Positions 1 to 64,000 of a stretch of 64,000 bases of DNA are shown here, one piece after another. Within the stretch, counting starts at the first letter, position 1; each line of letters opens with the position of its first letter. The position numbers were made by a program, and so were the translations under genes. The stretch is from positions 5,434,001 through 5,498,000 of the forward strand of contig NC_017249.1 in NCBI RefSeq assembly GCF_000284375.1. Reading direction: 5' to 3'. This stretch comes from Bradyrhizobium japonicum USDA 6. GTDB taxonomy: Bacteria; Pseudomonadota; Alphaproteobacteria; Rhizobiales; Xanthobacteraceae. A model generated the notes under the pieces. The model had not been told where the DNA came from. It did not search any database and saw only the letters and a list, made by a program, of their open reading frames with translations.

Positions 1-1110
1 GATCGCCGGATACAGCGGCAGCACGTAATGCGGCAGCTTGGTCAGCACCGCCTCGAACACGATCCAGGACGGGATCAGCCAGGCCAGCAGAAACTGCGCG
101 CCGGGCTCGCGCCGGGCCCGCCACACCGCCGGCGCCGCCATCGCCGCAAGCGGCGCGCCCGGCCAGAATGTGATCCAGAACAGCGCCAGGTACAGTCCGG
201 GCGGCGCGCCATGGGATTCCTGGGCGCCGATTTTGCTCAGCATGTCGCCGCCGACGGAATCGGCGAAGAAGGCATCGCCCGCGCGCCAGAAGATCGCGAC
301 GAACCAGGGCAGCACCAGCACCAGCATCCACATCAGGCCCCAGAGCGGACGCAGCTTCCACAGCCACGAGGCATCACGGTCCTGGATCGCGAGCGCGACG
401 ATGGTGAGGCCTGCGAACATCAGGATCAGCGGACCCTTGATGAGGATGCCGACGGCGAGCGCGGTCCAGAAGATCGCGGGCCAGCTCCAGGGCGGATGGG
501 TCTCATCCTCGGCGCGCTGCCACGACAGATAGGCACGCGACATCGCGCCCATCGCGGCGGTCACGCAGAACAGCAGCATCGCATCGGTCTTCGCCAGCCG
601 TGCCTCGACGCCGAGCAGCACGGAGGCGCACATCAGGAGCGCGGCAAGCACCGCCGCGCGCCGCGTGACGAAGCCGAGCGCGGCCCAATAGGTCATCAGC
701 ACGGCGCCGATGGCGCCGATCAGCGACGGCAGCCGGTACACCCAGATCCGCAATTCGGCCTTCGGCAGCTTGAGCGCGGATGCGGCTTCAACCGCGGCCG
801 CTTGCAACCAGTAGATGCCGACCGGCTTCTTGTAGCGGACGTCTTCCTGGAAACGGATGTCGACATATTCGCCGCTCTCGACCATCTGCTTGGTCGCTTG
901 CGCAAAGCGCGCCTCGTCGCGGTCAACAGGCGGGATGGTGAAGAAGCCCGGGAGGAATAGCAGCAGCGCGCAGAGCAGCAGGAAGCCGACCGCGCGGGCG
1001 TGGCTGGCCGTGGCGACGTCGAGCATGGACACGAGCCGGCTGCCCGGATTTACGGGCGCTTTCGGCTCGCGGGGTGCTCCAAAACGGGGGCTGGGATAGG
1101 TCTCGGCCAT
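1..1110 (-). CDS. ArnT-type glycosyltransferase family 39 membrane protein, 3' part beyond window
   Basis: An open frame of 370 codons runs from an ATG at 1110 to the left edge without a stop, so the C-terminus is missing. The product has a short cytoplasmic N-terminus, a hydrophobic segment at about residues 38-55 and then PPVDRDEARFAQATKQM, the GT39/ArnT-PMT signature with the acidic pair of the first periplasmic loop. Several further hydrophobic segments follow. Known GT39 enzymes move sugars from polyprenyl-phosphate donors to lipid A or protein in the periplasm; the substrate here cannot be told. It follows pbpC on the same strand after a 50-base gap, so it may be cotranscribed. Confidence 0.85.
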   Translation of the reverse strand, partial: MAETYPSPRFGAPREPKAPVNPGSRLVSMLDVATASHARAVGFLLLCALLLFLPGFFTIPPVDRDEARFAQATKQMVESGEYVDIRFQEDVRYKKPVGIYWLQAAAVEAASALKLPKAELRIWVYRLPSLIGAIGAVLMTYWAALGFVTRRAAVLAALLMCASVLLGVEARLAKTDAMLLFCVTAAMGAMSRAYLSWQRAEDETHPPWSWPAIFWTALAVGILIKGPLILMFAGLTIVALAIQDRDASWLWKLRPLWGLMWMLVLVLPWFVAIFWRAGDAFFADSVGGDMLSKIGAQESHGAPPGLYLALFWITFWPGAPLAAMAAPAVWRARREPGAQFLLAWLIPSWIVFEAVLTKLPHYVLPLYPAI

Positions 1111-1160
1111 TGGTTCCGCTTACGCTGAAACCGTCATTCCGACAACCGGTTAAGGCGGGG

Positions 1161-3350
1161 TCATTGAATTCGAATGACAACTGTGTCCGCGGCGCCAGTG
1201 GCGTCGATCACGGTCAGCCGCGCAAAGCCCGGACCGGGCGGATCGATCAGGCGCTGGCGGCGCCCGTCGATCTCGCCGAGTGATGTTCCATTAACCATGA
1301 CGGTCATGGGAAGGACGCCGCCGGCGACCTTCACCGGCATGGCTGCGCTCCCCTCGCCGCCGGAACGGTCGACATCGATCCGCGAGCCGTTCAGCGGGAA
1401 CTGGATGTGTAGCGCCTGCTCGCTGCCGGTCCGCACCAGGTCTCCGACCGGGCGGAACCGTTTCAGCGGCAATGGCAACTTGGCGTTGCTGGCGACCAGG
1501 GTTCCCTTCGGCGGCTTCGGCAACGGAACCAGCGTCTTGCCGGTGCGGGCAAAGGCATCGAACAGGATCGGGGCTGCGGCCACGCGGCCGATCAGCCCGG
1601 GAACCGGCGCACCATCGGGCCGGCCGACCCAGACGCCGATGGTCATGCGGCCGTCGAAGCCGACCGACCATGCGTCGCGATAGCCGTAGGAGGTGCCGGT
1701 CTTGAACGCGATGCGGTTATGGGCGGCATTTTCGGGCGGCGGCGTGCCCAGAAGCGCGTTGCCGACCTGCCAGGCCGCGACCTGGTCCAGCAGCCGCAAC
1801 GGTTCCCGATCGTCGCGGCCGGTCATGAGGTCGCGCAACGGCATGGTGGTGCCGAGCCGGGCGAAACCCGTATAGAGCTGGGTGAGGTCCTGCAGCGTCA
1901 CACCGACGCCGCCGAGTCCCATCGCGAGCCCCGGTGCCTCGTCCTTGGGCAGGACCAGATTGCCGCCGGCCTGTCGCAGCCGCGACGACAGCCGACTCGC
2001 GCCGACGCGGTCGAGCAGCACGATCGCTGGAACGTTCAGCGACAATTGCAGCGCCTTCTTCACCGGCACCGTGCCCTGAAACGTCATGTCGAAATTTTCC
2101 GGCGCGTAGGAGCCAAAGCGGACGGGCCGGTCGTCGATCAGACTGTCGGGGTGGACGAAGCCGTCCTCGAAGGCGAGCCCATAGATGAAGGGCTTTAGCG
2201 TCGACCCCGGCGAACGGACGGCGCGGGTCATGTCGACCTGCCCCGCCCGGATCTCGTCGAAATAATCGGCCGATCCGACGCGGGCGAGCACGTCGCCGCT
2301 CTCATTGTCGACCACGATGATGCCGACCGAGATGTTGGGCCCGAGCGCAATGGCGCGGTCGCGCGCCAGCGGCTCCAGCACCTTCTGCAGATTGGCATCG
2401 AGCGTCAGCTTGATGACCGGCGTATCCTTGACCGTCGACAGCGCCGTGTCGGAGGCGTGCGGCGCGAGGATCGGCATCGGCTTGCGCAGCTTTGGCACGG
2501 GCACGGCTTTGGCCTGCTTCGCGTCCTCAGGGCTGACCACATTCTCCTCGACCATCCGGTCCAGCACGCGGTCGCGGGCTTTACGTGCAGCCTCGGGATA
2601 GCGATCGAGCCGGCGCGTCTCCGGCGATTGCGGCAGCGCCACCAGCAGCGCGGCCTCGGCCAGCGAGAGCCGCTTCGGCTCCTTGCCGAGATAGGCGATC
2701 GAGGCCGAGCGGATGCCTTCGAGATTGCCGCCATAGGGCGCCAGCGCGAGATAGAGGTCCAGGATCTCGGCCTTGCTCATGCTGCGCTCGATCTCGATCG
2801 CCCGCACGATCTGCCGCAGCTTGGCATAGAGCGAGCGCTGCCGCCGCGGCTCCATCAGCCGCGCCAGCTGCATCGAGATGGTCGAGCCGCCCGAGACGAT
2901 GTGGCCACGCGTGGTGAGCTGTAGTGCGGCGCGCCCGAGAGCGAGCGGGTCGAGACCGTTATGCGCGTAGAAGCGCTGGTCCTCATAGGCGAGCAGCAGC
3001 TTGAGGTAGGTCGGATCGACGTTGGCCCTGGCATCGACCGGCAGCCGCCCGCGGCCGTCCGCCATGGCATAGGCGCGCAGCAGTTTTCCGTTGCGATCGA
3101 CGACCGTGGTGGAGACTTGGCGCGCCTCGTCGAGCGGGAGCGGGCCGAGCGAGTAGACCCAGGCGACGAAGCCGACGATGGCGAGGATGAAAGCAACGGC
3201 AGCGGCTGAGAGGACGCGAAGCCCTCCGCCGCTCGCTCCACTGCCGTCATTCCGGGATGGTCCGAAGGACCAGACCCGGAATCTCGAGATTCCGGGGTCG
3301 GCGCTTCGCACCGCCCCGGAATGACGAGATACTTGATTGGCCTCGCTCAT
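1161..3350 (-). CDS. pbpC: Penicillin-binding protein 1C (peptidoglycan glycosyltransferase/transpeptidase)
   Basis: About 729 residues, a normal PBP1C length. A membrane anchor at about residues 47-65 is followed by the GT51 domain, with catalytic Glu near 123 in YEDQRFYAHNG and a second motif GGSTISMQLAR. The transpeptidase domain has the nucleophile in SPGSTLKP (Ser near 383) and KTGTSYGYRDAW. The C-terminal beta domain (BiPBP_C) is present. It polymerises and crosslinks periplasmic peptidoglycan. The ATG at 3350 lies just after the yfhM stop; a GTG at 3362 overlapping that stop is the alternative. Residues about 9-36 are encoded by a palindromic repeat (3245-3326) and are not part of the family fold. 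The yfhM-pbpC pair is conserved across many Gram-negative bacteria. Confidence 0.95.
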   Translation of the reverse strand: MSEANQVSRHSGAVRSADPGISRFRVWSFGPSRNDGSGASGGGLRVLSAAAVAFILAIVGFVAWVYSLGPLPLDEARQVSTTVVDRNGKLLRAYAMADGRGRLPVDARANVDPTYLKLLLAYEDQRFYAHNGLDPLALGRAALQLTTRGHIVSGGSTISMQLARLMEPRRQRSLYAKLRQIVRAIEIERSMSKAEILDLYLALAPYGGNLEGIRSASIAYLGKEPKRLSLAEAALLVALPQSPETRRLDRYPEAARKARDRVLDRMVEENVVSPEDAKQAKAVPVPKLRKPMPILAPHASDTALSTVKDTPVIKLTLDANLQKVLEPLARDRAIALGPNISVGIIVVDNESGDVLARVGSADYFDEIRAGQVDMTRAVRSPGSTLKPFIYGLAFEDGFVHPDSLIDDRPVRFGSYAPENFDMTFQGTVPVKKALQLSLNVPAIVLLDRVGASRLSSRLRQAGGNLVLPKDEAPGLAMGLGGVGVTLQDLTQLYTGFARLGTTMPLRDLMTGRDDREPLRLLDQVAAWQVGNALLGTPPPENAAHNRIAFKTGTSYGYRDAWSVGFDGRMTIGVWVGRPDGAPVPGLIGRVAAAPILFDAFARTGKTLVPLPKPPKGTLVASNAKLPLPLKRFRPVGDLVRTGSEQALHIQFPLNGSRIDVDRSGGEGSAAMPVKVAGGVLPMTVMVNGTSLGEIDGRRQRLIDPPGPGFARLTVIDATGAADTVVIRIQ
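3245..3326. repeat. Palindromic intergenic-type repeat inserted in frame in pbpC
   Basis: 82 bp with perfect 11-bp end arms, CGTCATTCCGG and CCGGAATGACG, and further internal complementarity. The ends match the 'GTCATTCCGGGG' palindromes common between genes in Bradyrhizobium. Here the element lies wholly inside the 5' coding part of pbpC and stays open in that frame. Confidence 0.8.
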
Positions 3351-3358
3351 CTCACCAC

Positions 3359-6300
3359 TCACTTCGCCGTCCGCACCTCGACGTTACCCGTCCCGGTCCG
3401 GCCGTAGCGCGAGGGATTGTACATGTCCTCGACATAGGCCTGCGGCAGCACGTATTTGCCGGGCGAGACCGCGCGCACGACGTAGGCGACGGTGAAGACC
3501 GACTTGGAGTCCGAGGCGCGATCGACCGCCGCCGTAAAGCGGTCGTCACGGAACTCGGTATCCTCGGGCTCCTCGCCGTCCTCGATCCAGTCCAGCGTGC
3601 CGCTGTCGCCCGACGACACCAGCTTCGGATTGTCGATCTCGAGGCCCGCGGGCAGATAGTCGGACACCATGATGTGGCCGTACTCGGGCTTCGCCTCGGT
3701 GATCTTCAGCACCACGGCGAAACGCTGGTTCTGCTTGACCTTGCTGATGTCGGCGGGCTTGCCGTCGAGCGTGAAGTAATTGCGCTCGATCTTGAAGCCG
3801 TTCGATGCAGCCGGCTCCGGCGTGACCGGCGAGCCCGACACCGAGACCACCGCCTGAACCGGCGCATCGCCGGTGTTGGTGATCTTCAGCGGCTTGCCCT
3901 CCAGCGTCACGGCCTTGTAGCTGCGGTACAGCGCGGTCTTGACCGGCTGGCCGTCGACTTCCATCGACAGGTTCTCCTTGGCGAGCGCGCGCGCCGCCAG
4001 CACCAACCACGCATTCTCCTGCGTGGAGGTGTAGGGCGTCAGACCGCGTGCGGTCTCGACCCGCGACACCGCCTGCGTCAGCGTCGCCTTCGGCGCGTTG
4101 CCTTCGCTGGCGAGCGAGACCAGCGCTGCGGCATCGCGCAGCTGCGAGCCGTAGTCGGTACGGCCGAACTCCAGCACCGGCTTCGGCGCGAGGCTGTCGA
4201 GGGCGGCACCGTAGACGCGTTCTGCGCGGTTGCGGTCGCCAACCAGTGCGAGCGCCGCCGCAAGCTGCGACTTCGCGATCGGGGTCGCGAGGTTGCTCAA
4301 CTTGGTGTCGGCGAGATAGCGGAGATCGCCGATCGGCGCCGCGCCATTGCGTGCGAGCACGTAGAGGCCGTAGGCGAGATCGCGCCCGCCGTCCTTCTCG
4401 GGCTCGTTGCCGGTCACGACCGAGTTGCGGATACGGTCGAGCGCGTTCTTGAACAGCACGTCCGGCACCACAAAGCCCTTTTCGCGGGCGCGGGTGAGAA
4501 AGTCCGTCACGTAGGCGTCGAGCCAGGCGTCGTCGCCTCCGGCCGACCACAGGCCGAACGAGCCGTTGGCGCCCTGGCGCGCCAGGAGCCGCTCGATGGC
4601 GTCGCGGATGCGCTGGTCGACCTCGGTGTCCATGGCCAGATGCGCGCCGGCGGCGAGCTCGTTGACATAGAGCAACGGCAAGGCACGGCTCGTGATCTGT
4701 TCCGAGCAGCCATAGGGGTAGCGGTCGAGCGCCTTCAGGATCGTTGCGGCGTCGAGCGCCGTCGACAGGCTGGCCGAAACCGAGACGCTGCCGGTGCCCG
4801 GGACGAGATCGGAGAACATGTCCGAGGTCAGCGTCAGGCTTTCACCCTTCGCCAGCGTCCGGATCGAACGCCGCGCCAGCACCTGGGTCGCCGCCTTGAC
4901 GTCGAGCGCATAGTGACGCGCCAGCGCAAGCCCGTTCGGTCCCTTGATGTCGACGTCGAGCGTCGCCTGCCCCGCCGCGGTCGCGTCGATCGCGAGCGTA
5001 AACGCGTTGCGCTGCTTGGCGGCCAGCTTGACCGTGGTTGCGGGATTGCCGGTCATCTTCACCGGGCCGCCGGTCTTCACGTTGATGACGTAGTCGCCGG
5101 CCTGGCCCTCGACATTGTCGATCTCGAGATTGACCGTGCCGTGGTCGCCATTGAGCAGGAAGCGCGGCAAGGTCGTGGTCAGCACCACGGGATCGCGGAT
5201 CACGACATCCGTGTTGGCGCGGCCGAGCTTTGTCGCGGTCCAGGCCACCGCCATCACGCGCGCGGTGCCGGCGAACTCGGGGATATCGAAGCTCACTTCG
5301 GCGGTGCCGTCGGCGGCGACCGTGACGATGCCCGAGTAGAGCGCGAGCGGCTTTTGCGTGGGCGGAGAGCCCTGCAATTCGCCGGCGCCGGCATCGCCGC
5401 CGGACTTGATCTGTCCGCGGGTGCCCGACATGCCGTCGATCAGTTGCCCATAGAGATCGCGAATCTCCGCGCTCAGGCGGCGCTGGCCGAGATAGTAATC
5501 GTCCGGCGCCGGCGGCTTGTAGTTGGTGAGGTTGAGGATGCCCACGTCGACCGCAGCGATGACGATTTTGGCGTCCTCACCCGGATTGAGCCCGTCGAGC
5601 TTGACCGGGATCTTCAACATCGCATTTGGCCGGATCAATCCCGGCGGCGTCAGCTTCACCTGGAGCGTGCGGGTCTGCTTGTCGATGCCGAACCATTTCA
5701 GGCCGATCGCCCGGCCCGGCATGCGTTGCGCAGCCGCATCGAGCGGGCGGCGCAGCGTCGCCACCACATAGGCGCCGGTGCCCCAGTCCTTGCCGACCGG
5801 CAGCCTCACCTGCGCGGTACCTTCCTTGACGTCGATGGTCTGCGTCGTCAGCAGACGGTCGCCGAGCACGTTGACGGTGAGCTTGCCGGCGCTGCGGACG
5901 TTCACCGACACCGTCATGGTGTCGCCGGAGGCGTATTGCGGCTTGTCGATCGAGGTCTCCAGCAGGTCCGGCGTGTCGGCGCTGCCGTCGGAATACCAGC
6001 CGACGTCGAACTGCACCGAGGTCACCGGGCCGTCGGCATCGTTCGACCTCACATCGAGCCGGTAGCGGCCGGGCTGCGGGCTGAGCGAAATCCGCGACGG
6101 CTTGTCGGCCGCGATCGTCACGTCGCCGTCGGAAACGCGCGAAGTCGATTTGACCGGCTCGTACTCCCAGTAATTGTTCTGGCGGTACCACTGGTAGCGC
6201 GACTCCATCTTCAGGAGTTCGTAGCGCAGGCCATCGCGGCGCAGCCTCTCACCTTCGGGCGAGACGAATACGACGTCGAACTCCGCCTTGTCGCCCTCGG

Positions 6301-8563
6301 CGACGTTCTTGTCGCCGAACAGCGGCTTGATGCCGATCATGGCGTTGGCGGGCGCGACCGGCAGCACGATCTTGCGTTCGACGGCACGGCCGCCGGTCTC
6401 GACCATGCGAACGAAGATCTGCGCCTCCTGCGGGCGCGTCGAGACAGGCTGCTTGTCCAGCGTCACCGGGAAGGTGGCAACGCCATTGGCGTCGGCCTCC
6501 GGCAAATTCTCCAGCGGCGTGCGCTCGTTCGAGGTGGTCTCCTCGTCGGCGACGCCGAACTGGTAGCCGGCAAAGCCCGGGCGTTCGCTCGCGGGCGCGA
6601 CCAGCATGTCGCCTTCGAGCTGGAGCCCGGAGGCCGGCGCGCCATAGAGGAAATGGCCATCCGCCTTAAGCTCCACCGGAGCGTTAGCTTTGATCAGCTT
6701 GTCCTTGGCGGACAGGTCGAATTCGATCCTGTCTGGGACATAGTCCTCGACCATGAAGGTGGTTTCGCCGACCGACGAGCCCTTCGGATCGGTGAAGGCG
6801 CGGACCCGCCAGGTTCCGGTCGGGACGGCCGAATTGAGCGGCACGGACAGCGTACGGCCGCCGGCGCCCTGGTCGGCCAACACGGCGCGGCGGAATTCGA
6901 CGCCGTCGGGGCGCTCGATCACCAGCGTCAGCGGCCCGCCGGCAACGGCATTGCCCTGCCCGTCGCGCAAGAGCGCGGTGAGATAGACGGTCTCGCTGGA
7001 GCGATAGACGCCGCGCTCGGCATAGACGAAGGCATCGGCGCCCGATGGCACCGCCCGGCCCGAAACGCCGCGGTCGGACAGGTCGAAAGCGGAGGTCTTC
7101 AGGCTCAGGAAGGCATAGTCGGCCTTCTCGCCCGTGACCGTCAGCATCGCCGGCGACAGGCCGCCCTCGCCGCGCGCAAGGCCCGCCTCGAACAGCACAT
7201 GGCCGCTGTCGTCGGTCTTGCGGGTCGCCAAAATCTCGTTGTTGCGGGCGACTAGCCGGACCTCGGCCTTGCCGACCGGGTCGGTCGAGGCCAGCGAATT
7301 GACGAAGACGTGGATGCCGTCATTGCCGGAATAGGCGGTGACCCCGAGGTCGGAGACGATGAACCATTGCGTCGCGAGCTGGTAGTCGTCGTCCGAGCCC
7401 GGCCCCTTGGCCGCGGCGGTCATCACATAGACGCCGGGCTGAAGCTCGCCCAACGCCTGGTCGACCGGGAATGCGGTGGTGACGTCCTGGTTCAGCGTCA
7501 TCGCGGTCGCGAGCTCGCCGGTCCAGACCTTGACGCCGCGCTCGCCGCCGAGATCGGCGAGCTGGTAGCGCGACAGCGTCTTCTGGAAATCGCTGTCGAC
7601 CACCGTGTTGATCAGGTTGCGGTCGCCGATCCGGAAGACGTTGACGCTGACGGCGGGCGTGTTGACGCTGACCACGGGAATGCCGCGCTGGCCGGTCCGC
7701 GGCAGCACATAGGCGCGGCTGTTGAAGCGTACGAACGGCTTGCGGTCGCGCACATAGACGTTGAACTCGGCCGATTTCGGCAGGCCCTCCTTCACGGTGG
7801 ACGGCAGGCCGGCGCGCAGATTGATGTTGTAGCGCTCGCCGTGCTTCAGCCCGTCGACGCAGAGCTGCTTGCCTTCGGCCGACAGCGCCGGCTTGTCCTG
7901 GCCCGCCAGCGCGAGATACGGCGCGAAATCGGTGCGCTTGGCCAGCTCCTCCGAGAACTGGAAGCAGGCGCGCGGGCTCGCCGAATCCGAATCCACGGTA
8001 TAGTCGAGCAGCCGGAAGCCGTGCTCGTCGCGCATCTTCTCGTATTGGCCGCGGACGTCGGCGACCTCGCGCATGTCGAGCGACAGCCGCAGTGCATCCA
8101 GCGCCGGCCGCCACAGCTTGCGTTCGGCCAGCGACTTGCCGAGCACGGCGAGCGCATCCGCCTCCTCGCCCGCATTGCCGGCGCGCTGGTAGGCGATGTA
8201 GGCGGCGGTCGAGGCCCGCTCCAGCAGGAAGGTTTGCTCGCTCGAGTTCTTCGGCGAGATCTGGAAGATCACCTTGGCGAGCCGCAGCCAGTTGCCGGTA
8301 TCCTCCGGCGTGGTCGCGGCGATCTGGCCGAGCACCGACAGCCCGGTGCGGGGATCGTTGCGCCGGAAGGCGGCGTCGGCGTCCATGCGCAGCGTCGCGC
8401 TGGTCTTGGCGACCGGCCCCGCTTCGCTCTTGATCTGGGCCTCCAGCTTGATCGCGGAATCGGCGAGGTCGTCGCGCTTGAACGCCTTGTCGGCGGCCAG
8501 CGCAGCGCTAAGGCCGAGCGCCAGCGTGGCGCAGAATGTGACGGCGCGAACAAGACCGATCAT
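3359..8563 (-). CDS. yfhM: Bacterial alpha-2-macroglobulin (YfhM/MagD type)
   Basis: 1734 residues, typical of the large bacterial alpha-2-macroglobulins. The ATG at 8563 follows a good ribosome site (CGGGAG) and begins a type I signal peptide ending LSAALAAD with no lipobox Cys, so the protein should be periplasmic and soluble, unlike the E. coli lipoprotein. MG/bait-region domains occupy the first two thirds. The thioester motif YGCSEQ is at Cys1286-Gln1289, followed by an alpha/alpha-toroid and a receptor-binding-like domain. Such proteins trap foreign proteases through the bait region and thioester, and are thought to act with PBP1C on envelope damage. The open frame continues upstream to 8845, but that part overlaps noncoding sequence and lacks a signal peptide. 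Confidence 0.95.
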   Translation of the reverse strand: MIGLVRAVTFCATLALGLSAALAADKAFKRDDLADSAIKLEAQIKSEAGPVAKTSATLRMDADAAFRRNDPRTGLSVLGQIAATTPEDTGNWLRLAKVIFQISPKNSSEQTFLLERASTAAYIAYQRAGNAGEEADALAVLGKSLAERKLWRPALDALRLSLDMREVADVRGQYEKMRDEHGFRLLDYTVDSDSASPRACFQFSEELAKRTDFAPYLALAGQDKPALSAEGKQLCVDGLKHGERYNINLRAGLPSTVKEGLPKSAEFNVYVRDRKPFVRFNSRAYVLPRTGQRGIPVVSVNTPAVSVNVFRIGDRNLINTVVDSDFQKTLSRYQLADLGGERGVKVWTGELATAMTLNQDVTTAFPVDQALGELQPGVYVMTAAAKGPGSDDDYQLATQWFIVSDLGVTAYSGNDGIHVFVNSLASTDPVGKAEVRLVARNNEILATRKTDDSGHVLFEAGLARGEGGLSPAMLTVTGEKADYAFLSLKTSAFDLSDRGVSGRAVPSGADAFVYAERGVYRSSETVYLTALLRDGQGNAVAGGPLTLVIERPDGVEFRRAVLADQGAGGRTLSVPLNSAVPTGTWRVRAFTDPKGSSVGETTFMVEDYVPDRIEFDLSAKDKLIKANAPVELKADGHFLYGAPASGLQLEGDMLVAPASERPGFAGYQFGVADEETTSNERTPLENLPEADANGVATFPVTLDKQPVSTRPQEAQIFVRMVETGGRAVERKIVLPVAPANAMIGIKPLFGDKNVAEGDKAEFDVVFVSPEGERLRRDGLRYELLKMESRYQWYRQNNYWEYEPVKSTSRVSDGDVTIAADKPSRISLSPQPGRYRLDVRSNDADGPVTSVQFDVGWYSDGSADTPDLLETSIDKPQYASGDTMTVSVNVRSAGKLTVNVLGDRLLTTQTIDVKEGTAQVRLPVGKDWGTGAYVVATLRRPLDAAAQRMPGRAIGLKWFGIDKQTRTLQVKLTPPGLIRPNAMLKIPVKLDGLNPGEDAKIVIAAVDVGILNLTNYKPPAPDDYYLGQRRLSAEIRDLYGQLIDGMSGTRGQIKSGGDAGAGELQGSPPTQKPLALYSGIVTVAADGTAEVSFDIPEFAGTARVMAVAWTATKLGRANTDVVIRDPVVLTTTLPRFLLNGDHGTVNLEIDNVEGQAGDYVINVKTGGPVKMTGNPATTVKLAAKQRNAFTLAIDATAAGQATLDVDIKGPNGLALARHYALDVKAATQVLARRSIRTLAKGESLTLTSDMFSDLVPGTGSVSVSASLSTALDAATILKALDRYPYGCSEQITSRALPLLYVNELAAGAHLAMDTEVDQRIRDAIERLLARQGANGSFGLWSAGGDDAWLDAYVTDFLTRAREKGFVVPDVLFKNALDRIRNSVVTGNEPEKDGGRDLAYGLYVLARNGAAPIGDLRYLADTKLSNLATPIAKSQLAAALALVGDRNRAERVYGAALDSLAPKPVLEFGRTDYGSQLRDAAALVSLASEGNAPKATLTQAVSRVETARGLTPYTSTQENAWLVLAARALAKENLSMEVDGQPVKTALYRSYKAVTLEGKPLKITNTGDAPVQAVVSVSGSPVTPEPAASNGFKIERNYFTLDGKPADISKVKQNQRFAVVLKITEAKPEYGHIMVSDYLPAGLEIDNPKLVSSGDSGTLDWIEDGEEPEDTEFRDDRFTAAVDRASDSKSVFTVAYVVRAVSPGKYVLPQAYVEDMYNPSRYGRTGTGNVEVRTAK

Positions 8564-8965
8564 AATGGACTCCCGGAAATCGCGGCGAACGCCGCGTGAG
8601 CATGAAATGCGCGGAAAGGTGACGGACTCAAGGCGATGGAACCAAAGGTGCAAATCGTCGCATTCGCCATGACAAGGCAAGCCCTGAGGAGACCGATCGA
8701 GATATCGCCGCGCACGCCGTCCTGATGGCGCAGCCCTACCTGACCGATCGACCGGCGGTCGTGTCCCGGAAGCTGGCCAGCGTTCCCGGCGATGTGATCC
8801 ATCGTCCAGTCCGCTGCCGCTCAACCCGGCACCCTGACACCCCACCGTTCCGCTTAGTCGCGGCGTTGAGGAAAACGGTTCGGTTCAGACTTGGCGCGAG
8901 CGAGGATTTTTCATATTTGGCGTGATAGAAGACCGGCAGGCGATAGCCGAGGCCGGCCTCAAGAC
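8564..8965. other. Intergenic stretch upstream of yfhM
   Basis: About 400 bases between the yfhM start and tRNA-Arg. It should hold the promoters of both, but no convincing -35/-10 pair or small gene stands out. Open frames reading across it on the minus strand run into the antisense of the tRNA and are not genes. Confidence 0.5.
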
Positions 8966-9042
8966 GGTCCCATAGCTCAACTGGATAGAGTAGCGGATTT
9001 CTACTCCGCGGGTTGCAGGTTCGAGTCCTGCTGGGATCGCCA
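8966..9042 (+). tRNA. tRNA-Arg(TCT)
   Basis: 77-nt cloverleaf. The acceptor arms GGTCCCA and TGGGATC pair with one G-T wobble. The anticodon stem is GCGGA/TCCGC with loop TTTCTAC (anticodon TCT at 9000-9002), and the T arm is GCAGG TTCGAGT CCTGC. Discriminator G is followed by an encoded CCA. It reads AGA codons. Confidence 0.97.
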
Positions 9043-9317
9043 TTCATCACTGGATCGACGAGGCCGATAGACCCGACTTGCGGTATCGGCCGCCCGCTCA
9101 CCGGAGACGTCTTCAAGAGCCTCGCTGTTCTCGTCGATCCCGTGGACGATTTCGATTCGCGCGGCCGGAATTTCGGTGCCGCTTGATCGACGTGACGGAC
9201 GCACAATTACCAACCCGTCTTGCTTCACGAATACGTGGGTACCCTCGCCCCGGTCTTTCAACCGGGCGGACGAACCCTATCTATGCGCCGGGCGACGTGC
9301 GCCCGATAGGGAATTCG

Positions 9318-9572
9318 ATGCTGCCAACCGAGTGGACGAGAATGGCTATCGCATCTGCGGTTGCTGTGATCGCGATATCGTATTTGGCAATCGACGCAGG
9401 CGTCGTGAACTCCAGCGTGATCACACGGCGCATCGAGACGGCGCGGGCATCCATTGCGGACGCGGCCGCCAGCCAGCATCAACTCGCCTTCGCTGTTCGG
9501 GCGTGGGCGCGTCCAAGCCGCCAGAACGCGGACTCGGAGCCACGCTTGGAGCACTGCCTGGCGATCGATTGA
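9318..9572 (+). CDS. Hypothetical small membrane protein
   Basis: 84 residues from an ATG preceded by AGGGA. One hydrophobic segment, roughly residues 9-31, is followed by a polar, Ala/Arg-rich tail. No family recognised. It lies about 275 bp downstream of tRNA-Arg in a gene-poor stretch and ends shortly before a copy of the 77-bp repeat. The reading is plausible from the start site and helix, but without homology it could be a chance frame. Confidence 0.4.
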   Translation: MLPTEWTRMAIASAVAVIAISYLAIDAGVVNSSVITRRIETARASIADAAASQHQLAFAVRAWARPSRQNADSEPRLEHCLAID

Positions 9573-9616
9573 GTCAGGCGCAGCACCAAATCAGTCGACG
9601 CCTGAGCCGCATTTCT

Positions 9617-9693
9617 TTGTTCACGGTCCGACTCCGCTTCGTTCCAAAAGCACGAATCGTCATCGCAAAAATCGGCCGCGCGCATTTATTAAT
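9617..9693. repeat. 77-bp dispersed repeat, copy 1
   Basis: Begins TTGTTC and has the core TTCGTTC ... CGAATCG. It has the same length as copies at 37496-37572 and 37866-37942 and aligns to them without gaps. The plus strand stays open through all three copies with a conserved peptide (RLRFV here). Confidence 0.7.
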
Positions 9694-9718
9694 ACCGCGT
9701 TTCGCTCGCTCCGTTCGT

Positions 9719-9937
9719 TCATGCATCCAAGGTCACGAGCACGGGCCGCGACCGGTACGCGTCGATCGCGGCATTCGACAGCAGCAGCCTGCGCCGCTCG
9801 CCGCGCAGCATCATGCGATCGATCCTGTTCAGGATGAAGCGGGCTGAATCATTCGGCTCGCCGGTGAGCAGGCCGGATTGGTCGAGATATTTCCAGGCGA
9901 TTTCGAAAGACTGCGCGCGTAATTCGGGGTCTGTCAT
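9719..9937 (-). CDS. Conserved small hypothetical protein
   Basis: 72 residues from ATG 9937 (MTDPELRAQ...). Soluble, mostly helical, with an ERRRLLLSNAAI motif near the C-terminus. It resembles short proteins repeated in Bradyrhizobium genomes for which no function is known (from memory, not a search). The open frame extends upstream to 10003, but the internal ATG gives the family-like N-terminus. No operon partner. Confidence 0.65.
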   Translation of the reverse strand: MTDPELRAQSFEIAWKYLDQSGLLTGEPNDSARFILNRIDRMMLRGERRRLLLSNAAIDAYRSRPVLVTLDA

Positions 9938-10095
9938 GGCCGGCCAACGTCGGCGGGGAACGGATGTTCCTAACCGTGCAACGTCAGTCCGGCGCGACGA
10001 CATGCGCAGCGCCGCGGAACGAGATCACGACCATGACGTTGGCTGCAACGGAATGGAGTGGTGCCGACCCGCCAGCCCCGGTCGGCCTTGAAGGG

Positions 10096-10122
10096 CCCCG
10101 TGCTTGTCCCCCGAGCACGGGG
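10096..10122. terminator. Terminator-like GC hairpin
   Basis: CCCCGTGC and GCACGGGG arms around an 11-nt loop, followed on the plus strand by a weak T run (CTTTCTC). It resembles the hairpins at 38447, 38842 and 39900. No annotated plus-strand gene ends directly upstream. Confidence 0.5.
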
Positions 10123-10193
10123 CTTTCTCATGCAGGCCAACCAGCGTCCCGACCTCGGCCGGCCATTGACGCGAGATCTCGCCGAGGATGCGA

Positions 10194-10346
10194 TTAGTCC
10201 GTCTGCTCGTCGCGCCGGTCGCGGGCCAGCTGATGCCAGGCCAGAGCCAGTTGGATCAGCCTCTGCCGGTCGGCGCCGTCGGCGGACGCCGCGGCCCGCT
10301 TCATCGCCGCCTCGGCTTCGTGCTGTGGGTCGTACTTGGGACACAT
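10194..10346 (-). CDS. Conserved small hypothetical protein (50 aa)
   Basis: 50 residues starting MCPKYDPQHEAEAAMK and containing RLIQLALAWHQLARD. Two amphipathic helices, no signal peptide or membrane segment. Similar very short proteins are frequent in Bradyrhizobium (recall only). Codon use is GC3-rich. The function is unknown. Confidence 0.6.
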   Translation of the reverse strand: MCPKYDPQHEAEAAMKRAAASADGADRQRLIQLALAWHQLARDRRDEQTD

Positions 10347-10535
10347 GAGGCCGAACCTAACCGACCGATATGGACGGGCTCATGGCAATTTCGTCCGTAT
10401 GAATGCGGGGTAGTTCTCTCGTCGTCCGGCCCCCCAGGACGCATCTGTGAACTGCGTCACAGCCTGTCCCCGGCGTCTCGGCTAAACATCGCTTTAACCG
10501 CTCGCACCGCCGCGAGAGGGCATGGGTGGTCCGTC

Positions 10536-10681
10536 ATGACACAGGAAGCAGCAGCCGAGGCTCACGTCCCGACGCGACGCGCAAGGCCCGACCTGTTCGG
10601 CGCCACGTTTCTTGCCACCATCGGTATCGTGATGCAGGCCTGGTCTGGGCCGCGATCGCGTTCTTCAACTGGCTGGTGTGA
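10536..10681 (+). pseudogene. Small membrane protein with a probable single-base deletion
   Basis: From ATG 10536 the frame reads MTQEAAAEAHVPTRRARPDL and then the start of a hydrophobic stretch (FLATIGIVMQ). At about 10638 the hydrophobic reading continues in the next frame as LVWAAIAFFNWLV and a stop at 10681. One missing base joins the two into a ~48-residue single-span protein. In the uncorrected frame the sequence becomes polar and runs on. This is either a real frameshift or a sequence error. Confidence 0.5.
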
Positions 10682-10781
10682 CGCGCGAAGCGATCAGTAT
10701 CGCTTCAGCAAACAATACGTTGCCCAGACAAAAAGAGGCGGGCCCGCGCCCGCCTCCTTGTTTCAGATCTTGCCGGGAGCC

Positions 10782-11564
10782 TCAGTAACACGCGCGAGGA
10801 TCGGCCTGCACATACTGGCCGCTCGGATAGCGGTAGTAGCAATTGCCCTGGGCCAGATAATAGCCGGGCCGCGAGGCAGCCGTGGCGCCGGCGATCGCGC
10901 CGGTGGCGCCGCCGATCACCGCACCTGCGGCCGCGCCCGAGGCGTTGCCCGAGATCAGGCCGCCCAGCACGCCGCCGACGATGGCGCCGCCAAGCGCGCT
11001 TGCGCCGGGATCAGCCGGTGGCGGAGGCGGCGGCGGTTCGTAGGCGACGGGAGGCGGCGCCGGGGCATAGGCCACCGGCATGTCGTCGATGTAATCCTCG
11101 GAGATGTAGGCCGGCGGGCCGGCCATCCGCTGCGGATAATAGTACCAGACGCCGCCGACGTCCCACCACCAGCCGGACCGGCCGTTGCGGACCTCGTGGC
11201 GCCAGCGCCCGCCGTCCCAGGCGCGATTGCCGCGATAGACGTGTCCGCCCCAGTCGCGCTCCGGTGCGGGGCCCCTGGCGTAATTGCGTCCGGGCGGCGG
11301 CCCGCCTGCTCCGTGCGGGCCGGGACCAGGGCCGCCGGCATGGGGCTGGCCGCCGGGCTGTTGCGCGGGCCGGGCCGCCTGCTGCGGCGGAGGTCCCTTG
11401 CGCATGTTCTGATTGTTCTGGGGCGGCGCACCGGCGCCGGGCCCCGCAGGCGCCTGGGCCGGGGGTCTTGGCGGCAATGAGTCCTGTGCCTGCGCCGAAA
11501 GCGCGACAAGGGACATGGCCGAAACCAAGGGAATAATGATCTTCATGCGGCTGGACGCACTCAT
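10782..11564 (-). CDS. Secreted Pro/Gly-rich protein with glycine-zipper segment
   Basis: 260 residues (ATG 11564; an ATG at 11546 also fits). A signal peptide ends ALSAQAQ. A long Pro/Gly/Gln-rich low-complexity region follows, then a Trp/Tyr-rich domain (GWWWDVGGVWYYYP) resembling RcnB-like/YXWW modules of alphaproteobacterial secreted proteins. After a proline run comes a glycine-zipper (GGAIVGGVLGGLISG and similar) and a tail with a Cys pair (GNCYYRYP ... RACY). The zipper suggests association with the outer membrane. No enzyme motif. Confidence 0.75.
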   Translation of the reverse strand: MSASSRMKIIIPLVSAMSLVALSAQAQDSLPPRPPAQAPAGPGAGAPPQNNQNMRKGPPPQQAARPAQQPGGQPHAGGPGPGPHGAGGPPPGRNYARGPAPERDWGGHVYRGNRAWDGGRWRHEVRNGRSGWWWDVGGVWYYYPQRMAGPPAYISEDYIDDMPVAYAPAPPPVAYEPPPPPPPADPGASALGGAIVGGVLGGLISGNASGAAAGAVIGGATGAIAGATAASRPGYYLAQGNCYYRYPSGQYVQADPRACY

Positions 11565-11738
11565 GCGTGCTTGACCCCCTACTCTCGCGATTGCCGTGGT
11601 GCCTAGCGCGATAGACGATTCGCCTCGCGCCTAGCTGATGCCGGCGGACATAACTGACCTGCTTTGGTCGGCCAAGTCCCGTTACAAATGATTAAGATCA
11701 CGGCAATTTTCGGCCCTGGGGAGGCGGCTGGAACCGTC

Positions 11739-11975
11739 CTAGCGCGCCGGCTCGATCACATTGCAGTTGCTCCGCCCCGACATCAGGCAGTCCTGCATCT
11801 TGCTGGCCGCGGTGAGATCGCGGGCGAGCCACCAGCCGACACCGAGGATCACGAGCGCGATGATCAATCCGGCAATCGCGCCGCGACGGTTGTCGCCGGA
11901 TTGAGGCTTTGCGAGGGATTTGGGCTTTTTGCCCGGTTCGGACTCGGGTTCGGATTTGGACTCAGACTTGGACAT
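11739..11975 (-). CDS. Small single-span membrane protein
   Basis: 78 residues from ATG 11975. A charged Lys/Ser/Glu N-terminal arm of about 38 residues precedes one transmembrane helix (AGLIIALVILGVGWWLA) and a short C-terminal part with two Cys (QDCLMSGRSNC). The Cys pair would lie outside the cytoplasm if the N-terminus is inside. It lies just downstream of another small membrane gene on the same strand. The function is unknown. Confidence 0.65.
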   Translation of the reverse strand: MSKSESKSEPESEPGKKPKSLAKPQSGDNRRGAIAGLIIALVILGVGWWLARDLTAASKMQDCLMSGRSNCNVIEPAR

Positions 11976-12045
11976 GACTGGCCGATCGCAGGGGTGAGCC
12001 GGCTTTACCACCTCTGCGACGTCGCGTCACATCCCGGTCGATCGT

Positions 12046-12273
12046 TCAGCCCCGGGTCTGCCGGATCGCATCCTTGCGCGAGGTTTCGACCGCCGGTGTG
12101 GCCCGCGGTGCGCAGGTCGTCAGCAAGAATGCGGTCTGGGTGCATTCCCAATCCGCGCCGAGGACGGCACTTTCGACCGGCTTCGGGCGGCCGAGCAACA
12201 GTGCGATGCCGGCCAGGGCGACCACCGCGACGGCGATTGCGAGCGCCTTCGGGCTCAGTCGGAAGATCATCAT
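12046..12273 (-). CDS. Small membrane-anchored protein
   Basis: 75 residues. One N-terminal hydrophobic helix (ALAIAVAVVALAGIALLL) with no clear cleavage site, then a short extracytoplasmic domain with two Cys (WECTQTAFLLTTC) that could form a disulfide. Same strand as and upstream of the 11739-11975 gene. Family not recognised. Confidence 0.65.
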   Translation of the reverse strand: MMIFRLSPKALAIAVAVVALAGIALLLGRPKPVESAVLGADWECTQTAFLLTTCAPRATPAVETSRKDAIRQTRG

Positions 12274-12540
12274 GCCCGTGCTCCGTCTCGTACCGGGCGG
12301 ACGCTAGGCGCCGCTCCGTGTGGTCCTCTATGAAGGACATCACAATTCGGCAGTTTTTTCGGGTTACGAGAGATCGTCGGTGGTGGCGATTTTTCGTCTA
12401 CCTGATCGGCTGCTATTATGGGTGGCTTCGCGACGCGCGCCGATGTACACGCTTCTGCGTCGCGTGGCGCCCGCTATGCCCAGCCGACGTACCAACAGGC
12501 AATGATGTAAGATCGGAAGCGAGGAAGACAAGGCTCGTCG

Positions 12541-12888
12541 ATGAGTGGATTCAGGGAACCCGGCTTCGCAGACCGGCAAAAGGCGGCGCAGGACGCGCGC
12601 AAAAATCTTTTGAACAAATTCAAGTCGCAGCCCGGGTTGGATGACCCGGCGGTGGCGGCACGTCGTGCTGAGCGCGAGGCGCTTGCGGCCAAGCGCGCCG
12701 AGGCAAAGGCCGCGCGCGAAGCCGAGAAGGCCGAGCAGAAGCGCCTTGCGGAAGAAGCTGCAGCCGCCGAAGCGGCGCGTATCGCCCGCGAAGCGGAAGA
12801 AGCAATCGCTAGGCAGGCTGAGATCGAGGCCGAGCAAAAGGCCAAGCGCGACGCCCGCTACGCGGCCCGTAAGGCCAAGCGGAAGTAA
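12541..12888 (+). CDS. DUF6481 family protein
   Basis: 115 residues. The N-terminal MSGFREPGFADRQKAA block is the family signature. The rest is an uninterrupted Ala/Glu/Lys/Arg-rich helix, probably a coiled coil, ending in basic residues (YAARKAKRK). No signal peptide, so cytoplasmic. The function of the family is not known; the charge pattern would suit RNA or DNA contact, which is inference. A hairpin region follows the stop. Confidence 0.85.
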   Translation: MSGFREPGFADRQKAAQDARKNLLNKFKSQPGLDDPAVAARRAEREALAAKRAEAKAAREAEKAEQKRLAEEAAAAEAARIAREAEEAIARQAEIEAEQKAKRDARYAARKAKRK

Positions 12889-12918
12889 CGTTCGCAAGTA
12901 ACGTTCAACTCACGTCAG

Positions 12919-12972
12919 GTTCAACTGAAGTTGAACTGAAGCATCGCCGGGGCGGTCCATGTGACCGCCCTC
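12919..12972. terminator. Two hairpins downstream of the DUF6481 gene
   Basis: A perfect palindrome GTTCAACT-GA-AGTTGAAC (12919-12936) is followed by GGGCGGTC ... GACCGCCC (about 12952-12972). There is no strong T run, so termination would be weak. The position between convergent genes fits a shared 3' end signal. Confidence 0.45.
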
Positions 12973-13024
12973 GGACTTTCAAGCGCGCGTCTGCCTTCGC
13001 GGACGCCGCCACGACGGCGGAAGG

Positions 13025-13267
13025 TCAGTTCTTCTTCATCATCCCGTCGTCCTTCTTCATCCCGTCCTTCGACATGTGGTCCTTCTTCATGCCGTCGTCC
13101 TTGGACATGGTGTCCTTCTTCATGCCGTCCTTGGACATAGTGTCCTTCTTCATCATGCCGTCTTCCTTGCCCATCTTGTCCTGGGCAAAAGCGGCCGGCG
13201 ACAGCGCGAGGCCCAGCGACAGAGCGGCAGCCGAGACGCCGAGCACGATGCGGGTGCGAATGGTCAT
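13025..13267 (-). CDS. Pentapeptide MXKDX repeat protein
   Basis: 80 residues: a signal peptide ending SPAAFAQD, then a mature part made almost only of M-x-K-D-x units (DTMSKDGMKKDTMSKDDGMKK and so on). This is the 'pentapeptide MXKDX repeat protein' of proteobacteria. The mature protein is periplasmic, very hydrophilic and Met/Lys/Asp-rich. Metal binding or osmotic roles have been guessed for such proteins but are unproven. The repeat DNA is prone to slippage. Confidence 0.85.
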   Translation of the reverse strand: MTIRTRIVLGVSAAALSLGLALSPAAFAQDKMGKEDGMMKKDTMSKDGMKKDTMSKDDGMKKDHMSKDGMKKDDGMMKKN

Positions 13268-13563
13268 GAGTGATTTCCCTTCGAGATGGTGTTTGTCAGC
13301 GACGGACGCCGCTATCTGATCTCGACGGATTGCCCGCTGGCGTTGTTACGCGCCCACTGACAAAATTTCTGCGGGCCGGGTACGCAAGCGGTAAGTGTGC
13401 ACCGCAGCAAAGTCGGCACTTGCCGCGGCATTCGGTCTCGAACTATCAGATGAGAGAATATTGGGTGAAAGACCGGCTAGGATGGACTACGCGCCGGTCT
13501 CAAGGACCCAGCCCACCTCACACCAAACAAGAACCGGCCAAGACCGTCCAAGGGGATACCGCC

Positions 13564-14586
13564 ATGCTCACGCGCCGTCATCTGATCGCGACCGCCGTCG
13601 CCGCACCCGCCATTCTTCGCTTCGGCACTGGTACCGCGCATGCCGCGACCACGCTGAAGATCTCGCATCAATTCCCGGGAGGGACCATCGACAAGGGCGA
13701 CTTCCGCGACCGGCTCTGCCGCATGTTCGCGGCTGAAGTCGCCAAGCGCAGCAACGGCGACATCGCCGCGGAAATCTATCCGAACTCCTCGCTGATCAAG
13801 ACCAACGCGCAGTTCTCCGCGATGCGCAAGGGTGCGCTCGACATCTCGCTCTATCCGATGCCTTACGCCGGCGGCGAATTGCCGGAGACCAATATCGGCC
13901 TGATGCCCGGCCTCGTCACCACCTACGACCAGGGCCTGCGCTGGAAGAAGGAGCCGGTCGGCAAGGCGTTGACCGACTTCCTCGCCGACAAGGGCATCAT
14001 CCTGCTCACCTGGGTGTGGCAGGCCGGTGGCGTCGCCAGCCGCTCCAAGCCGATCGTCGCCCCCGAAGATGCCAAGGGCATGAAGGTGCGCGGCGGCTCG
14101 CGCGAGATGGACATGGTGCTCCAGACCGCCGGCGCCTCGGTGCTCTCGGTGCCGTCGAACGAAATCTACGCGGCGATGCAGACCGGCGCCTGCGATGCCG
14201 GCATCACCTCCTCGACGAGCCTGATCTCGTTCCGGCTCGAAGAGGTCGCGAAATCGCTGACCTCCGGTGCGGGTGCCTCCTACTGGTTCATGCTCGAGCC
14301 GCTGATGATGTCGAAGGTGATCTTCGACAAGCTGCCGAAGAACCAGCAGGACGTCCTGCTCGCGGTCGGCACCGAGCTCGAAGCCTTCGGCCGCAAGGGC
14401 GCGCAAGACGACGACATCGAGGTCGCCAAGGTCTACGAGAAGGCCGGTGCCAAGGTCAGTGCGCTCGATGCCGCCACCGTTGGCAAATGGCGCGACATCG
14501 CCCGCGACACGGCGTGGAAGGACTACGGCGCCAAGACCGCGACCGCCGCCAAGCTGCTCAAGCTCGCCTCCGACGTCAGCGCATGA
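13564..14586 (+). CDS. TRAP transporter solute-binding protein (DctP family), system 1
   Basis: 340 residues. The ATG at 13564 follows AAGGGGAT, and a twin-arginine signal (TRRHLIATAVAAPAILRF) ends near GTAHA. The mature part is a DctP fold: KISHQFPGG at the start, RGGSREMDMVLQTAGA at the ligand Arg region, and NEIYAAMQTGACDAG. It binds an organic acid, probably a carboxylate, in the periplasm and delivers it to the QM permease encoded directly downstream with ATGA overlaps. No enzyme or regulator gene is attached to this operon, so the substrate is unknown. Confidence 0.93.
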   Translation: MLTRRHLIATAVAAPAILRFGTGTAHAATTLKISHQFPGGTIDKGDFRDRLCRMFAAEVAKRSNGDIAAEIYPNSSLIKTNAQFSAMRKGALDISLYPMPYAGGELPETNIGLMPGLVTTYDQGLRWKKEPVGKALTDFLADKGIILLTWVWQAGGVASRSKPIVAPEDAKGMKVRGGSREMDMVLQTAGASVLSVPSNEIYAAMQTGACDAGITSSTSLISFRLEEVAKSLTSGAGASYWFMLEPLMMSKVIFDKLPKNQQDVLLAVGTELEAFGRKGAQDDDIEVAKVYEKAGAKVSALDAATVGKWRDIARDTAWKDYGAKTATAAKLLKLASDVSA

Positions 14587-15137
14587 GCCACGGTCCGCTT
14601 TCGGATCGTGACGACCAGGCGAACGCTGCCGCAAGGACCGGCCTTGCGGCGGCGATCGACCGCGGCCTCGCCATCCTCAACAGAATCATTGTCGTGTTCG
14701 CAGCGATCGCGCTGATCGCGGCCTGCGCCATCCTGAGCTACAGCGTGCTCAGCCGCGCTCTGTTCAAGGCCGCCAATTACTGGCAGGACGAGGCCGCCGT
14801 ATTCCTCTTGGTCGGCGCCACCTTCATGACGGCGGCCTATGTGCAGCAGAACCGCGGCCATATCGGCATCGAGGCCTTTGTCGGCCTGCTGTCGCCGCTC
14901 GCGAACCGGATCAGGCTCTGGCTGGTCGATGCCGCGACGTTCCTGTTCTGCGCCTTCTTCACCTGGAAGTCCTGGACGCTGACCCATGAAGCCTATGTCG
15001 ACGGCCAGGTCTCGAACTCGATGTGGTCGCCGCCGCTCGCCATTCCCTATTCGCTGATGGCGCTCGGGATGAGCCTGCTCTGCATCCAGATCCTCGTGCA
15101 GCTTGCGCTGCCTTTCGCAGGAGCCAGGCGTCCATGA
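14583..15137 (+). CDS. TRAP transporter small permease (DctQ family), system 1
   Basis: 184 residues with four hydrophobic segments. It contains the DctQ block FKAANYWQDEAAVFLLVGATFM and the conserved GHIGIEAFVGLL. Its start overlaps the stop of the binding-protein gene (ATGA), and its end overlaps the next start, so the three genes should be translationally coupled. Confidence 0.92.
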   Translation: MSHGPLSDRDDQANAAARTGLAAAIDRGLAILNRIIVVFAAIALIAACAILSYSVLSRALFKAANYWQDEAAVFLLVGATFMTAAYVQQNRGHIGIEAFVGLLSPLANRIRLWLVDAATFLFCAFFTWKSWTLTHEAYVDGQVSNSMWSPPLAIPYSLMALGMSLLCIQILVQLALPFAGARRP

Positions 15138-16492
15138 GCGTCTTCGGTATCGGCCTCGCCTACGGTATCGCGACGCTGGTCGTGATGTTTTCAGGCATGC
15201 CGATCGCGTTCGCGCTCGGCGCGGTCGCGGTCGTGTTCATGGGCATCTACATGCCGGCGGCGTCCCTGGATACGGTGACGCAGAACGTCTACGAGGAAAT
15301 GGCCTCGATCACGCTGCTGTCGATCCCGCTCTTCATCCTGAAGGGCGCCGCGATCGGCAAATCGCGTGCCGGCCAGGATCTCTATTCGGCCCTGCATGCC
15401 TGGCTGCATCGCGTACCCGGCGGCCTCGGCGTCGCCAACGTGTTCGCCTGTGCGCTGTTTGCGGCGATGGCGGGCTCGAGCCCAGCGACCTGCTCGGCGA
15501 TCGGATCGGCCGGCATTCCCGAGATGCGCAAGCGCGGCTATTCCGGCGGTTTTGCCGCCGGCATCATCGCCGCCGGCGGCACGCTCGGCATTCTGCTGCC
15601 GCCCTCGATCACGATGATCCTGTTCGCGGTCGCCGCCGAAAAATCGCTCGGCCGGCTCTTTCTGGCCGGCATCGGCCCCGGCCTGCTGCTGGTCTCGCTG
15701 TTCGGCGCCTATGCGGTGATCCGCTTCCGCCAGGAATATGCCGCGGCCCAGGCAATCTACGAGAAAGGCGGCCCTGAAGCCGCGATCCTGGCCCGCGACG
15801 AATACACGCTCGCCGAACGCTTCAGCGTGCTGCCGCGCGTAATCCCCTTCGTGCTGCTGCTCACCGGCGTCATGATCGCGCTCTATGGCGGCTATGCGAC
15901 GCCATCGGAAACCGCCGGCCTCGGCGGCCTCCTCGCGCTGGCGCTGATCGCGGCGATCTACAGCGTGTGGCGACCGAGCGACCTCGCCCCGATCATGATG
16001 TCGACGATCCGGGAATCGACCATGCTGATGATGATCATCGGCATGTCGCTGCTCTATTCCTACGTGATGAGCTACCTGCACATCTCGCAATCGGTCGCCG
16101 AATCCATCGTCGCGATGCACCTGCCGCGCTGGGAGCTGCTGTTCGCGATCCTGGTCATGGTCGTCGTGCTCGGCTTCTTCCTGCCGCCGGTCTCGATCAT
16201 TCTGATGACCGCGCCGATCATCCTGCCGCCGCTCCGCGCCGCCAATTTCGACATCATCTGGTTCGGCGTGGTCATGACCATCGTGATGGAGATGGGGCTG
16301 ATCCATCCACCGGTGGGATTGAATATCTTCGTCATCCGCAACGTCGCGCCGGACATTCCCCTGCGCGAGGTGATCTGGGGCACCCTGCCCTTCGTGCTGC
16401 TGATGATGCTGGCGGTGCTGCTGCTGTGCTTCTTCCCGGGAATCTCGACCGGGCTGCCGGACCTGGTGATGGGGCCGGACGGGAGCAGGTAG
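15134..16492 (+). CDS. TRAP transporter large permease (DctM family), system 1
   Basis: 452 residues, about 12 hydrophobic segments. DctM landmarks are SIPLFILKGAAIGKS, AGSSPATCSAIGSAGIPEM, GTLGILLPPSITMILFA and, late, VVMTIVMEMGLIHPPVGLNIFVI. It forms the cation-coupled translocation channel with DctQ in the inner membrane. Full length, unlike the second system's permease. The gene ends 16 bp before an inverted repeat that separates it from the convergent GntR gene. Confidence 0.93.
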   Translation: MSVFGIGLAYGIATLVVMFSGMPIAFALGAVAVVFMGIYMPAASLDTVTQNVYEEMASITLLSIPLFILKGAAIGKSRAGQDLYSALHAWLHRVPGGLGVANVFACALFAAMAGSSPATCSAIGSAGIPEMRKRGYSGGFAAGIIAAGGTLGILLPPSITMILFAVAAEKSLGRLFLAGIGPGLLLVSLFGAYAVIRFRQEYAAAQAIYEKGGPEAAILARDEYTLAERFSVLPRVIPFVLLLTGVMIALYGGYATPSETAGLGGLLALALIAAIYSVWRPSDLAPIMMSTIRESTMLMMIIGMSLLYSYVMSYLHISQSVAESIVAMHLPRWELLFAILVMVVVLGFFLPPVSIILMTAPIILPPLRAANFDIIWFGVVMTIVMEMGLIHPPVGLNIFVIRNVAPDIPLREVIWGTLPFVLLMMLAVLLLCFFPGISTGLPDLVMGPDGSR

Positions 16493-16508
16493 AGGCGATC
16501 GCAATTGC

Positions 16509-16601
16509 CGTAGGGTGGGCAAAGGCGCGTAGCGCCGTGCCCACCATCTCTCTGCGATCCCGCTAAGAATGGTGGGCACGCTTCGCCTTGCCCACCCTAC
16601 G
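16509..16601. repeat. Inverted intergenic repeat (GTAGGGTGGGCAAAG type)
   Basis: The outer arms CGTAGGGTGGGCAAAGGCG and the near-complement ending GCCCACCCTACG enclose further paired GTGCCCACCAT/ATGGTGGGCAC arms, giving a long hairpin. The motif is a common Bradyrhizobium intergenic repeat (recall). Lying between two convergent genes, it may also act as a bidirectional terminator. Confidence 0.75.
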
Positions 16602-16611
16602 AGTTCATCGA

Positions 16612-17295
16612 TTACGACTCGCTCTTCCGCCGCGACTTCGGCGCGATCGCCACCACCTGCAACAGATCCTTGCGCACGGCCTCGATGTGCTGCTCCAGGA
16701 AGCGACAGGCCTCCTCGACCTCCTGCGCGCGACAGAGCGCGATCAGATGGGCGTGCTCCTTCTCGGCCGTCCCCATCGCCTTGGTGTTGGAGAGCTGGAG
16801 GCGCGTGTAGCGGTCGCTGGTCTGGAGCAGTGACAGCACGATCGCGCGCGTGCGCGGCTGCGGGGCGTGAACATAGAGCGCCATGTGGAAGTCGGCGTTG
16901 AGCTGCCCCCATTCGCTGACGTTGCGCGCCTTGATCGCCTTCTCGAACTCCTTGTGGATGTCGTCGAGCCCTTCGAAATCATCGCCGGTGAAACGCGGCG
17001 CCGATTGCGCCAGGAGGCGCGGCTCCAAAATCCGGCGCAGATCGAACACGTCGTTGATCTCGTCCAGCGACAGCTCCGAGACGATCGCGCCCTTCTGCGG
17101 GACGATGCGCACCAGGCCTTCGGCCTCGAGTTGGAACAGCGCTTCGCGCACCGGGATGCGGCTGACGCCATAGGCCTCGCCAAGCGCGTCCTGCCGTAGC
17201 TGCGAGCCGGCCGGATAGGTGCCGTCGAGGATCGCCTGCCGGAGCTGGTCGACGATCGCGGCCGACAGCGTGCGATGCTTCAGAGGCTGTTTCAT
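16612..17295 (-). CDS. GntR family regulator, FCD subfamily
   Basis: 227 residues from ATG 17295, which follows AGAAGG. The N-terminal winged helix (residues about 10-75) includes GVSRIPVREALFQLEAEGLV. The C-terminal FCD domain carries the metal-ligand pattern with FHMALY and EHAHLIALC. It is divergent from the second TRAP operon, whose promoter carries a 21-bp palindrome. FCD regulators are usually repressors relieved by the substrate of the adjacent pathway, so this one most likely controls the TRAP/DapA-like operon and perhaps itself. Confidence 0.92.
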   Translation of the reverse strand: MKQPLKHRTLSAAIVDQLRQAILDGTYPAGSQLRQDALGEAYGVSRIPVREALFQLEAEGLVRIVPQKGAIVSELSLDEINDVFDLRRILEPRLLAQSAPRFTGDDFEGLDDIHKEFEKAIKARNVSEWGQLNADFHMALYVHAPQPRTRAIVLSLLQTSDRYTRLQLSNTKAMGTAEKEHAHLIALCRAQEVEEACRFLEQHIEAVRKDLLQVVAIAPKSRRKSES

Positions 17296-17422
17296 CTGAC
17301 CTTCTGTTGTCCTTCCCGACTCATCCGGCCGAAGCGGTCCCTCTCTTGCATGTTGCGGGGCCCGGCAAAAGCCGGCGCCCAGCAAAAGCGCGTCCTGCCG
17401 CCGAAATGACCGCAATCTCCGT

Positions 17423-17453
17423 TTGACACGCAAAATGTATAAATTATACATTT
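17423..17453 (+). promoter_or_regulatory. Sigma-70-type promoter with GntR-type operator palindrome
   Basis: TTGACA at 17423-17428 and TATACA at 17445-17450 are separated by 16 bp. A perfect palindrome, AAATGTATA and TATACATTT around AAT, covers 17433-17453 and thus the -10 box. The position predicts repression of the plus-strand TRAP operon. The TGTATA...TATACA core is typical of FCD-GntR sites. Confidence 0.75.
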
Positions 17454-17493
17454 GCCGATAGCACGAGATTTCTCAGGGGTCGGGGCCGCTTTC

Positions 17494-18117
17494 ATGATCG
17501 AGCAGACGATGCCGGCCACGCGCGCATTCAGCGTTCGACACATGGTCGTCCGCGCGTCCAGTGGCCTGCTCGCCGTCGAGCGCGTCGCGCTGATGGGCCT
17601 GATGTACCTGCTCACCGGCCTGATCCTGGTGAACGTCGTCACCCGCTACGCGCGCTTCCCGATCTACTGGATCGATGAATCTGCGGTCTATTGCGTGGTC
17701 TGGCTGACCTTCGTAGGCGCCTCCGCGATGACGCGGCTGCGGCTCGATTTCGCTGTCACCATGCTGACGGAACGTCTTTCGCCGCGGCACCAGAAGATCG
17801 CAAAGGTGATCTCGACCGGCATGGTTGTCGTGTTCGGCATCGCGCTGATCGTGACCTGCGCGCTCTGGATGGACCCGATTGGTCTCGCGCGCGCCGGCTT
17901 CGACGGGCGCAAGCTCGCGGCCGAAACCTTCAACTTTCTCTACACCGAGCACACCCAGACGCTGAACTGGCCGACCTGGGTGCTCTATTTGACGCTGCCG
18001 ATCTTCGCGGTCTCGATGACCATCCACGGCCTCGCCAACATGCTGGAAGATCTCGAGCTGGTCCCGCGCACGCCGCCGAAGGGCTTTGCGCTCTCCGAAC
18101 TCGACGGGGTCAACTGA
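17494..18117 (+). CDS. TRAP transporter small permease (DctQ family), system 2
   Basis: 207 residues from ATG 17494; ATG 17509 is also possible. Starts further upstream are unlikely because the -10 box lies at 17445. Four hydrophobic segments, with RFPIYWIDESAVYCVVWLTFVGASAMTR matching the DctQ core region. A first cytoplasmic arm of about 30 residues carries RASSGLLAVERVAL. The stop overlaps the next start (TGATG). First gene of a four-gene operon. Confidence 0.92.
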   Translation: MIEQTMPATRAFSVRHMVVRASSGLLAVERVALMGLMYLLTGLILVNVVTRYARFPIYWIDESAVYCVVWLTFVGASAMTRLRLDFAVTMLTERLSPRHQKIAKVISTGMVVVFGIALIVTCALWMDPIGLARAGFDGRKLAAETFNFLYTEHTQTLNWPTWVLYLTLPIFAVSMTIHGLANMLEDLELVPRTPPKGFALSELDGVN

Positions 18118-19383
18118 TGATCACGTCAGCCGCCTTCGTCGCGATCATGCTAATCGGCGTGCCGATCGGACTCTGCCTGTGCCTCGCCGGCCTCGTCTAC
18201 ATCGCAGCGTCCGGCAATCCGGTGCTGTTCCAGTCCTATCCGCTCCAGCTGTTCGGCGGCGTCGACAGCTACGGCCTGATCGCCATCCCGCTCTTCATCC
18301 TGATCGGCGAGATCATGAACGGCGGCGGCATCACGCGGCGCATTGTCGACATGGCGATGGCCTTCGTCGGCTCGCTCAAGGGCGGGCTCGCCTACGTCAA
18401 CATTCTCGCCAACATGTTCATCTCCTCGATCCTGGGATCCGCCACCGCGCAGGTCGCGATCATGGCGCAGATCATGGTCCCGGAGATGGAGAAGAAGGGC
18501 TACGACAAGACCTTCGCCGCGGGATTGACCGCCTATGGCGGCATGCTCGGCCCGATCATTCCGCCATCGGTGATGTTCGTGGTCTACAGCGTGCTGGCGC
18601 AGGTCTCGGTCAGCGACATGCTGATCGCCGGCATCGTGCCGGGCGTCATCCTCACGGTGATGTTCTGCCTCGTCATCGCGCTGATGGGATATGTCTACAA
18701 CTATCCCCGCGCGGATTATCAGACGCCGCGCCAGCGCGTCATGACGATCCTGCGGACGTCACCCACCCTGCTGATTCCGATCGTCATCGTCGGCACCATC
18801 CTCAGCGGCCTCGCCAATGCGACGGAATCCGCTGCGGTCGGCGCGGTCGCCGCGGCACTCGTCGGGAAATACTGGACCAAGGAATTCGAGTTCTCGCAGC
18901 TGCCGCAGATGATGCTGCGCAGCGCCATCTATTCGGCGATCGTGCTGTTCCTGGTGGCAGCCGCGGCGGTGTTCTCCTGGGTGCTGATCTTCGGCAAGGT
19001 GCCGCAGGAAACCGCTGGCTGGATCCAGTCCGCCGCCAAGGACCCGGTCAGCTTCATGCTGATCTGCAACGTCATCCTGCTGATCATCGGCACTGTCATC
19101 GACGGCATTCCCGGCCTGATCATGACGGTGCCGATCCTAGCTGCCGGTCGCAACCGACGTCTACCACATCGATCCCCGGCATTTCGGCGTCGTGGTGGTG
19201 ATCAACCTCGTGCTCGGCCTGCTGTCGCCGCCGGTCGGGCTCTGCTTCTTCGTCGCGGCCGCCGTCACCGGCGCCAAGCCCGGCAAGATGTTCATGGTGA
19301 CGCTGCCCTTCTTCGTCATCTCCTGCGTCCTGCTGGTGCTGCTCTCACTCTACCCGTCGCTCTCGCTGATCCTCATCAAATAG
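18117..19383 (+). pseudogene. TRAP transporter large permease (DctM family), system 2, +1 frameshift
   Basis: The frame from ATG 18117 gives a normal DctM (SYGLIAIPLFILIGEIMNGGG, GPIIPPSVMFVVYSVLA) up to TVPIL at about 19138. One extra A at about 19139 then shifts the frame. The expected continuation, LPVATDVYHIDPRHFGVVVVIN, is read in the next frame and ends at 19383. Without that base the protein would be 421 residues. As written, the ribosome reads an unrelated Arg-rich frame past 20400, through the binding-protein gene. Either the transporter is inactive or the base is a sequence error. Confidence 0.85.
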
Positions 19384-19407
19384 GCCCGTTCAAAAGGAAG
19401 CCCGACC

Positions 19408-20391
19408 ATGCCGCTTTCACGCCGCCGCTTTCTCACCGCCAGCGCCGCCGCATCGGTGTTCGCGCCCTCGCTGGCGCTTGCCCAGGCCAAGGAATTCCGG
19501 CTCGGCCTGATCACGCCGAACGGCCATTCCTGGAACAAGGCGGCGCTCAAGTTCGGCGACGATCTCAAGGCGGCCACCAACGGCCGGCTCACCCTGACCG
19601 TGTTCCATTCCGGCCAGCTCGGCAACGAGCCCGCGATGATGCAGCAACTGCAGTCCGGCGCGCTCGACATGGGCTTCATCCAGGCCGCCGAGCTCGGCTC
19701 GCGCGTCCCGCACATCGCTGCGATCAATGCGCCCTACATCGTCCGCTCGACGCCTGCGGTCGCGAAATTCGTGCGGCATCCGGCGGCAGTGAAGCTGTTC
19801 GATGTGCTGCCGCAGGAGACCGGCACCATCGGCCTCGGCTGGGGCATCACCGGCATGCGCGCGGTGTTCTCCTCGAAGGACCTGAACTCGCTCGCCGACA
19901 TCAAGGGCATGAAGCTGCGCATCAACCCGACGCCGGTCTATCGCGACTTCTATTCCTCGCTCGGCGCCGCGCCGACGCCGATCCCGACCCCGCAGGTGTT
20001 CGACGCGATGGCCAACGGCCAGGTCGACGGCCTCGAGGCCGATCTCGAATTCTCCTGGAACCAGCGCTTCGACAAGGTCTCGAAGGTGATCCTGCAGATG
20101 AACGCCGTCTTCATGCCGATGGCCGCGGTCGTTTCCGGCCGGGTCTGGCAGACGCTCCCCGCAGCCGACCGCGAGCTGATCGCCAAGACGGTGAAGTCGA
20201 CGCTGGACGCGCAGATCGACGAGTTGGCCTCCAACGAGCCCGCGCTGATCGAGAATTTCAAGAACGCGCCGATCCCGATCCGCCAGGTCCCGCCCGGCGA
20301 CACCGAGGCCGTCATCGCCGAGTTCGACAAGATCTGGCTGCCCAAGGCCCCTGTTCTCGCCGAGCTGCGCAAGGTCGGCGCGACGCTCTGA
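19408..20391 (+). CDS. TRAP transporter solute-binding protein (DctP family), system 2
   Basis: 327 residues. Its own ribosome site (AAAAGGAAG) precedes the ATG, and a twin-arginine signal (SRRRFLTASAAASVFAPSLALAQA) starts the protein. DctP features are ITPNGHSWNKAALKFGDDL, the ligand region LADIKGMKLRINPTPVYRDF, and VFDAMANGQVDGLEADLEF. It is third in the operon, after QM rather than before, and precedes a DapA-superfamily gene, suggesting that the imported compound is a substrate or precursor for that enzyme. Confidence 0.93.
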   Translation: MPLSRRRFLTASAAASVFAPSLALAQAKEFRLGLITPNGHSWNKAALKFGDDLKAATNGRLTLTVFHSGQLGNEPAMMQQLQSGALDMGFIQAAELGSRVPHIAAINAPYIVRSTPAVAKFVRHPAAVKLFDVLPQETGTIGLGWGITGMRAVFSSKDLNSLADIKGMKLRINPTPVYRDFYSSLGAAPTPIPTPQVFDAMANGQVDGLEADLEFSWNQRFDKVSKVILQMNAVFMPMAAVVSGRVWQTLPAADRELIAKTVKSTLDAQIDELASNEPALIENFKNAPIPIRQVPPGDTEAVIAEFDKIWLPKAPVLAELRKVGATL

Positions 20392-20464
20392 TACCACCTG
20401 CCATCCCATTCACCACAGCCGGCGGCCCCAGCCCCCCGCCGGCAAACTCACTTGGAGTCAATTC

Positions 20465-21391
20465 ATGAGCCGCCGCGTTTCCTGGGAAGGCGTCTTCCCG
20501 GCCGTCACCACGCAATTCCACGACGATCTCTCGCTCGACATCGACGCGACCGCCAAGGTGATGGACGGTCTGATCCGCGACGGCGTCTCCGGCCTGATCG
20601 TCTGCGGCTCGGTCGGCGAGAACACCTCGCTGGAGCGCAAGGAGAAGGTCGCGATCATGGAGACGGCGAAATCCGTCGCGAAAGGCCGCGTGCCGATCCT
20701 GTGCGGCATCGCCGAGTTTACCACGGCCTTCGCGGTCGAAACCGCCAAGGAAGCCGCGCGCGTCGGCATCGACGGCGTGATGGTGATGCCGGCGCTGGTC
20801 TATTCGTCCAAGCCGCACGAGACCGCCGCGCATTTCCGCGCGGTTGCGAGCGCGACCGATCTGCCGGTGATGCTCTACAACAATCCGCCGATCTACAAGA
20901 ACGACGTCACCCCCGACATCCTGGCCTCGCTCGCCGACGTCGAGACCGTGGTCTGCTTCAAGGATTCCTCGGGCGACACGCGGCGCTTCATCGACACCAG
21001 GAACATGGTTGGCGACCGCTTCGTGCTGTTCGCAGGGTTGGACGACGTCATTGTCGAGAGCATCGCCATGGGCGCGGTGGGCTGGGTCTCCGGCATGTCG
21101 AACGCCTTCCCGAGGGAGGGCGAGACGCTGTTTCGTCTTGCCAAGGCCGGCCGCTTTGCAGAAGCCATGCCGATCTACGAATGGTTCATGCCGCTGCTGC
21201 ACCTGGACGCGCGCCCCGACCTCGTCCAGTGCATCAAGCTGTGCGAGCACATCATGGGCCGCGGCACCGCGCTGACCCGCCCGCCCCGCCTCGCGCTGCT
21301 GCCGCAGGAGAAGGCTGAAGTCGAGGCGATGATGGCCAAGGCGCTCAAGAACCGGCCTCGCCTGCCGGATGTCGGGCTGAAGGCGGCCTGA
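20465..21391 (+). CDS. DapA-superfamily (dihydrodipicolinate synthase/NAL family) lyase or dehydratase
   Basis: 308 residues, a class I aldolase TIM barrel. The Schiff-base lysine is K166 in CFKDSSGD and the catalytic Tyr is Y138 in LYNNPP; the substrate loop is GSVGEN (48-53). True dihydrodipicolinate synthases have YNVPGR after the Tyr; here the Arg is absent, so lysine biosynthesis is unlikely. Related enzymes act on 2-keto-3-deoxy sugar acids, sialic acid or pyrroline-4-hydroxy-2-carboxylate. The TRAP importer, the GntR regulator and this gene make up a carboxylate-catabolic module; the exact substrate cannot be read from sequence. Confidence 0.85.
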   Translation: MSRRVSWEGVFPAVTTQFHDDLSLDIDATAKVMDGLIRDGVSGLIVCGSVGENTSLERKEKVAIMETAKSVAKGRVPILCGIAEFTTAFAVETAKEAARVGIDGVMVMPALVYSSKPHETAAHFRAVASATDLPVMLYNNPPIYKNDVTPDILASLADVETVVCFKDSSGDTRRFIDTRNMVGDRFVLFAGLDDVIVESIAMGAVGWVSGMSNAFPREGETLFRLAKAGRFAEAMPIYEWFMPLLHLDARPDLVQCIKLCEHIMGRGTALTRPPRLALLPQEKAEVEAMMAKALKNRPRLPDVGLKAA

Positions 21392-21411
21392 CCTTACGAC
21401 GCTCTCTCCAC

Positions 21412-21497
21412 CGTCATTGCGAGCGAAGCGAAGCAATCCAGAGTCTTTCCGCAGAAGCAGGCTGGATTGCTTCGCCGCTTCGCGCCTCGCAATGACG
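21412..21497. repeat. Inverted intergenic repeat (CGTCATTGCGAGCGAAGCG type)
   Basis: 86 bp between convergent genes. The end arms CGTCATTGCGAG and the complement CTCGCAATGACG enclose a second pair around AAGCAATCCAG/CTGGATTGCTT. This is one of the most frequent Bradyrhizobium intergenic palindromes (recall). It probably also serves as the shared 3' end structure. Confidence 0.8.
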
Positions 21498-21502
21498 GAG
21501 AA

Positions 21503-22414
21503 TTAGGAGGCCGCGCGCTTCTTCTTCGCGTTCAGCGCGGAGGCTACGCGGCTCACAGGCGGCTTGCCCAGCACGCCGCTCATCTCGTTCGTGGCCGCCA
21601 GCAGCTTGTCCATGTCGACGCCGGTCCTGATGCCCATGCCTTCGAGCATGTAGACGACGTCCTCGGTCGCAACGTTGCCGGTCGCGCCCGGCGCGTAGGG
21701 GCAGCCGCCAAGGCCGCCGGCGGCAGCGTCGATGACGCGCACGCCCTCTTCCAGTCCGGCATAAAGATTGGCGAGCGCCTGGCCGTAGGTGTCGTGGAAA
21801 TGCATCGCGAGTTTTGCGGGCGGGATGTTGGCGCTGACCGCGCGCAGCATCTCCTTGGCCTTATCAGGCGTGCCGACCCCGATGGTGTCGCCAAGCGAGA
21901 TCTCGTAGCAGCCGAGCTCCCACAGCGTGTTGGCGAGATCGGCGACCGCCTTCGGCTTGATCTCGCCGTCGAACGGGCAGCCCAGCACGCAGGAGATATA
22001 GCCGCGGACCCTGACGCCATCCGCCTTGGCGCGCGCCAGCACCGGCTTGAACCGTTCGATGGACTCCGCGACCGTGCAGTTGATATTGGCGCGCGAAAAG
22101 CCTTCCGACGCCGCCGCGAACACCGAGACGACTTGCGCGCCGGCAGCGCGCGCGGCGTCGTAGCCCTTCTCGTTCGGCACGAGCACGTGGAATTCGGCGC
22201 CGTTGACGTGGCTGACACCGCGTAGCACGGCATCGGAACTCGCCATTTGCGGGATCGCCCTTGGCGAGACGAAGGCGCCGACCTCGACCGTGGTGAGGCC
22301 AGCGGCTACGAGCGCCTCGATGAAGGCGATGCGGGCCTCGACGCTGACGGGCGTCTTCTCGTTCTGGAGGCCGTCGCGCGGCCCCATTTCGATGATGCGG
22401 ACCGGATCGCTCAT
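21503..22414 (-). CDS. Hydroxymethylglutaryl-CoA lyase
   Basis: 303 residues. The N-terminal EMGPRDGLQNE carries the catalytic Arg-Asp pair. HFHDTYGQALAN holds the metal-binding His residues, and GGLGGCPYAPGATGNVATED is the loop with the catalytic Cys. It cleaves HMG-CoA to acetyl-CoA and acetoacetate, the last step of leucine degradation. Its ATG lies one base after the stop of mccA, so it is translationally linked to the liu operon. Equivalent names are mvaB, liuE and hmgL. Confidence 0.95.
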   Translation of the reverse strand: MSDPVRIIEMGPRDGLQNEKTPVSVEARIAFIEALVAAGLTTVEVGAFVSPRAIPQMASSDAVLRGVSHVNGAEFHVLVPNEKGYDAARAAGAQVVSVFAAASEGFSRANINCTVAESIERFKPVLARAKADGVRVRGYISCVLGCPFDGEIKPKAVADLANTLWELGCYEISLGDTIGVGTPDKAKEMLRAVSANIPPAKLAMHFHDTYGQALANLYAGLEEGVRVIDAAAGGLGGCPYAPGATGNVATEDVVYMLEGMGIRTGVDMDKLLAATNEMSGVLGKPPVSRVASALNAKKKRAAS

Positions 22415-22415
22415 C

Positions 22416-24419
<2,004 letters not shown>

Positions 24420-24423
24420 CGCA

Positions 24424-26028
24424 TCACATCCTGAACAGGCCGAATTTCGTAGGCTCGATCGGCGCATTCGACGCCGCGGAAAGGCCGAGGCCGAGCACGA
24501 GGCGCGTGTCGGCCGGGTCGATCACGCCGTCGTCCCACAGGCGCGCGGTCGCGTAATACGGGTGCCCCTGGCTCTCATATTGCGCGCGGATCGGCTCGCG
24601 GAACTTGTCTTCCTCTTCTTTCGACCAGCTATCGCCCTTGGCCTCGATGTTGTCGCGGCGGACCTGGCTCAGCACCATCGAGGCCTGCTCGCCGCCCATC
24701 ACCGAGATGCGCGCGTTCGGCCACATCCACAGGAAGCGCGGCGAGTAGGCGCGGCCGCACATGCCGTAATTGCCGGCGCCGTAGGAGCCGCCGATCACGA
24801 CGGTGAATTTCGGCACCGAGGCGGTCGCCACCGCCGTGACGAGCTTGGCGCCGTCACGCGCGATGCCGCCGGCCTCGTACTTCTTGCCGACCATGAAGCC
24901 CGTGATGTTCTGCAGGAACACCAAGGGAATGCCGCGCTGGCAGCACAGCTCGATAAAGTGCGCCCCCTTCAACGAGCTTTCGCTGAACAGGATGCCGTTG
25001 TTGGCGATGATGCCGACCGGATAGCCCCAGACATGAGCGAAGCCGCAGACCAGCGTCGTGCCGTAGAGCTTTTTGAACTCGTCGAACTCCGACCCGTCGA
25101 CGATACGTGCGATGATGTCGCGGACGTCGAACGGCTTTCTACCGTCGACCGGCACCACGCCGTAGATCTCTTCCGCGGCAAACAACGGATCGCGCGGCTT
25201 GTGCATGTTGAGGTTCGGCCGCACCGATGGCTTCAGCGTGCCGACGATGCGCCGGGCGATGCCGATCGCATGGGCGTCGTTCTGGGCGTAGTGGTCGGTC
25301 ACGCCCGATTGCCGCGAATGCACGTCGGCGCCGCCGAGCTCCTCGGCACTCACCACCTCGCCGGTCGCGGCCTTCACCAGCGGCGGACCGCCGAGGAAGA
25401 TGGTGCCCTGGTTGCGCACGATGATGCTTTCGTCTGACATCGCGGGGACATAGGCGCCGCCGGCGGTGCAGGATCCCATCACGATCGCGATCTGCGGGAT
25501 GCCCTGCGACGACATCTGGGCCTGGTTGTAGAAGATGCGGCCGAAATGGCGCTCGTCCGGAAAGATCTCGTCCTGGAGCGGCAGGAAGGCGCCACCGGAA
25601 TCGACCATGTACACGCAGGGAAGGTTGTTCTGCCGCGCCACGTCCTGCGCGCGCAGATGCTTCTTCACCGTCATCGGATAATAGGTGCCGCCCTTGATGG
25701 TGGCATCGTTGGCGACGATCACGCATTCGCGGCCCGCGATGCGCCCGACACCGGTGATGACGCTCGCCGAATGCACGTCACCGCCATAGAGGCCGTACGC
25801 CGCGAGCGGCGACAGCTCCATGAACGAGGTGCCGGGATCGACCAGCAGGTCGACGCGCTCGCGCGCCAGCATCTTGCCGCGCGAGGTGTGGCGGTTGCGC
25901 GAGACCTCGCCGCCGCCGCCGGCGACCTGGCTCAGTTTTTCGCGCAAGTCCGCGACAAGCCCGCGCATGGCCTCGGAATTGCGCGCAAAGTCCGATGAAG
26001 ACGTATCGATGCTGGAATGGAGCGGCAT
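24424..26028 (-). CDS. mccB: Methylcrotonyl-CoA carboxylase beta subunit (carboxyltransferase)
   Basis: 534 residues, a normal MCC-beta length. Carboxyltransferase N and C domains are visible: [53 protein letters not shown] (oxyanion Gly region) and [19 protein letters not shown], the last typical of MCC rather than PCC. It transfers the carboxyl group from biotin to 3-methylcrotonyl-CoA. It lies 24 bp after ivd and 4 bp before mccA. Also called liuB. Confidence 0.95.
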
Positions 26029-26052
26029 GTTGATTCCAATGTGGTGAAGGTT

Positions 26053-27225
26053 TTAGGCCGTCTCGGACATCAGCTCGCGGCCGATCAGCATGCGACGCAC
26101 CTCCGAGGTGCCGGCGCCGATCTCGTAGAGTTTCGCGTCGCGCCAGAGACGTCCGACCGGGAATTCGGAGGTATAGCCGACGCCGCCCAGCGCCTGGATC
26201 GCCTCGCCGGCCATCCACGTCGCCTTCTCCGCGGAATAGAGGATCGCGGCCGCCGCATCCTTGCGCAGCGTACGGGCGTGGTCGGCCCTGTCGCAGGCGC
26301 GCCCGACCGCGTAGACATAGGCGCGCGCCGACTGCCAGGTCGCATACATGTCGGCGAGCTTGCCCTGCATCAGCTGGAAGTCGCCGATCGGCTGGCCGAA
26401 CTGCTTGCGCTCGTGCATGTAGGGCACCACGGCGTCCATGCAGGCCGCCATGATGCCGAGCGGACCGCCCGACAGCACCGTGCGCTCGTAATCGAGGCCG
26501 GACATCAGCACCTTGACGCCCTCGCCGACCTTGCCGAGCACGTTCTCTTCGGGCACCTCGCACTCGTCGAAGAACAAGGGATAGGTGTTGGAGCCGCGCA
26601 TGCCGAGCTTGTCGAGATGCTGGCCGTGGGTGAAACCCTTGAAACCCTTCTCGACCAGGAACGCGGTCATGCCGCGCGGGCCCGCCTCCGGATCGGTCTT
26701 GGCATAGACGACCAGCACGTCGGCGTCGCCGCCATTGGTGATCCACATCTTGGAGCCGTTGAGCACGTAACGGTCGCCGCGCTTGTCGGCGCGCAGCTTC
26801 ATCGAAACGACGTCGGAGCCCGCGCCAGGCTCGGACATCGCGAGCGCGCCGACATATTCGCCGGAGATCAGCTTTGGCAGATAGCGCGCGCGCTGCGCGT
26901 CGTTGCCGTTGCGGCGGATCTGGTTGACGCAGAGGTTGGAATGCGCGCCGTAGGACAGCCCCACGGCGGCGGAGCCCCGCGAAATCTCCTCCATGGCGAC
27001 GATATGGGCGAGATAGCCCATGCTGGAGCCGCCATATTGCTCCGGCGCGGTCATGCCGAGCAGGCCGAGGTCGCCAAAGCGCTTCCAGAGGTCGGCCGGG
27101 AACAGATTGGCCTTCTCGATCTCGGCGGCGCGCGGGGCGATCTCTGCCTCCACGAAGGCGCGCAGCGTGTCGCGCAGCATGCCGATGTCTTCGCCCAGAT
27201 CGAAATCGATGCTCGGGATATTCAA
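26053..27225 (-). CDS. ivd: Isovaleryl-CoA dehydrogenase
   Basis: 390 residues, acyl-CoA dehydrogenase fold. FAD-binding motifs are [15 protein letters not shown] and [17 protein letters not shown]. The catalytic Glu is E247 in [12 protein letters not shown], the helix position specific to isovaleryl-CoA dehydrogenases; other ACADs place it near the C-terminus. The C-terminus has QALGGVGY and [16 protein letters not shown]. It oxidises isovaleryl-CoA to 3-methylcrotonyl-CoA and is the first gene of the liu operon. Also called liuA. Confidence 0.95.
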
Positions 27226-27303
27226 GGCGATTCCTCCGTATTCTTGTCGGGTCCGAACCTACCCCTGCCCGGGCGCCCCAGCGGTCGAAAAGGTTGCATT
27301 TTC

Positions 27304-27317
27304 CGCCAAGTTTGGCG
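27304..27317. promoter_or_regulatory. Inverted repeat in the ivd/araC divergent promoter region
   Basis: CGCCAA-GT-TTGGCG, a perfect 6-bp inverted repeat 10 bp upstream of the AraC gene start and 79 bp upstream of ivd. It is a candidate operator for the divergent regulator; the site itself is seen, the role is inferred. Confidence 0.4.
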
Positions 27318-27327
27318 AGGATTTTTC

Positions 27328-28356
27328 ATGCCTTTTCAAGCCGCGACCGCGACGCCCCGCCGCGCCATGACCCCAGCCGCCTTCGTCCGCGGCGTGGTTG
27401 CCGCTTATGCCGTTTACCGACGGGATCCAGCGGAAGCATTGGGCAAGGGGCAGGTCAGCGAGGACCTCGTTCGATCCCGGGACGGCCGGGTGACGGCGGC
27501 CCAGTTCGAGGCGCTGGCCGGCCACGCCATGCGCGAGCTCGACGACGAGGCGCTCGGCTGGTTCTCGCGCCGGCTGCCTTGGGGAACCTATGGCATGCTG
27601 TGCCGCGCCTCGATCACGGCCCCCAATCTCGAAGTCGCGCTAAAGCGCTGGTGCCGGCATCATCGCCTGCTGACCGAGGACGTGCTGTTCGAGCTCTCGC
27701 TTGGTGATGAGACCGCGACCATCTCCATTCGCGAGCAGCGCGACCTTGGCCCGTTGCGTGAATTCTGCCTGGTCACCCTGCTCCGCTATGTCCTCGGCTT
27801 CTCCTGCTGGGCCGTCGATTCCGCGATCGCGCTGCGTGCGGCCGAGTTTCCCTATTCCGAGCCGGGCCACGTCTCGGTCTATCCGACGATCTTCTGCAGG
27901 CATTTGAGCTTTGATGCGGATGGCGCCCGCATCGTCTTCGACAAGCATTATCTCTCTCTGCCGCTGACCCGCAGCCCCGCCGATCTCGACAGCATGCTCA
28001 AGGGCGCGCTGCGGCTCACCGTGCTGCCCTACCGGCGCGACCGGCTGCTGGTCGAGCGGGTCCGCCGCGTGCTGCGCAATGCACGCGGACGCATCCTCGG
28101 CGCCGAGGATGTCGCAAGCGAGCTGGCGCTCTCCACCCGCACCATGCATCGGCGCCTGCGCGAGGAAGCGACCTCGCTGCGCGATCTCAAGGAAGAGGCA
28201 AAGTTCGAGCTCGCCAAGCAGGAGCTGATGCGCGGCCGCGCCCCTATCAAGCGGATCGCGGAGATCGCCGGCTTCCGCAACGAGAAGAGTTTTTCGCGCG
28301 CCTTCCGCACCTGGACCGGCGCCAGCCCGCGCGAATTTCGCGACCGGTATCGCTGA
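27328..28356 (+). CDS. AraC family regulator (PF12625-type N-terminal domain), probable liu regulator
   Basis: 342 residues from ATG 27328, preceded by GGCGAGG. The long open frame upstream is antisense to ivd and is not part of it. An arabinose-binding-type N-terminal domain (about 30-220, including LPWGTYGMLCRASITAPNLEVALKRW) is followed by the AraC helix-turn-helix pair: DVASELALSTRTMHRRLREE, then PIKRIAEIAGFRNEKSFSRAFRTWTG. It is divergent from ivd, so control of leucine/isovalerate catabolism is likely. Whether it activates or represses cannot be seen. Confidence 0.9.
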   Translation: MPFQAATATPRRAMTPAAFVRGVVAAYAVYRRDPAEALGKGQVSEDLVRSRDGRVTAAQFEALAGHAMRELDDEALGWFSRRLPWGTYGMLCRASITAPNLEVALKRWCRHHRLLTEDVLFELSLGDETATISIREQRDLGPLREFCLVTLLRYVLGFSCWAVDSAIALRAAEFPYSEPGHVSVYPTIFCRHLSFDADGARIVFDKHYLSLPLTRSPADLDSMLKGALRLTVLPYRRDRLLVERVRRVLRNARGRILGAEDVASELALSTRTMHRRLREEATSLRDLKEEAKFELAKQELMRGRAPIKRIAEIAGFRNEKSFSRAFRTWTGASPREFRDRYR

Positions 28357-28431
28357 GGCCTGCAAGCAAGCACGGCCTCCGCGATCGAACGCAGAGGCCG
28401 CACCAATTACGCCGGAATTGGCGATCGCAAC

Positions 28432-28731
28432 TTAGTTCGAGGACGCATTCTTGCGCGGACGCGCCTTGGTACGCGACTGCGGCTGCTTCGGCTGGAAGGC
28501 GAGCGCATCGTTGCTGGTCTTCGCGCCGGCGGCCTGCGCGCACATGCCGCCGATGCCGCCGGAAGCGGCCCGGCAGGCTTCCATCGTCGGATAGCCGCAG
28601 CCGTGTGCAGCCTGGGAGCCGTTGGTGATGCAATAGTCGTCCGCCTTTGCGGCCGGAGCGGTGATCAAGAGAAACGCAGAGGCGAACAGCGTCGCAGCGG
28701 ATGCGACGAACGTCTTCGAGGTCGAGGTCAT
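28432..28731 (-). CDS. DUF3551 domain protein
   Basis: 99 residues from ATG 28731 (ribosome site AGGAAAA). A signal peptide ends APAAKADD. The mature part has the DUF3551 pattern YCITNGSQAAHGCGYPTMEACRAASGGIGGMC with four Cys, and a basic tail rich in Lys/Arg/Gln. A small secreted protein expanded in Bradyrhizobium. Function unknown. Confidence 0.82.
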   Translation of the reverse strand: MTSTSKTFVASAATLFASAFLLITAPAAKADDYCITNGSQAAHGCGYPTMEACRAASGGIGGMCAQAAGAKTSNDALAFQPKQPQSRTKARPRKNASSN

Positions 28732-29028
28732 GTTGTCTTTTCCTGCTTCAGGGTCCCACAAAAGCATCCCCAGCGTGCGACGCAGGCTGAGGCTCACATC
28801 TCGCATGTAGGCCAGCGCCCCACCCCGGCAATCACGTTTCAGCGCATTGCAGGGCTTCGTAAATCACATGTCACAGTAAGGTGAGTTACTCATGTAAAAT
28901 GGCTGGATCCGGATTCGGCTTTTATGAATCGTCGAGCCGGTCGCGAGGGGCGCAGCTCGCAAGCCCGGCCATGACGCTGTGGAAACTTAGGTGCCCCAAG
29001 GCTCGCGCGTCATATGCGATTGCCCCGG

Positions 29029-29520
29029 CTATCCCGCCGGCGCCGCCACGACATCCTGCACAGGCAGCGGCACATCCTTCGCGACCCCCAGCACCGGAAA
29101 GCTGCGGACGTTCTTCACATCGGGCATCGCAGCGAAATGCAGCAGCTGCTGGCGCATGCTCTCGACGCTCGGCGCGACGCATTTCAGCAGGTAGTCGGTG
29201 TCGCCCGAAATCCGCCAGCACTGCTGGATACGCGGGATCGCGGCGATCGAGCTCTCGAACGCCTCCAGCACCGGCTGGGCCTGGCTGCCGAGCTGGATCG
29301 AGACGAACGACACCACCTCATAGCCGAGCAGCCGCTCGTCGATGACGGCGCGGACCGCCCGGATCACGCCACGGCTGAACAGCAATTTCAGCCGCCGCAG
29401 GCAATTGGGCGCGGACACGCCGACCCGCAGCGCCAGCTCGTTGTTGCGTACCCGCCCGTCCTGCTGCAGCTCGGATAAGATCTTCAGATCGACGCCGTCG
29501 AGCTGGTCACGCCCCGCCAT
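29029..29520 (-). CDS. Lrp/AsnC family transcriptional regulator
   Basis: 163 residues from ATG 29520 (GAGGTGGGGG just upstream; an ATG at 29535 is also possible). The N-terminal helix-turn-helix is LDGVDLKILSELQQDGRVRNNELALRVGVSAPNCLRRL, and the AsnC effector domain follows (YLLKCVAPSVESMRQQLLHF). It binds DNA as an oligomer in response to an amino acid or related ligand. No adjacent amino acid gene is seen, so its targets are unknown. Confidence 0.9.
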   Translation of the reverse strand: MAGRDQLDGVDLKILSELQQDGRVRNNELALRVGVSAPNCLRRLKLLFSRGVIRAVRAVIDERLLGYEVVSFVSIQLGSQAQPVLEAFESSIAAIPRIQQCWRISGDTDYLLKCVAPSVESMRQQLLHFAAMPDVKNVRSFPVLGVAKDVPLPVQDVVAAPAG

Positions 29521-29668
29521 CCCCCACCTCGCCATGATCCCGTCACGACGTCAGCGAAGCACGCGGCGGAATCGCTGCCAAGGGGCCGGAGCCCGGCGCA
29601 ACAGCTGGTCCATGGATCGGGGTCATCGGACGCGACGTCATATCAGCGGGCGGGGGTACCCCCGCCGT

Positions 29669-29789
29669 CATGCCGGGCTTGTCGCGGCCATCCGCGCTCT
29701 TTCACTCGGTCCCAAAGACGTGGATGCCCGGGTCTTCGCCCCGCCGAAGCGGCTTCGGCCGCGCAGGCGGGACAAGGCCCGGGCATGAC
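29669..29789. repeat. REP-type palindrome (CATGCCGGGC ... GCCCGGGCATGACG)
   Basis: Contains CATGCCGGGCTTGTCGCGGCCAT near the left end and GACAAGGCCCGGGCATGACG at the right, with an internal GTGGATGCCCGGGTC unit. This fits the 'CGTCATGCCCGGGCTTGTC' repeat family of Bradyrhizobium. The 29521-29831 gap holds nothing else recognised. Confidence 0.65.
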
Positions 29790-29831
29790 GAGTAAATCAC
29801 GTCGTATGAAGTCGGAGCAGCGAACCGCCCC

Positions 29832-30137
29832 TCAATGCGTCCAGGGCTCGCCGCGCCGGAACGAGAAATTGTCGGCATAGGCGACCGGGCGGCGGATCGA
29901 ATCCTGCGGCTCGATCACCTGGTACGCGATGCCCTTGCGCTCGCAATAGGCGACCGCCTCTTCCTTGCTGTGGAAGCGCAGCGTGATCTGCTGCTTCATG
30001 TCGCCGGACGAGGTCCAGCCCATCAGCGGCTCGACCGAGCGCGGCTGCTCCGGCTCGTAGTCCAGCTGCCATTCCTTGGTTTTGGACCGGCCGGATTGCA
30101 TCGCGTTCTTGGCGGGCTTGAAAATGCGTGCGGTCAT
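29832..30137 (-). CDS. NDUFS4-like 'ETC complex I subunit' family protein
   Basis: 101 residues from ATG 30137. The sequence MTARIFKPAKNAMQSGRSKTKEW starts the family, and WTSSGDMKQQITLRFHSKEEAVAYCERKGIAYQV is the conserved core (PF04800), ending in a short C-terminal YADNFSFRRGEPWTH. In alphaproteobacteria this is the homologue of the accessory NDUFS4/18-kDa subunit of NADH dehydrogenase. It is encoded away from the nuo operon, as usual. The upstream extension of the frame to 30296 has no family resemblance. Confidence 0.88.
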   Translation of the reverse strand: MTARIFKPAKNAMQSGRSKTKEWQLDYEPEQPRSVEPLMGWTSSGDMKQQITLRFHSKEEAVAYCERKGIAYQVIEPQDSIRRPVAYADNFSFRRGEPWTH

Positions 30138-30394
30138 GGGTGGTCCGGGCCTCGTTTTCGTCTTTTCGTTCGATTTCGATGCGTCAGGGTGGCAGTTGGT
30201 GGAAACCTCAGGGATAGTATAGAGACACCAATCGGAGACTGATCGGTGATTCCGGCCCCCGGCACCCCTCACGACGGTATAGTCATTATGCTGCACCGTG
30301 ACAATTGCGTACCCGTCTTCCGCGCCGGGATCCGGCCTGGCGGCACTGCCTCCCCGACCTCCGCCTGCCCGCCCCCATCGAGAGCTTCCGTCGC

Positions 30395-31570
30395 ATGTCC
30401 TTCCTGAACATCAACGCCACGCTCCCCGAAAAAGGCCGCGACCTCCGGCTCGACCTGTTTCGCGGGGTGGCGAACTGGGCGATCTTCCTCGACCATATCC
30501 CCGATAACGTGGTGAACTGGATCACCACCCGCAACTATGGCTTTTCCGACGCCGCCGACCTGTTCGTCTTCATCTCCGGCTACACCGCCTCCTTCGTCTA
30601 TGCGCGAATGATGCTCGAGCGCGGCTTCATCGTCGGCGCCACGAGGCTGACCAAGCGGGTCTGGCAGCTCTACGTCGCCCACATCATCCTGTTCGTGATC
30701 TACATCGCCTCGATCAGCTATCTCGCGCTGCGGTTCGGCGATTCCGACATGATCAACGAGTTCAACGTCGCCGGCCTTGTCGACAACGCCACCGAGACGC
30801 TGCGCCAGGGCCTGTTCCTGCGCTTCAAGCCGCTCAATCTCGACGTGCTACCGCTCTACATCGTGCTGATGGGCCTGTTTCCGCCGATCCTGTGGTTCAT
30901 GCTGCGCAAGCCGGACCTGACGATGGTGCTCTCCATCGTGCTGTGGCTCGCCGCGCGCCACTTCGGCTGGAACCTGACGGCCTATCCGGCCGGCCAGTGG
31001 TACTTCAACCCCTATTGCTGGCAGGTGCTGTTCGTGTTCGGCGCCTGGTGTGCGATGGGCGGGGCGCGACGCTCCGGGGCGCTGATCAATTCGCCGATCA
31101 CCCTGTGGCTTTGCCTCGGCTATCTCGCCTTCGCGCTCGTCATGACCATGGCCGGCCGCTTCCCTACCCTCGGCGGCATGTTCCCGGGATGGCTGTTCTC
31201 GGCCTTCAACCCCAACGACAAGACCAACCTCGCGCCCTACCGCTTCCTCCATTTCGTCGTGATCGTGATCCTGGTGATCCGCTTCGTGCCGAAGGAATGG
31301 CCGGGCCTGGAGTGGAAGGTGTTCGATCCCTTGATCGTCTGCGGCCAGCAGTCGCTCGCCGTGTTCTGCGTCGGCGTGTTCCTGTCCTTCGTCGGCCATT
31401 TCGAGCTGTCGATGAGCTCGGGCTCGCTGTTCGCGCAGATCTTCGTCAGCATCGCCGGCATCGCGATCATGACAACAGTGGCGTACTACATTTCCTGGTC
31501 GAAGAAGCAGGACAAGCCGCTGAAGCCGCCGGCCAAGCCTGCGGCCGCCCCGCCCGCAAAGGCCGCCTGA
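30395..31570 (+). CDS. opgC: OpgC family membrane acyltransferase
   Basis: 391 residues, about ten hydrophobic segments. The N-terminus LRLDLFRGVANWAIFLDHIPDNVVNWIT and SDAADLFVFISGYTA are OpgC hallmarks; the His of LDHIP is the likely acyltransfer residue. A Lys/Pro/Ala-rich cytoplasmic tail follows. OpgC proteins add succinyl groups to periplasmic glucans. No opgG/opgH lies nearby. The ATG at 30395 gives the best N-terminus; the frame extends upstream without a plausible signal. Confidence 0.9.
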   Translation: MSFLNINATLPEKGRDLRLDLFRGVANWAIFLDHIPDNVVNWITTRNYGFSDAADLFVFISGYTASFVYARMMLERGFIVGATRLTKRVWQLYVAHIILFVIYIASISYLALRFGDSDMINEFNVAGLVDNATETLRQGLFLRFKPLNLDVLPLYIVLMGLFPPILWFMLRKPDLTMVLSIVLWLAARHFGWNLTAYPAGQWYFNPYCWQVLFVFGAWCAMGGARRSGALINSPITLWLCLGYLAFALVMTMAGRFPTLGGMFPGWLFSAFNPNDKTNLAPYRFLHFVVIVILVIRFVPKEWPGLEWKVFDPLIVCGQQSLAVFCVGVFLSFVGHFELSMSSGSLFAQIFVSIAGIAIMTTVAYYISWSKKQDKPLKPPAKPAAAPPAKAA

Positions 31571-31613
31571 GCCGGACAGCAGCGGTCCCGCGCCTGACGG
31601 CAGCGATGCGGCA

Positions 31614-31805
31614 TCAGGCCGCTTCGCTGTCGAACTCGGTGAACTTCTTGTAGATCCAGTCGCGGCCGTCGTGGCGGCGCCAGACCTTGCCATAGACGAG
31701 CTGCCCATTGATCGAGCGGCGCGGCACGATCACGGTCCAGAGGTGCCAGATCTCGGTCCAGCTCGACTGCGGATGGACAGTTCGGACGTTGCGATCGAGA
31801 GACAT
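31614..31805 (-). CDS. Conserved small hypothetical protein
   Basis: 63 residues, rich in Trp and basic residues (WTEIWHLWTVIVPRRSINGQLVYGKVWRRHDGR and so on), no membrane segment or signal. The pattern suggests a small beta domain. Convergent with opgC. Similar short proteins occur in Bradyrhizobium (recall). Function unknown. Confidence 0.6.
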   Translation of the reverse strand: MSLDRNVRTVHPQSSWTEIWHLWTVIVPRRSINGQLVYGKVWRRHDGRDWIYKKFTEFDSEAA

Positions 31806-32109
31806 GACGCAAAACTCGCAAGATATGAGCGCGGCGACGAACTGTGACCTGTGTGAGCACCGATTGCAGGCACCCGATCGCGAGCCTTGCCGACCTCATA
31901 TCAGCCACGAAGGCGGCCGCAACAACCACTCGTGCTTAACCTAACCGGTCAACCTTACCCCTCGTGGGTACCTGCCAAGACCCGTTGAAAGCCAACGCCG
32001 ATCTTTCTATGATGCGTGCACAATTTGAGAATGAGCGCACCGTTTTGGGCGCGTGGCAATTGCGAACTGATTTTCCATTTTTCAAATGACTTGCTGACTG
32101 GGGCCCACA

Positions 32110-32268
32110 ATGAATATGCAATGTGGACGTTTGCGCTTGGCGGTGCGCTCGATGCCGCCTGCGCCGCTCGTCAAAGCATCCGTCGCTGAACCGCCGAAGG
32201 CGGCCAACGACAATCATCTGGCGTGGCCGTTCCTGCCGTTTCCGCTCGGCTGGTACGCGACGAACTGA
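32110..32268 (+). CDS. Possible small protein in a gene-poor 1-kb stretch
   Basis: 52 residues from ATG 32110 (GGGGC upstream), ending HLAWPFLPFPLGWYATN. No family recognised. It is the best candidate in 31806-32864, which otherwise holds a TAACCTAACC motif (31937), a 12-bp tandem repeat (32474) and a minus-strand frame (32355-32681) that may be a decayed gene end. Confidence 0.3.
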   Translation: MNMQCGRLRLAVRSMPPAPLVKASVAEPPKAANDNHLAWPFLPFPLGWYATN

Positions 32269-32473
32269 TCCCCGGAATAGCGCGACGCCGCTCAAGCGGA
32301 ATATCATCGCTTGGCGGCGTCCGTTTAGGCATTGGGCGCTGAAATCCCCAATGCTCATATGTCTGTGGCGACAGCCAAAGGTTCGAAGCAATTTTGCGAA
32401 TTCTGCGTCGGTCCGGCCGGCGCAACGCCTTGAAAAATCGCGCGGAAGTGGCGTTGGGTGAAGAACAAGCGCC

Positions 32474-32521
32474 AAGGCTTCAGGCAAGGCTTCAGGCAAG
32501 GTTTCAAGCAAACCTTCAGGC
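32474..32521. repeat. 12-bp tandem repeat, four units
   Basis: Two identical AAGGCTTCAGGC units followed by two diverged ones (AAGGTTTCAAGC, AAACCTTCAGGC). On the minus strand it would encode Leu-Lys-Pro-Cys repeats, but no convincing gene contains it. Confidence 0.75.
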
Positions 32522-32864
32522 CAGGCTGCGCGCGGTTCAGGTCGCGCTGGGCCGCCTGCCCCATGCCCGCAATCGCGCCGGCCCGGATGCGCGACGTGCT
32601 CTGCGCATCGACGCTGAGCGTGCCCTGCGCGTTGTAGGCCTGTCCCGCCTGGTTGCCATGTTCCCGCCTCGGCGGTCGCAACCAATCACCGCGCCACGAG
32701 TTGCAGGTTCTTCCCGTCCGTCCGGGGAAGCCGCGTGGCTGCGATTCCGCGCGATGTACGGACGGTCATCTCGCCTCACGACCGTGTGAGCTGGAGCGCG
32801 GCCAGTGAATTTTCACGAACGAGCAGAGACCAACGAACAGCAGGCCGCAAGGCAAGGGGATGCA

Positions 32865-33026
32865 GTGAGTCACATCGATACGACCGAGAAACTCTCGGGC
32901 ACGCCGGAGACTGAAAGTTCGCTGTTCGCGCTGTGCGGGCTTGGCGTCGCCGGAATCGCAATGCTGGGCTGGATCTGCGCCCTCGCCTGGATCGGCTGGC
33001 GCCTCGCCAATTGGCTGCTGTTCTGA
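32865..33026 (+). CDS. Small single-span membrane protein
   Basis: GTG start at 32865 with AAGGGG six bases upstream; 53 residues. A polar N-terminus (VSHIDTTEKLSGTPETES) is followed by one long hydrophobic helix, LFALCGLGVAGIAMLGWICALAWIGW, and a short tail. The frame also has an upstream GTG at 32805, which would add 20 residues. Family not recognised. Confidence 0.55.
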   Translation: MSHIDTTEKLSGTPETESSLFALCGLGVAGIAMLGWICALAWIGWRLANWLLF

Positions 33027-33181
33027 AATCGAAACGCCGCCGGAACAACAATGCACGCGAAAGTTGCGGCTTGTGCAATTTCGCGGGGATCGTCGCGCCG
33101 ACCTGATCGTCGCCGACGGCAACGGAACGGGATGAGCGCGGCGCAATATCGAGAGAATTGAAGGAGCTTCAACCTCGGGAC

Positions 33182-33258
33182 TGGTCGGGGCAGCTGGATT
33201 CGAACCAACGACCTGCAGTACCCAAAACTGCCGCGCTACCAGGCTGCGCTATACCCCG
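33182..33258 (-). tRNA. tRNA-Pro(TGG)
   Basis: 77 nt on the minus strand including encoded CCA. The acceptor CGGGGTA pairs with TGCCCCG. The anticodon arm is GCAGT TTTGGGT ACTGC with anticodon TGG. Discriminator A. No neighbouring tRNA or integrase gene. Confidence 0.97.
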
Positions 33259-33350
33259 AATGTCCGGCGAGCCCCGTCGATACACGCTTCCCAAAGCGCC
33301 ATCAAGCTTTCAAGCCGCCAGCAAGGCGGCAATAACCCCGCTGGGTCGCC

Positions 33351-33833
33351 CTACTTGGTGCCGAACAGCGGGTGGCCAACGCGGTCGCCGGGACGGATGC
33401 CGTATTTCTGCGCCGTTCCCGCCACCACCTCCAGCACGGCCCGCGCGGGCCCCTGGGACGAAATGATCTTGGTCGACAGCGGCTCGGTGTTTTCGGCGAT
33501 GCGCAGGATGCGGCCGTCGGCGCGGATGAAGATCATGTCGAGTGAGACGTAGGTGTTCTTCATCCACATCGACACTTCCTGCTCGGGTTTGAAGTCGAAC
33601 AGCATGCCTTTGCCGTCGGCCAGTTCCTTGCGGTACATCAGCCCGGTCTGCTTCTCCTCCTCGGTCGTCGCCATTTCCACCGAGAACACCTGCACGCCGT
33701 TCCTGGTGACGATCTCGAGCGGCTGGAAGCTGGCGGCGCGCACCGGCGCGCTCGGGACGGCACAGCCGACAACGAGGATGGCGGCCAGCCAGCCCCTTGC
33801 AATGGACCAGACGGCCTTTCGGTCAAAATTCAT
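33351..33833 (-). CDS. DUF192 domain protein, secreted
   Basis: 160 residues from ATG 33833. A signal peptide (AILVVGCAVPSAPVRAAS) is followed by the DUF192 domain: MATTEEEKQTGLMYRKELADGKGMLF, MWMKNTYVSLDMIFI and GRILRIAENTEPLS. Family members are small beta-barrel proteins of unknown biochemical role, usually periplasmic in alphaproteobacteria. The Cys of VVGC is probably within the signal helix rather than a lipobox. Confidence 0.88.
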   Translation of the reverse strand: MNFDRKAVWSIARGWLAAILVVGCAVPSAPVRAASFQPLEIVTRNGVQVFSVEMATTEEEKQTGLMYRKELADGKGMLFDFKPEQEVSMWMKNTYVSLDMIFIRADGRILRIAENTEPLSTKIISSQGPARAVLEVVAGTAQKYGIRPGDRVGHPLFGTK

Positions 33834-33980
33834 GGGACGATACTCGAGGGGGCGTGGGACTGGAGCAGTCCTTACGCGGCGACCGCGACAAAAGCCAGAG
33901 GCGCGCCGGATGGGCGGCGCGCCGCTTGTCACGATTGCGGGAGCTGGCGATCGGCAGCCGCTAGTGCGACTGCAAGCTTT

Positions 33981-34637
33981 CTAATGCGAAGAAAGCCCTG
34001 GCGATCCCGTCTCGGGATGGATCTCGGCCGCCATCATGCCCTTGGAGCCGGGCCCGAAGCGGACCAGGACATATTGGCCGGGCCTGAGCTCGGTCATGCC
34101 GAAGCGGCGCAGCGTCTCCATGTGCACGAAGATGTCGGGCGTGCCCTCGCCGCAGGTCAGGAAGCCGAAGCCGCGCAGGCGGTTGAACCATTTGACCTGG
34201 GCCCGCTCCAGTCCGCTGGTCGCGGTGACCGTGACGTGGGTGCGCGGCGGCAGCATCTGCGCCGGATGGATCGCGGTCGACTCGTCCATCGAGACCACGC
34301 GGAAGGCCTGGTAGCCCTTGGCGCGCTGGATGCACTCGACGACGATGCGGGCGCCCTCATAGGCGGTCTGGAAGCCGTCGCGTCTGAGCACGGTGACGTG
34401 CAGCAGCACGTCCGGCCAGCCATTGTCGGGAACAATGAAGCCGTAGCCCTTTGAAGCGTCGAACCATTTGATGACGCCGTGAACCTCGACGAGGTTGGCA
34501 CTGCCTTCACCAAGTCCGCTGAACGGGCTTAGCGCGTTATCGCGACCGCCGCCGTGCTCGCCCACAGCGGGAACTCCGATCTTCTTGGACTCAAATCCGT
34601 CCGACGACCCCATAACCCCGGACCCCACACTGCCCAT
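33981..34637 (-). CDS. Double cold-shock-domain protein (CspA family)
   Basis: 218 residues with two cold-shock domains. The first is at about 53-117 (GVIKWFDASKGYGFIVPDNG, DVLLHVTVL), the second at about 146-210 (AQVKWFNRLRGFGFLTCGEG, DIFVHMETL). Both keep RNP1-like KGYGFI/RGFGFL and RNP2-like motifs. A disordered Gly/Ser N-terminus of 50 residues precedes them. Single-stranded nucleic-acid binding is expected. Tandem CSD proteins of this size are typical of Rhizobiales. The exact start is uncertain because several in-frame Met codons occur. Confidence 0.9.
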   Translation of the reverse strand: MGSVGSGVMGSSDGFESKKIGVPAVGEHGGGRDNALSPFSGLGEGSANLVEVHGVIKWFDASKGYGFIVPDNGWPDVLLHVTVLRRDGFQTAYEGARIVVECIQRAKGYQAFRVVSMDESTAIHPAQMLPPRTHVTVTATSGLERAQVKWFNRLRGFGFLTCGEGTPDIFVHMETLRRFGMTELRPGQYVLVRFGPGSKGMMAAEIHPETGSPGLSSH

Positions 34638-34812
34638 TGCAACCCGCCTCAGCGGCGGCGTCGAATCACGCGTCTTAAGAGAATATTCTCAATTCGACGC
34701 GACGCGAATCTCTCGACTCAAAAGATAACACTCCCGGTTGAGACGCATAGATAAAAAAGAGATTCGCCGGAACCTATGAACAGCTTGCACAGCCGCGAAT
34801 CAAACTGCTGCC

Positions 34813-35574
34813 TCAATTTGCGACAAAGGGCCCGAGGGTCTCGCCGATGTCGTGGCGGATGACGAGGTCGGCGATGTCGTCCTGATCGGTCGGCTCGCGA
34901 TTGATGATCACCAGACGTGCACCGGCGTTCTTCGCCATCATCGGAAAGCCCGCCGCCGGCCACACCACGAGCGAGGAGCCGATCGCGATGAAGAGGTCGC
35001 AGGCTTGCGACAGCGCGGTCGCGCGCTGCATTTCGTCGTCGGGCATCATCTGGCCGAACGAGATCGTCGCGGTCTTCACCGGCTCGTCGCACGTAGTGCA
35101 GTTGGGTGCGCCGCCATCTTCGTCGAAGCGGCGCTTCACCCAGTCGAGCTGATAGGCCTGCCCGCATCCGATGCAGCGCGCATAGGTGGTATTGCCGTGA
35201 AGCTCGATGACGTGCTCGGCGGCGAAGCCCGAAGCCTGGTGCAGATTGTCGATGTTCTGGGTGATGACGGCGGGAACCTTGCCGGCGCGGTAGAGCGAGG
35301 CGAGCGCGCGATGACCGCGGCCGGGCCTGGCCGCGGCAAAGACCGATTCCATCGCAAAGCGGCGGCGCCAGGATTCGTCGCGAGCTTCCTGGCTGGCGAC
35401 GAATTCGTCGAACGGGATCGGACGGTTGCGCGTCCAGATTCCGCCCGGCGAGCGGAAGTCCGGGATGCCGCATTCGGTGGAGATGCCCGCGCCGGTGAAG
35501 GGCACGATGGTCCTCGACTCGGCGATCATGTCGCCGAGTCGTTCGACGCCGCTGCGAAGATCCGATGCAATCAC
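34813..35574 (-). CDS. NAD-dependent protein deacylase (sirtuin, CobB/Sir2 family)
   Basis: 253 residues from a GTG at 35574, which has GGGAGG at good spacing; TTG 35619 or ATG 35613 are alternatives. NAD-binding GAGIST (28-33), QNIDNLH (106-112), catalytic H126 in ELHGN, zinc ligands C134, C137, C159, C162, and GSSLVVWPAAGFP. It removes acyl groups from lysine using NAD. The usual CobB specificity pair Tyr/Arg is not evident in the sequence read, so deacetylation is more likely than desuccinylation. Confidence 0.92.
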   Translation of the reverse strand: MIASDLRSGVERLGDMIAESRTIVPFTGAGISTECGIPDFRSPGGIWTRNRPIPFDEFVASQEARDESWRRRFAMESVFAAARPGRGHRALASLYRAGKVPAVITQNIDNLHQASGFAAEHVIELHGNTTYARCIGCGQAYQLDWVKRRFDEDGGAPNCTTCDEPVKTATISFGQMMPDDEMQRATALSQACDLFIAIGSSLVVWPAAGFPMMAKNAGARLVIINREPTDQDDIADLVIRHDIGETLGPFVAN

Positions 35575-35810
35575 TTGCGGCCTCCCGGGCTGGCCTTGCG
35601 CCGGCTGCACCATGCGCAAGCGGCAAGATCGTTGACGCTGTTATCCACTGCCGCGCGAGAATCGCGCAAGCCGCGGTCGGCAATTTTTTCCGACCTTCGC
35701 TTATCACAATCCTGCAATGCCTCCTCCCCATTGACGCCCCAATCAGAAGCGCCAATGCATGTGTTAACGCGACTCAACGTGATTGCGGCGGCAGTGCGTG
35801 AGTTCGGCCG

Positions 35811-35840
35811 TGCACACATACTGAAGTGCACACATACTGA
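35811..35840. repeat. 14-bp direct repeat upstream of a small gene
   Basis: TGCACACATACTGA occurs at 35811-35824 and 35827-35840, a 16-bp period, ending 19 bp before the start of the 35860 gene. It could be a tandem regulator site. Confidence 0.7.
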
Positions 35841-35859
35841 CGTGTAGAGGGGATTTGAC

Positions 35860-36024
35860 ATGACCGAAGACGAGCAACGCAAAATCCGCGAACGCGAAGA
35901 GATCGCCGCCCGTGTCGCCGCCTTCCGTGCCACGCAAGAAAAATTCCAGCGCGAGCGCGAAGAGTATTTCGTCTCGACGCTCGACAATGCGCGCAAGGTG
36001 GAGCGGCCCTCGCTCTGGCCATAA
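35860..36024 (+). CDS. Small charged helical protein (54 aa)
   Basis: 54 residues from ATG 35860, with GAGGGG nine bases upstream. Highly charged: MTEDEQRKIREREEIAARV, then FQREREEYF, a predicted coiled coil. No signal. Followed by a strong terminator at 36048. Similar short proteins are known to me from Bradyrhizobium as unnamed hypotheticals. A pair of direct repeats just upstream may control it. Confidence 0.7.
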   Translation: MTEDEQRKIREREEIAARVAAFRATQEKFQREREEYFVSTLDNARKVERPSLWP

Positions 36025-36047
36025 GGCACCTCCGATCGCCACGCATG

Positions 36048-36078
36048 AAAAAAGCCCGGAGCATCGCTCCGGGCTTTT
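36048..36078. terminator. Bidirectional rho-independent terminator
   Basis: AGCCCGGA and TCCGGGCT arms around a 7-nt loop, with an A run on the left and TTTT on the right. It serves the plus-strand 35860 gene and the convergent 36093-36380 gene. Confidence 0.9.
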
Positions 36079-36092
36079 CACTTGGTCAGCCG

Positions 36093-36380
36093 TTACCAGC
36101 CGCGGTAGTAGTGGCGGCGGTGGTAGTAGGGCCCATCGCCGTAATAGGCATACGGGCCGGGGCTGTAATAGGCGGGCCCGCCATAATAGCCGTAGCCCGG
36201 ACCATAATAGCCGTACGGATGCGACGCAGCGATCGCGCCCGCGGTGATCGCGCCGGCGGCGAGGCCGAATGCGAGGCCCGGGCCAATGCCGCGACCGCGC
36301 GCCTCTGCAGGCGCAGGCGCCGCAACCGCGGTCACGCCGACGGCCGCAACGGTGGCCAGAACTGCCAGTGTCTTCTTCAT
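36093..36380 (-). CDS. Secreted Gly/Tyr-rich protein
   Basis: 95 residues from ATG 36380, with a near-perfect AAGGAGGAG ribosome site. A signal peptide ends APAPAEARG. A glycine/alanine helix (GLAFGLAAGAITAGAIAAS) is followed by YYGPGYGYYGG-type repeats and a His/Arg/Tyr tail. The composition resembles small cell-surface proteins of Bradyrhizobium. Strong translation signals suggest high expression. Biochemical role unknown. Confidence 0.78.
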   Translation of the reverse strand: MKKTLAVLATVAAVGVTAVAAPAPAEARGRGIGPGLAFGLAAGAITAGAIAASHPYGYYGPGYGYYGGPAYYSPGPYAYYGDGPYYHRRHYYRGW

Positions 36381-36624
36381 GACTCTCCTCCTTCGCGTCT
36401 CGCAGGGACAACGTCGGGAGCCCGCGATGGTTGCGCGCGAGGGGTGGAACCGGGGCGGCAGAAAAATATCGGCACGAGCGGAACGAAAGCCGGTTGGGCG
36501 GATTGCATCTGCGAGTGCGGAAGCCTCCGCTATCCGGTTGAGGCGACAGCACGATGCCCCGTCAGCGTCTCCGCGATGCTGGCGGGGTTTTGGTTTCACG
36601 GAAAGCAAATGGCAGCAGACATCA

Positions 36625-36891
36625 ATGGCTGCCAACGGGACGGATGCCGAGGAGGACCCATTGCCGCTATCCGCTTTGCTGGGGCGTATCCGCAGGCTCG
36701 TTCCCAGATCCCGCGACCAGCATTACGACGAGATCGTGCGCAACTTCGGTGTCGGCGCGCTGCGCCCGCCGCCGACGCCGATGAGCGACGGCGAGCTGGC
36801 ACGGGCCATCGCCGAGTTCCTCAAGGAGCAGCCCTCGAGCGCGTCCGTCGCGACCCTCGGCCGGCGGCTGGACCCCTCCTCTCCGCTGTAA
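36625..36891 (+). CDS. Hypothetical protein (88 aa)
   Basis: 88 residues from ATG 36625. Contains ALLGRIRRLVPRSRDQHYDEIVRNFGVGALRPPP and ELARAIAEFLKEQPSS; soluble, amphipathic helices. The frame extends upstream to 36244, but that part is antisense to the neighbouring gene. No family recognised. Lies between a secreted protein gene and a 41-residue gene. Confidence 0.6.
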   Translation: MAANGTDAEEDPLPLSALLGRIRRLVPRSRDQHYDEIVRNFGVGALRPPPTPMSDGELARAIAEFLKEQPSSASVATLGRRLDPSSPL

Positions 36892-36969
36892 GCGGGTTTG
36901 TTTCTGGCGAGCACGGAACAAATGTTTCCCGCGCACGTTGAGTCCTCTTCACGCAAGAGGAGATCTGAC

Positions 36970-37095
36970 ATGCCCGCGTGGCTTGAAGTTCTGCTCAACC
37001 TGTCCGGCTATGCCGGCTTCGTCGCGCTTGCGCGCCGCGGCACCGCGTGCCCGGACCATGCCGCCGACGACCGGATCTACGGCGACGAGCGCTAA
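36970..37095 (+). CDS. Small hypothetical protein (41 aa)
   Basis: 41 residues starting MPAWLEVLLNLSGYAGFVALA, from ATG 36970 with AGAGGAGAT upstream. A short hydrophobic N-terminal helix is followed by an acidic tail (DHAADDRIYGDER). Its stop codon overlaps the stop of the convergent 37092-37289 gene. Short but with excellent translation signals. Confidence 0.6.
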   Translation: MPAWLEVLLNLSGYAGFVALARRGTACPDHAADDRIYGDER

Positions 37096-37289
37096 TTGGT
37101 GTGGGACGCCTGGCCTGCCGTGCGCACCAGCCGGTCGGCCTTGACCGCGACGCGCGTGTCCTCGAGCTGCGGCCGCAGCGAGAAGCTGATCACCACGAAG
37201 GCGAGGCAGAACAGCGAGCCGACGACGGCGACGCGCCGGTAGGTGTGGCGGTCGCCCTGAAAAAAGGATGGTTCTGAAAAAGGTGTCAT
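37092..37289 (-). CDS. Small single-span membrane protein
   Basis: 65 residues, one transmembrane helix (VAVVGSLFCLAFVVISFSL) preceded by a cytoplasmic arm with basic residues (GDRHTYRR) and followed by an external tail. A TAACCTAACC motif lies at 37375-37384, about 85 bp upstream. No family recognised. Confidence 0.6.
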   Translation of the reverse strand: MTPFSEPSFFQGDRHTYRRVAVVGSLFCLAFVVISFSLRPQLEDTRVAVKADRLVRTAGQASHTN

Positions 37290-37495
37290 GAAAACTTGCT
37301 TCTGGGCAACGTCGTTTCTTGTCCTTGCCAGACACCTATCCCAAGCAGCGGCAAGCGCAACGCGATTGGGGTTTTAACCTAACCGAATAGGGTTATCGGC
37401 TTTCCCGCAAATCTTCGTTAGGAGTTTGCGCAAGCCTTGAGATCCCGGCGCGTCGCTTCGGACCACGTCACCAAAACTCCTGAACGGGTACGGCT

Positions 37496-37572
37496 TTGTT
37501 CCAGCTTCGCCTGCGTTTCGTTCTCGAAGAACGAATCGGAATCGAAGAATTCGACGCGGAGCGTCTCTTAAC
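37496..37572. repeat. 77-bp dispersed repeat, copy 2
   Basis: TTGTTC start, hairpin core TTTCGTTC-TCGA-AGAACGAATCGG, TCTTAAC end. It aligns gap-free with copies at 9617 and 37866; the plus-strand peptide reads RLRFVLEERIGIEE. The 37290-37624 gap otherwise holds only a TAACCTAACC motif. Confidence 0.75.
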
Positions 37573-37624
37573 AAGTGGTATTGATCGCGCCGGGAGCGAA
37601 CGCGCGATCACAAGGAAAGCCCGA

Positions 37625-37753
37625 TCACTCCGTGTCGTCGCACTTCAGTGGCGGCGGCGCCTGCGGCACCGAGGGCCTGACTTGGCGCAGCCGCTTGTGC
37701 CTGTCGGACCAGAACACTTTGACGATCTCGGCAAGAAACCAGCACGCATCCAT
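37625..37753 (-). CDS. Small hypothetical protein (42 aa)
   Basis: 42 residues from ATG 37753 (MDACWFLAEIVKVFWSDR), with GAGGGA at suitable spacing. An amphipathic N-terminal helix is followed by a basic stretch (RHKRLRQVRP) and a Pro-rich end (PQAPPPLK). The frame is open upstream to 37897, across copy 3 of the 77-bp repeat. No family recognised. Confidence 0.5.
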   Translation of the reverse strand: MDACWFLAEIVKVFWSDRHKRLRQVRPSVPQAPPPLKCDDTE

Positions 37754-37865
37754 GTCGTTCTCCCTCGCCTCTTTCGATAGCGAGGACACGAGGACGGGAC
37801 CGTGCGAAGCATCACGCTTACTTGCGGCGACAAGCCCTGTCCCGCATCGACACAGAAGCCACGCC

Positions 37866-37942
37866 TTGTTCTGCATCCGACTCCATTTCGTTCGCAAGGA
37901 ACGAATCGGAGTCGAGAAAATCAGCGCGACGCGACTCCTAAC
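37866..37942. repeat. 77-bp dispersed repeat, copy 3
   Basis: The best-preserved hairpin of the family: CGACTCCATTTCGTTC and GAACGAATCGGAGTCG pair except at two positions, around GCAAG. The plus-strand peptide reads RLHFVRKERIGVEK. It ends in CCTAAC. Confidence 0.75.
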
Positions 37943-38042
37943 GATCGATGAAGGCGCGCGCCGTCACGGCTTCATCGGCAAGATTTTCAACGGCAGACGA
38001 GATCGCGCTTATCGGGTCGCCGTCGTTGCCTGCCGGCGCGCC

Positions 38043-38180
38043 TCACGCCGCTCGCTTGGCGTTGGCCTTCTCGGAAAAACATTCGAGGATCTGGATGCGG
38101 AGTTCTTCCGCGGCCGGGCCCTCGACCTTCCTCAACTGATTCCAGAGCCTGATCACTTCGCGCTGTTTCTCGATGGTCAT
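38043..38180 (-). CDS. Small helical protein (45 aa)
   Basis: 45 residues from ATG 38180 with GGAGGTG six bases upstream. MTIEKQREVIRLWNQLRKVEG and ELRIQILECFSEKANAKR predict two helices. Cytoplasmic, no family recognised. A near-ideal ribosome site and sensible composition support it as a gene despite its length. Confidence 0.65.
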   Translation of the reverse strand: MTIEKQREVIRLWNQLRKVEGPAAEELRIQILECFSEKANAKRAA

Positions 38181-38446
38181 GCGTCACCTCCAACGTGATG
38201 ACCAACTAGAACAAAATGAGAACAAAAAGTCCAGCCCCTCGCGCGCGATTTCCCCACACACATCGCCTCGAACCCAACGGGAGCTGCGGGGCCCCTGGAA
38301 GCAGGCGATTTCCGCGCCCCGCTGACGTGGAAAACCGTCCGACGAACACTTCGTCGCTACAGCGCGGTTGCTTTTTGGGTTTTCAACCTTAAGTTAGAGG
38401 CGCCGGCGGCCAGGCGCTGAAATCCCATCGCCGTCGGCCAAGAGAG

Positions 38447-38474
38447 CCCCGTGCGCAAGCGCGGGGTTTTTCTT
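38447..38474 (+). terminator. Rho-independent terminator, possible small-RNA 3' end
   Basis: CCCCGTGC-GCAA-GCGCGGGG followed by TTTTTC. No plus-strand gene ends just upstream; the 38181-38524 gap holds only this structure and an AT-rich patch at about 38368-38395, so it may terminate a short untranslated RNA. Confidence 0.75.
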
Positions 38475-38524
38475 TTGGGAACGCGTCCTCGCCCTCGCCG
38501 TTAGCCATTCCGGAGCGAGGGCCC

Positions 38525-38752
38525 GTGACCAGGAAATTCTACGCCGTCGAAGTGGTTCGTCAGATCGAGGAGACCGTGGAAATCATGGTCGAGGCCCCCG
38601 ACGAGGCCACGGCGCACGATGCGGCGCTTGCGCACCTCAAGGCGCGCGGCGCCGAATATCAGTGGCTCAACCCCAAATGCGAATTCATCGTCTGGCGCGA
38701 GCGCCAGATCGATCCGCCGGCGATCATCGATGTGTCGGTGCCGCCGGAGTAG
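38525..38752 (+). CDS. Hypothetical protein (75 aa)
   Basis: 75 residues from GTG 38525 (GCGAGG upstream). KFYAVEVVRQIEETVEIMVEAPDEATAHDAALAHLKARG suggests a beta-alpha fold like that of small dodecin/ACT-like proteins, but this is only a shape resemblance. Soluble, acidic. No family recognised. A hairpin terminator lies at 38842. Confidence 0.65.
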   Translation: MTRKFYAVEVVRQIEETVEIMVEAPDEATAHDAALAHLKARGAEYQWLNPKCEFIVWRERQIDPPAIIDVSVPPE

Positions 38753-38841
38753 CGGCCGGAACGAATGTCCCTGCCCTGCGTTGTCAGGCCGAATTCAGTG
38801 GTGCTGGCGGCTGTGCGACGCGGCTGTCCAGCTTTGAGAAG

Positions 38842-38867
38842 CCCCGGTCCCCAACGCCGGGGTTTTT
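38842..38867 (+). terminator. Rho-independent terminator
   Basis: CCCCGG ... CCGGGG stem with a 9-nt loop followed by TTTTTC, about 90 bp after the 38525-38752 stop. The intervening DNA holds no gene. Same style as the hairpins at 38447 and 39900. Confidence 0.75.
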
Positions 38868-39047
38868 CTTTGGGGCGCGCTCGGACAGCGCGGCAGCGAA
38901 AAACAAAGCAGCCACACGGGCGTTACACCGGGTGGCTGCTTTGACGACTGTCAGCTTCGCGCAAGATTCCGTCGCCGTCATCTCCAACCGCCGAACGCCG
39001 GACAAGTTTCCGGCGCGCGGCAAATTTCCGTACGGCCTTTGTTACCG

Positions 39048-39224
39048 TCAGACCGGCAAATTGTCGTTCAGCCCCGGCGGGACTTCGCCTTGCGCGGCCC
39101 GCTCGGCGAGGAGCATCCTTTCGGCCTCATACCAGAAAGTGTCCATCCTCCCCGCGGGCTCGCCGGCTTCCCGCCAGAGATGATAGGCACGTTCCCGGAT
39201 CTGTTCCTCGCTCAGACTGGCCAT
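39048..39224 (-). CDS. DUF2934 domain protein
   Basis: 58 residues from ATG 39224. The DUF2934 pattern is clear: EEQIRERAYHLWREAGEPAGRMDTFWYEAERML. Small, cytoplasmic, helical. Function unknown; such genes are scattered in Rhizobiales, often near stress genes. Upstream, the ribosome site GGGAG precedes the ATG. Confidence 0.85.
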   Translation of the reverse strand: MASLSEEQIRERAYHLWREAGEPAGRMDTFWYEAERMLLAERAAQGEVPPGLNDNLPV

Positions 39225-39342
39225 GTGACGTCTCCCTTTGGGAAGCAAAGCCTGACGACGCCCGAGAGTTCCTTGTCCGTGTCCTGCACACTAGCCGGCG
39301 ATCGTTGCGGCGGGAAGCCGCCGCGACGACGTCGCGAGCCCC

Positions 39343-39639
39343 TTAGACGGAGTCCTTGGCCACCTTCAGCGGCGAGGCCTTCACCGACTTGCTCGCCGGC
39401 TTCGCTGCGAACTGCATCGGCTCCTTGGTGAAGGGATTGACACCCATGCGGGCTTCGGTCGCCGGCTTGTTCACAACCGACATCTTGACGAAGCCGGGAA
39501 TGACGAACTCGCCGGACTCGTTGAGCTCCTTGTAGCCGACCGTCGCCATGTACTCGATGACCGACTTCACGTCGTTCTTCGACAGCTGCGTGCCCTCGGC
39601 AATTGCATCAATCAATTGAGTTTTCGTCATCTTCGCCAT
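39343..39639 (-). CDS. HU family DNA-binding protein
   Basis: 98 residues from ATG 39639 (AAGGA upstream; the frame continues to 39774 without homology). TKTQLIDAIAEGTQLSKNDVKSVIEYMATVGYKELNESGEFVIPGFVKMSVVNKPATEARMGVNPFT matches HU, including the beta-arm region, although the arm has PATEARMGVNP instead of the usual PATGRNPRTGE, so it is a divergent member. A basic Lys/Ala tail follows. A nucleoid architectural role is expected. Confidence 0.9.
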   Translation of the reverse strand: MAKMTKTQLIDAIAEGTQLSKNDVKSVIEYMATVGYKELNESGEFVIPGFVKMSVVNKPATEARMGVNPFTKEPMQFAAKPASKSVKASPLKVAKDSV

Positions 39640-39899
39640 GTCTGAATTTCCTTTTGTGCGGGTGAGCAGATCCTGCTCAGGACACGGCTGAACCACGCAA
39701 GTGCGATGCTGATTCACGCCGGAGGTCATGAAGTCACGGGGCTTAGAACCCATTGAGGCCCAAAACACAAGCATGCCTTGTGCGGGGGTTCCACCCCTTA
39801 CCGTGAAAGTGTCGCGGCATGCTGCCGCGTTGGCTTTGAACCATTCTGCCGCTGGCGCGTCTAACTAATTGAAGTCCCCAAGCTTCACCCCCATCAGCG

Positions 39900-39926
39900 A
39901 GCCCCGCTTCCCCCAGGCGGGGCTTT
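39900..39926 (+). terminator. Terminator-like hairpin
   Basis: AGCCCCGC and GCGGGGCT arms around nine bases, followed by TTTCGCTTTT. It lies in the 39640-39991 gap, where no plus-strand gene ends; a possible end of an untranslated transcript. Confidence 0.55.
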
Positions 39927-39991
39927 CGCTTTTGGTTGCCTGGTGAAGCGCGCCGGCTGGTATATGGTCGGATGTTTCTCGTGAGGGGCTG

Positions 39992-40486
39992 ATGAAGATT
40001 GCCATTGTTATCGCCGGCCTGATCGTCGTTGCGGTCGCCGCCCTGGTCGCCATCCAGCCGGAGTTTTTGAAGCCTGCGTCTCTGGCACAGGTCAAGAAGT
40101 CCGACATCTTCGGCTTTTCGCCCGGGATGACATTCGAGGAGACCAACAAGCTCGTCACGCAACGTCACTATCGCTGCCGACAGGGGCGAGGTTCGTACAT
40201 CCTCGAATGCGAAATCAACGGCGCCAAGGTCACGGTCTATAATGACGACGTCGACGCCAGCCACCCCATCCGGCGCGTCAATGCCGCGTTGAACAATCCG
40301 GGGCCGCAGGATGCGGCCGTCAAATCGATCTCCGACCAGTTCAACGCCCAGCCAACCCGGGACGCCCGCGAGGGATGGACGTGGATCGTCGGCCGTGGGC
40401 TCAAGCTGAGCTACGATGGCAGCGCCTTGAAGCTCGTAGACGAGGCCTGGGATAACAGGCTTCGCAACGAGGAAGCCAAGCGCTAG
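39992..40486 (+). CDS. Membrane-anchored or secreted hypothetical protein
   Basis: 164 residues. An N-terminal hydrophobic helix (IAIVIAGLIVVAVAALVAI) acts as a signal or anchor. The rest is a soluble domain with SDIFGFSPGMTFEETNKLV, a 'GxxxGMT' start seen in periplasmic lipocalin-like/BamE-like domains, and two Cys (RCRQ, LECE). A periplasmic location is likely. No gene family assigned. Confidence 0.7.
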   Translation: MKIAIVIAGLIVVAVAALVAIQPEFLKPASLAQVKKSDIFGFSPGMTFEETNKLVTQRHYRCRQGRGSYILECEINGAKVTVYNDDVDASHPIRRVNAALNNPGPQDAAVKSISDQFNAQPTRDAREGWTWIVGRGLKLSYDGSALKLVDEAWDNRLRNEEAKR

Positions 40487-40649
40487 GCGCGCTGCGCCGA
40501 AATGAGCGGACCGTCACTGCAACCCGGTTATCCCCAGCCAACGCGTCACCTCATCGTGAAAGCTGCGGCCCGGCACACCTTGTTGAGACTTCGGTAACCT
40601 AACCCATCCACTCTCCCCGCCAGTATCGTTGCGTTGGAGTAAACCCACA

Positions 40650-40952
40650 GTGCTGAATTTTGACGAGCTGCGTGAACTCGCGGCTGATGTTCGCGTGTTT
40701 GTTGACATCGCCGAGGACAAGGCCGAAGCGCTCAAGGCCGTCATCGCGGCTTACGACGTGGTGCTGGCGATCTTCCCCTCGCAGGAGGGCATGGGCCTCC
40801 ACGTCATCAAGGGCAAAGAGATCCTGGACAAGATCGCCAATTCGCGGACCCATGCGGTCTACAGCCACACGGCGATCGCGGTTCCCGATCTCGAGCATGC
40901 GCAGATGCTCAAATATCTGACGGCGCCCGTCGAACGACGGATCGCTGCGTAG
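40650..40952 (+). CDS. Hypothetical protein (100 aa)
   Basis: 100 residues from GTG 40650, with GGAG at suitable spacing; TTG 40629 is another option. Predicted alternating strands and helices (ADVRVFVDIAEDKAEALKAVIAAYDVVLAIF), no membrane segment. A TAACCTAACC motif lies at 40595-40604, about 45 bp upstream. No family recognised. Confidence 0.65.
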   Translation: MLNFDELRELAADVRVFVDIAEDKAEALKAVIAAYDVVLAIFPSQEGMGLHVIKGKEILDKIANSRTHAVYSHTAIAVPDLEHAQMLKYLTAPVERRIAA

Positions 40953-41044
40953 TTGCCGACGGCAAGGGCATCCTCACGATGACCGGCGAATAGGAACGGT
41001 CGCCTCTTCCGCACATTGACCCATCTCCAGATGAGGAGATTGCA

Positions 41045-41221
41045 ATGAGCGTCGAAGGTAAAGCCAAGGAAGCCGCCGGCTACGTCAAGGAAGAGTTGTA
41101 CGAGCATGGCAAGTCCCCCGAGAGCCAGAAGAAGGCTCAGGAGGGTCGCGACCTCAGGAACGAAGGCCGCGTCGAAGACGGCAAGCCGCCGAAGACGACG
41201 AAGCCCGGCACCGGTCACTAG
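41045..41221 (+). CDS. CsbD-like protein
   Basis: 58 residues from ATG 41045 with GAGGAGA upstream. EGKAKEAAGYVKEELYEHGKSPESQKKAQEG matches the CsbD family of small, natively flexible stress proteins; it is followed by a basic, Gly/Pro-rich end. A strong terminator follows 12 bp after the stop. Stress-induced expression is typical of the family; no regulator site was identified. Confidence 0.82.
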   Translation: MSVEGKAKEAAGYVKEELYEHGKSPESQKKAQEGRDLRNEGRVEDGKPPKTTKPGTGH

Positions 41222-41233
41222 ACCGACTTTTCG

Positions 41234-41267
41234 AAAACCGCCCCTGGCCATGTCAGGGGCGGTTTTT
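41234..41267 (+). terminator. Rho-independent terminator of the CsbD-like gene
   Basis: AAAACCGCCCCTG and CAGGGGCGGTTTTT arms around GCCATGT, a 13-bp stem with a T run. Confidence 0.92.
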
Positions 41268-41342
41268 CATGTGCGCACCTGCTCCGGGCGCAGCACTCCC
41301 GGCGATGCGAAGCATGGTCCGACAGCGACGAACACGCTGCGG

Positions 41343-41606
41343 TTACGTCCCGTCTCGCATGTCCCTGGTCGCGAAGTGACATCCAAACGCCACCAGGACC
41401 AGAGCAAAGTTCGAGCCGAGCAGAATTCGCAGAGTCGCCCCCATCTCCTGGCTCACGTACCGGACATCGTGCCGGTGCGCGTAGCGTTCAGAATGCGCGG
41501 CATCAGGCTGCTGGGGTGAGACAGTCAAAAGCACCAGCCACGCGACGGTCCCGCAAAGCGCCGCAACCCTCGCAATCTTTCCGAGCCTTTGAAGCCAGCG
41601 CTTCAT
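41343..41606 (-). CDS. Small membrane protein, two spans
   Basis: 87 residues. Two hydrophobic segments (VAALCGTVAWLVLLTV and ILLGSNFALVLVAFGC) are separated by a polar, His-rich loop (HSERYAHRHDVRYVSQEM). Lies at the 3' side of two other small membrane-protein genes on the same strand. No family recognised. Confidence 0.6.
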   Translation of the reverse strand: MKRWLQRLGKIARVAALCGTVAWLVLLTVSPQQPDAAHSERYAHRHDVRYVSQEMGATLRILLGSNFALVLVAFGCHFATRDMRDGT

Positions 41607-41687
41607 GCCGCCCTCACCATGGCGTGGATCTCCGCTGCGCCTTTATCCGGATCAGCTTTCATAAGCTCCAGGAGGTCGCGGCGCGTC

Positions 41688-41966
41688 TCAAGTCTTCGGC
41701 TTGGCCAGCAGCCTGAGAGCGCTGAGAACGCTGAGAATGGCGAAAGCACTGAGAGCGTAGGTGAGTGCATTCACGACCCAGGATATGGCGATGCCTGCGA
41801 AGCTGGATCCTCCGACCGCGCCCCAGAAAAAATACGCCGCGGTGATGCCGGGCCACTCCAGCGAAAGATAAGCGAAGTCGGTCAGCGGCTCGATAGCGAG
41901 GAGTACCGCCGAGATGAGCGCCCCGATGGCCAATGCGATGATGAGGTTCGCCTTCACGGAGAGCAT
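41688..41966 (-). CDS. Small membrane protein, about three spans
   Basis: 92 residues from ATG 41966, which overlaps the stop of the upstream gene (TGATG), implying translational coupling. Hydrophobic segments: NLIIALAIGALISAVLLAI, ITAAYFFWGAVGGSSFAGIAISWVV and ALSAFAILSVLSALRLL. A Lys/Pro-rich C-terminus. No family recognised. Confidence 0.65.
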   Translation of the reverse strand: MLSVKANLIIALAIGALISAVLLAIEPLTDFAYLSLEWPGITAAYFFWGAVGGSSFAGIAISWVVNALTYALSAFAILSVLSALRLLAKPKT

Positions 41967-42166
41967 CAAAACCCCAGCAGCCCGGCGACGACAGGAATGA
42001 GGAAATAGGCGGCGAGCCCGAGAAGGCCGCCCACGACAAGGCGTGCAGCGCGGCCGTGACTCTTCGTATCGAGCCACGCACAAACCGCCACCGCAGCCTG
42101 CTTCAGCCAGTTGCCAACAAGGCTTCCGACGAGATCAAACAGGAGGTCTGCAACGAATGCGGCCAT
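41966..42166 (-). CDS. Small membrane protein
   Basis: 66 residues from ATG 42166 (AGGAGGTCTG lies on the other strand; no strong ribosome site seen). N-terminal amphipathic part AAFVADLLFDLVGSLVGNWLKQ, then one clear span (LVVGGLLGLAAYFLIPVVAGLLGF). It is coupled to the 41688-41966 gene by a TGATG overlap; the two form a small operon of unknown role. Confidence 0.65.
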   Translation of the reverse strand: MAAFVADLLFDLVGSLVGNWLKQAAVAVCAWLDTKSHGRAARLVVGGLLGLAAYFLIPVVAGLLGF

Positions 42167-42430
42167 GGCGTTTAGTCGCCCCACCTCTGGCGGGGTTCAA
42201 CTGCCGAGGGGGGACCATTTGGGACGGCGCCAAGGACAAGGACGCCGTGCTGCTGATCATGGGCGAAGGCCCGGCGGCCGCGACGGCGGCGGAGGAGAAG
42301 TAGAGGGAGAGCCATCTTCGCCGCCTGTGGTTGTCATCGTGAGGCCATATTGAAGACGGTACTGACGCGGCTCGGCTTCGCAGCATGCTTGCCGCGTGTT
42401 GCAGGGGGAGCCAATTTGGGGAAGGTCGCC

Positions 42431-43044
42431 ATGAAACTCATTATCGTTGCCCTCGGCGCTCTGCTGGTTGCAGCACCTGTTCGCGCCCAGCAAACGCGCC
42501 TGCCGCCAATTCCGCCCGAACGCTATGACGAGGCGCAAAAGAAGGCCGCGGCCGAATTCGAGGCCGCCCTCAAACGCCCTCCTTACGGTCCGTTCGAGAA
42601 GCTAATCTACAGCCCCGACCTTTGACGCCGATACGTTTGATGGGAGGCTATCTGCGCCGCGGGACGGCCTTTGGCCCGGCGCTGAGCGAGCTCCCGATCC
42701 TCGTCACGGCGCGCGAGTTGTCGCAGGATTACGTGTGGCGATCGCATGCGGCGGCGGCCCTGCAAGCCGGCATCAAGCAGGAGATCGTCGACGCCATCGC
42801 GGATGGGAGACGTCCAACGGGAATGAGCGCGGATGAAGAGATCTGTTACGACTTCTCAATCGAACTCCACCGCAACAAGCGCGTCTCCGACGCAACCTAT
42901 GCGCGGATGAAAGATCGCTTCGGCGAGCGAGGCGTCGTCGACCTCACGGCGGTCAACGGCTACTACGTCATGGTCGCCATGGTGATCAACGCCACCCGCA
43001 TCCAGGTGACGGACAGATCGAAGCTGTCCCGCTTTCCGGATTGA
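42431..43044 (+). pseudogene. Carboxymuconolactone decarboxylase family gene with single-base deletion
   Basis: From ATG 42431 a signal peptide (LIIVALGALLVAAPVRAQ) and the first domain part (RYDEAQKKAAAEFEAALK) are read up to YSPDL and a TGA at 42623. The rest, TPIRLMGGYLRRGTAFGP ... ELPILVTARELSQDYVWRSHAA, continues in another frame to 43044. Adding one base at about 42622 joins the parts into a normal ~204-residue secreted CMD/AhpD-like protein, with the E...W..H pattern of the active-site helix. Real decay or a sequencing error; a REP/RAYT cluster follows directly. Confidence 0.75.
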
Positions 43045-43051
43045 CGACCGG

Positions 43052-43073
43052 AAATTGCGGTGACAGTGCACTT
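43052..43073. repeat. REP unit (TTGCGGTGACAGTGCACTT)
   Basis: The same core (CCG-AATT, GTGACAGTGCACT) recurs at 43227-43292, 45164-45255 and 45424-45444. It sits eight bases after the frameshifted CMD gene and beside a RAYT transposase remnant. Confidence 0.7.
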
Positions 43074-43085
43074 CATTAGCTGACC

Positions 43086-43214
43086 TCATTCGTCGTCTGG
43101 CGCAGATGGCTTGGGCCCGCGCTTGGCTGGCTTGAGGATGCGCCCGGTCCGGCGTTCGATACGGGCCAGAAAGCGGTCGTCGCCGAGCGGCCGGCCGATG
43201 ACCTCCACTGAACG
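43086..43214 (-). pseudogene. C-terminal remnant of a REP-associated tyrosine transposase (RAYT)
   Basis: The frame reads VEVIGRPLGDDRFLARIERR followed by TGRILKPAKRGPKPS and ends PDDE. A 'GRPLG...F...E...GR.L.P.K.GPK' pattern is the usual C-terminus of RAYT/Y1 transposases. The catalytic HUH part is absent: the reading stops at 43212-43217 in a stop codon. REP units flank it on both sides, as expected for this element class. Confidence 0.65.
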
Positions 43215-43226
43215 TCAGATGAAGGC

Positions 43227-43292
43227 TGTCACCGTAATTTCGGATTAGGGTGACAGTGCGCTGTCACCGCAATTGCCGTGTCTCACTTCAGG
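43227..43292. repeat. REP pair with 32-bp block duplicated at 45182
   Basis: CTGTCACCGTAATTT and GGTGACAGTGCGCTGTCACCGCAATTGCC form back-to-back inverted units. The 32 bases at 43261-43292 recur exactly at 45182-45213 in the same orientation, bounding a 1.9-kb segment. Confidence 0.75.
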
Positions 43293-43682
43293 AGTGTATG
43301 CCAGGGGATATCGGGCCACGTTGTAATGATTGAGCACTTTATGGTCGAAGCCAGCAACTTCCATCCGGAAGGATATGCTGGCACGGTTTTCGGTTGGCCT
43401 GGGTTGCGCGGTCTGCCTTCTGAAGTCTTCATTCACGCGATCGAAGGCTAGAAACGCACAGATCGCAAGGCCAGATATCACTAACCGTCGGAAGGTCCTA
43501 TGGCGGCGGTCTTCAGGCCAGAGTTCATGGAGCCGATCCAAAAAGGCCTTCGGCCAAACATTTCGACTAAGGAGCTGATCTAATAGAAAGATTATGCCAG
43601 TCGCTAAAAGGAAGAATTGAGTGAAGAAAGCGAAAGCGAAATCCCAAATCCTCGTTGCATAGTCGCTCAGTACCGCGACCAT
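43245..43682 (-). CDS. Hypothetical membrane protein whose C-terminus is encoded by a REP
   Basis: 145 residues from ATG 43682 (GGGGTG upstream). One or two hydrophobic segments (FAFAFFTQFFLLATGIIFLL, LVISGLAICAFLAF) and a polar domain. The last ~17 residues (PEVRHGNCGDSALSP) are the translation of the REP at 43249-43292, so the native C-terminus has been replaced or extended. Base composition is less GC-rich than in neighbours outside the segment. No family recognised. Confidence 0.5.
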   Translation of the reverse strand: MVAVLSDYATRIWDFAFAFFTQFFLLATGIIFLLDQLLSRNVWPKAFLDRLHELWPEDRRHRTFRRLVISGLAICAFLAFDRVNEDFRRQTAQPRPTENRASISFRMEVAGFDHKVLNHYNVARYPLAYTPEVRHGNCGDSALSP

Positions 43683-43858
43683 TGAACACCCCAAACTTCC
43701 TCGGCCCAGTTCACATCGCGAAACTCTAAAGCGCGTACTCATAAATCCGCGATGTCCCCGCTTAGCCACCAAGAGCGGCGCAGAAGCGGGCGTTTCATGA
43801 GGTTCGGGAAGGGCCAACAGGCGACATTCTGACAAGCGACGCCGCGAAGCGAGGCGGC

Positions 43859-44713
43859 TTACTCGTGTCGCCAAACGTTGACCGCTGAGATGACCAAGAT
43901 CGCAGCCAGTCCCGGCAACAAAATTGAATTCGGCACGATGCCCAGGAGCAAGCCGCCGATGAACGTCCCGATCATTGATCCCGCCGCCATCGCAAGCATG
44001 AACAGCCAATTGGCGCGCAGCACTGAAAAGCTTTGATCGCGGCTGTAGCGAGCGAAGCCTACCAGCATCGTCGGAAGGCTCACCGCAAGCGAAAGGCTGC
44101 CCGCCAGCTTCACTTCCGCACCAAACAACAAGATCAGAGTCGGGATTAGAAACTCTCCCCCAGCAACGCCTAGTAGCGACGCCACGACACCAATAAAGAA
44201 ACCTGCGACCGCGCCGGCCACGACCAAGAAAGCGCCCGTCAGCGGGGGTACGTTTCCTGCTGCGGTGTCGTGCGCGAGCAGCAGCACGCCAGCGATCAGG
44301 AGCAGTAGAACGGCAATGATCTTGTAGAGCGTTTCGGATTTGAGCTGCGTCGCCCAAGCCGCGCCGACATAGGCGCCCAAAAGGCTGCCTGCAAGTAAGT
44401 TCAAGATGATCGCCCAATGCGCGCCGATCTCGGAAAACGGCACAGCGCGTGCCCGAAACGGCAGTGCGGTTGCCACTACGATCAAGCTGGTGGCCTTGTT
44501 CAGGATAACGGCTTCGAGGCCGCGAAACTTGAACAGGTTGATAAGCAGTGACAGACGAAACTCTGCACCACCAAGACCTATAAGGCCGCCTAAGGTGCCA
44601 ATGGCTGCGCCGGTGCCGAAGGCGGCGGGGTTGCTTCGCATGAGAACACGACGGAAAGGCGCGAGCGTGCGCTGAACATACTTGCCCGTGATCCGTCGTG
44701 GCGGGGGCTTCAC
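43859..44713 (-). CDS. TauE/SafE (TSUP) family permease
   Basis: 284 residues from GTG 44713; ATG 44641 is an alternative that removes a 24-residue basic arm. Two repeated halves: GTLGGLIGLGGAEFRLSLLIN (positions ~38-58) and VVASLLGVAGGEFLIPTLIL, both with the TSUP GLGG.E/GVAGGE motif, within eight or so hydrophobic helices. Family members export sulfite, sulfoacetate or related organosulfur anions; the substrate here is unknown. Lies in the REP-bounded accessory segment and is divergent from a DUF6494 gene. Confidence 0.88.
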   Translation of the reverse strand: MKPPPRRITGKYVQRTLAPFRRVLMRSNPAAFGTGAAIGTLGGLIGLGGAEFRLSLLINLFKFRGLEAVILNKATSLIVVATALPFRARAVPFSEIGAHWAIILNLLAGSLLGAYVGAAWATQLKSETLYKIIAVLLLLIAGVLLLAHDTAAGNVPPLTGAFLVVAGAVAGFFIGVVASLLGVAGGEFLIPTLILLFGAEVKLAGSLSLAVSLPTMLVGFARYSRDQSFSVLRANWLFMLAMAAGSMIGTFIGGLLLGIVPNSILLPGLAAILVISAVNVWRHE

Positions 44714-44826
44714 ACCTGCTTACGGCAGGGCGTGGGGCTAAGAGACCTTAATCCGGGACTTGGGGTGCTGTAAACACGGGATCGCCAATGTGTTAGACTT
44801 TGCCCAGCCGATCCGGGAGAAAAGCC

Positions 44827-45027
44827 ATGACCGCCGAATTCGATGAAGACCGCTTCAATATGGCTATCCGTAAGTTTCTGAAGCACGTCGGAGTTACATC
44901 GCAGCGCGAAATCGAGAACCTAGTGCGTAGCGGGGCGGTGAAAGGTGGCGCGCTCAAACTGCGAATGACCTTGTCCGCTGAGGGGACGCCGCTGAAACAT
45001 GTTGTCGAGGAAACAGTCACACTCTGA
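44827..45027 (+). CDS. DUF6494 family protein
   Basis: 66 residues from ATG 44827 (CGGGAGA upstream). FDEDRFNMAIRKFLKHVGVTSQREIE and LKLRMTLSAEGTPLKHVVEE fit the family pattern. Small cytoplasmic protein, no known activity. Divergent from the TSUP permease with a 113-bp gap, so the two could share regulation. Confidence 0.75.
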   Translation: MTAEFDEDRFNMAIRKFLKHVGVTSQREIENLVRSGAVKGGALKLRMTLSAEGTPLKHVVEETVTL

Positions 45028-45163
45028 CGAGGGCACACGCTGCGACCCAACGTCCGTTCAGGGTAAAAACCAGCAATACTCTGATTGAGCAAAGAATTTC
45101 AGCCCTAATAGCCGACGTGCCCTCCTTTATGAGTACACGCCCTAAACACGAAATCTTTAATTG

Positions 45164-45255
45164 CGTTGACAGTGCACTCAACTGTCACCGCAATTGCCGT
45201 GTCTCACTTCAGGGGTGCAGTCCAGTGCAGTCCAGCACTGTCACCGAAATTGCCG
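45164..45255. repeat. REP cluster with short internal duplications
   Basis: Contains GTTGACAGTGCACT, CTGTCACCGCAATTGCC (identical to 43261 on) and CACTGTCACCGAAATTGCC, plus a short direct repeat GTGCAGTCCA at 45215-45234. A further unit, GGTGACAGTGCACT, lies at 45432-45445. Confidence 0.75.
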
Positions 45256-45298
45256 ACTGGTCGAAGTATCGGTTCTCAGCGAAGCCAGGCTTGCTCAA

Positions 45299-45422
45299 TC
45301 ATCCTGGCTTCCCTTGATTGATCTTGTGCGCAACCTCGCCAACAGAGCTGCCAACGATGACGGCGGTCACGATTGGCCAAAAACCCGCCACTATGACGAT
45401 AGAGCCCAACGCGTGTCTTCGC
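45299..45422 (-). pseudogene. Truncated paralogue of the 45498-45701 membrane-protein gene
   Basis: The frame reads LGSIVIVAGFWPIVTAVIVGSS followed by VGEVAHKINQGKPG and a stop. It aligns with GAVIVMAAVWPITVTLILGG ... VGEMVRDGVPSEN of the intact gene 80 bp upstream. The N-terminal part is missing: the reading stops at a REP unit (45424-45445), which seems to have replaced it. Confidence 0.6.
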
Positions 45423-45497
45423 CGTAATTCCGGTGACAGTGCACTAAACTCGTCTAACTGCCGTTTGAGTTAAGCGCACTGCAATTTGAGAGCTTGC

Positions 45498-45701
45498 TCA
45501 GTTCTCGCTGGGCACGCCGTCGCGAACCATTTCACCGACGGTACCGCCCAAAATCAGCGTCACCGTAATCGGCCATACCGCCGCCATGACGATCACGGCG
45601 CCAAAGGGGACGTCCCTGTTGGGGCGATCGTAGGAATTCATGGCCGTGAAAACGAACATGGCTGTCAGGCAACCGATCGCGTATTTCTTCTTCCAGCTCA
45701 T
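45498..45701 (-). CDS. Small membrane protein
   Basis: 67 residues from ATG 45701. Two hydrophobic segments (AIGCLTAMFVFTAM and FGAVIVMAAVWPITVTLILGG) and an acidic tail (VGEMVRDGVPSEN). A truncated copy lies immediately downstream at 45299-45422. No known family. Confidence 0.6.
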   Translation of the reverse strand: MSWKKKYAIGCLTAMFVFTAMNSYDRPNRDVPFGAVIVMAAVWPITVTLILGGTVGEMVRDGVPSEN

Positions 45702-46028
45702 GACAGAAAACCTTGTGAAGCCGTGCATGGGTCGCGCCGTCCGTCCTGCTGGTTCATCTGACGCCGTCGGCGAATTTTCACCCCACCTTCCTTTCACCCG
45801 CCAACTCCGAACACATGGCGGCAGGAATGGCGCCGACAACACCAAACTGCAAGGCACCGAAGACGCTGACATCGCGCATCAGGAGCCCCGCCCCACTCGC
45901 AAGGAGATAGCCGGAAAGAGCCGTCGGAAGGACGCACGCCCCCTGCCCCTCCTCCCACTTTCCTGCTATCTCCTACTCCCGCCGTCCCGGCCCAAATCAA
46001 AACCCACCCGTTCAAGGGAGCTCCACCT

Positions 46029-46481
46029 ATGCGATACCTTCACACCATGCTGCGCGTGCGCAATCTCGATGTCGCGCTGAAGTTTTACCAGGATGCGCTG
46101 GGCTTGAAGGAGGTGCGGCGGATCGAGAACGACAAGGGGCGCTTCACACTCGTCTTCCTGTGCTCGGCGGACGATCTCGAGGCGCTGAAGAAGCAGCCGC
46201 AAACGCGCGGCGCGCCGCTGGTCGAGCTCACCTACAATTGGGACGAAGAGAAATACGGCGAGGACCGCTTCTTCGGCCATCTCGCCTATGAGGTCGACGA
46301 CATCTACGCCACCTGCGCGCAGCTGATGAAGGCTGGCGTCACCATCAACCGGCCGCCGCGCGACGGCAACATGGCCTTCGTCCGCTCGCCGGATCTGCAC
46401 TCGATCGAGCTGCTGCAGAAGGGCGAGCCGAAGGCGCCGGCCGAGCCCTGGTCGTCGATGCCGAATACCGGCCACTGGTAG
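46029..46481 (+). CDS. gloA: Lactoylglutathione lyase (glyoxalase I, VOC family)
   Basis: 150 residues (about 15 longer than E. coli GloA). LHTMLRVRNLDVALKFYQDALGLKEVRR opens the VOC fold with metal ligand H5; ELTYNWDEEKYGED, FGHLAYEVDDIYATC (second His) and RSPDLHSIELLQKG (Glu ligand) follow. It isomerises the methylglyoxal-glutathione hemithioacetal. The ribosome site AAGGGAG is nine bases upstream. A glutathione-S-transferase-like gene lies 350 bp downstream, consistent with a detoxification neighbourhood. Confidence 0.93.
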   Translation: MRYLHTMLRVRNLDVALKFYQDALGLKEVRRIENDKGRFTLVFLCSADDLEALKKQPQTRGAPLVELTYNWDEEKYGEDRFFGHLAYEVDDIYATCAQLMKAGVTINRPPRDGNMAFVRSPDLHSIELLQKGEPKAPAEPWSSMPNTGHW

Positions 46482-46551
46482 GCCCGCGCCGCAGGAACCA
46501 GCCTGCGCGACCCGTGTTGTCCCTCCGACATGACGATTGGAGGAGGACGCA

Positions 46552-46632
46552 ATGGGACGAGGACTGTTGCTGTGGATGCTTGGCGTGCCGATCCCGGTGA
46601 TCATTCTGTTGTGGTTGTTCTTCGGCCACTGA
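46552..46632 (+). CDS. Very small conserved membrane peptide (26 aa)
   Basis: 26 residues: MGRGLLLWMLGVPIPVIILL and a short aromatic end. The ribosome site GGAGGAG is ideal. Peptides of this pattern (GVPIPVIILL) are widespread in Rhizobiales as single-span proteins of unknown role (recall). It is followed by a 14-bp tandem repeat and a terminator. Confidence 0.75.
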   Translation: MGRGLLLWMLGVPIPVIILLWLFFGH

Positions 46633-46653
46633 TCATCGGGCTCGATCTGCCAG

Positions 46654-46723
46654 GTTCGATTCTTTAAGTTCGATTTGCCAAGTTCGACTCAACAGGTTCA
46701 ACTTGCCAGGTTCGACTTGCAAT
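46654..46723. repeat. 14-bp tandem repeat, five units
   Basis: Units GTTCGATTCTTTAA, GTTCGATTTGCCAA, GTTCGACTCAACAG, GTTCAACTTGCCAG and GTTCGACTTGCAAT run head to tail without interruption. They directly precede a terminator hairpin. Confidence 0.85.
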
Positions 46724-46724
46724 G

Positions 46725-46751
46725 AAAGCTTCGCCGACGGCGGAGCTTTTT
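46725..46751 (+). terminator. Rho-independent terminator
   Basis: AGCTTCGCC-GAC-GGCGGAGCT followed by TTTTT; it would end the transcript of the 26-residue peptide gene. Confidence 0.85.
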
Positions 46752-46836
46752 GCATGAGGGGCGCGCCGCAATCGCCGTCGCTCCGCCTGAAGAATTCCGC
46801 TATCACGCGCGCCAAAGCGAAATGCGGGAGGACTTC

Positions 46837-47475
46837 ATGCCGGACACCAAGCGAACGATCTGGGGCCGCGCCAACTCGGTCAACGTGCAGAAGGTGCTGT
46901 GGTGCCTCGCCGAGCTCGACCTGCCCTATGAGCGCATCGACGCCGGCATGGCGTTCGGCAAAACCCGCGAGGCCGAGTATCTCGCGATGAATCCCAATGC
47001 GCGGATCCCGACGCTGGTCGAGGACGATTTCGTGCTGTGGGAATCGAACTCCATCATGCGCTATCTCTGCCTCGCGCATGGCCGCGGCACGCCGCTCTAT
47101 CCGGAAGCACCGAAGCTGCGCACCAGCGTCGACCGCTGGCTCGACTGGACGCTGTCGATGGTGCAGCCGGTCGACCGCCCCGTGTTCTGGGGCATCGTGC
47201 GCACCGCCCCCGCCGAGCGCGACATGATCAAGGTGCAGCGGGACGCCGATGCCGCCGCCGAGGTCTGGGCGATCGCCGACCGCCTGCTCTCGTCGCGCCG
47301 CTTCATGGACGGCGACCAGTTCACGCTGGCCGACATCGCGGTCGGCGCCTATGCGCGGCGCTGGCTCGGGGTCGAGGGCATCACCCGCCCGGCCCAGCCG
47401 CATCTGACCCGCTGGCTCGCCGAGCTCGGCAAACGTGGCGGATTTGCCCAGTTCGTCGCACCGCCGATGTCGTGA
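46837..47475 (+). CDS. Glutathione S-transferase family protein
   Basis: 212 residues from ATG 46837 (GCGGGAGG upstream). The N-terminal thioredoxin-like domain has WGRANSVNVQKVLWCLAELDLPYERIDAG and the cis-Pro motif ARIPTLVEDDFVLWESNSIMRYL (Glu-Ser binding the gamma-glutamyl group). The C-terminal helical domain has FTLADIAVGAYARRW (N-capping box). Probable substrates are electrophiles or peroxides; not predictable. The frame is open further upstream but without homology. Confidence 0.92.
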   Translation: MPDTKRTIWGRANSVNVQKVLWCLAELDLPYERIDAGMAFGKTREAEYLAMNPNARIPTLVEDDFVLWESNSIMRYLCLAHGRGTPLYPEAPKLRTSVDRWLDWTLSMVQPVDRPVFWGIVRTAPAERDMIKVQRDADAAAEVWAIADRLLSSRRFMDGDQFTLADIAVGAYARRWLGVEGITRPAQPHLTRWLAELGKRGGFAQFVAPPMS

Positions 47476-47576
47476 GCCGGCGGCGCGGCCTAAGCTACGC
47501 TGAGCGCGCGATAAATCGTCGTCACGGCGCACGGATCGGGCGGCGCGCCGGGACTTGACGGCTACGGTGCATGGGG

Positions 47577-47657
47577 TTGTTTTCGCGTTTTTGTTTTGAA
47601 AGCGTTTTCAAGCGAAGTGGATACCGGTTCGCGTGAAGAAAACGCGTCCAAACAAGA
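47577..47657. repeat. Dispersed repeat (AAGCGAAGTGGATACCGG type)
   Basis: Contains GAAAGCGTTTTCAAGCGAAG, TACCGGTTCGCGTGAAGAAA and ACGCGTCCAAACAA, with GTTTTC/GAAAAC arms. The same sequence is known to me as a frequent intergenic element in Bradyrhizobium and Rhodopseudomonas. Confidence 0.6.
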
Positions 47658-47660
47658 CGC

Positions 47661-47828
47661 CTAGCGCCAGCCGCGCTCGACCAGCAGCACGCAGATGATC
47701 AGCACCAGCGTCACGGCCGCGGTGGCGAGCTTGGCCGTCCAGCTCAGGCCGCGGCCGACCCACAACAGCAGCGCGCAATACATCACGAAGGGGACGATGA
47801 TGTCGGGCCGCATGAGATCCGGCGGCAT
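47661..47828 (-). CDS. Small membrane protein, two spans
   Basis: 55 residues from ATG 47828. Two helices (IIVPFVMYCALLLWVG and LATAAVTLVLIICVLLV). The start lies five bases after the stop of the upstream gene, so the two are probably cotranscribed. No family recognised. Confidence 0.6.
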   Translation of the reverse strand: MPPDLMRPDIIVPFVMYCALLLWVGRGLSWTAKLATAAVTLVLIICVLLVERGWR

Positions 47829-47833
47829 CGGCT

Positions 47834-48079
47834 TCAGCGCCTGACCGTGGTCTCGACGCTGATCGAGCCGCCGATCTTCACACAGGTCCCGGTGCCCTCG
47901 ACCATGACGAAGCGCCGGCCGTAGGAGGCGCAGGAGCCGGCCTTGGCCGTGCCGCCAGTCCCCTTCAGCGGCAGGGCCTTGCCGGCCTGCGGCCGCTCGG
48001 CGGGCGGAAGGCGCAGGTCCTCGGCCGCGGCCGCGGAGGTGGCCAGCAAGGAGATGAGGATGAGGAGCGGCGCGCGCAT
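47834..48079 (-). CDS. Secreted protein resembling a porin N-terminus
   Basis: 81 residues: a signal peptide ending SAAAAEDL, then CASYGRRFVMVEGTGTCVKIGGSISVETTVR. The last part matches the 'C..YG.GF..IPGTDTCIKIGG' start that precedes the first strand of Rhizobiales Omp2b-type porins. Here the protein stops after that point, so it cannot form a barrel. It is either a truncated porin or a small secreted protein using the same disulfide loop. It is followed by a membrane-protein gene. Confidence 0.65.
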   Translation of the reverse strand: MRAPLLILISLLATSAAAAEDLRLPPAERPQAGKALPLKGTGGTAKAGSCASYGRRFVMVEGTGTCVKIGGSISVETTVRR

Positions 48080-48135
48080 GCAGCCGTTCTAGCCCGGACC
48101 GGCGCCACGCGCCATCCGGGTCGCCTCGCCCGGGA

Positions 48136-48390
48136 TCAGATGAATTTGACGCCCGCCGAGTTGCCGCGGCGCCAGACCACCTGGCAGCTCCGCCCGGTGC
48201 GGGCGTCACGCGCGAACGCCAACCGGATCACGCCCGGAAGCTGGCTCGCGTCCTCGTCCAGCATGATCTTGGCGCCGGTATCCGAGATGTCCTCGACCAG
48301 GCAATGCCGCGCCGCGAATCCGCCATCGAGCGTGATCCAGGCGTGCCGCGACAGCGATTTGCGGGCTGCGCGCTTCTTGGGCTGGGGCAT
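48136..48390 (-). CDS. PilZ domain protein
   Basis: 84 residues from ATG 48390 (GGAGA upstream). A single PilZ-like beta domain: RKSLSRHAWITLDGGFAARHCLVEDISDTGAKIML, then VIRLAFARDARTGRSCQVVWRRGNSAGVKF. The RxxxR c-di-GMP motif is only partly kept (RKSLSRHAW), while D/NxSxxG is present as DISDTG. Binding of c-di-GMP is possible but weakened. Monocistronic. Confidence 0.85.
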   Translation of the reverse strand: MPQPKKRAARKSLSRHAWITLDGGFAARHCLVEDISDTGAKIMLDEDASQLPGVIRLAFARDARTGRSCQVVWRRGNSAGVKFI

Positions 48391-48615
48391 GAACAAAATT
48401 TCTCCGGTTCCAGCGCTAGCTCAGGGCCCCTAAGAAACCGTTGAAATCGCCCGCGAATGTAACGGGGACGGACGCTATCCACCGGTGCCAAAAGACCGTT
48501 CCCGAACGGCTTGCCCACGGCGCCAAAGGCCACTATACGTTCGCCCGCTGCAGCCGGCGGGCTCGACTCGGGTGGCCGGCGGCCGTGTCGCGAAAAGCGG
48601 CGGGGCCTTGTGTTT

Positions 48616-48690
48616 GCTCCCTTCGTCTATCGGTTAGGACGCCACCCTTTCACGGTGGAGAGAGCGGTTCGATTCCGCTAGGGAGCGCCA
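48616..48690 (+). tRNA. tRNA-Glu(TTC)
   Basis: 75 nt including encoded CCA. GCTCCCT pairs with AGGGAGC. The anticodon arm is CCACC CTTTCAC GGTGG (anticodon TTC), and the T arm is GCGG TTCGATT CCGC. Its 3' half is duplicated at 50684-50716. Confidence 0.97.
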
Positions 48691-48931
48691 ACAAAATCAA
48701 TCACTTGCCGCCCTCCTCCGCCGCCGTGTCCAACACCTGTCCAATATGCGGGTATGGACTCGTTCACAGCGCCGGGTCGCGGAGCTGCGCGAGATGGAGC
48801 GCTTTGCTCGGATTGGACGGACGATGACGATCGGACGCGATGGTTCCTCTGGTGCTGTTTGGACCTTTAGGGCGCGGTGAGCGTTGAGGCGTTAGCACCG
48901 GGGCAGGATCGCGAACCCCGGAGTTCGGATC

Positions 48932-49210
48932 ATGAGCACGATCCCTGCGGACCTCGAAAGAAAGTTCGAACAACGGTGGGCCGCCAGATTGGCGCGGCCC
49001 ATTCCGCCGGCTCCATTTGCGCGCCCGGCCTGTCCGAGGTGCAAGGCCCAGATGATGCTCGTCAGCATCGAGCCAAAAAGCCTAAGCGTGGACTTGCACA
49101 AGTTTCGCTGCGCTGTCTGCAACCACGCACTTACGACATTCGCAACGCATGAAGATCCCATGCATTCCAATGGCCGCTGGCTTCAAGGCGATTTGCGCCC
49201 ACCGAAGTAA
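48932..49210 (+). CDS. Small zinc-ribbon-like protein
   Basis: 92 residues. A basic N-terminal helix is followed by CPRCKAQMMLV and, 27 residues on, CAVCNHAL: two CxxC knuckles that would bind zinc. No other domain. The first gene inside the tRNA-Glu-bounded segment. The weak ribosome site leaves the start uncertain. Confidence 0.65.
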   Translation: MSTIPADLERKFEQRWAARLARPIPPAPFARPACPRCKAQMMLVSIEPKSLSVDLHKFRCAVCNHALTTFATHEDPMHSNGRWLQGDLRPPK

Positions 49211-49376
49211 CCCGCGCTGCAAGTCGTGACCGAAGGCGAGACGCCGCGGCTGCCGGAAGGTTTCAGGGTCGAGCTCGACAAGGACGGTTGGCGGCACTGA
49301 CTCGCGCGAAGCGGCGATGGCCTCAATGCATCTGCCGCTCTGACTGATCTTCACTAATCCGCCAGCCGCGTAGGGC

Positions 49377-49607
49377 ATGACCATGTCCGATGACTGGACC
49401 AAACGAGCGACGAACATCCTTCGAGAACTTCATGCTGCCGAGGCGGAGCTAATCGGCAGGGGTGTTATCCTGACCGACGGTAAGGCGGGGACGGTTGATC
49501 ACGTCTTCCTTGACGAGGTGCACGGGCTCCGGATCTCGATCGGTGGCCACGACGGCAAGTGGCCGATTTCGACTCTGAAGCTTCTAGACTCCGGTTTCGC
49601 CAGATAG
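49377..49607 (+). CDS. Hypothetical protein (76 aa)
   Basis: 76 residues. A helix (TNILRELHAAEAELIGRG) then a probable beta domain (VILTDGKAGTVDHVFLDEVHGLRISIGGHDGKWPISTL) similar in shape to KOW/PRC-barrel folds; this is a resemblance, not an assignment. A second in-frame ATG lies at 49383. Located inside the tRNA-Glu-bounded segment. Confidence 0.6.
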   Translation: MTMSDDWTKRATNILRELHAAEAELIGRGVILTDGKAGTVDHVFLDEVHGLRISIGGHDGKWPISTLKLLDSGFAR

Positions 49608-49730
49608 CTTGTCCGCCCGGTCACCGTCCGCGGTGATCACTCGGTGACCGGGCGCCAGCGCGGACTTCGAAGGCCTGCTCGCCGGTGCCTGGCCGAGTAA
49701 GCCAGTCACAGTTTACCTGGAGTGGCAGCC

Positions 49731-49877
49731 ATGATGCAGAACGTTGTAGCCGGATGCGTCGCAGTGGCTTTGATTATCCTGGCCTTGATTGGCTTCGCCC
49801 AAACGCACCATGAATGTTGGCACGGGCACGTGCTCCTAACCCATGAGCCCTGCGGATCCGTCAGCCCTTCAATATAG
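49731..49877 (+). CDS. Small membrane or secreted peptide (48 aa)
   Basis: 48 residues from ATG 49731 (GGAGTG upstream). One hydrophobic helix (VVAGCVAVALIILALIGFAQ), then a His/Cys-containing tail (THHECWHGH ... EPCGS). The His and Cys residues could bind a metal. No family recognised. Confidence 0.5.
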   Translation: MMQNVVAGCVAVALIILALIGFAQTHHECWHGHVLLTHEPCGSVSPSI

Positions 49878-49980
49878 GAACAACCATTCGCCGCTGATCT
49901 AGGCGCGGGACCAAAGCCCCGCCGCTCGTGAAGTTCTGCCAGCACAGGTAAGCTTGCGGACGACTCAGCGCGAAAGCCCC

Positions 49981-50217
49981 CTACCGCCCGGTAGCCGCCT
50001 TCTGGCGCGCAGCGTTCAGGTCTGCCTTTGTCTGTGCAGCTGCGGCACTCGCGGGCTCTCGATTTGGGGGCGGCTCATTGAGGTCTCGGGCCCAGGGCGC
50101 GCCAGATCGAGCAACTGACTTCGGAGCGGCATGTTCTGAGCTGGAGCAGGCAGTGACGAGAGAGACGACAACAAGGGACATCCCCGTCCGGCCCCACGTT
50201 TGAGTGATCCTGTTCAT
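49981..50217 (-). CDS. Small putative lipoprotein
   Basis: 78 residues from ATG 50217. MSLVVVSLVTACSSSEHAAP forms a lipoprotein signal with lipobox VTAC, followed by an Ala/Pro/Lys-rich tail without recognisable domain. Lies 25 bp downstream of a 36-residue membrane-peptide gene on the same strand. Confidence 0.6.
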   Translation of the reverse strand: MNRITQTWGRTGMSLVVVSLVTACSSSEHAAPKSVARSGAPWARDLNEPPPNREPASAAAAQTKADLNAARQKAATGR

Positions 50218-50242
50218 CAGGCAATCAACTTCCGGCGCGGCC

Positions 50243-50353
50243 TTACTGTTGGCGCCTGCGATCCGCTCTAGCATCGAAATAGATGATCACCGCGAATGTG
50301 GCGCCTAGAGCCAAAACGCTGATACAGCCGGTAATCAACGCCACCGCCATCAT
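50243..50353 (-). CDS. Very small membrane peptide (36 aa)
   Basis: 36 residues: MMAVALITGCISVLALGATF and AVIIYFDARADRRRQQ; a single span with a basic end. The ribosome site is weak. Placed just upstream of the lipoprotein gene. Confidence 0.4.
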   Translation of the reverse strand: MMAVALITGCISVLALGATFAVIIYFDARADRRRQQ

Positions 50354-50551
50354 AGCTGGATCAGTATTTCTACGGCGTCAGGGGTGGGCAATTCACGAAT
50401 GATTAGCGCATGCAACAAGGCTGGAGCCCGCCATCCTGAGCCGGCGGGCCTTTGCTTTTCCACACCCACGATGCGCAGTAGCCCGCGTTCGTTCCGCGGC
50501 CCAAGGGATCGATAATTTTGACTCTCGCCGGCGCCAGGCTTCGATGGCGCA

Positions 50552-50656
50552 ATGACCAAGGCAGAAAACCGAGCGGCCGCCAGGGCCTACCACCAGGAGC
50601 GGATGCGTAAGCTCGACGAGGAAGCCGAAGCAGCACGCATTTTTAGACGGGGATAA
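50552..50656 (+). CDS. Possible small charged peptide (34 aa)
   Basis: 34 residues, highly charged and helical (RAYHQERMRKLDEEAEAARIF). No strong ribosome site. It ends 27 bp before the duplicated tRNA-Glu fragment. Confidence 0.35.
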   Translation: MTKAENRAAARAYHQERMRKLDEEAEAARIFRRG

Positions 50657-50683
50657 ACGACCATGGACGTCATCCCATCTCTG

Positions 50684-50716
50684 TCACGGTGGAGAGAGCG
50701 GTTCGATTCCGCTAGG
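50684..50716 (+). repeat. Duplicate of tRNA-Glu 3' half (attachment-site-like)
   Basis: Exact 33-bp match to 48650-48682, then four of six bases matching the acceptor end. The 5' half of a tRNA is absent, so this is not a functional gene. Confidence 0.85.
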
Positions 50717-50824
50717 AAGCGTCATCATCCGAGCCATCGGGTGATACGGCGAAATCCGCCACCACTCCATGAACCTCCCCGCCCCTGACCGGCGACCAAT
50801 GTCCCGTTGGAACTGGTACAGGCC

Positions 50825-51478
50825 ATGGTGCTGCATAAATCCCCCTCGGACCGCCAGACCGGCGCCGCCTCGCCGGCACCGCCGTCCTGGATGCACCGTC
50901 CCGCGCCCTACGCGCCGGAGCGGCGCGCCAGAATGCTCGAGCACATGGCACGCGCCCGATCGCTTCCGCGGCCCCAGGCCGCGCCGGCGCCGCCGCGCAC
51001 GAGTGGCATCGACATTCTCGGCGATGCCTTCGGCTACTTGGTTTTGTTCGGCATCATCGCCCTGTTCTTCCAGTCGCGCGTTCCGCTCTATCTCGGCGCC
51101 TTCCTCTTCCTCTCCGACGGCGAGCGCATCGAACACGCGCTTGGAACGATCGGCATCCGGCTCGAGCCGGATACGGTCGGTCCCGACCTCATCAAGGGCT
51201 TCGCATCCCTGTTCGGGTAGTTCGCGCTGCTCGCATCCTTGCAGGCCTCCGTCCCTGCCTGGCTTGCGGCATGGATGCCACCGGCCGCATCCTGGTCCGC
51301 CATTGCCGGCATCGCCGTCGTGTTCGCGACCGTCGAAGCGTCGGCGGGGCTGGCGATGCGGCACGCATTGCCGTGGTTCGGATTTCAGATCAGGCCGGAC
51401 AGCCGGACCGCGACGGCGATCAGGCTCCTCATGGCCCTTGGCCTGCTCGCCTTGCTGCTGCTGCTCGGATCTCTCTGA
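50825..51478 (+). pseudogene. Membrane protein gene interrupted by an in-frame TAG
   Basis: From ATG 50825 (or TTG 50807) the frame encodes a Pro/Arg-rich arm and a span (FGYLVLFGIIALFFQSRVPLYLGAFLFL), then stops at TAG 51218-51220 after FASLFG. The same frame continues directly with FALLASLQASVPAWLAAWMPP and two more hydrophobic segments to 51478. One codon change would give a ~217-residue protein. It is immediately beside the tRNA-Glu-bounded segment. No family recognised. Confidence 0.6.
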
Positions 51479-51619
51479 GGGGCACGCAATGACGATGTCG
51501 TGAGACGGCCGGGCCGTTTACCGGAAATTTACCCCTGCTATTTGATCGGCGTATCGTTTGCTTAGACGTTGCCCGCTACCGTGATTCTACGGAAACAATC
51601 CGAAACACGATTGGCGTTC

Positions 51620-52246
51620 ATGTCCGTCTCAGAGTTCCTCAGGCAGCGTGCAGTGGACGTCAGCGTGAGCGGCAGCTACTCGCTGCCGCGCTGGTACGAT
51701 TGTGAGGGCCAGCTGCGCACCTTCGCCTGCCGCACCAAGCGTGTCTCCCCGTTCCGCATGATCGTCGACGTGCCTGTTGTCGGCAAGGTCGGCGAGCGCG
51801 TGACCTCCTATTTCCAGGACTTTGGCGAATTCCAGTGCACCATCAGCGCGACGTTGAAGGCGGGCTTCCTGATGGAACTCGACATGACGCGGGAGCGGCG
51901 CGCCTGGATGTCGGAAAAGCTGACCTGGCTGGAGAAGAAGCAGAAGGACGCCAGCATTCAGGACCTGCGCATTGACGCGCGCTTCGTTCCCCAGGTCTCG
52001 CACACCTTTCTGACGCTCGCCGACGGCAGCACCCATGCCTGCTTCATCATCGACGTCTCCACGGCCGGCGTCGCGATCTCCTGCGAATACGACCCGGCGA
52101 TCGGAACCGCGCTTGCGGTCGGCGCCTGCGTCGGGCGCGTCGTTCGCAAATTCGACAACGGCTTTGCGGTCAAGTTCGCCGAGAAGCAGCAGCGGGACGA
52201 CCTCGTCCGCCTGGTCGTCCGTACGCCCATGCTGCAATCGGCCTGA
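51620..52246 (+). CDS. PilZ domain protein, two domains
   Basis: 208 residues from ATG 51620. Two PilZ-like halves: residues ~15-95 (GSYSLPRWYDCEGQLRTFACRTKRVSPFRMIVDVPVVGKVGERV) and ~115-200 (RIDARFVPQVSHTF ... CFIIDVSTAGVAISCEYDPAIGTALAVG ... GFAVKF). DVSTAG is the second c-di-GMP contact motif; the RxxxR motif is degenerate. It may act as a c-di-GMP effector or as a non-binding adaptor. Monocistronic. Confidence 0.85.
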   Translation: MSVSEFLRQRAVDVSVSGSYSLPRWYDCEGQLRTFACRTKRVSPFRMIVDVPVVGKVGERVTSYFQDFGEFQCTISATLKAGFLMELDMTRERRAWMSEKLTWLEKKQKDASIQDLRIDARFVPQVSHTFLTLADGSTHACFIIDVSTAGVAISCEYDPAIGTALAVGACVGRVVRKFDNGFAVKFAEKQQRDDLVRLVVRTPMLQSA

Positions 52247-52368
52247 ATCGGCCCGATCGATTTTAACTCAATTTTAACTAAATGCTGGAGGTGTCGATCC
52301 CCGCGCGTTAGGGTGTGACCCAGCACGTCCGCAATCACTGCGGGCCCCGACTTATTGGAAGTCCCGGA

Positions 52369-53376
52369 ATGTCCATTGCTGAGTTCGCCCCGGCAGAAAC
52401 CGCCCAAAACGCGCCTGCCGCCGCAAAGCCGCAGCTCCCGCCCGGCGTCATCACTGAAGGCCCGCTCGTCCAGGCCAAGTTGCGCGAAAGCTATCTCCTC
52501 CTCGGCATTCTCTACGTCGGCGCTGTCGCGGGCATCATCTGGGCCATCACGCAAGGCGTCGGCAAGGTGGAGCTGTTTACCTTTGCCTGGATGTTCGCGC
52601 TGACGACGTTCGGCATCGGCGCCGGCATGCACCGCCTGTTCGTCCATCGCAGCTTCCGCACCGGCCCGATCATGCGCGTCTTCTTCTGCGCCATCGCCCA
52701 GATGGCGGTGCAGGGCTCGATCGCGAAATGGGTCGCCAACCACCGCCGCCATCATCTCTATGCCGACGACGTCGGCGATCCCCACAGCCCGCAATTCGAC
52801 GGCTTCGGCAATCGCTATGTCAGCGCACTCAAGGGCTTTTTGCACGCCCAGGGCAGCTGGGTGTTCGACCAGGCGACCACCGACAACGAATACTACGCCA
52901 AGGACATCCTCGCCGATCCGATCGCGATGTTCTTCGTGCGCACGCGCTGGGTCTGGTACGGGATGTCCGGCGTCTTCATTCCCGCCGTAATCGGCTACAC
53001 CTTCGGCGGCGTGCACACCATGATCGGCTGCGTGCTGTTCTCCGGCCTGCTCCGCTGCTACCTGCTGATCCTCACCAGCCAGCTCACCGGCTCGGTCTGC
53101 CACGCCTACGGCTATCGCCGCTTCGAGGTCGAGGACGCCTCGACCAACGAGTTCGTGACCACGATCCTCACCTTTGGCGAGGGTCTGCACAACAACCATC
53201 ACCGCTTCCCGAGGGACGCCTATATCTCGCATGCCTGGTGGGAGATCGATCTCAACGGCCTGATCATTCTGGGCATGGAGAAGATCGGCCTCGTCCACGA
53301 CGTCTTCCACGCCTCGCACCGTCAGCTCGAGCTGGCGTCCGAAGCGGAGGCGCAGGCAGCCACGACGGCGCGCTAA
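52369..53376 (+). CDS. Acyl-CoA desaturase (stearoyl-CoA delta-9 desaturase family)
   Basis: 335 residues from ATG 52369. Three di-iron His boxes: HRLFVH (H88...H93), HRRHH (125-129) and HNNHH near residue 285. Four hydrophobic helices in two pairs flank them. It introduces a cis double bond into saturated acyl chains at the inner membrane, using O2 and an electron donor not encoded nearby. Fully conserved motifs support activity. Confidence 0.94.
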   Translation: MSIAEFAPAETAQNAPAAAKPQLPPGVITEGPLVQAKLRESYLLLGILYVGAVAGIIWAITQGVGKVELFTFAWMFALTTFGIGAGMHRLFVHRSFRTGPIMRVFFCAIAQMAVQGSIAKWVANHRRHHLYADDVGDPHSPQFDGFGNRYVSALKGFLHAQGSWVFDQATTDNEYYAKDILADPIAMFFVRTRWVWYGMSGVFIPAVIGYTFGGVHTMIGCVLFSGLLRCYLLILTSQLTGSVCHAYGYRRFEVEDASTNEFVTTILTFGEGLHNNHHRFPRDAYISHAWWEIDLNGLIILGMEKIGLVHDVFHASHRQLELASEAEAQAATTAR

Positions 53377-53498
53377 GGCGGCAGGCGGCGGCCATTCCTC
53401 CGCTCCGCTGCCCTATCGCGGCCCCATTGCGGGATCAGCTTTTGAGGGTCCGTGCCTCGTGCCGGACCTCATTTGCAGACTTGCGATCGGGGGACCGA

Positions 53499-53756
53499 AT
53501 GGCAGTCAACAAGATCAGGCTTGATAAGATCACCTGGGACAGGGTTGGCCGGGTCACCGAGCCCGGACGCTACATGTACACGTTCGGCTGGCTGACGATC
53601 ACAGCCGGCGACCTCGATATCTGGAAGCAATATCCGCAAGCCGCCTTCACGCTGCTCGCGGACCACGCCGAACCGGACATGGCCGTCGGCCAGGAATTCC
53701 ATCTCGGCGCCTTCGACATCGCGCCGGACGCACCTCCGCCGTTCACCACGCATTGA
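53499..53756 (+). CDS. Hypothetical protein (85 aa)
   Basis: 85 residues from ATG 53499 (CGGGGGA upstream). Soluble, with several aromatic residues (YMYTFGWLTI) and a Pro-rich end (PDAPPPFTTH). Short proteins starting MAVNKIRLDKITW... are known to me as Bradyrhizobium hypotheticals. Lies 120 bp downstream of the desaturase. Confidence 0.65.
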   Translation: MAVNKIRLDKITWDRVGRVTEPGRYMYTFGWLTITAGDLDIWKQYPQAAFTLLADHAEPDMAVGQEFHLGAFDIAPDAPPPFTTH

Positions 53757-53848
53757 AGCGCGGGAAACGCCGGCCCAAATCGCCGTGCGAGCTGCGCGGC
53801 GCAGGCGACTGAGGGAACGCATGGCATGCACGTTGCTTAATCAACGTC

Positions 53849-54004
53849 ATGATGCACATCCCCGCCGTCGACCAGGCCTTCCTGCTGCTGCTCATCGTCT
53901 TCTGCCTTGGCACGTGCCTCGTACGCGCCTTCTGGGAGCTGGAGCAGGTGCGGGCACGCCGGGTCGCTGCGCCGCCCCGCGGGCGCACAACGAAGCGTGA
54001 CTAG
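53849..54004 (+). CDS. Small single-span membrane protein (51 aa)
   Basis: 51 residues, MMHIPAVDQAFLLLLIVFCL and then GTCLVRAFWELEQVRARRVAA, ending in a basic tail. One helix with two Cys. No strong ribosome site. No family recognised. Confidence 0.5.
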   Translation: MMHIPAVDQAFLLLLIVFCLGTCLVRAFWELEQVRARRVAAPPRGRTTKRD

Positions 54005-54333
54005 GCCGGTTGGCCCGGTCCAGCGTTGTCAAGGCGGCAGCCACGCTGCCTCTGGACTCGCCGCTCAGTCACGTGCATCGTGAATCGAAGAAACCTGCAC
54101 AGTGCCTTGATCTGACTTGCCAATCGCGATCCGGCGACGAGCGCGGACCGCTGCCATCGATGACGAATTGATTCTGTCATGTAGTTGATTGCGCTCGTCT
54201 TCTACACGTTCGGTGCCGATCCCGATGAACGCCGGCTGTCGCGCCTGTTAAGTGACGCGACAGCAAATGCATGACACATGGTCGCATCGGTAGACGTAGA
54301 TAAGCAGATCAAGGGAACCTATTTTCGGCGCCG
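54005..54333. other. Intergenic stretch upstream of the PrsW-like gene
   Basis: About 330 bases. I see no gene, repeat or terminator in it; it presumably contains the promoter of the PrsW-like gene. Confidence 0.4.
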
Positions 54334-55374
54334 ATGTACCTGATTGAAGCTTTGCCCACTGTCATCGGAACTGCCGCCATCGCCCCGGCGCTGCTGATGC
54401 TGTGGCTCGTCATTGCCGCCGAGGAGCGTCCGGGACCGCCGGCCCAGGTCTGGACTGCGTTCCTGCTCGGCGCGGCCAGCATTTCGCTGCTGGGCCTTGC
54501 CCGTGCGCCCTTCGCCAAGATGGTTGCAGCCCCTGACAATCCCTGGGCCGCGCTCGCCATGCATTCGGTCTTCGGGGTCGCACTGCCCGAGGAAGCGGTC
54601 AAGGTGATCGCCATCGTGCTGGTCTCCTCGACCAAGCGGCGGACCTTCGCCAATCCGATGGACACCGTGGTCTATGGCGCCGCGGTCGGCCTCGGCTTCG
54701 CCGCCTACGAGAACCTCGCCTACCTCGTTCAGCACGCCGAGATGTGGCGCTCGCTGGCCGCCCTGCGCAGCGTGCTGACCGTGCCGTTCCACGGCGCGCT
54801 CGGCATCATCGCCGGCGCCTACCTGACCATCGCGCGCGCCGGCACGGCGCTGGGTGCCAACCGCCACCATCGCGACTGGGCCCGCCTCTCCAGCCGCCTG
54901 CTGATCTTCGCAGGCCCGGTCGCGCTGCATTCGGCCTTCGACTTCCCGCTGCTGACCTTGCAGCGGATGCCCGATCTCGATCCGACACTGCGGATGTGGC
55001 TCGGCGGAGCGAGCCTGCTGATCGGCTTCAGCTCGATTGCCTTCGCCATCCGCCTGGTGCGGCGGGTCGCGCGCCATCACGCGCCGCGGACCGATATCGC
55101 GCGGGAGCGGCTCAGCCAGCTGCGCCGGATGTGGGCGCTGCTGCTCGCCGGCGGCGGCGTCGGCTTTCTCGGCCTCGCCTTCGTGCTGACCTCGATCCAT
55201 CACTGGCTGATCAACCCCGAGCGCAATCTGACGCTGGCCCTGATCCCGATCGGCTTCGTCTCGATCCTGCTCGGTCTCGCGCTCCTGATCGTCACGATCG
55301 CGATCTACATTCTCGGCCGCAACCGCGTTCGCACCAGCGGCGAAGGTTTTTCGTCAGCGCACGGCGGCGGTTGA
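54334..55374 (+). CDS. PrsW-family intramembrane metalloprotease
   Basis: 346 residues with about nine hydrophobic segments. PrsW/RCE1-type motifs: PEEAVK (E86, E87), GFAAYEN, VPFHGALG and LHSAFD, which together supply the metal ligands. The bacterial prototype cleaves the anti-sigma factor RsiW; the substrate here is unknown and no sigma/anti-sigma pair is adjacent. The C-terminal third (after ~240) adds two more spans and a loop. Upstream 54005-54333 holds no recognisable gene. Confidence 0.88.
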   Translation: MYLIEALPTVIGTAAIAPALLMLWLVIAAEERPGPPAQVWTAFLLGAASISLLGLARAPFAKMVAAPDNPWAALAMHSVFGVALPEEAVKVIAIVLVSSTKRRTFANPMDTVVYGAAVGLGFAAYENLAYLVQHAEMWRSLAALRSVLTVPFHGALGIIAGAYLTIARAGTALGANRHHRDWARLSSRLLIFAGPVALHSAFDFPLLTLQRMPDLDPTLRMWLGGASLLIGFSSIAFAIRLVRRVARHHAPRTDIARERLSQLRRMWALLLAGGGVGFLGLAFVLTSIHHWLINPERNLTLALIPIGFVSILLGLALLIVTIAIYILGRNRVRTSGEGFSSAHGGG

Positions 55375-55443
55375 GCCACGGGATGGCAAGCGCGGCGTGT
55401 GCATATTAGATTGAGCACACGTCTTTCGATCTGGAGCCTGCCG

Positions 55444-56022
55444 ATGACATCGCGTGAGGATTTTTCCCGGCTGCAATCCGCCATGAGCCAGACGGTCAAG
55501 GCGCATTGGAAGGCCTTCCTGTTCGAAGGCATCCTGCTTGCCGTACTCGGCGTCGCCGCGCTGATCCTGCCGCCGCTCGCGAGCCTTGCGATCACGATCT
55601 TTCTCGGCTGGATGTTCCTGGTCAGCGGCATCGGCGGACTGATCGTGACCTATTGGGCGCGCAACTCGCCGGGGTTCTGGTGGTCGCTGATCTCGGCCGC
55701 GCTGGCCGTGCTTGCCGGGATGCTCCTGCTGGCCCGGCCGATGCAGGCCGTGCTGACGCTGACCATCGTGCTCGGCGCCTACTTCCTCGCCGAGGGCGTC
55801 GCCACCATCATGTATGCGCTGGAGCACCGCCGCGATTTGAGCAGCCGGTGGACGTGGCTCCTGATCTCGGGCCTCGTCGACATCGCCATCGCGTTCATGG
55901 TGATCACGGGGCTGCCGAGCTCGGCGGAATGGGCGATCGGCATCCTCGTCGGTATCAATTTGCTGTTCGGCGGCGCCACCCTGATCGGCATGGCGCTGGC
56001 GGCACGCAACAGCAACAGTTGA
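55444..56022 (+). CDS. HdeD family (DUF308) membrane protein
   Basis: 192 residues from ATG 55444 (TGGAG upstream). Six hydrophobic segments in pairs, with FEGILLAVLGVAALILPPLASLAITIFLGWMFLVSGI and LLISGLVDIAIAFMVI repeating the DUF308 unit. E. coli HdeD is an acid-stress membrane protein; the mechanism is not known. Monocistronic, upstream of the DAHP synthase leader. Confidence 0.88.
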   Translation: MTSREDFSRLQSAMSQTVKAHWKAFLFEGILLAVLGVAALILPPLASLAITIFLGWMFLVSGIGGLIVTYWARNSPGFWWSLISAALAVLAGMLLLARPMQAVLTLTIVLGAYFLAEGVATIMYALEHRRDLSSRWTWLLISGLVDIAIAFMVITGLPSSAEWAIGILVGINLLFGGATLIGMALAARNSNS

Positions 56023-56089
56023 GGCGCCTCGTGGCCCCTCGCGCCGATTGGGGGTGACAACCCGGCAATCGCACGCTATATCAGCGGCC

Positions 56090-56170
56090 ATGATCACCCT
56101 CGTCACCAGCTATTTTTGGTATTTTAGCTACGACAGCTCGCTGGCGGCAGGAGGATCGCGCTCAATCTGA
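56090..56170 (+). CDS. Aromatic leader peptide of the DAHP synthase gene
   Basis: 26-residue frame MITLVTSYFWYFSYDSSLAA plus six residues, TGA at 56168. Six aromatic codons (Y, F, W, Y, F, Y) fall within seven positions at 56111-56131, just upstream of competing RNA hairpins. Leader peptides of this kind sense charged tRNA levels; here Tyr, Phe and Trp would all be read. It ends 81 bp before the DAHP synthase start. Confidence 0.75.
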   Translation: MITLVTSYFWYFSYDSSLAAGGSRSI

Positions 56171-56217
56171 ATATTGAAGCAAACGTCCGAACAAGCCGCC
56201 AGACCTGGCGGCTTTTT
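56141..56217 (+). promoter_or_regulatory. Transcription attenuator: antiterminator/terminator switch
   Basis: Terminator stem AAGCCGCCAG (56193-56202) with CTGGCGGCTT (56205-56214) and TTTTT. The same CTGGCGGC occurs at 56141-56148 and can pair with GCCGCCAG (56195-56202), which would prevent the terminator. That upstream copy can also pair with CACCAGC at 56105-56110 on (one mismatch), in the part covered by a ribosome stalled at the aromatic codons. This is the classical 1:2, 2:3, 3:4 arrangement. Confidence 0.75.
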
Positions 56218-56251
56218 ATTGCCGGCAGGTTCAAACAAGCAGGAGCCCGCC

Positions 56252-57337
56252 GTGCTGAGCACGACCGACGATCTTCGTATCCGCGAACTGAAAGAGCTGA
56301 GCACACCGGAAGAGGTGATGCGGGAAGTCCCGCGCACGCTCACCGCAACGCGTGTGGTGATGGCGGCGCGCAACGCCATTCATGCCATCCTCAACGGCCA
56401 GGACGACCGCCTGCTGGTCGTGGTCGGCCCCTGCTCGGTGCACGATCCCAAGGCCGCGCTCGAATATGCCGAGCGCCTCGCGAGCCTGCGCGAGGACCTT
56501 GCCGACCAGCTCGAGATCGTGATGCGGGTCTATTTCGAGAAGCCGCGCACCACCGTCGGCTGGAAGGGCCTGATCAACGATCCTGACCTGGACGGCAGCT
56601 TCGACATCAACAAGGGCCTGCGACTGGCGCGCAACGTGCTGTCCGCGGTGAACAATCTCGGCCTGCCGGCCGGCACCGAATTCCTCGACATGACGACGCC
56701 GCAATACATTGCGGATCTCGTGTCCTGGGCCGCGATCGGCGCGCGCACGACCGAGAGCCAGATCCATCGCGAGCTGGCCTCGGGGCTGTCCTGCCCGGTC
56801 GGGTTCAAGAACGGCACCGACGGCAATGTGCGCATCGCGGCGGACGCGGTGAAGTCGGCCTCGCATCCGCATCATTTCATGGCGGTGACCAAGCTCGGCC
56901 GCTCGGCGATCGCCTCGACCGCGGGCAACGAGGATTGCCACATCATCCTGCGCGGCGGCAGCAAGCCGAACTACGACGCGGCAAGCGTCGCGGCGGCCTG
57001 CAACGACCTGGCCAAATCCGGCGTCGCGCCGCTGGTGATGGTGGATGCGAGCCACGCCAATTCGAGCAAGAAGCCGGAAAACCAGCCGCTGGTCATGGCC
57101 GACATCGCCGGCCAGATCTCGGGCGGCGAGAACCGTATCATGGGCGTGATGATCGAGAGCAATCTCGTCGCCGGCCGCCAGGACGTGGTGCCGGGCAAGC
57201 CGCTGACCTACGGCCAGAGCATCACGGACGGATGCATCGACTGGGCGGCCACGGCAACCGCGCTCGAGCAGCTCGCTGACGCGGTCGAGATCCGGCGCAA
57301 CACGCAGCGCGCGGGGCTGCACGAGCGCTCGGCGTAA
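56252..57337 (+). CDS. 3-deoxy-7-phosphoheptulonate (DAHP) synthase, class I
   Basis: 361 residues from GTG 56252 (CAGGAG seven bases upstream), the usual class I AroF/G/H length; starts further upstream fall inside the terminator. LLVVVGPCSVHDPKAALEYAERL holds PEP- and metal-binding residues. YFEKPRTTVGWKGLINDP, SGLSCPVGFKNGTDGN, HIILRGG and VDASHANSSKKP (metal His) follow. It condenses PEP and erythrose-4-phosphate at the entry to the shikimate pathway. An attenuator with aromatic leader codons lies upstream. Which of the AroF/G/H feedback types it is cannot be read safely. Confidence 0.95.
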   Translation: MLSTTDDLRIRELKELSTPEEVMREVPRTLTATRVVMAARNAIHAILNGQDDRLLVVVGPCSVHDPKAALEYAERLASLREDLADQLEIVMRVYFEKPRTTVGWKGLINDPDLDGSFDINKGLRLARNVLSAVNNLGLPAGTEFLDMTTPQYIADLVSWAAIGARTTESQIHRELASGLSCPVGFKNGTDGNVRIAADAVKSASHPHHFMAVTKLGRSAIASTAGNEDCHIILRGGSKPNYDAASVAAACNDLAKSGVAPLVMVDASHANSSKKPENQPLVMADIAGQISGGENRIMGVMIESNLVAGRQDVVPGKPLTYGQSITDGCIDWAATATALEQLADAVEIRRNTQRAGLHERSA

Positions 57338-57350
57338 GGCCAAAGGCAAC

Positions 57351-57382
57351 GCGGGCGGGGCGAGCTGTCGCGCCCTGCCCGC
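57351..57382 (+). terminator. GC-rich hairpin downstream of DAHP synthase
   Basis: GCGGGCGGGGCG and CGCCCTGCCCGC arms around a short loop, 13 bp after the stop. No U run follows, so termination would be rho-assisted or weak. Confidence 0.5.
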
Positions 57383-57419
57383 CGCTGGCGGCTTATTATT
57401 TGAGCTCCGCCCAAACGCG

Positions 57420-57474
57420 TCCCGCGTTTGTCGCGAGGGAAAACCGCTTCATACTTTTCCGGATCATGCTCTAG
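57420..57474. repeat. Dispersed repeat fragment (CTTTTCCGGATCATGCTC type)
   Basis: Contains CGTCCCGCGTTTGTCGCGAG and ACTTTTCCGGATCATGCTCT. The latter string is frequent between genes in Bradyrhizobium (recall). It abuts the stop codon of the next gene on the minus strand. Confidence 0.5.
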
Positions 57475-57728
57475 CAGCCGCGGCAGATGCTCTTGATCTT
57501 CTTGTCGAGCGCCGCGTCTTCCTTGTTCACGGGATTGTTCGGATCGCTCAGATTCTTCTCGTTCGGCACATCGCTGGCGCGCGGCTGACGATGGCCGATG
57601 GGTGCCTGCGGCACCGATCCCGACGTGGCGCCGCTGGATGTCGACCCCTTGGAGCCGCTGGGCTGTGCAACCGCCGCGCCGCCAAGCAAGACCACGAGCG
57701 ACGCTGCCACCACCATGATCTTCTTCAT
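57471..57728 (-). CDS. Small secreted hypothetical protein
   Basis: 85 residues from ATG 57728 (GAGGA upstream). A signal peptide ends GGAAVAQPS. A Ser/Gly/Thr-rich linker and a C-terminal part with NEKNLSDPNNPVNKEDAALDKKIKSICRGC follow; two Cys at the very end. Similar short proteins occur in Bradyrhizobium. Function unknown. The frame runs further upstream across the epmB 3' end but without a start context. Confidence 0.65.
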   Translation of the reverse strand: MKKIMVVAASLVVLLGGAAVAQPSGSKGSTSSGATSGSVPQAPIGHRQPRASDVPNEKNLSDPNNPVNKEDAALDKKIKSICRGC

Positions 57729-57771
57729 GTCCGTTCCTCCATTCTCAAACCCGCGTTCTCTGCATCGCCGC

Positions 57772-58866
57772 TCATGGCTCGGGCGGATAGAGATGAACGT
57801 CGCCGCAATAATCCACGATACGATAGCGCGTTTCCGTCTCCGCTTCACGTGCGTCAGCTGCGGTATTTTGCACCGCCAACACATAATTCGGCCCGACCGG
57901 CGATTTGCCGGCGCCCCCGGGAATGTCGATGACGTAGTCGGGCTGACACAGTCCTGACACCCGTCCGCGCAACTGCCGCATCAAATCCTGTCCCTCGGCC
58001 AACGTCGTTCGCAAATGCACGGTGCCCGGCGCGAGATCGCCGTGATGCAGATAGTAGGGCTTGATCCGGCATTCGACGAAAGCTCGCATCAAATCCGACA
58101 AAGCGGCAATGCTGTCGTTGACGCCGCGCAAAAGCACGGACTGGCTCACCATGGGAATCCCGGCATCGGCGAGTCGCGCAAAGGCCGCGCGCGCAGGCCC
58201 CGTCAACTCGCGCGCATGGTTGGCATGCACCGCGACCCAGGTGGTCGCGCCCTCGACCTTGAGCGCCGCGACCATCTCGTCGCTGATGCGCGACGGATCG
58301 GCTACCGGCACGCGGGTGTGAAGGCGGATGATCTTGACGTGATCGATTCCCGCAAGATCGGCCATGATCTCGCCCATCCGGCGCGGCGACAGCATCAAGG
58401 GGTCGCCGCCGGTCAGGATCACTTCCCAGATCTCGCTGTGCGAACGGATGTAATCGATCGCCGCGCGATAGGCGCCGTCCGAGAGCGCATTCTCCTTGCC
58501 GGGCCCGACCATTTCGCGGCGGAAGCAGAATCGGCAATAAACCGCGCAGACGTGAACGAGCTTGAACAGCACACGGTCGGGATAGCGATGCACGATGCCC
58601 GGCACCGGCGAGTGCGGGTGATCGCCGATCGGATCGGCGCTCTCGCCTGGCTGCATCTCCAGCTCCGCGACGGTCGGAACGAATTGCCGCGCGATCGGAT
58701 CGTCGGGGTCGGACGCGTCGATCAGTTCGACCAGCGCCGGCGTGATCGCCACCGCATAGCGCGCGGCGACACGTTCGAGCGCGGGCAGCGCTTCGGCCGG
58801 TGCAAGCTGCGCGGCCACAAGTTGGGCCGGCTCACGCAGGGTGCGTGCAAGGTTGGTCTTCGTCAT
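57772..58866 (-). CDS. epmB: EF-P (R)-beta-lysylation enzyme 2: lysine 2,3-aminomutase-like radical SAM protein
   Basis: 364 residues. The radical-SAM cluster motif CAVYCRFC (C107, C111, C114) is followed by FRREMVG; EVILTGGDPLMLSPRRM and YYLHHGDLAPGTVHLR (PLP region) are typical of KamA/EpmB. The short length and the adjacent epmA and efp genes favour EpmB, which makes (R)-beta-lysine for EF-P, over catabolic lysine 2,3-aminomutase. Its ATG overlaps the epmA stop (ATGA). Confidence 0.9.
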   Translation of the reverse strand: MTKTNLARTLREPAQLVAAQLAPAEALPALERVAARYAVAITPALVELIDASDPDDPIARQFVPTVAELEMQPGESADPIGDHPHSPVPGIVHRYPDRVLFKLVHVCAVYCRFCFRREMVGPGKENALSDGAYRAAIDYIRSHSEIWEVILTGGDPLMLSPRRMGEIMADLAGIDHVKIIRLHTRVPVADPSRISDEMVAALKVEGATTWVAVHANHARELTGPARAAFARLADAGIPMVSQSVLLRGVNDSIAALSDLMRAFVECRIKPYYLHHGDLAPGTVHLRTTLAEGQDLMRQLRGRVSGLCQPDYVIDIPGGAGKSPVGPNYVLAVQNTAADAREAETETRYRIVDYCGDVHLYPPEP

Positions 58867-59927
58867 GTCTCACTTAACGTTTCATTTGCAGGCGGTGTCC
58901 ACACCACCTGATCGATCCGCGCTGCGCCGCTCGCCAGCATCACCAGCCGGTCGAAGCCGAGCGCGACACCGCTCGCATCCGGCATTTCGGCGACCGCGGC
59001 CAGAAAATCCTCGTCCAGCGGATAGGCCTCGCCATAGCGGCGCTGCTTCTCTGCCATCGACTCCGTGAAGCGCTTGCGCTGTTCCTCGGCGTCGGTCAAC
59101 TCGCCAAAGCCGTTGGCGAGCTCGACGCCGCAGGCATAGACCTCGAACCGTTCGGCGACCCGCGGGTCATCGGCCTTCACGCGCGCCAACGCCGCCTCTG
59201 GAGATGGGTATTCGAACAGAATGGTCAAACGCCCCTGCCCCAGATGCGGCTCGACATGCTCGACCAGGACCTTGCTGAAGATGTCGGACCAGGTGTCGTC
59301 CTCCGCGACGCGGACCTTGCCGCCGGCCGCCTGCGCGAGCGCGGCACGGTTACCTTCGCCGTCCGAGATTGTCGACAGCAGGTCGATCCCTGCAAACCGC
59401 TCGAAGGCGCCAGCGACGGTCAGAAGCTCCGGTTCCGCGAAGGGATCGGCGGTCCGGCCACGGAAGGAGAACGACCCGATTCCCGTCGCCTGCGCGGCGC
59501 GGGCGATGACCACGACGGTGTCCGCCATGATGGCATCGTAGGGGGCGCGAGCCCGATACCATTCCAGCATGGTGAATTCGGGCAGATGCAGGTCGCCGCG
59601 CTCGCGATCACGGAACACCCGTGCGAATTCGAAAATCCGCTCCTCGCCCGCCGCCAGCAGCTTCTTGCAGGCGAATTCCGGCGAGGTCCGCAAGTACCGG
59701 CTGGCACGGCTGCCATCCGGCCGCATGATCTCGGTCCGGGGGGCGTGCAGATGGGTTTCGTTACCCGGGGAGACCTGAAGGACCGAGGTTTCGACCTCCA
59801 GGAACCCCTGCTCGGCGAAAAAGCCCCTGAGAGACCCGGTAACGGCCCCCCTGGCCTGAAGGAACGGCCGCCGGTCAAGGTGCCGCCCGGGCGACCAGAA
59901 CGGCGAAATCGGCTTGTCCCCAACCAT
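58863..59927 (-). CDS. epmA: EF-P lysine ligase (GenX/PoxA/YjeA)
   Basis: 354 residues from ATG 59927, a class II lysyl-tRNA-synthetase core without the anticodon-binding domain. Motif 2-like FARVFRDRERGDLHLPEFTMLEWYRA and motif 3 GVALGFDRLVML are clear. It attaches beta-lysine to Lys33 of EF-P. Divergent from efp by a 162-bp gap and overlapping epmB, so one locus holds target and both modifiers. The frame is open upstream on the same strand, but that part is antisense to efp. Confidence 0.93.
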   Translation of the reverse strand: MVGDKPISPFWSPGRHLDRRPFLQARGAVTGSLRGFFAEQGFLEVETSVLQVSPGNETHLHAPRTEIMRPDGSRASRYLRTSPEFACKKLLAAGEERIFEFARVFRDRERGDLHLPEFTMLEWYRARAPYDAIMADTVVVIARAAQATGIGSFSFRGRTADPFAEPELLTVAGAFERFAGIDLLSTISDGEGNRAALAQAAGGKVRVAEDDTWSDIFSKVLVEHVEPHLGQGRLTILFEYPSPEAALARVKADDPRVAERFEVYACGVELANGFGELTDAEEQRKRFTESMAEKQRRYGEAYPLDEDFLAAVAEMPDASGVALGFDRLVMLASGAARIDQVVWTPPANETLSET

Positions 59928-60089
59928 CAACCGACCGCTCCCCGGCCCAGCAAAGTGCTGGCATCCAACGGCAAAATCAGTATGTTGCGCCCCGAAACGG
60001 GCGCTGCGGTCCGATTTGAGACCCCGGGTCCCCCCGAGATTTGACCACGTCCTGGCCCGAGCCGGGCCAAGCAAGCAGGAAATATAGCT

Positions 60090-60656
60090 TTGAGAGTCAT
60101 CGCCAGTTCTATTCGCAAGGGCAACGTGATCGAGCAAGACGGCAAGCTTTATGTCGTCGTGAGCGCCGAGAACATCCATCCCGGCAAGGGCACCCCGGTC
60201 AGCCAGATCGAAATGCGCCGAATCTCGGACGGGGTAAAGATCTCCGAGCGCTACAAGACCACCGACCAGGTCGAAAAGGCCACGATCGAAGAGCGCAACT
60301 ACACCTTCCTGTATGAAGATGGCGACGGCTTCCACTTCATGAACCCCGAAACCTACGACCAGGTCCAGGTCCCCAAGGACGTTGTCGGCGATGCCGCCGC
60401 CTATCTCCAGCCAGAAATGATCGTCAAGTTGTCGACCCACGAGGTCAATGTGGTCTCGCTCGCGCTGCCGCAGCGCGTCACGCTGGAAGTGGTCGAGACG
60501 GAGCCGGTGACCAAGGGCCAGACCGCTTCGTCCTCCTACAAGCCCGCAGTGCTGTCCAACGGCATCCGCACCACCGTGCCGCCGCATATCTCGGTCGGCA
60601 CCCGCATCGTGGTGATGACCGAAGACGGCTCCTACTCCGAGCGCGCCAAGGACTAA
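60090..60656 (+). CDS. efp: Elongation factor P
   Basis: 188 residues from a TTG start at 60090 (CAGGAA upstream), which alone gives the family N-terminus [20 protein letters not shown]. Three KOW/OB beta domains; the modified residue is K33 in HPGKGTP. The C-terminal motif [21 protein letters not shown] is complete. EF-P relieves ribosome stalling at polyproline; the adjacent epmA/epmB indicate beta-lysylation. The rare TTG start may hold down its translation. Confidence 0.96.
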
Positions 60657-60701
60657 GTCAGGGATCGAGGATCGGAACAGGTGCCGCCGGGGGGCGAGAC
60701 A

Positions 60702-62303
60702 GTGGTTGGGAAGAGTTTCCGCTTCGTCTCGCTTCTGCTGGCGTCGCTTTCGCTCCTCACTGCCACGCCGCTCGCTGCGGATGAGATCCGCACCCCTTCG
60801 CTCACGGCCCTGCGCATCGATTGGCGCGCAGCGCTCGACCAGCTCCGCACCGAGGTCACCAGCCGTCCCCAGATCGCGGGTGACTTCATCTTCGCACCCC
60901 GCCGTTCGGTGCCACGCTACGATCCCCGCGCGATGCCCGCGCTGGTGCAGCTCAACGCGGTCTCATCGCAATTCTTCACCGGTATCGCCCGCAGCTCCGT
61001 ACCTGTGCTGCTGCCGTTCGATGTTGCCGCATATCTCGAGGCGCAGCGCAACCGCGCACCGGGGGCACTCGCGCTTTCGCACTACCAGGCCGATTTCAAT
61101 CCCGTCGACATGTTCGATGCCGGCCCCTCAGGCTACAGTGCCAGCTTCTCGCTCGAACCCGGCGCCGGCGACGGCATGCCGAGCCGCGTCTACGCAAGGC
61201 CGGTCGAGGTGCAGATCACGGGCTCGGCACTCGTTTACGACGTCGCCGATCCCACCGGCGGCAAGGGCGAGCAGGTCAAGCCGCTTGCGGCAACCTATCC
61301 GGACCTGCGCAGGTTCATCCGAGAGGGCTATGTCCGCTACGCCTTCACCCGCTTCGGCGTTGCCTATGTCGTCTCCATCCAGTGCCTGGACAGCATCGCA
61401 AAGCCGCGGAGGCTCGCCTGCAAGGAAGCCTATCCGGTTGCCGAGCGCTTCCTGAAAGGGCTCCGCGTCGCCGGCGGCCAGCGCATGCGGCCGCTCACGG
61501 ACATGGCCTCCAGCATCATCGATCGTCCTTTTGCGCGTTCGCCGGATTTCACCTACCGACCGAGCGGCGACATCATCCCGAACACCGGTTATCGCAACAA
61601 GGCCGGCCATCCGGATGTGATGGCCTATGCGCAGATCCGTTTCCCCCTCGAGAAGGCACCCGCCTTCGTGCGTTCGCAATCCTACGGCAAGCGCGACAAG
61701 AGCGACGGCCCGACGGCCTATCCCTGGCGCGACAATTTCTGCGAATCCCGCAGTTTCGAGGTCTGGCAATGCGGCGGCGGTTATGGCCACCAGGGCGAGG
61801 ACATCCGCGCCGCCGAGTGCCCACCGCCCGGCGAAGGCCGCGAACCCTGCGATCCCAAGCAGCGCGGCGTCGTCGCGGTGCGCGACGCCATCGTGATCCG
61901 CGGCGTCAAGGATCAGGCCGCGACGCTCGAGGTCAACAGCCGCACCGAGCATATCCGCTTCCGCTACATGCACATGAACCCGCAGGCGCTGACCGCCGAC
62001 GGCATGCTCAATGGCCGCATCGTCACCGAAGGCGAGAAGATCGGCGTGGTCTCCAACTATCTCGACCATCCGGCCGGCACATCGATGCATTTGCATTTCG
62101 ACGTGCAGGTCTTTACCCGCGACGGCTGGATCTGGGTCAGTCCTTACCTCACGCTGGTCTCGGCCTATGAGCGCCTGATCCACGCCCGCGGCCGCGAAGT
62201 CGGCCCGGAGATCGCCGGCACGCCGCAGCCGGTGGCGCATGCGTTGCCGGAGGACGTGATCAAGCCGGACCTGCGGGAAGGATCGAGCGGCGAGGAGAAT
62301 TGA
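60702..62303 (+). CDS. M23 family metallopeptidase, secreted
   Basis: About 533 residues from GTG 60702 (GTG 60681 is possible). A signal peptide ends TPLAADEI. A long N-terminal domain of unknown type (to ~360) precedes an M23/LytM-like domain with CGGGYGHQGEDIR (H..D) and MHLHFDVQVF (HxH); IRFRYMHMN lies between them. It likely cuts peptidoglycan crosslinks or binds them in the periplasm. It follows efp by 45 bp and could be cotranscribed. The large N-terminal region is unusual for the family. Confidence 0.85.
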   Translation: MVGKSFRFVSLLLASLSLLTATPLAADEIRTPSLTALRIDWRAALDQLRTEVTSRPQIAGDFIFAPRRSVPRYDPRAMPALVQLNAVSSQFFTGIARSSVPVLLPFDVAAYLEAQRNRAPGALALSHYQADFNPVDMFDAGPSGYSASFSLEPGAGDGMPSRVYARPVEVQITGSALVYDVADPTGGKGEQVKPLAATYPDLRRFIREGYVRYAFTRFGVAYVVSIQCLDSIAKPRRLACKEAYPVAERFLKGLRVAGGQRMRPLTDMASSIIDRPFARSPDFTYRPSGDIIPNTGYRNKAGHPDVMAYAQIRFPLEKAPAFVRSQSYGKRDKSDGPTAYPWRDNFCESRSFEVWQCGGGYGHQGEDIRAAECPPPGEGREPCDPKQRGVVAVRDAIVIRGVKDQAATLEVNSRTEHIRFRYMHMNPQALTADGMLNGRIVTEGEKIGVVSNYLDHPAGTSMHLHFDVQVFTRDGWIWVSPYLTLVSAYERLIHARGREVGPEIAGTPQPVAHALPEDVIKPDLREGSSGEEN

Positions 62304-62460
62304 GGCAACTCGCGCTTCACTGCGCGCCTCGATGACAATTCGATGACGGCTCCTTCAGCGTGGGGCCTGATCGACCATCTCCAGATCGTCGGACGAGACG
62401 GCCTTCTCTGGCCCCAGAATTGCTTTGCTCCGGGCAGGCAAACTGGATGAAGGGAAGCAC

Positions 62461-63369
62461 ATGCGTAGTCTCACCACGGCGGCCATTCTCGCGGTCGCAT
62501 TCGCGATCCCGGTGCATGCGCAGGAATTGACCGGCACGCTGAAGAAGATCAAGGAGACCGGCGCGATCACGCTCGGGGTGCGCGACAGCGCGGTGCCCTT
62601 CAGCTACATCGACGAGAAGCAGAAGACTGTCGGCTACGCCATCGACATCTGCACGAAGATCGTCGAGGAGATCAAGGCAGAGCTCAAGCTGGACAAGCTC
62701 GCGGTCAACGAGAACCTGGTCACCTCGTCCAATCGCATTCCGCTGATGGCGAACGGCACCATCGATCTCGAATGCGGTTCGACCACAAACAACGCCGACC
62801 GCCAGAAGCAGGTGTGGTTCACCAATACGCATTTCCTCACGGCGAGCCGCTTCGTGTCGAAGAAGGCCTCGAAACTCGACCAGGTCGACGACCTCAAGGG
62901 CAAGGCGGTCGTCTCGGTTTCGGGAACGACCAACATCACCCAGCTCAACAAGGCCAACGCGGCCCGCTCGCTCGACATCACCGTGATGAATGCCAAGGAC
63001 GTCCCCGAGGCATTCCTCATGGTCGAGACCGATCGCGCCGTGGCGTTCGTGATGGACGACATCCAGCTCGCGGCGATGATCGCGTCGTCGAAGGACCCCT
63101 CGCTCTACGCCATCAGCACCGGCGCCTTTTCCGATCCCGAGCCCTACGGCATCATGCTGCGCAAGGACGACACGCCATTCAAGACGGTGGTCGATCGAGC
63201 CACCGCCAAACTCTACAAGAGCGCGGAGATCGAGAAGATCTACAACAAATGGTTCATGGAGCCGGTGCCGCCGCGCGGCCTGAATTTCCACGTGCCGATG
63301 CCGGTGTCGATGAAGAAGTCGTTCGAGCATCCCTCGGACAATCCGGATCCGGCCTCGTACGGAGGCTGA
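62461..63369 (+). CDS. Amino acid ABC transporter substrate-binding protein (GltI family)
   Basis: 302 residues from ATG 62461. A signal peptide ends AIPVHAQE. SBP family 3 features: LKKIKETGAITLGVRDSAVPFSYIDEKQKTVGYAIDICTKI, NRIPLMANGTIDLECGSTTNNADR, and SGTTNIT. The pattern matches glutamate/aspartate-binding GltI. No permease or ATPase gene follows; a repeat and a convergent gene come next, so it must work with a transporter encoded elsewhere. Confidence 0.92.
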   Translation: MRSLTTAAILAVAFAIPVHAQELTGTLKKIKETGAITLGVRDSAVPFSYIDEKQKTVGYAIDICTKIVEEIKAELKLDKLAVNENLVTSSNRIPLMANGTIDLECGSTTNNADRQKQVWFTNTHFLTASRFVSKKASKLDQVDDLKGKAVVSVSGTTNITQLNKANAARSLDITVMNAKDVPEAFLMVETDRAVAFVMDDIQLAAMIASSKDPSLYAISTGAFSDPEPYGIMLRKDDTPFKTVVDRATAKLYKSAEIEKIYNKWFMEPVPPRGLNFHVPMPVSMKKSFEHPSDNPDPASYGG

Positions 63370-63381
63370 CGGCTCCATCGA

Positions 63382-63458
63382 GTAGCCCGGATGAGCGCAG
63401 CGACATCCGGGACTTTCGCTGCGACTTTCCCGGGTGTCGCTACGCTCACCCGGGCTAC
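63382..63458. repeat. Inverted intergenic repeat (GTAGCCCGGATGAGCG type)
   Basis: GTAGCCCGGATGAGCGCAGCG ends are mirrored by CGCTACGCTCACCCGGGCTAC. A well-known Bradyrhizobium palindrome type, sitting between convergent genes as a probable shared 3' structure. Confidence 0.8.
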
Positions 63459-63471
63459 AAGGGGACGCGCG

Positions 63472-63975
63472 CTACTCCAACAGCGTCGTCAGCTGAGCCC
63501 CCTCGTCCGCCACGAACACCGCGATCAATTCTGCCGGCTCGGTCGCGCTGGCATTGGCCGAGACCAGATGCGTCGATCCCGGCGGCTCGAAGAAGGACTG
63601 GCCGACACCAAACGTCTCGACAGGACCGCCGCCAAGCTGGGAGCGGATTTCACCCTTGGTGATGTAGGCGGTCACCGAACCCGCGTGACGATGCGGCCGC
63701 GAGAATCCGCCGGGGCCGTAGAACACACGCACGATGGTAACGCGCTTGCCCGGGACGTTCGGCAGCGCGTAGGAGCCGATCGGCTCGACCTTGTCGAGCG
63801 GCGAACTCTCCGGCGCGGTCGCGCAGAGCGGCGCCAACGCGCCGGACACCGCATCCATCGTCACCGGCAACGCCTTGCCGATCGCAAGCGCGCAGGCGAG
63901 CCCGCCGACGACGGCCAGCGCCATCGAGCGCGATGGCACTGGACGCTGCGCATGGGTCAAACTCACTGCAGTCAT
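63472..63975 (-). CDS. Cupin domain protein, membrane-anchored or secreted
   Basis: 167 residues from ATG 63975 (GGGGAGG upstream). A hydrophobic helix near residues 18-36 may be a signal anchor. The cupin motif is VFYGPGGFSRPHRHAGSVTAYITKGEI, followed by VGQSFFEPPGSTH: two His and the Glu/His expected for a metal site. Function not predictable. The promoter region continues to the window edge. Confidence 0.85.
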   Translation of the reverse strand: MTAVSLTHAQRPVPSRSMALAVVGGLACALAIGKALPVTMDAVSGALAPLCATAPESSPLDKVEPIGSYALPNVPGKRVTIVRVFYGPGGFSRPHRHAGSVTAYITKGEIRSQLGGGPVETFGVGQSFFEPPGSTHLVSANASATEPAELIAVFVADEGAQLTTLLE

Positions 63976-64000
63976 GATAACCTCCCCTTGTTTTCTCGTT

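Follow-up and report, generated by a model that had tools for sequence, protein, structure and literature searches.

The stretch of DNA analysed here, which we call the window, comprises 64 kb (G000:C1:5434001-5498000) of a single-contig 9.2 Mb genome and contains on its forward strand a class I (AroFGH) DAHP synthase gene with a GTG start (56252..57337). The gene matched NCBIfam TIGR00034 at 530 bits against a cut-off of 173, was the sole match to this family in the genome, and encodes a protein 97% identical to a Bradyrhizobium iriomotense protein; such named relatives of the enzyme assign the genome to Bradyrhizobium. The DAHP synthase reaction is the step at which carbon becomes committed to the shikimate pathway. 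A Shine-Dalgarno-like AGGAG on the same strand (56241..56245) was recognised from the sequence at the position of AGGAGCCC. Upstream lies an HdeD-like gene (55399-56022), so called on an NCBIfam score below the cut-off, and between the two genes stands a forward-strand leader ORF (56090..56170) of 26 codons (MITLVTSYFWYFSYDSSLAAGGSRSI), with ATG at 56090-56092 and TGA at 56168-56170. Its centre carries the control codons Tyr-Phe-Trp-Tyr-Phe-Ser-Tyr (TATTTTTGGTATTTTAGCTAC; 56111..56131, forward strand), and the predicted peptide is rich in the amino acids in whose synthesis the following gene (TIGR00034, aroFGH) acts. A 26-codon leader of this composition ahead of a class I DAHP synthase had been proposed in an initial annotation, and both the coordinates and the TIGR00034 match confirmed it. 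The frame stays open 5' to a TTG at 56048; the start was taken as the ATG at 56090 because that ATG is kept in relatives.

Among the 1085 short ORFs (8-60 aa) of the 64 kb window, the leader was the only one with at least five aromatic residues in eight. When the 450 nt upstream were dinucleotide-shuffled 2000 times, no shuffle reached the leader's six aromatics in eight and one reached five. The pattern TWYTWYTGGTWYTWY matched once in the 9.2 Mb genome, at the leader itself, and the reversed control pattern matched twice, so that the position of the pattern and not its rarity is telling. The 136-nt leader stretch was more stable than its dinucleotide shuffles (z -2.5), with 3 of 200 equally good.

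A putative promoter on the forward strand consists of a -35-like box, GTGACAA (56054..56060), and a -10-like hexamer, TATATC (56077..56082), 7 nt before the ATG. A -10-like hexamer 6-8 nt 5' of the ATG, together with a TGACA-like -35, recurred in 98 of 111 distinct Bradyrhizobium sequences, and in the other Alphaproteobacteria the hexamer was likewise placed in 19 of 41, 18 of them with a -35. Shine-Dalgarno-like sequences preceded the leader ATG in 4/111 Bradyrhizobium and 0/41 other alphaproteobacterial sequences. The leader is thus probably itself leaderless, with transcription starting on or next to its ATG. Sinorhizobium rnTrpL is described as beginning at the trpL ATG (PMC7298713), and 192 start sites in B. 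japonicum as lying exactly at annotated start codons (PMC4842269). At Burkholderia- and Massilia-like loci a TATA-like box seen by eye lies farther 5', and the leaders there are therefore probably not leaderless.

Conservation of the reading frame and the competing helices

The class I DAHP synthase gene was present in 111 of 117 sampled Bradyrhizobium genomes. Together with seven further loci (L002-L007 and L149) these gave 118 upstream regions, some perhaps from the same species, and the leader was found in all 118, as 49 distinct peptides each containing Phe, Tyr, and Trp. In all 53 distinct 26-codon Bradyrhizobium ORFs, codon 9 encodes Phe or Tyr, codon 10 Trp, codon 11 Tyr, and codon 12 Phe; codons 8 and 14 vary, and the C-terminal part of the peptide is almost fixed within the genus. 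Phe at codons 9 and 12 (56114-56116 and 56123-56125) was written TTT in 90 of 91 cases among distinct Bradyrhizobium leaders, and four long ORFs nearby in the window use TTC 30 times and TTT five times. TTT may have been kept as a slow codon where control takes place, or because it avoids base pairing there.

Folding divided the forward-strand transcript into four regions. Region 1 (56092..56110) is the 5' arm of a protector helix, built from GAUC, CCU, GUC, and CCAGC segments, with ACCAGC at 56105-56110. Region 2 (56140..56157) is the protector 3' arm and includes CTGGCGGC (56141-56148), which is also the 5' arm of the antiterminator. Region 3 (56193..56204), identified from both folding and alignment, contains GCCGCCAG (56195-56202), which pairs with either region 2 or region 4, and region 4 (56205..56217) forms, with a run of five T (56213-56217), the 3' arm of an intrinsic terminator between the ORF and the gene. 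The two alternatives arise from a repeat, CTGGCGGC occurring at both 56141-56148 and 56205-56212, and folding recovered them as first described, along with the upstream pairing near 56105. The terminator stem consists of 9 bp (56193-56201 with 56206-56214) around a GACC loop, at -15.9 kcal/mol. The register originally assigned to it stands; the innermost pair, 56202/56205, does not, since with only two bases between them it cannot form, and the fold adds two outer A-U pairs.

By our criterion, 211 of 221 leaders have a terminator, and GGCGG, the core of the antiterminator, occurred in the leader ORF of 205 of these 211. In 195 the motif sits in one codon phase with changing flanking residues (LAAGG, PLAEEG, KAVE), and conservation of peptide and of RNA is therefore largely inseparable there (195/211). 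In ten copies the phase is different or mixed (e.g. LTGGA, RTGGL, VPGGR); these shifts would favour the RNA over the peptide as the conserved unit, but they are few.

In an alignment of 53 leaders, the five core antiterminator pairs were standard in 50-53, the pairs flanking them in 18, 36, and 27, and the six core terminator pairs in all 53. Three leaders from one clade (L062, L130, and L164) carry an antiterminator double change, A-U for G-C, which leaves a G.U in the terminator; this counts as a single event and favours the antiterminator at the terminator's expense. Across 118 representatives, protector pairing averaged 7.9 pairs in native sequences vs 5.4 in synonymous recodings, with at least four pairs in 77 and fewer in 41, the latter including most Oxalobacteraceae-type leaders and the L130 clade. 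In the window the protector formed in the full transcript and was not favoured in the truncated one. Both the leader frame and the competing stems are thus conserved in relatives, where their absence would have spoken against the initial annotation.

Folding around a model ribosome and the proposed switch

A model ribosome was laid on the leader as a mask, and the full transcript was folded at equilibrium for each A-site codon. With no ribosome the window's terminator formed 9.3 pairs. With the A site at codons 3-8, 10, or 11, the antiterminator was predicted to prevail, at 5.8-7.1 pairs vs 1.5-3.0 for the terminator; at Phe9 the terminator had the edge (6.0 pairs vs 3.1 for the antiterminator), and from Phe12 onward the terminator formed. 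The effective codons in the equilibrium model are therefore Tyr8, Trp10, and Tyr11, and a stalled ribosome would expose the antiterminator at codons 8, 10, and 11. The expectation that the leader integrates the supply of Phe, Tyr, and Trp is accordingly only partly in line with the model, which favours the antiterminator for stalls at Tyr8, Trp10, and Tyr11 and not for those at Phe9 and Phe12, leaving Phe sensing unsupported by the window's equilibrium folding. When the window transcript was cut before region 4, stalling at each of codons 8-13 allowed the antiterminator (8.7 pairs), which also won when the ribosome was absent or had reached the stop codon; the protector must therefore form first in time.

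Synonymous recoding of the window's leader usually destroyed the predicted switch, which scored 7.87 in the native sequence vs 0.84 +/- 2.22 in recodings; of 400 recodings, 14 were at or above the native switch and three had the full logic. Among the 118 representatives, the full transcript at equilibrium gave a switch above 0.5 in only 25, and most relatives must therefore rely on the order of folding. We judged equilibrium folding too blunt across relatives because attenuators act during RNA synthesis. In truncated transcripts, 110/118 formed at least five pairs between leader and region 3 when the ribosome was stalled, and 95/118 had at least two more such pairs with the ribosome stalled than with it past. 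Stalled pairing averaged 8.3 pairs in native and 6.8 in recoded sequences, a comparison whose Wilcoxon value is overstated because the 118 sequences are related; taken singly, it beat at least 90% of a sequence's own recodings in only 34/118.

Leader-peptide attenuation, as first proposed, is thus supported by conservation of the frame and stems, by the ribosome model of the window, and by loss of the switch on recoding, and we consider it very likely that the leader is a ribosome-mediated transcription attenuator ahead of the class I DAHP synthase gene. In the proposed mechanism, transcription would begin on or next to the leader ATG. As long as charged aromatic tRNAs are abundant, the ribosome would pass the control codons onto region 2, leaving region 3 to pair with region 4 and transcription to end near 56217. 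A shortage of charged aromatic tRNA would stall the ribosome at the control codons, where it covers region 1 (in the model this is clearest for Tyr8, Trp10, and Tyr11), and region 2, left free, would pair with region 3 and let the polymerase continue into the DAHP synthase gene. If the leader were not translated, region 1 would pair with region 2 and the terminator would form. Such a switch probably lets the DAHP synthase be made mainly when Phe, Tyr, and Trp are scarce, and the codon content suggests that all three may be sensed.

Leaders outside Bradyrhizobium and the history of the gene

In a first scan of 80 DAHP synthase loci, in which a leader was scored as an ORF with at least four aromatic residues in eight, 66 loci were flagged, and 64 of the 80 were clear after two (L048 and L059) had been dropped; one locus counted as a miss (L037) has only 52 nt of upstream sequence. 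The leader-bearing loci include Mesorhizobium, Devosia, Methylosinus, Leisingera, Phenylobacterium, Massilia, Rugamonas, Janthinobacterium, Caballeronia, Paraburkholderia, Cupriavidus, Bordetella, Xanthomonas, Stenotrophomonas, Rhodanobacter, and Dyella. The ORF scan of these 80 loci found no aromatic leader at the sampled Pantoea, Photobacterium, Enterovibrio, Thauera, Azoarcus, Methylotenera, and Chitinimonas loci. Judged by the predicted ORFs, class I DAHP synthase genes of other Alphaproteobacteria, many Betaproteobacteria, and some Gammaproteobacteria have comparable leaders upstream. Four betaproteobacterial leaders (L020, L023, L024, and L027) contain Phe and Tyr and no Trp.

Wider samples were searched at three ranks. 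At the order level, 23 of 199 genomes had a class I match, that of G276 being too weak to be the gene, and all 16 loci outside the genus (L115-L130) had the leader. Searched with a covariance model built from the leader alignment, this sample yielded a hit of E 4e-16 or better at every class I DAHP synthase, 22 in all, and a further hit at 6e-10. At the class level, the gene was found in 7 of 288 other genomes (L142-L148) and the leader at five of the seven loci; of the two without a counted leader, L142 lies on a contig that is too short and L148 has a leader-like ORF with only Phe-Tyr. Inspected by eye, this degraded-looking leader is accompanied by a GCCGCC/GGCGGC terminator before the class I gene. 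At the phylum level the gene occurred in 172/299 genomes, and of 60 further loci fetched nine were flagged and eight appeared credible by their ORFs.

Of these eight, seven come from the f220 group, where seven genomes each have one DAHP synthase preceded by such an ORF. Six second copies in that group were examined, and five had no candidate leader; the sixth (L295) is preceded by a Trp-rich ORF that was judged spurious because of its far position. Of the seven f220 leaders only L296 had a strong terminator; for the other six it was weak (-6 to -8 kcal/mol) or none was found, and attenuation in f220 is therefore doubtful.

The initial annotation placed control at the first step of the aromatic pathway. 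This holds for the class I enzyme and fails as a description of a sole gate: a class II DAHP synthase (PF01474) was present in 34 of 34 genomes tested, the window's genome included, where it lies at G000:C1:6148436-6149749 (L135). As a control, ten upstream regions of class II genes, that of L135 among them, were scanned and contained no aromatic leader (maximum four aromatics in eight), and therefore only one of the two isozymes would be governed in this way. Four Bradyrhizobium genomes at least 99% complete (G015, G032, G048, and G053) have the class II gene and no class I gene.

Outside Bradyrhizobium, few Alphaproteobacteria have the class I gene. A quick tree of 143 proteins, 113 of them with a leader, had long branches and some leader states set by hand; on it the leader state changed seven times, vs 27.6 times when states were shuffled. 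With a midpoint root, one side held 101 rows with a leader and three without. The Alphaproteobacteria and Xanthomonadales-like rows grouped together (64 rows, SH-aLRT 98), and every one of them except L148 has a leader. These patterns indicate that the leader has largely stayed with its gene across families, and the simplest, if tentative, reading would be joint transfer of gene and leader into the Alphaproteobacteria. Taken together, the gene and leader might form a portable cassette of Alpha-, Beta-, and Gammaproteobacteria whose rhizobial form is a leaderless ORF reading all three aromatic tRNAs, such that a shortage of any one would switch on an extra DAHP synthase isozyme beside the unswitched class II enzyme. 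We offer this fuller picture tentatively, as one that is rather less probable than not in its entirety.

Related systems and alternative readings

Attenuation of a DAHP synthase is itself known or predicted elsewhere. The Corynebacterium glutamicum aroR leader precedes aroF, a DAHP synthase gene subject to attenuation (Neshat et al. 2014, via PMC11802643 and PMC4046766), and resembles the present case in arrangement, placing a peptide with aromatic codons ahead of such a gene; it differs in belonging to an actinobacterium and in holding Phe-Tyr-Phe with no Trp named. It is described as responding to limitation of Phe and not of Tyr (PMC11802643). The uORFC-13-1 motif upstream of aroF in Acholeplasma, a predicted attenuator (PMC8632094), likewise combines a uORF and a terminator upstream of a DAHP synthase, but is described only from Acholeplasma and environmental sequences, and its U run encodes one or more Phe. 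For proteobacterial DAHP synthases, RNA control has been proposed through 5'-UTR predictions for Shewanella aroF and aroH and through the hypothesis of a Tyr-tRNA attenuator at E. coli aroF (Camakaris 1980; both via PMC2659441), known from descriptions that give no leader sequence. The rhizobial trpL-trpE(G) attenuator of Sinorhizobium meliloti shares a transcript described as beginning with the leader ATG, and differs in its 14-aa Trp leader and its terminal-branch gene (PMC7298713).

The pheM-pheST and pheL-pheA leaders (Rfam RF01859, Phe_leader) also combine an aromatic leader with a terminator; the window scored 21.7 bits against this model (E 0.25), below the cut-off of 55 bits. Between 55950 and 56350, Rfam 15 gave no Trp_leader, T-box, or riboswitch match up to E 5, and the near-misses (Phe_leader, BjrC1505, RNAI, and rdlD) were rejected as far below cut-off. 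At ten DAHP synthase loci of other families no Rfam family reached its gathering score, no Rfam 15 model did so for the DAHP-synthase leader family, and the leader peptides tried matched no NCBIfam or Pfam entry. In the mostly open-access literature covered, which may not include every earlier description, we found no account of such a leader at proteobacterial class I DAHP synthase genes apart from the Shewanella and E. coli predictions. Within those sources the proteobacterial leader family appears to be new. E. coli aroF and aroH are described as repressed by TyrR and TrpR (PMC11802643); many other Proteobacteria appear to control the class I copy via a leader that reads aminoacyl-tRNA supply.

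Several other explanations of the locus were weighed. The hairpin stands 3' of a gene ending at 56022 and might be that HdeD-like gene's ordinary terminator, joined by chance to an ORF and regulating nothing; yet the ORF lies between the gene and the terminator, was kept in 118/118 regions, also precedes DAHP synthases of other families, and was unique among the 1085 short ORFs, which makes coincidence extremely improbable. We find it just as hard to credit a metabolite-binding riboswitch or T-box in place of a translated leader: the 5' region of an amino acid gene, with a terminator in it, is where one might be sought, but Rfam gave no such match up to E 5, and it is a frame enriched in cognate codons that has been conserved. 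Somewhat easier to entertain, and still improbable, is action in trans, with the terminated leader RNA acting as an sRNA or a small leaderless mRNA, in the manner of S. meliloti rnTrpL/peTrpL, and attenuation as a by-product. The predicted start at the ATG would match the 5' end described for rnTrpL (PMC7298713), and the C-terminal part of the leader is almost fixed in Bradyrhizobium; that part, however, overlaps the RNA needed for the protector and the antiterminator, and the C-terminal peptide differs in other families.

Within attenuation itself, a narrower sensing deserves more weight. The leader might respond mainly to one or two amino acids, e.g. through Trp codon 10 and Tyr, with the remaining aromatic codons as passengers or as tuning of the stall site, and we regard this as a serious possibility that falls slightly short of an even call. 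Trp codon 10 is invariant in 53/53 while codons 8 and 14 vary, in the equilibrium model of the window a stall at Phe9 or Phe12 fails to favour the antiterminator, four betaproteobacterial leaders dispense with Trp, and aroR, as described, holds Phe-Tyr-Phe and answers Phe limitation and not that of Tyr (PMC11802643). Against this, codons 9, 11, and 12 are aromatic in 53/53, and the truncated transcript allows the antiterminator for stalls at every codon from 8 to 13 (8.7 pairs). Whichever amino acids it would read, the ribosome-mediated attenuator proposed here offers a test case for the integration of three amino acids by a single leader.

The leader search also points to further leaders. Eight covariance-model hits away from DAHP synthases were fetched. 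One (L347) is a pheM leader, confirmed by Rfam Phe_leader, with the synthetase recognised by eye; two weak matches (L351 and L352) are Trp leaders (NGWWWRSW) before a gene that by eye looks like trpE(G). Four of the eight (L348, L349, L350, and L353) had no aromatic leader, and the weak hits of the model are therefore mostly not leaders. The last match (L346:532-652, in G230) is a Tyr-rich leader before a tyrosyl-tRNA synthetase gene (TIGR00234).

A Tyr-rich ORF, of VYFYYVT or VYYYA type, was found 170-220 nt 5' of one tyrosyl-tRNA synthetase paralogue of a Hyphomicrobiales family at all 24 loci listed (L354-L377), and at 0/6 loci of the other paralogue (L378-L383). Sixteen of the 24 ORFs have four or five aromatics in eight, and eight have three (seven VYYYA and one FYYA). 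These ORFs may represent a tyrS attenuator in Alphaproteobacteria, of which a limited literature search found no account, and a terminator-like stretch was matched in part of the 24 loci.

On the reverse strand of the window, at 57772-60587 beyond the DAHP synthase gene, a KamA-type lysine-2,3-aminomutase-like gene (TIGR03822) lies beside an ORF whose end looks by eye like a synthetase of EpmA/GenX type, and the pair would resemble an EF-P lysylation arrangement.
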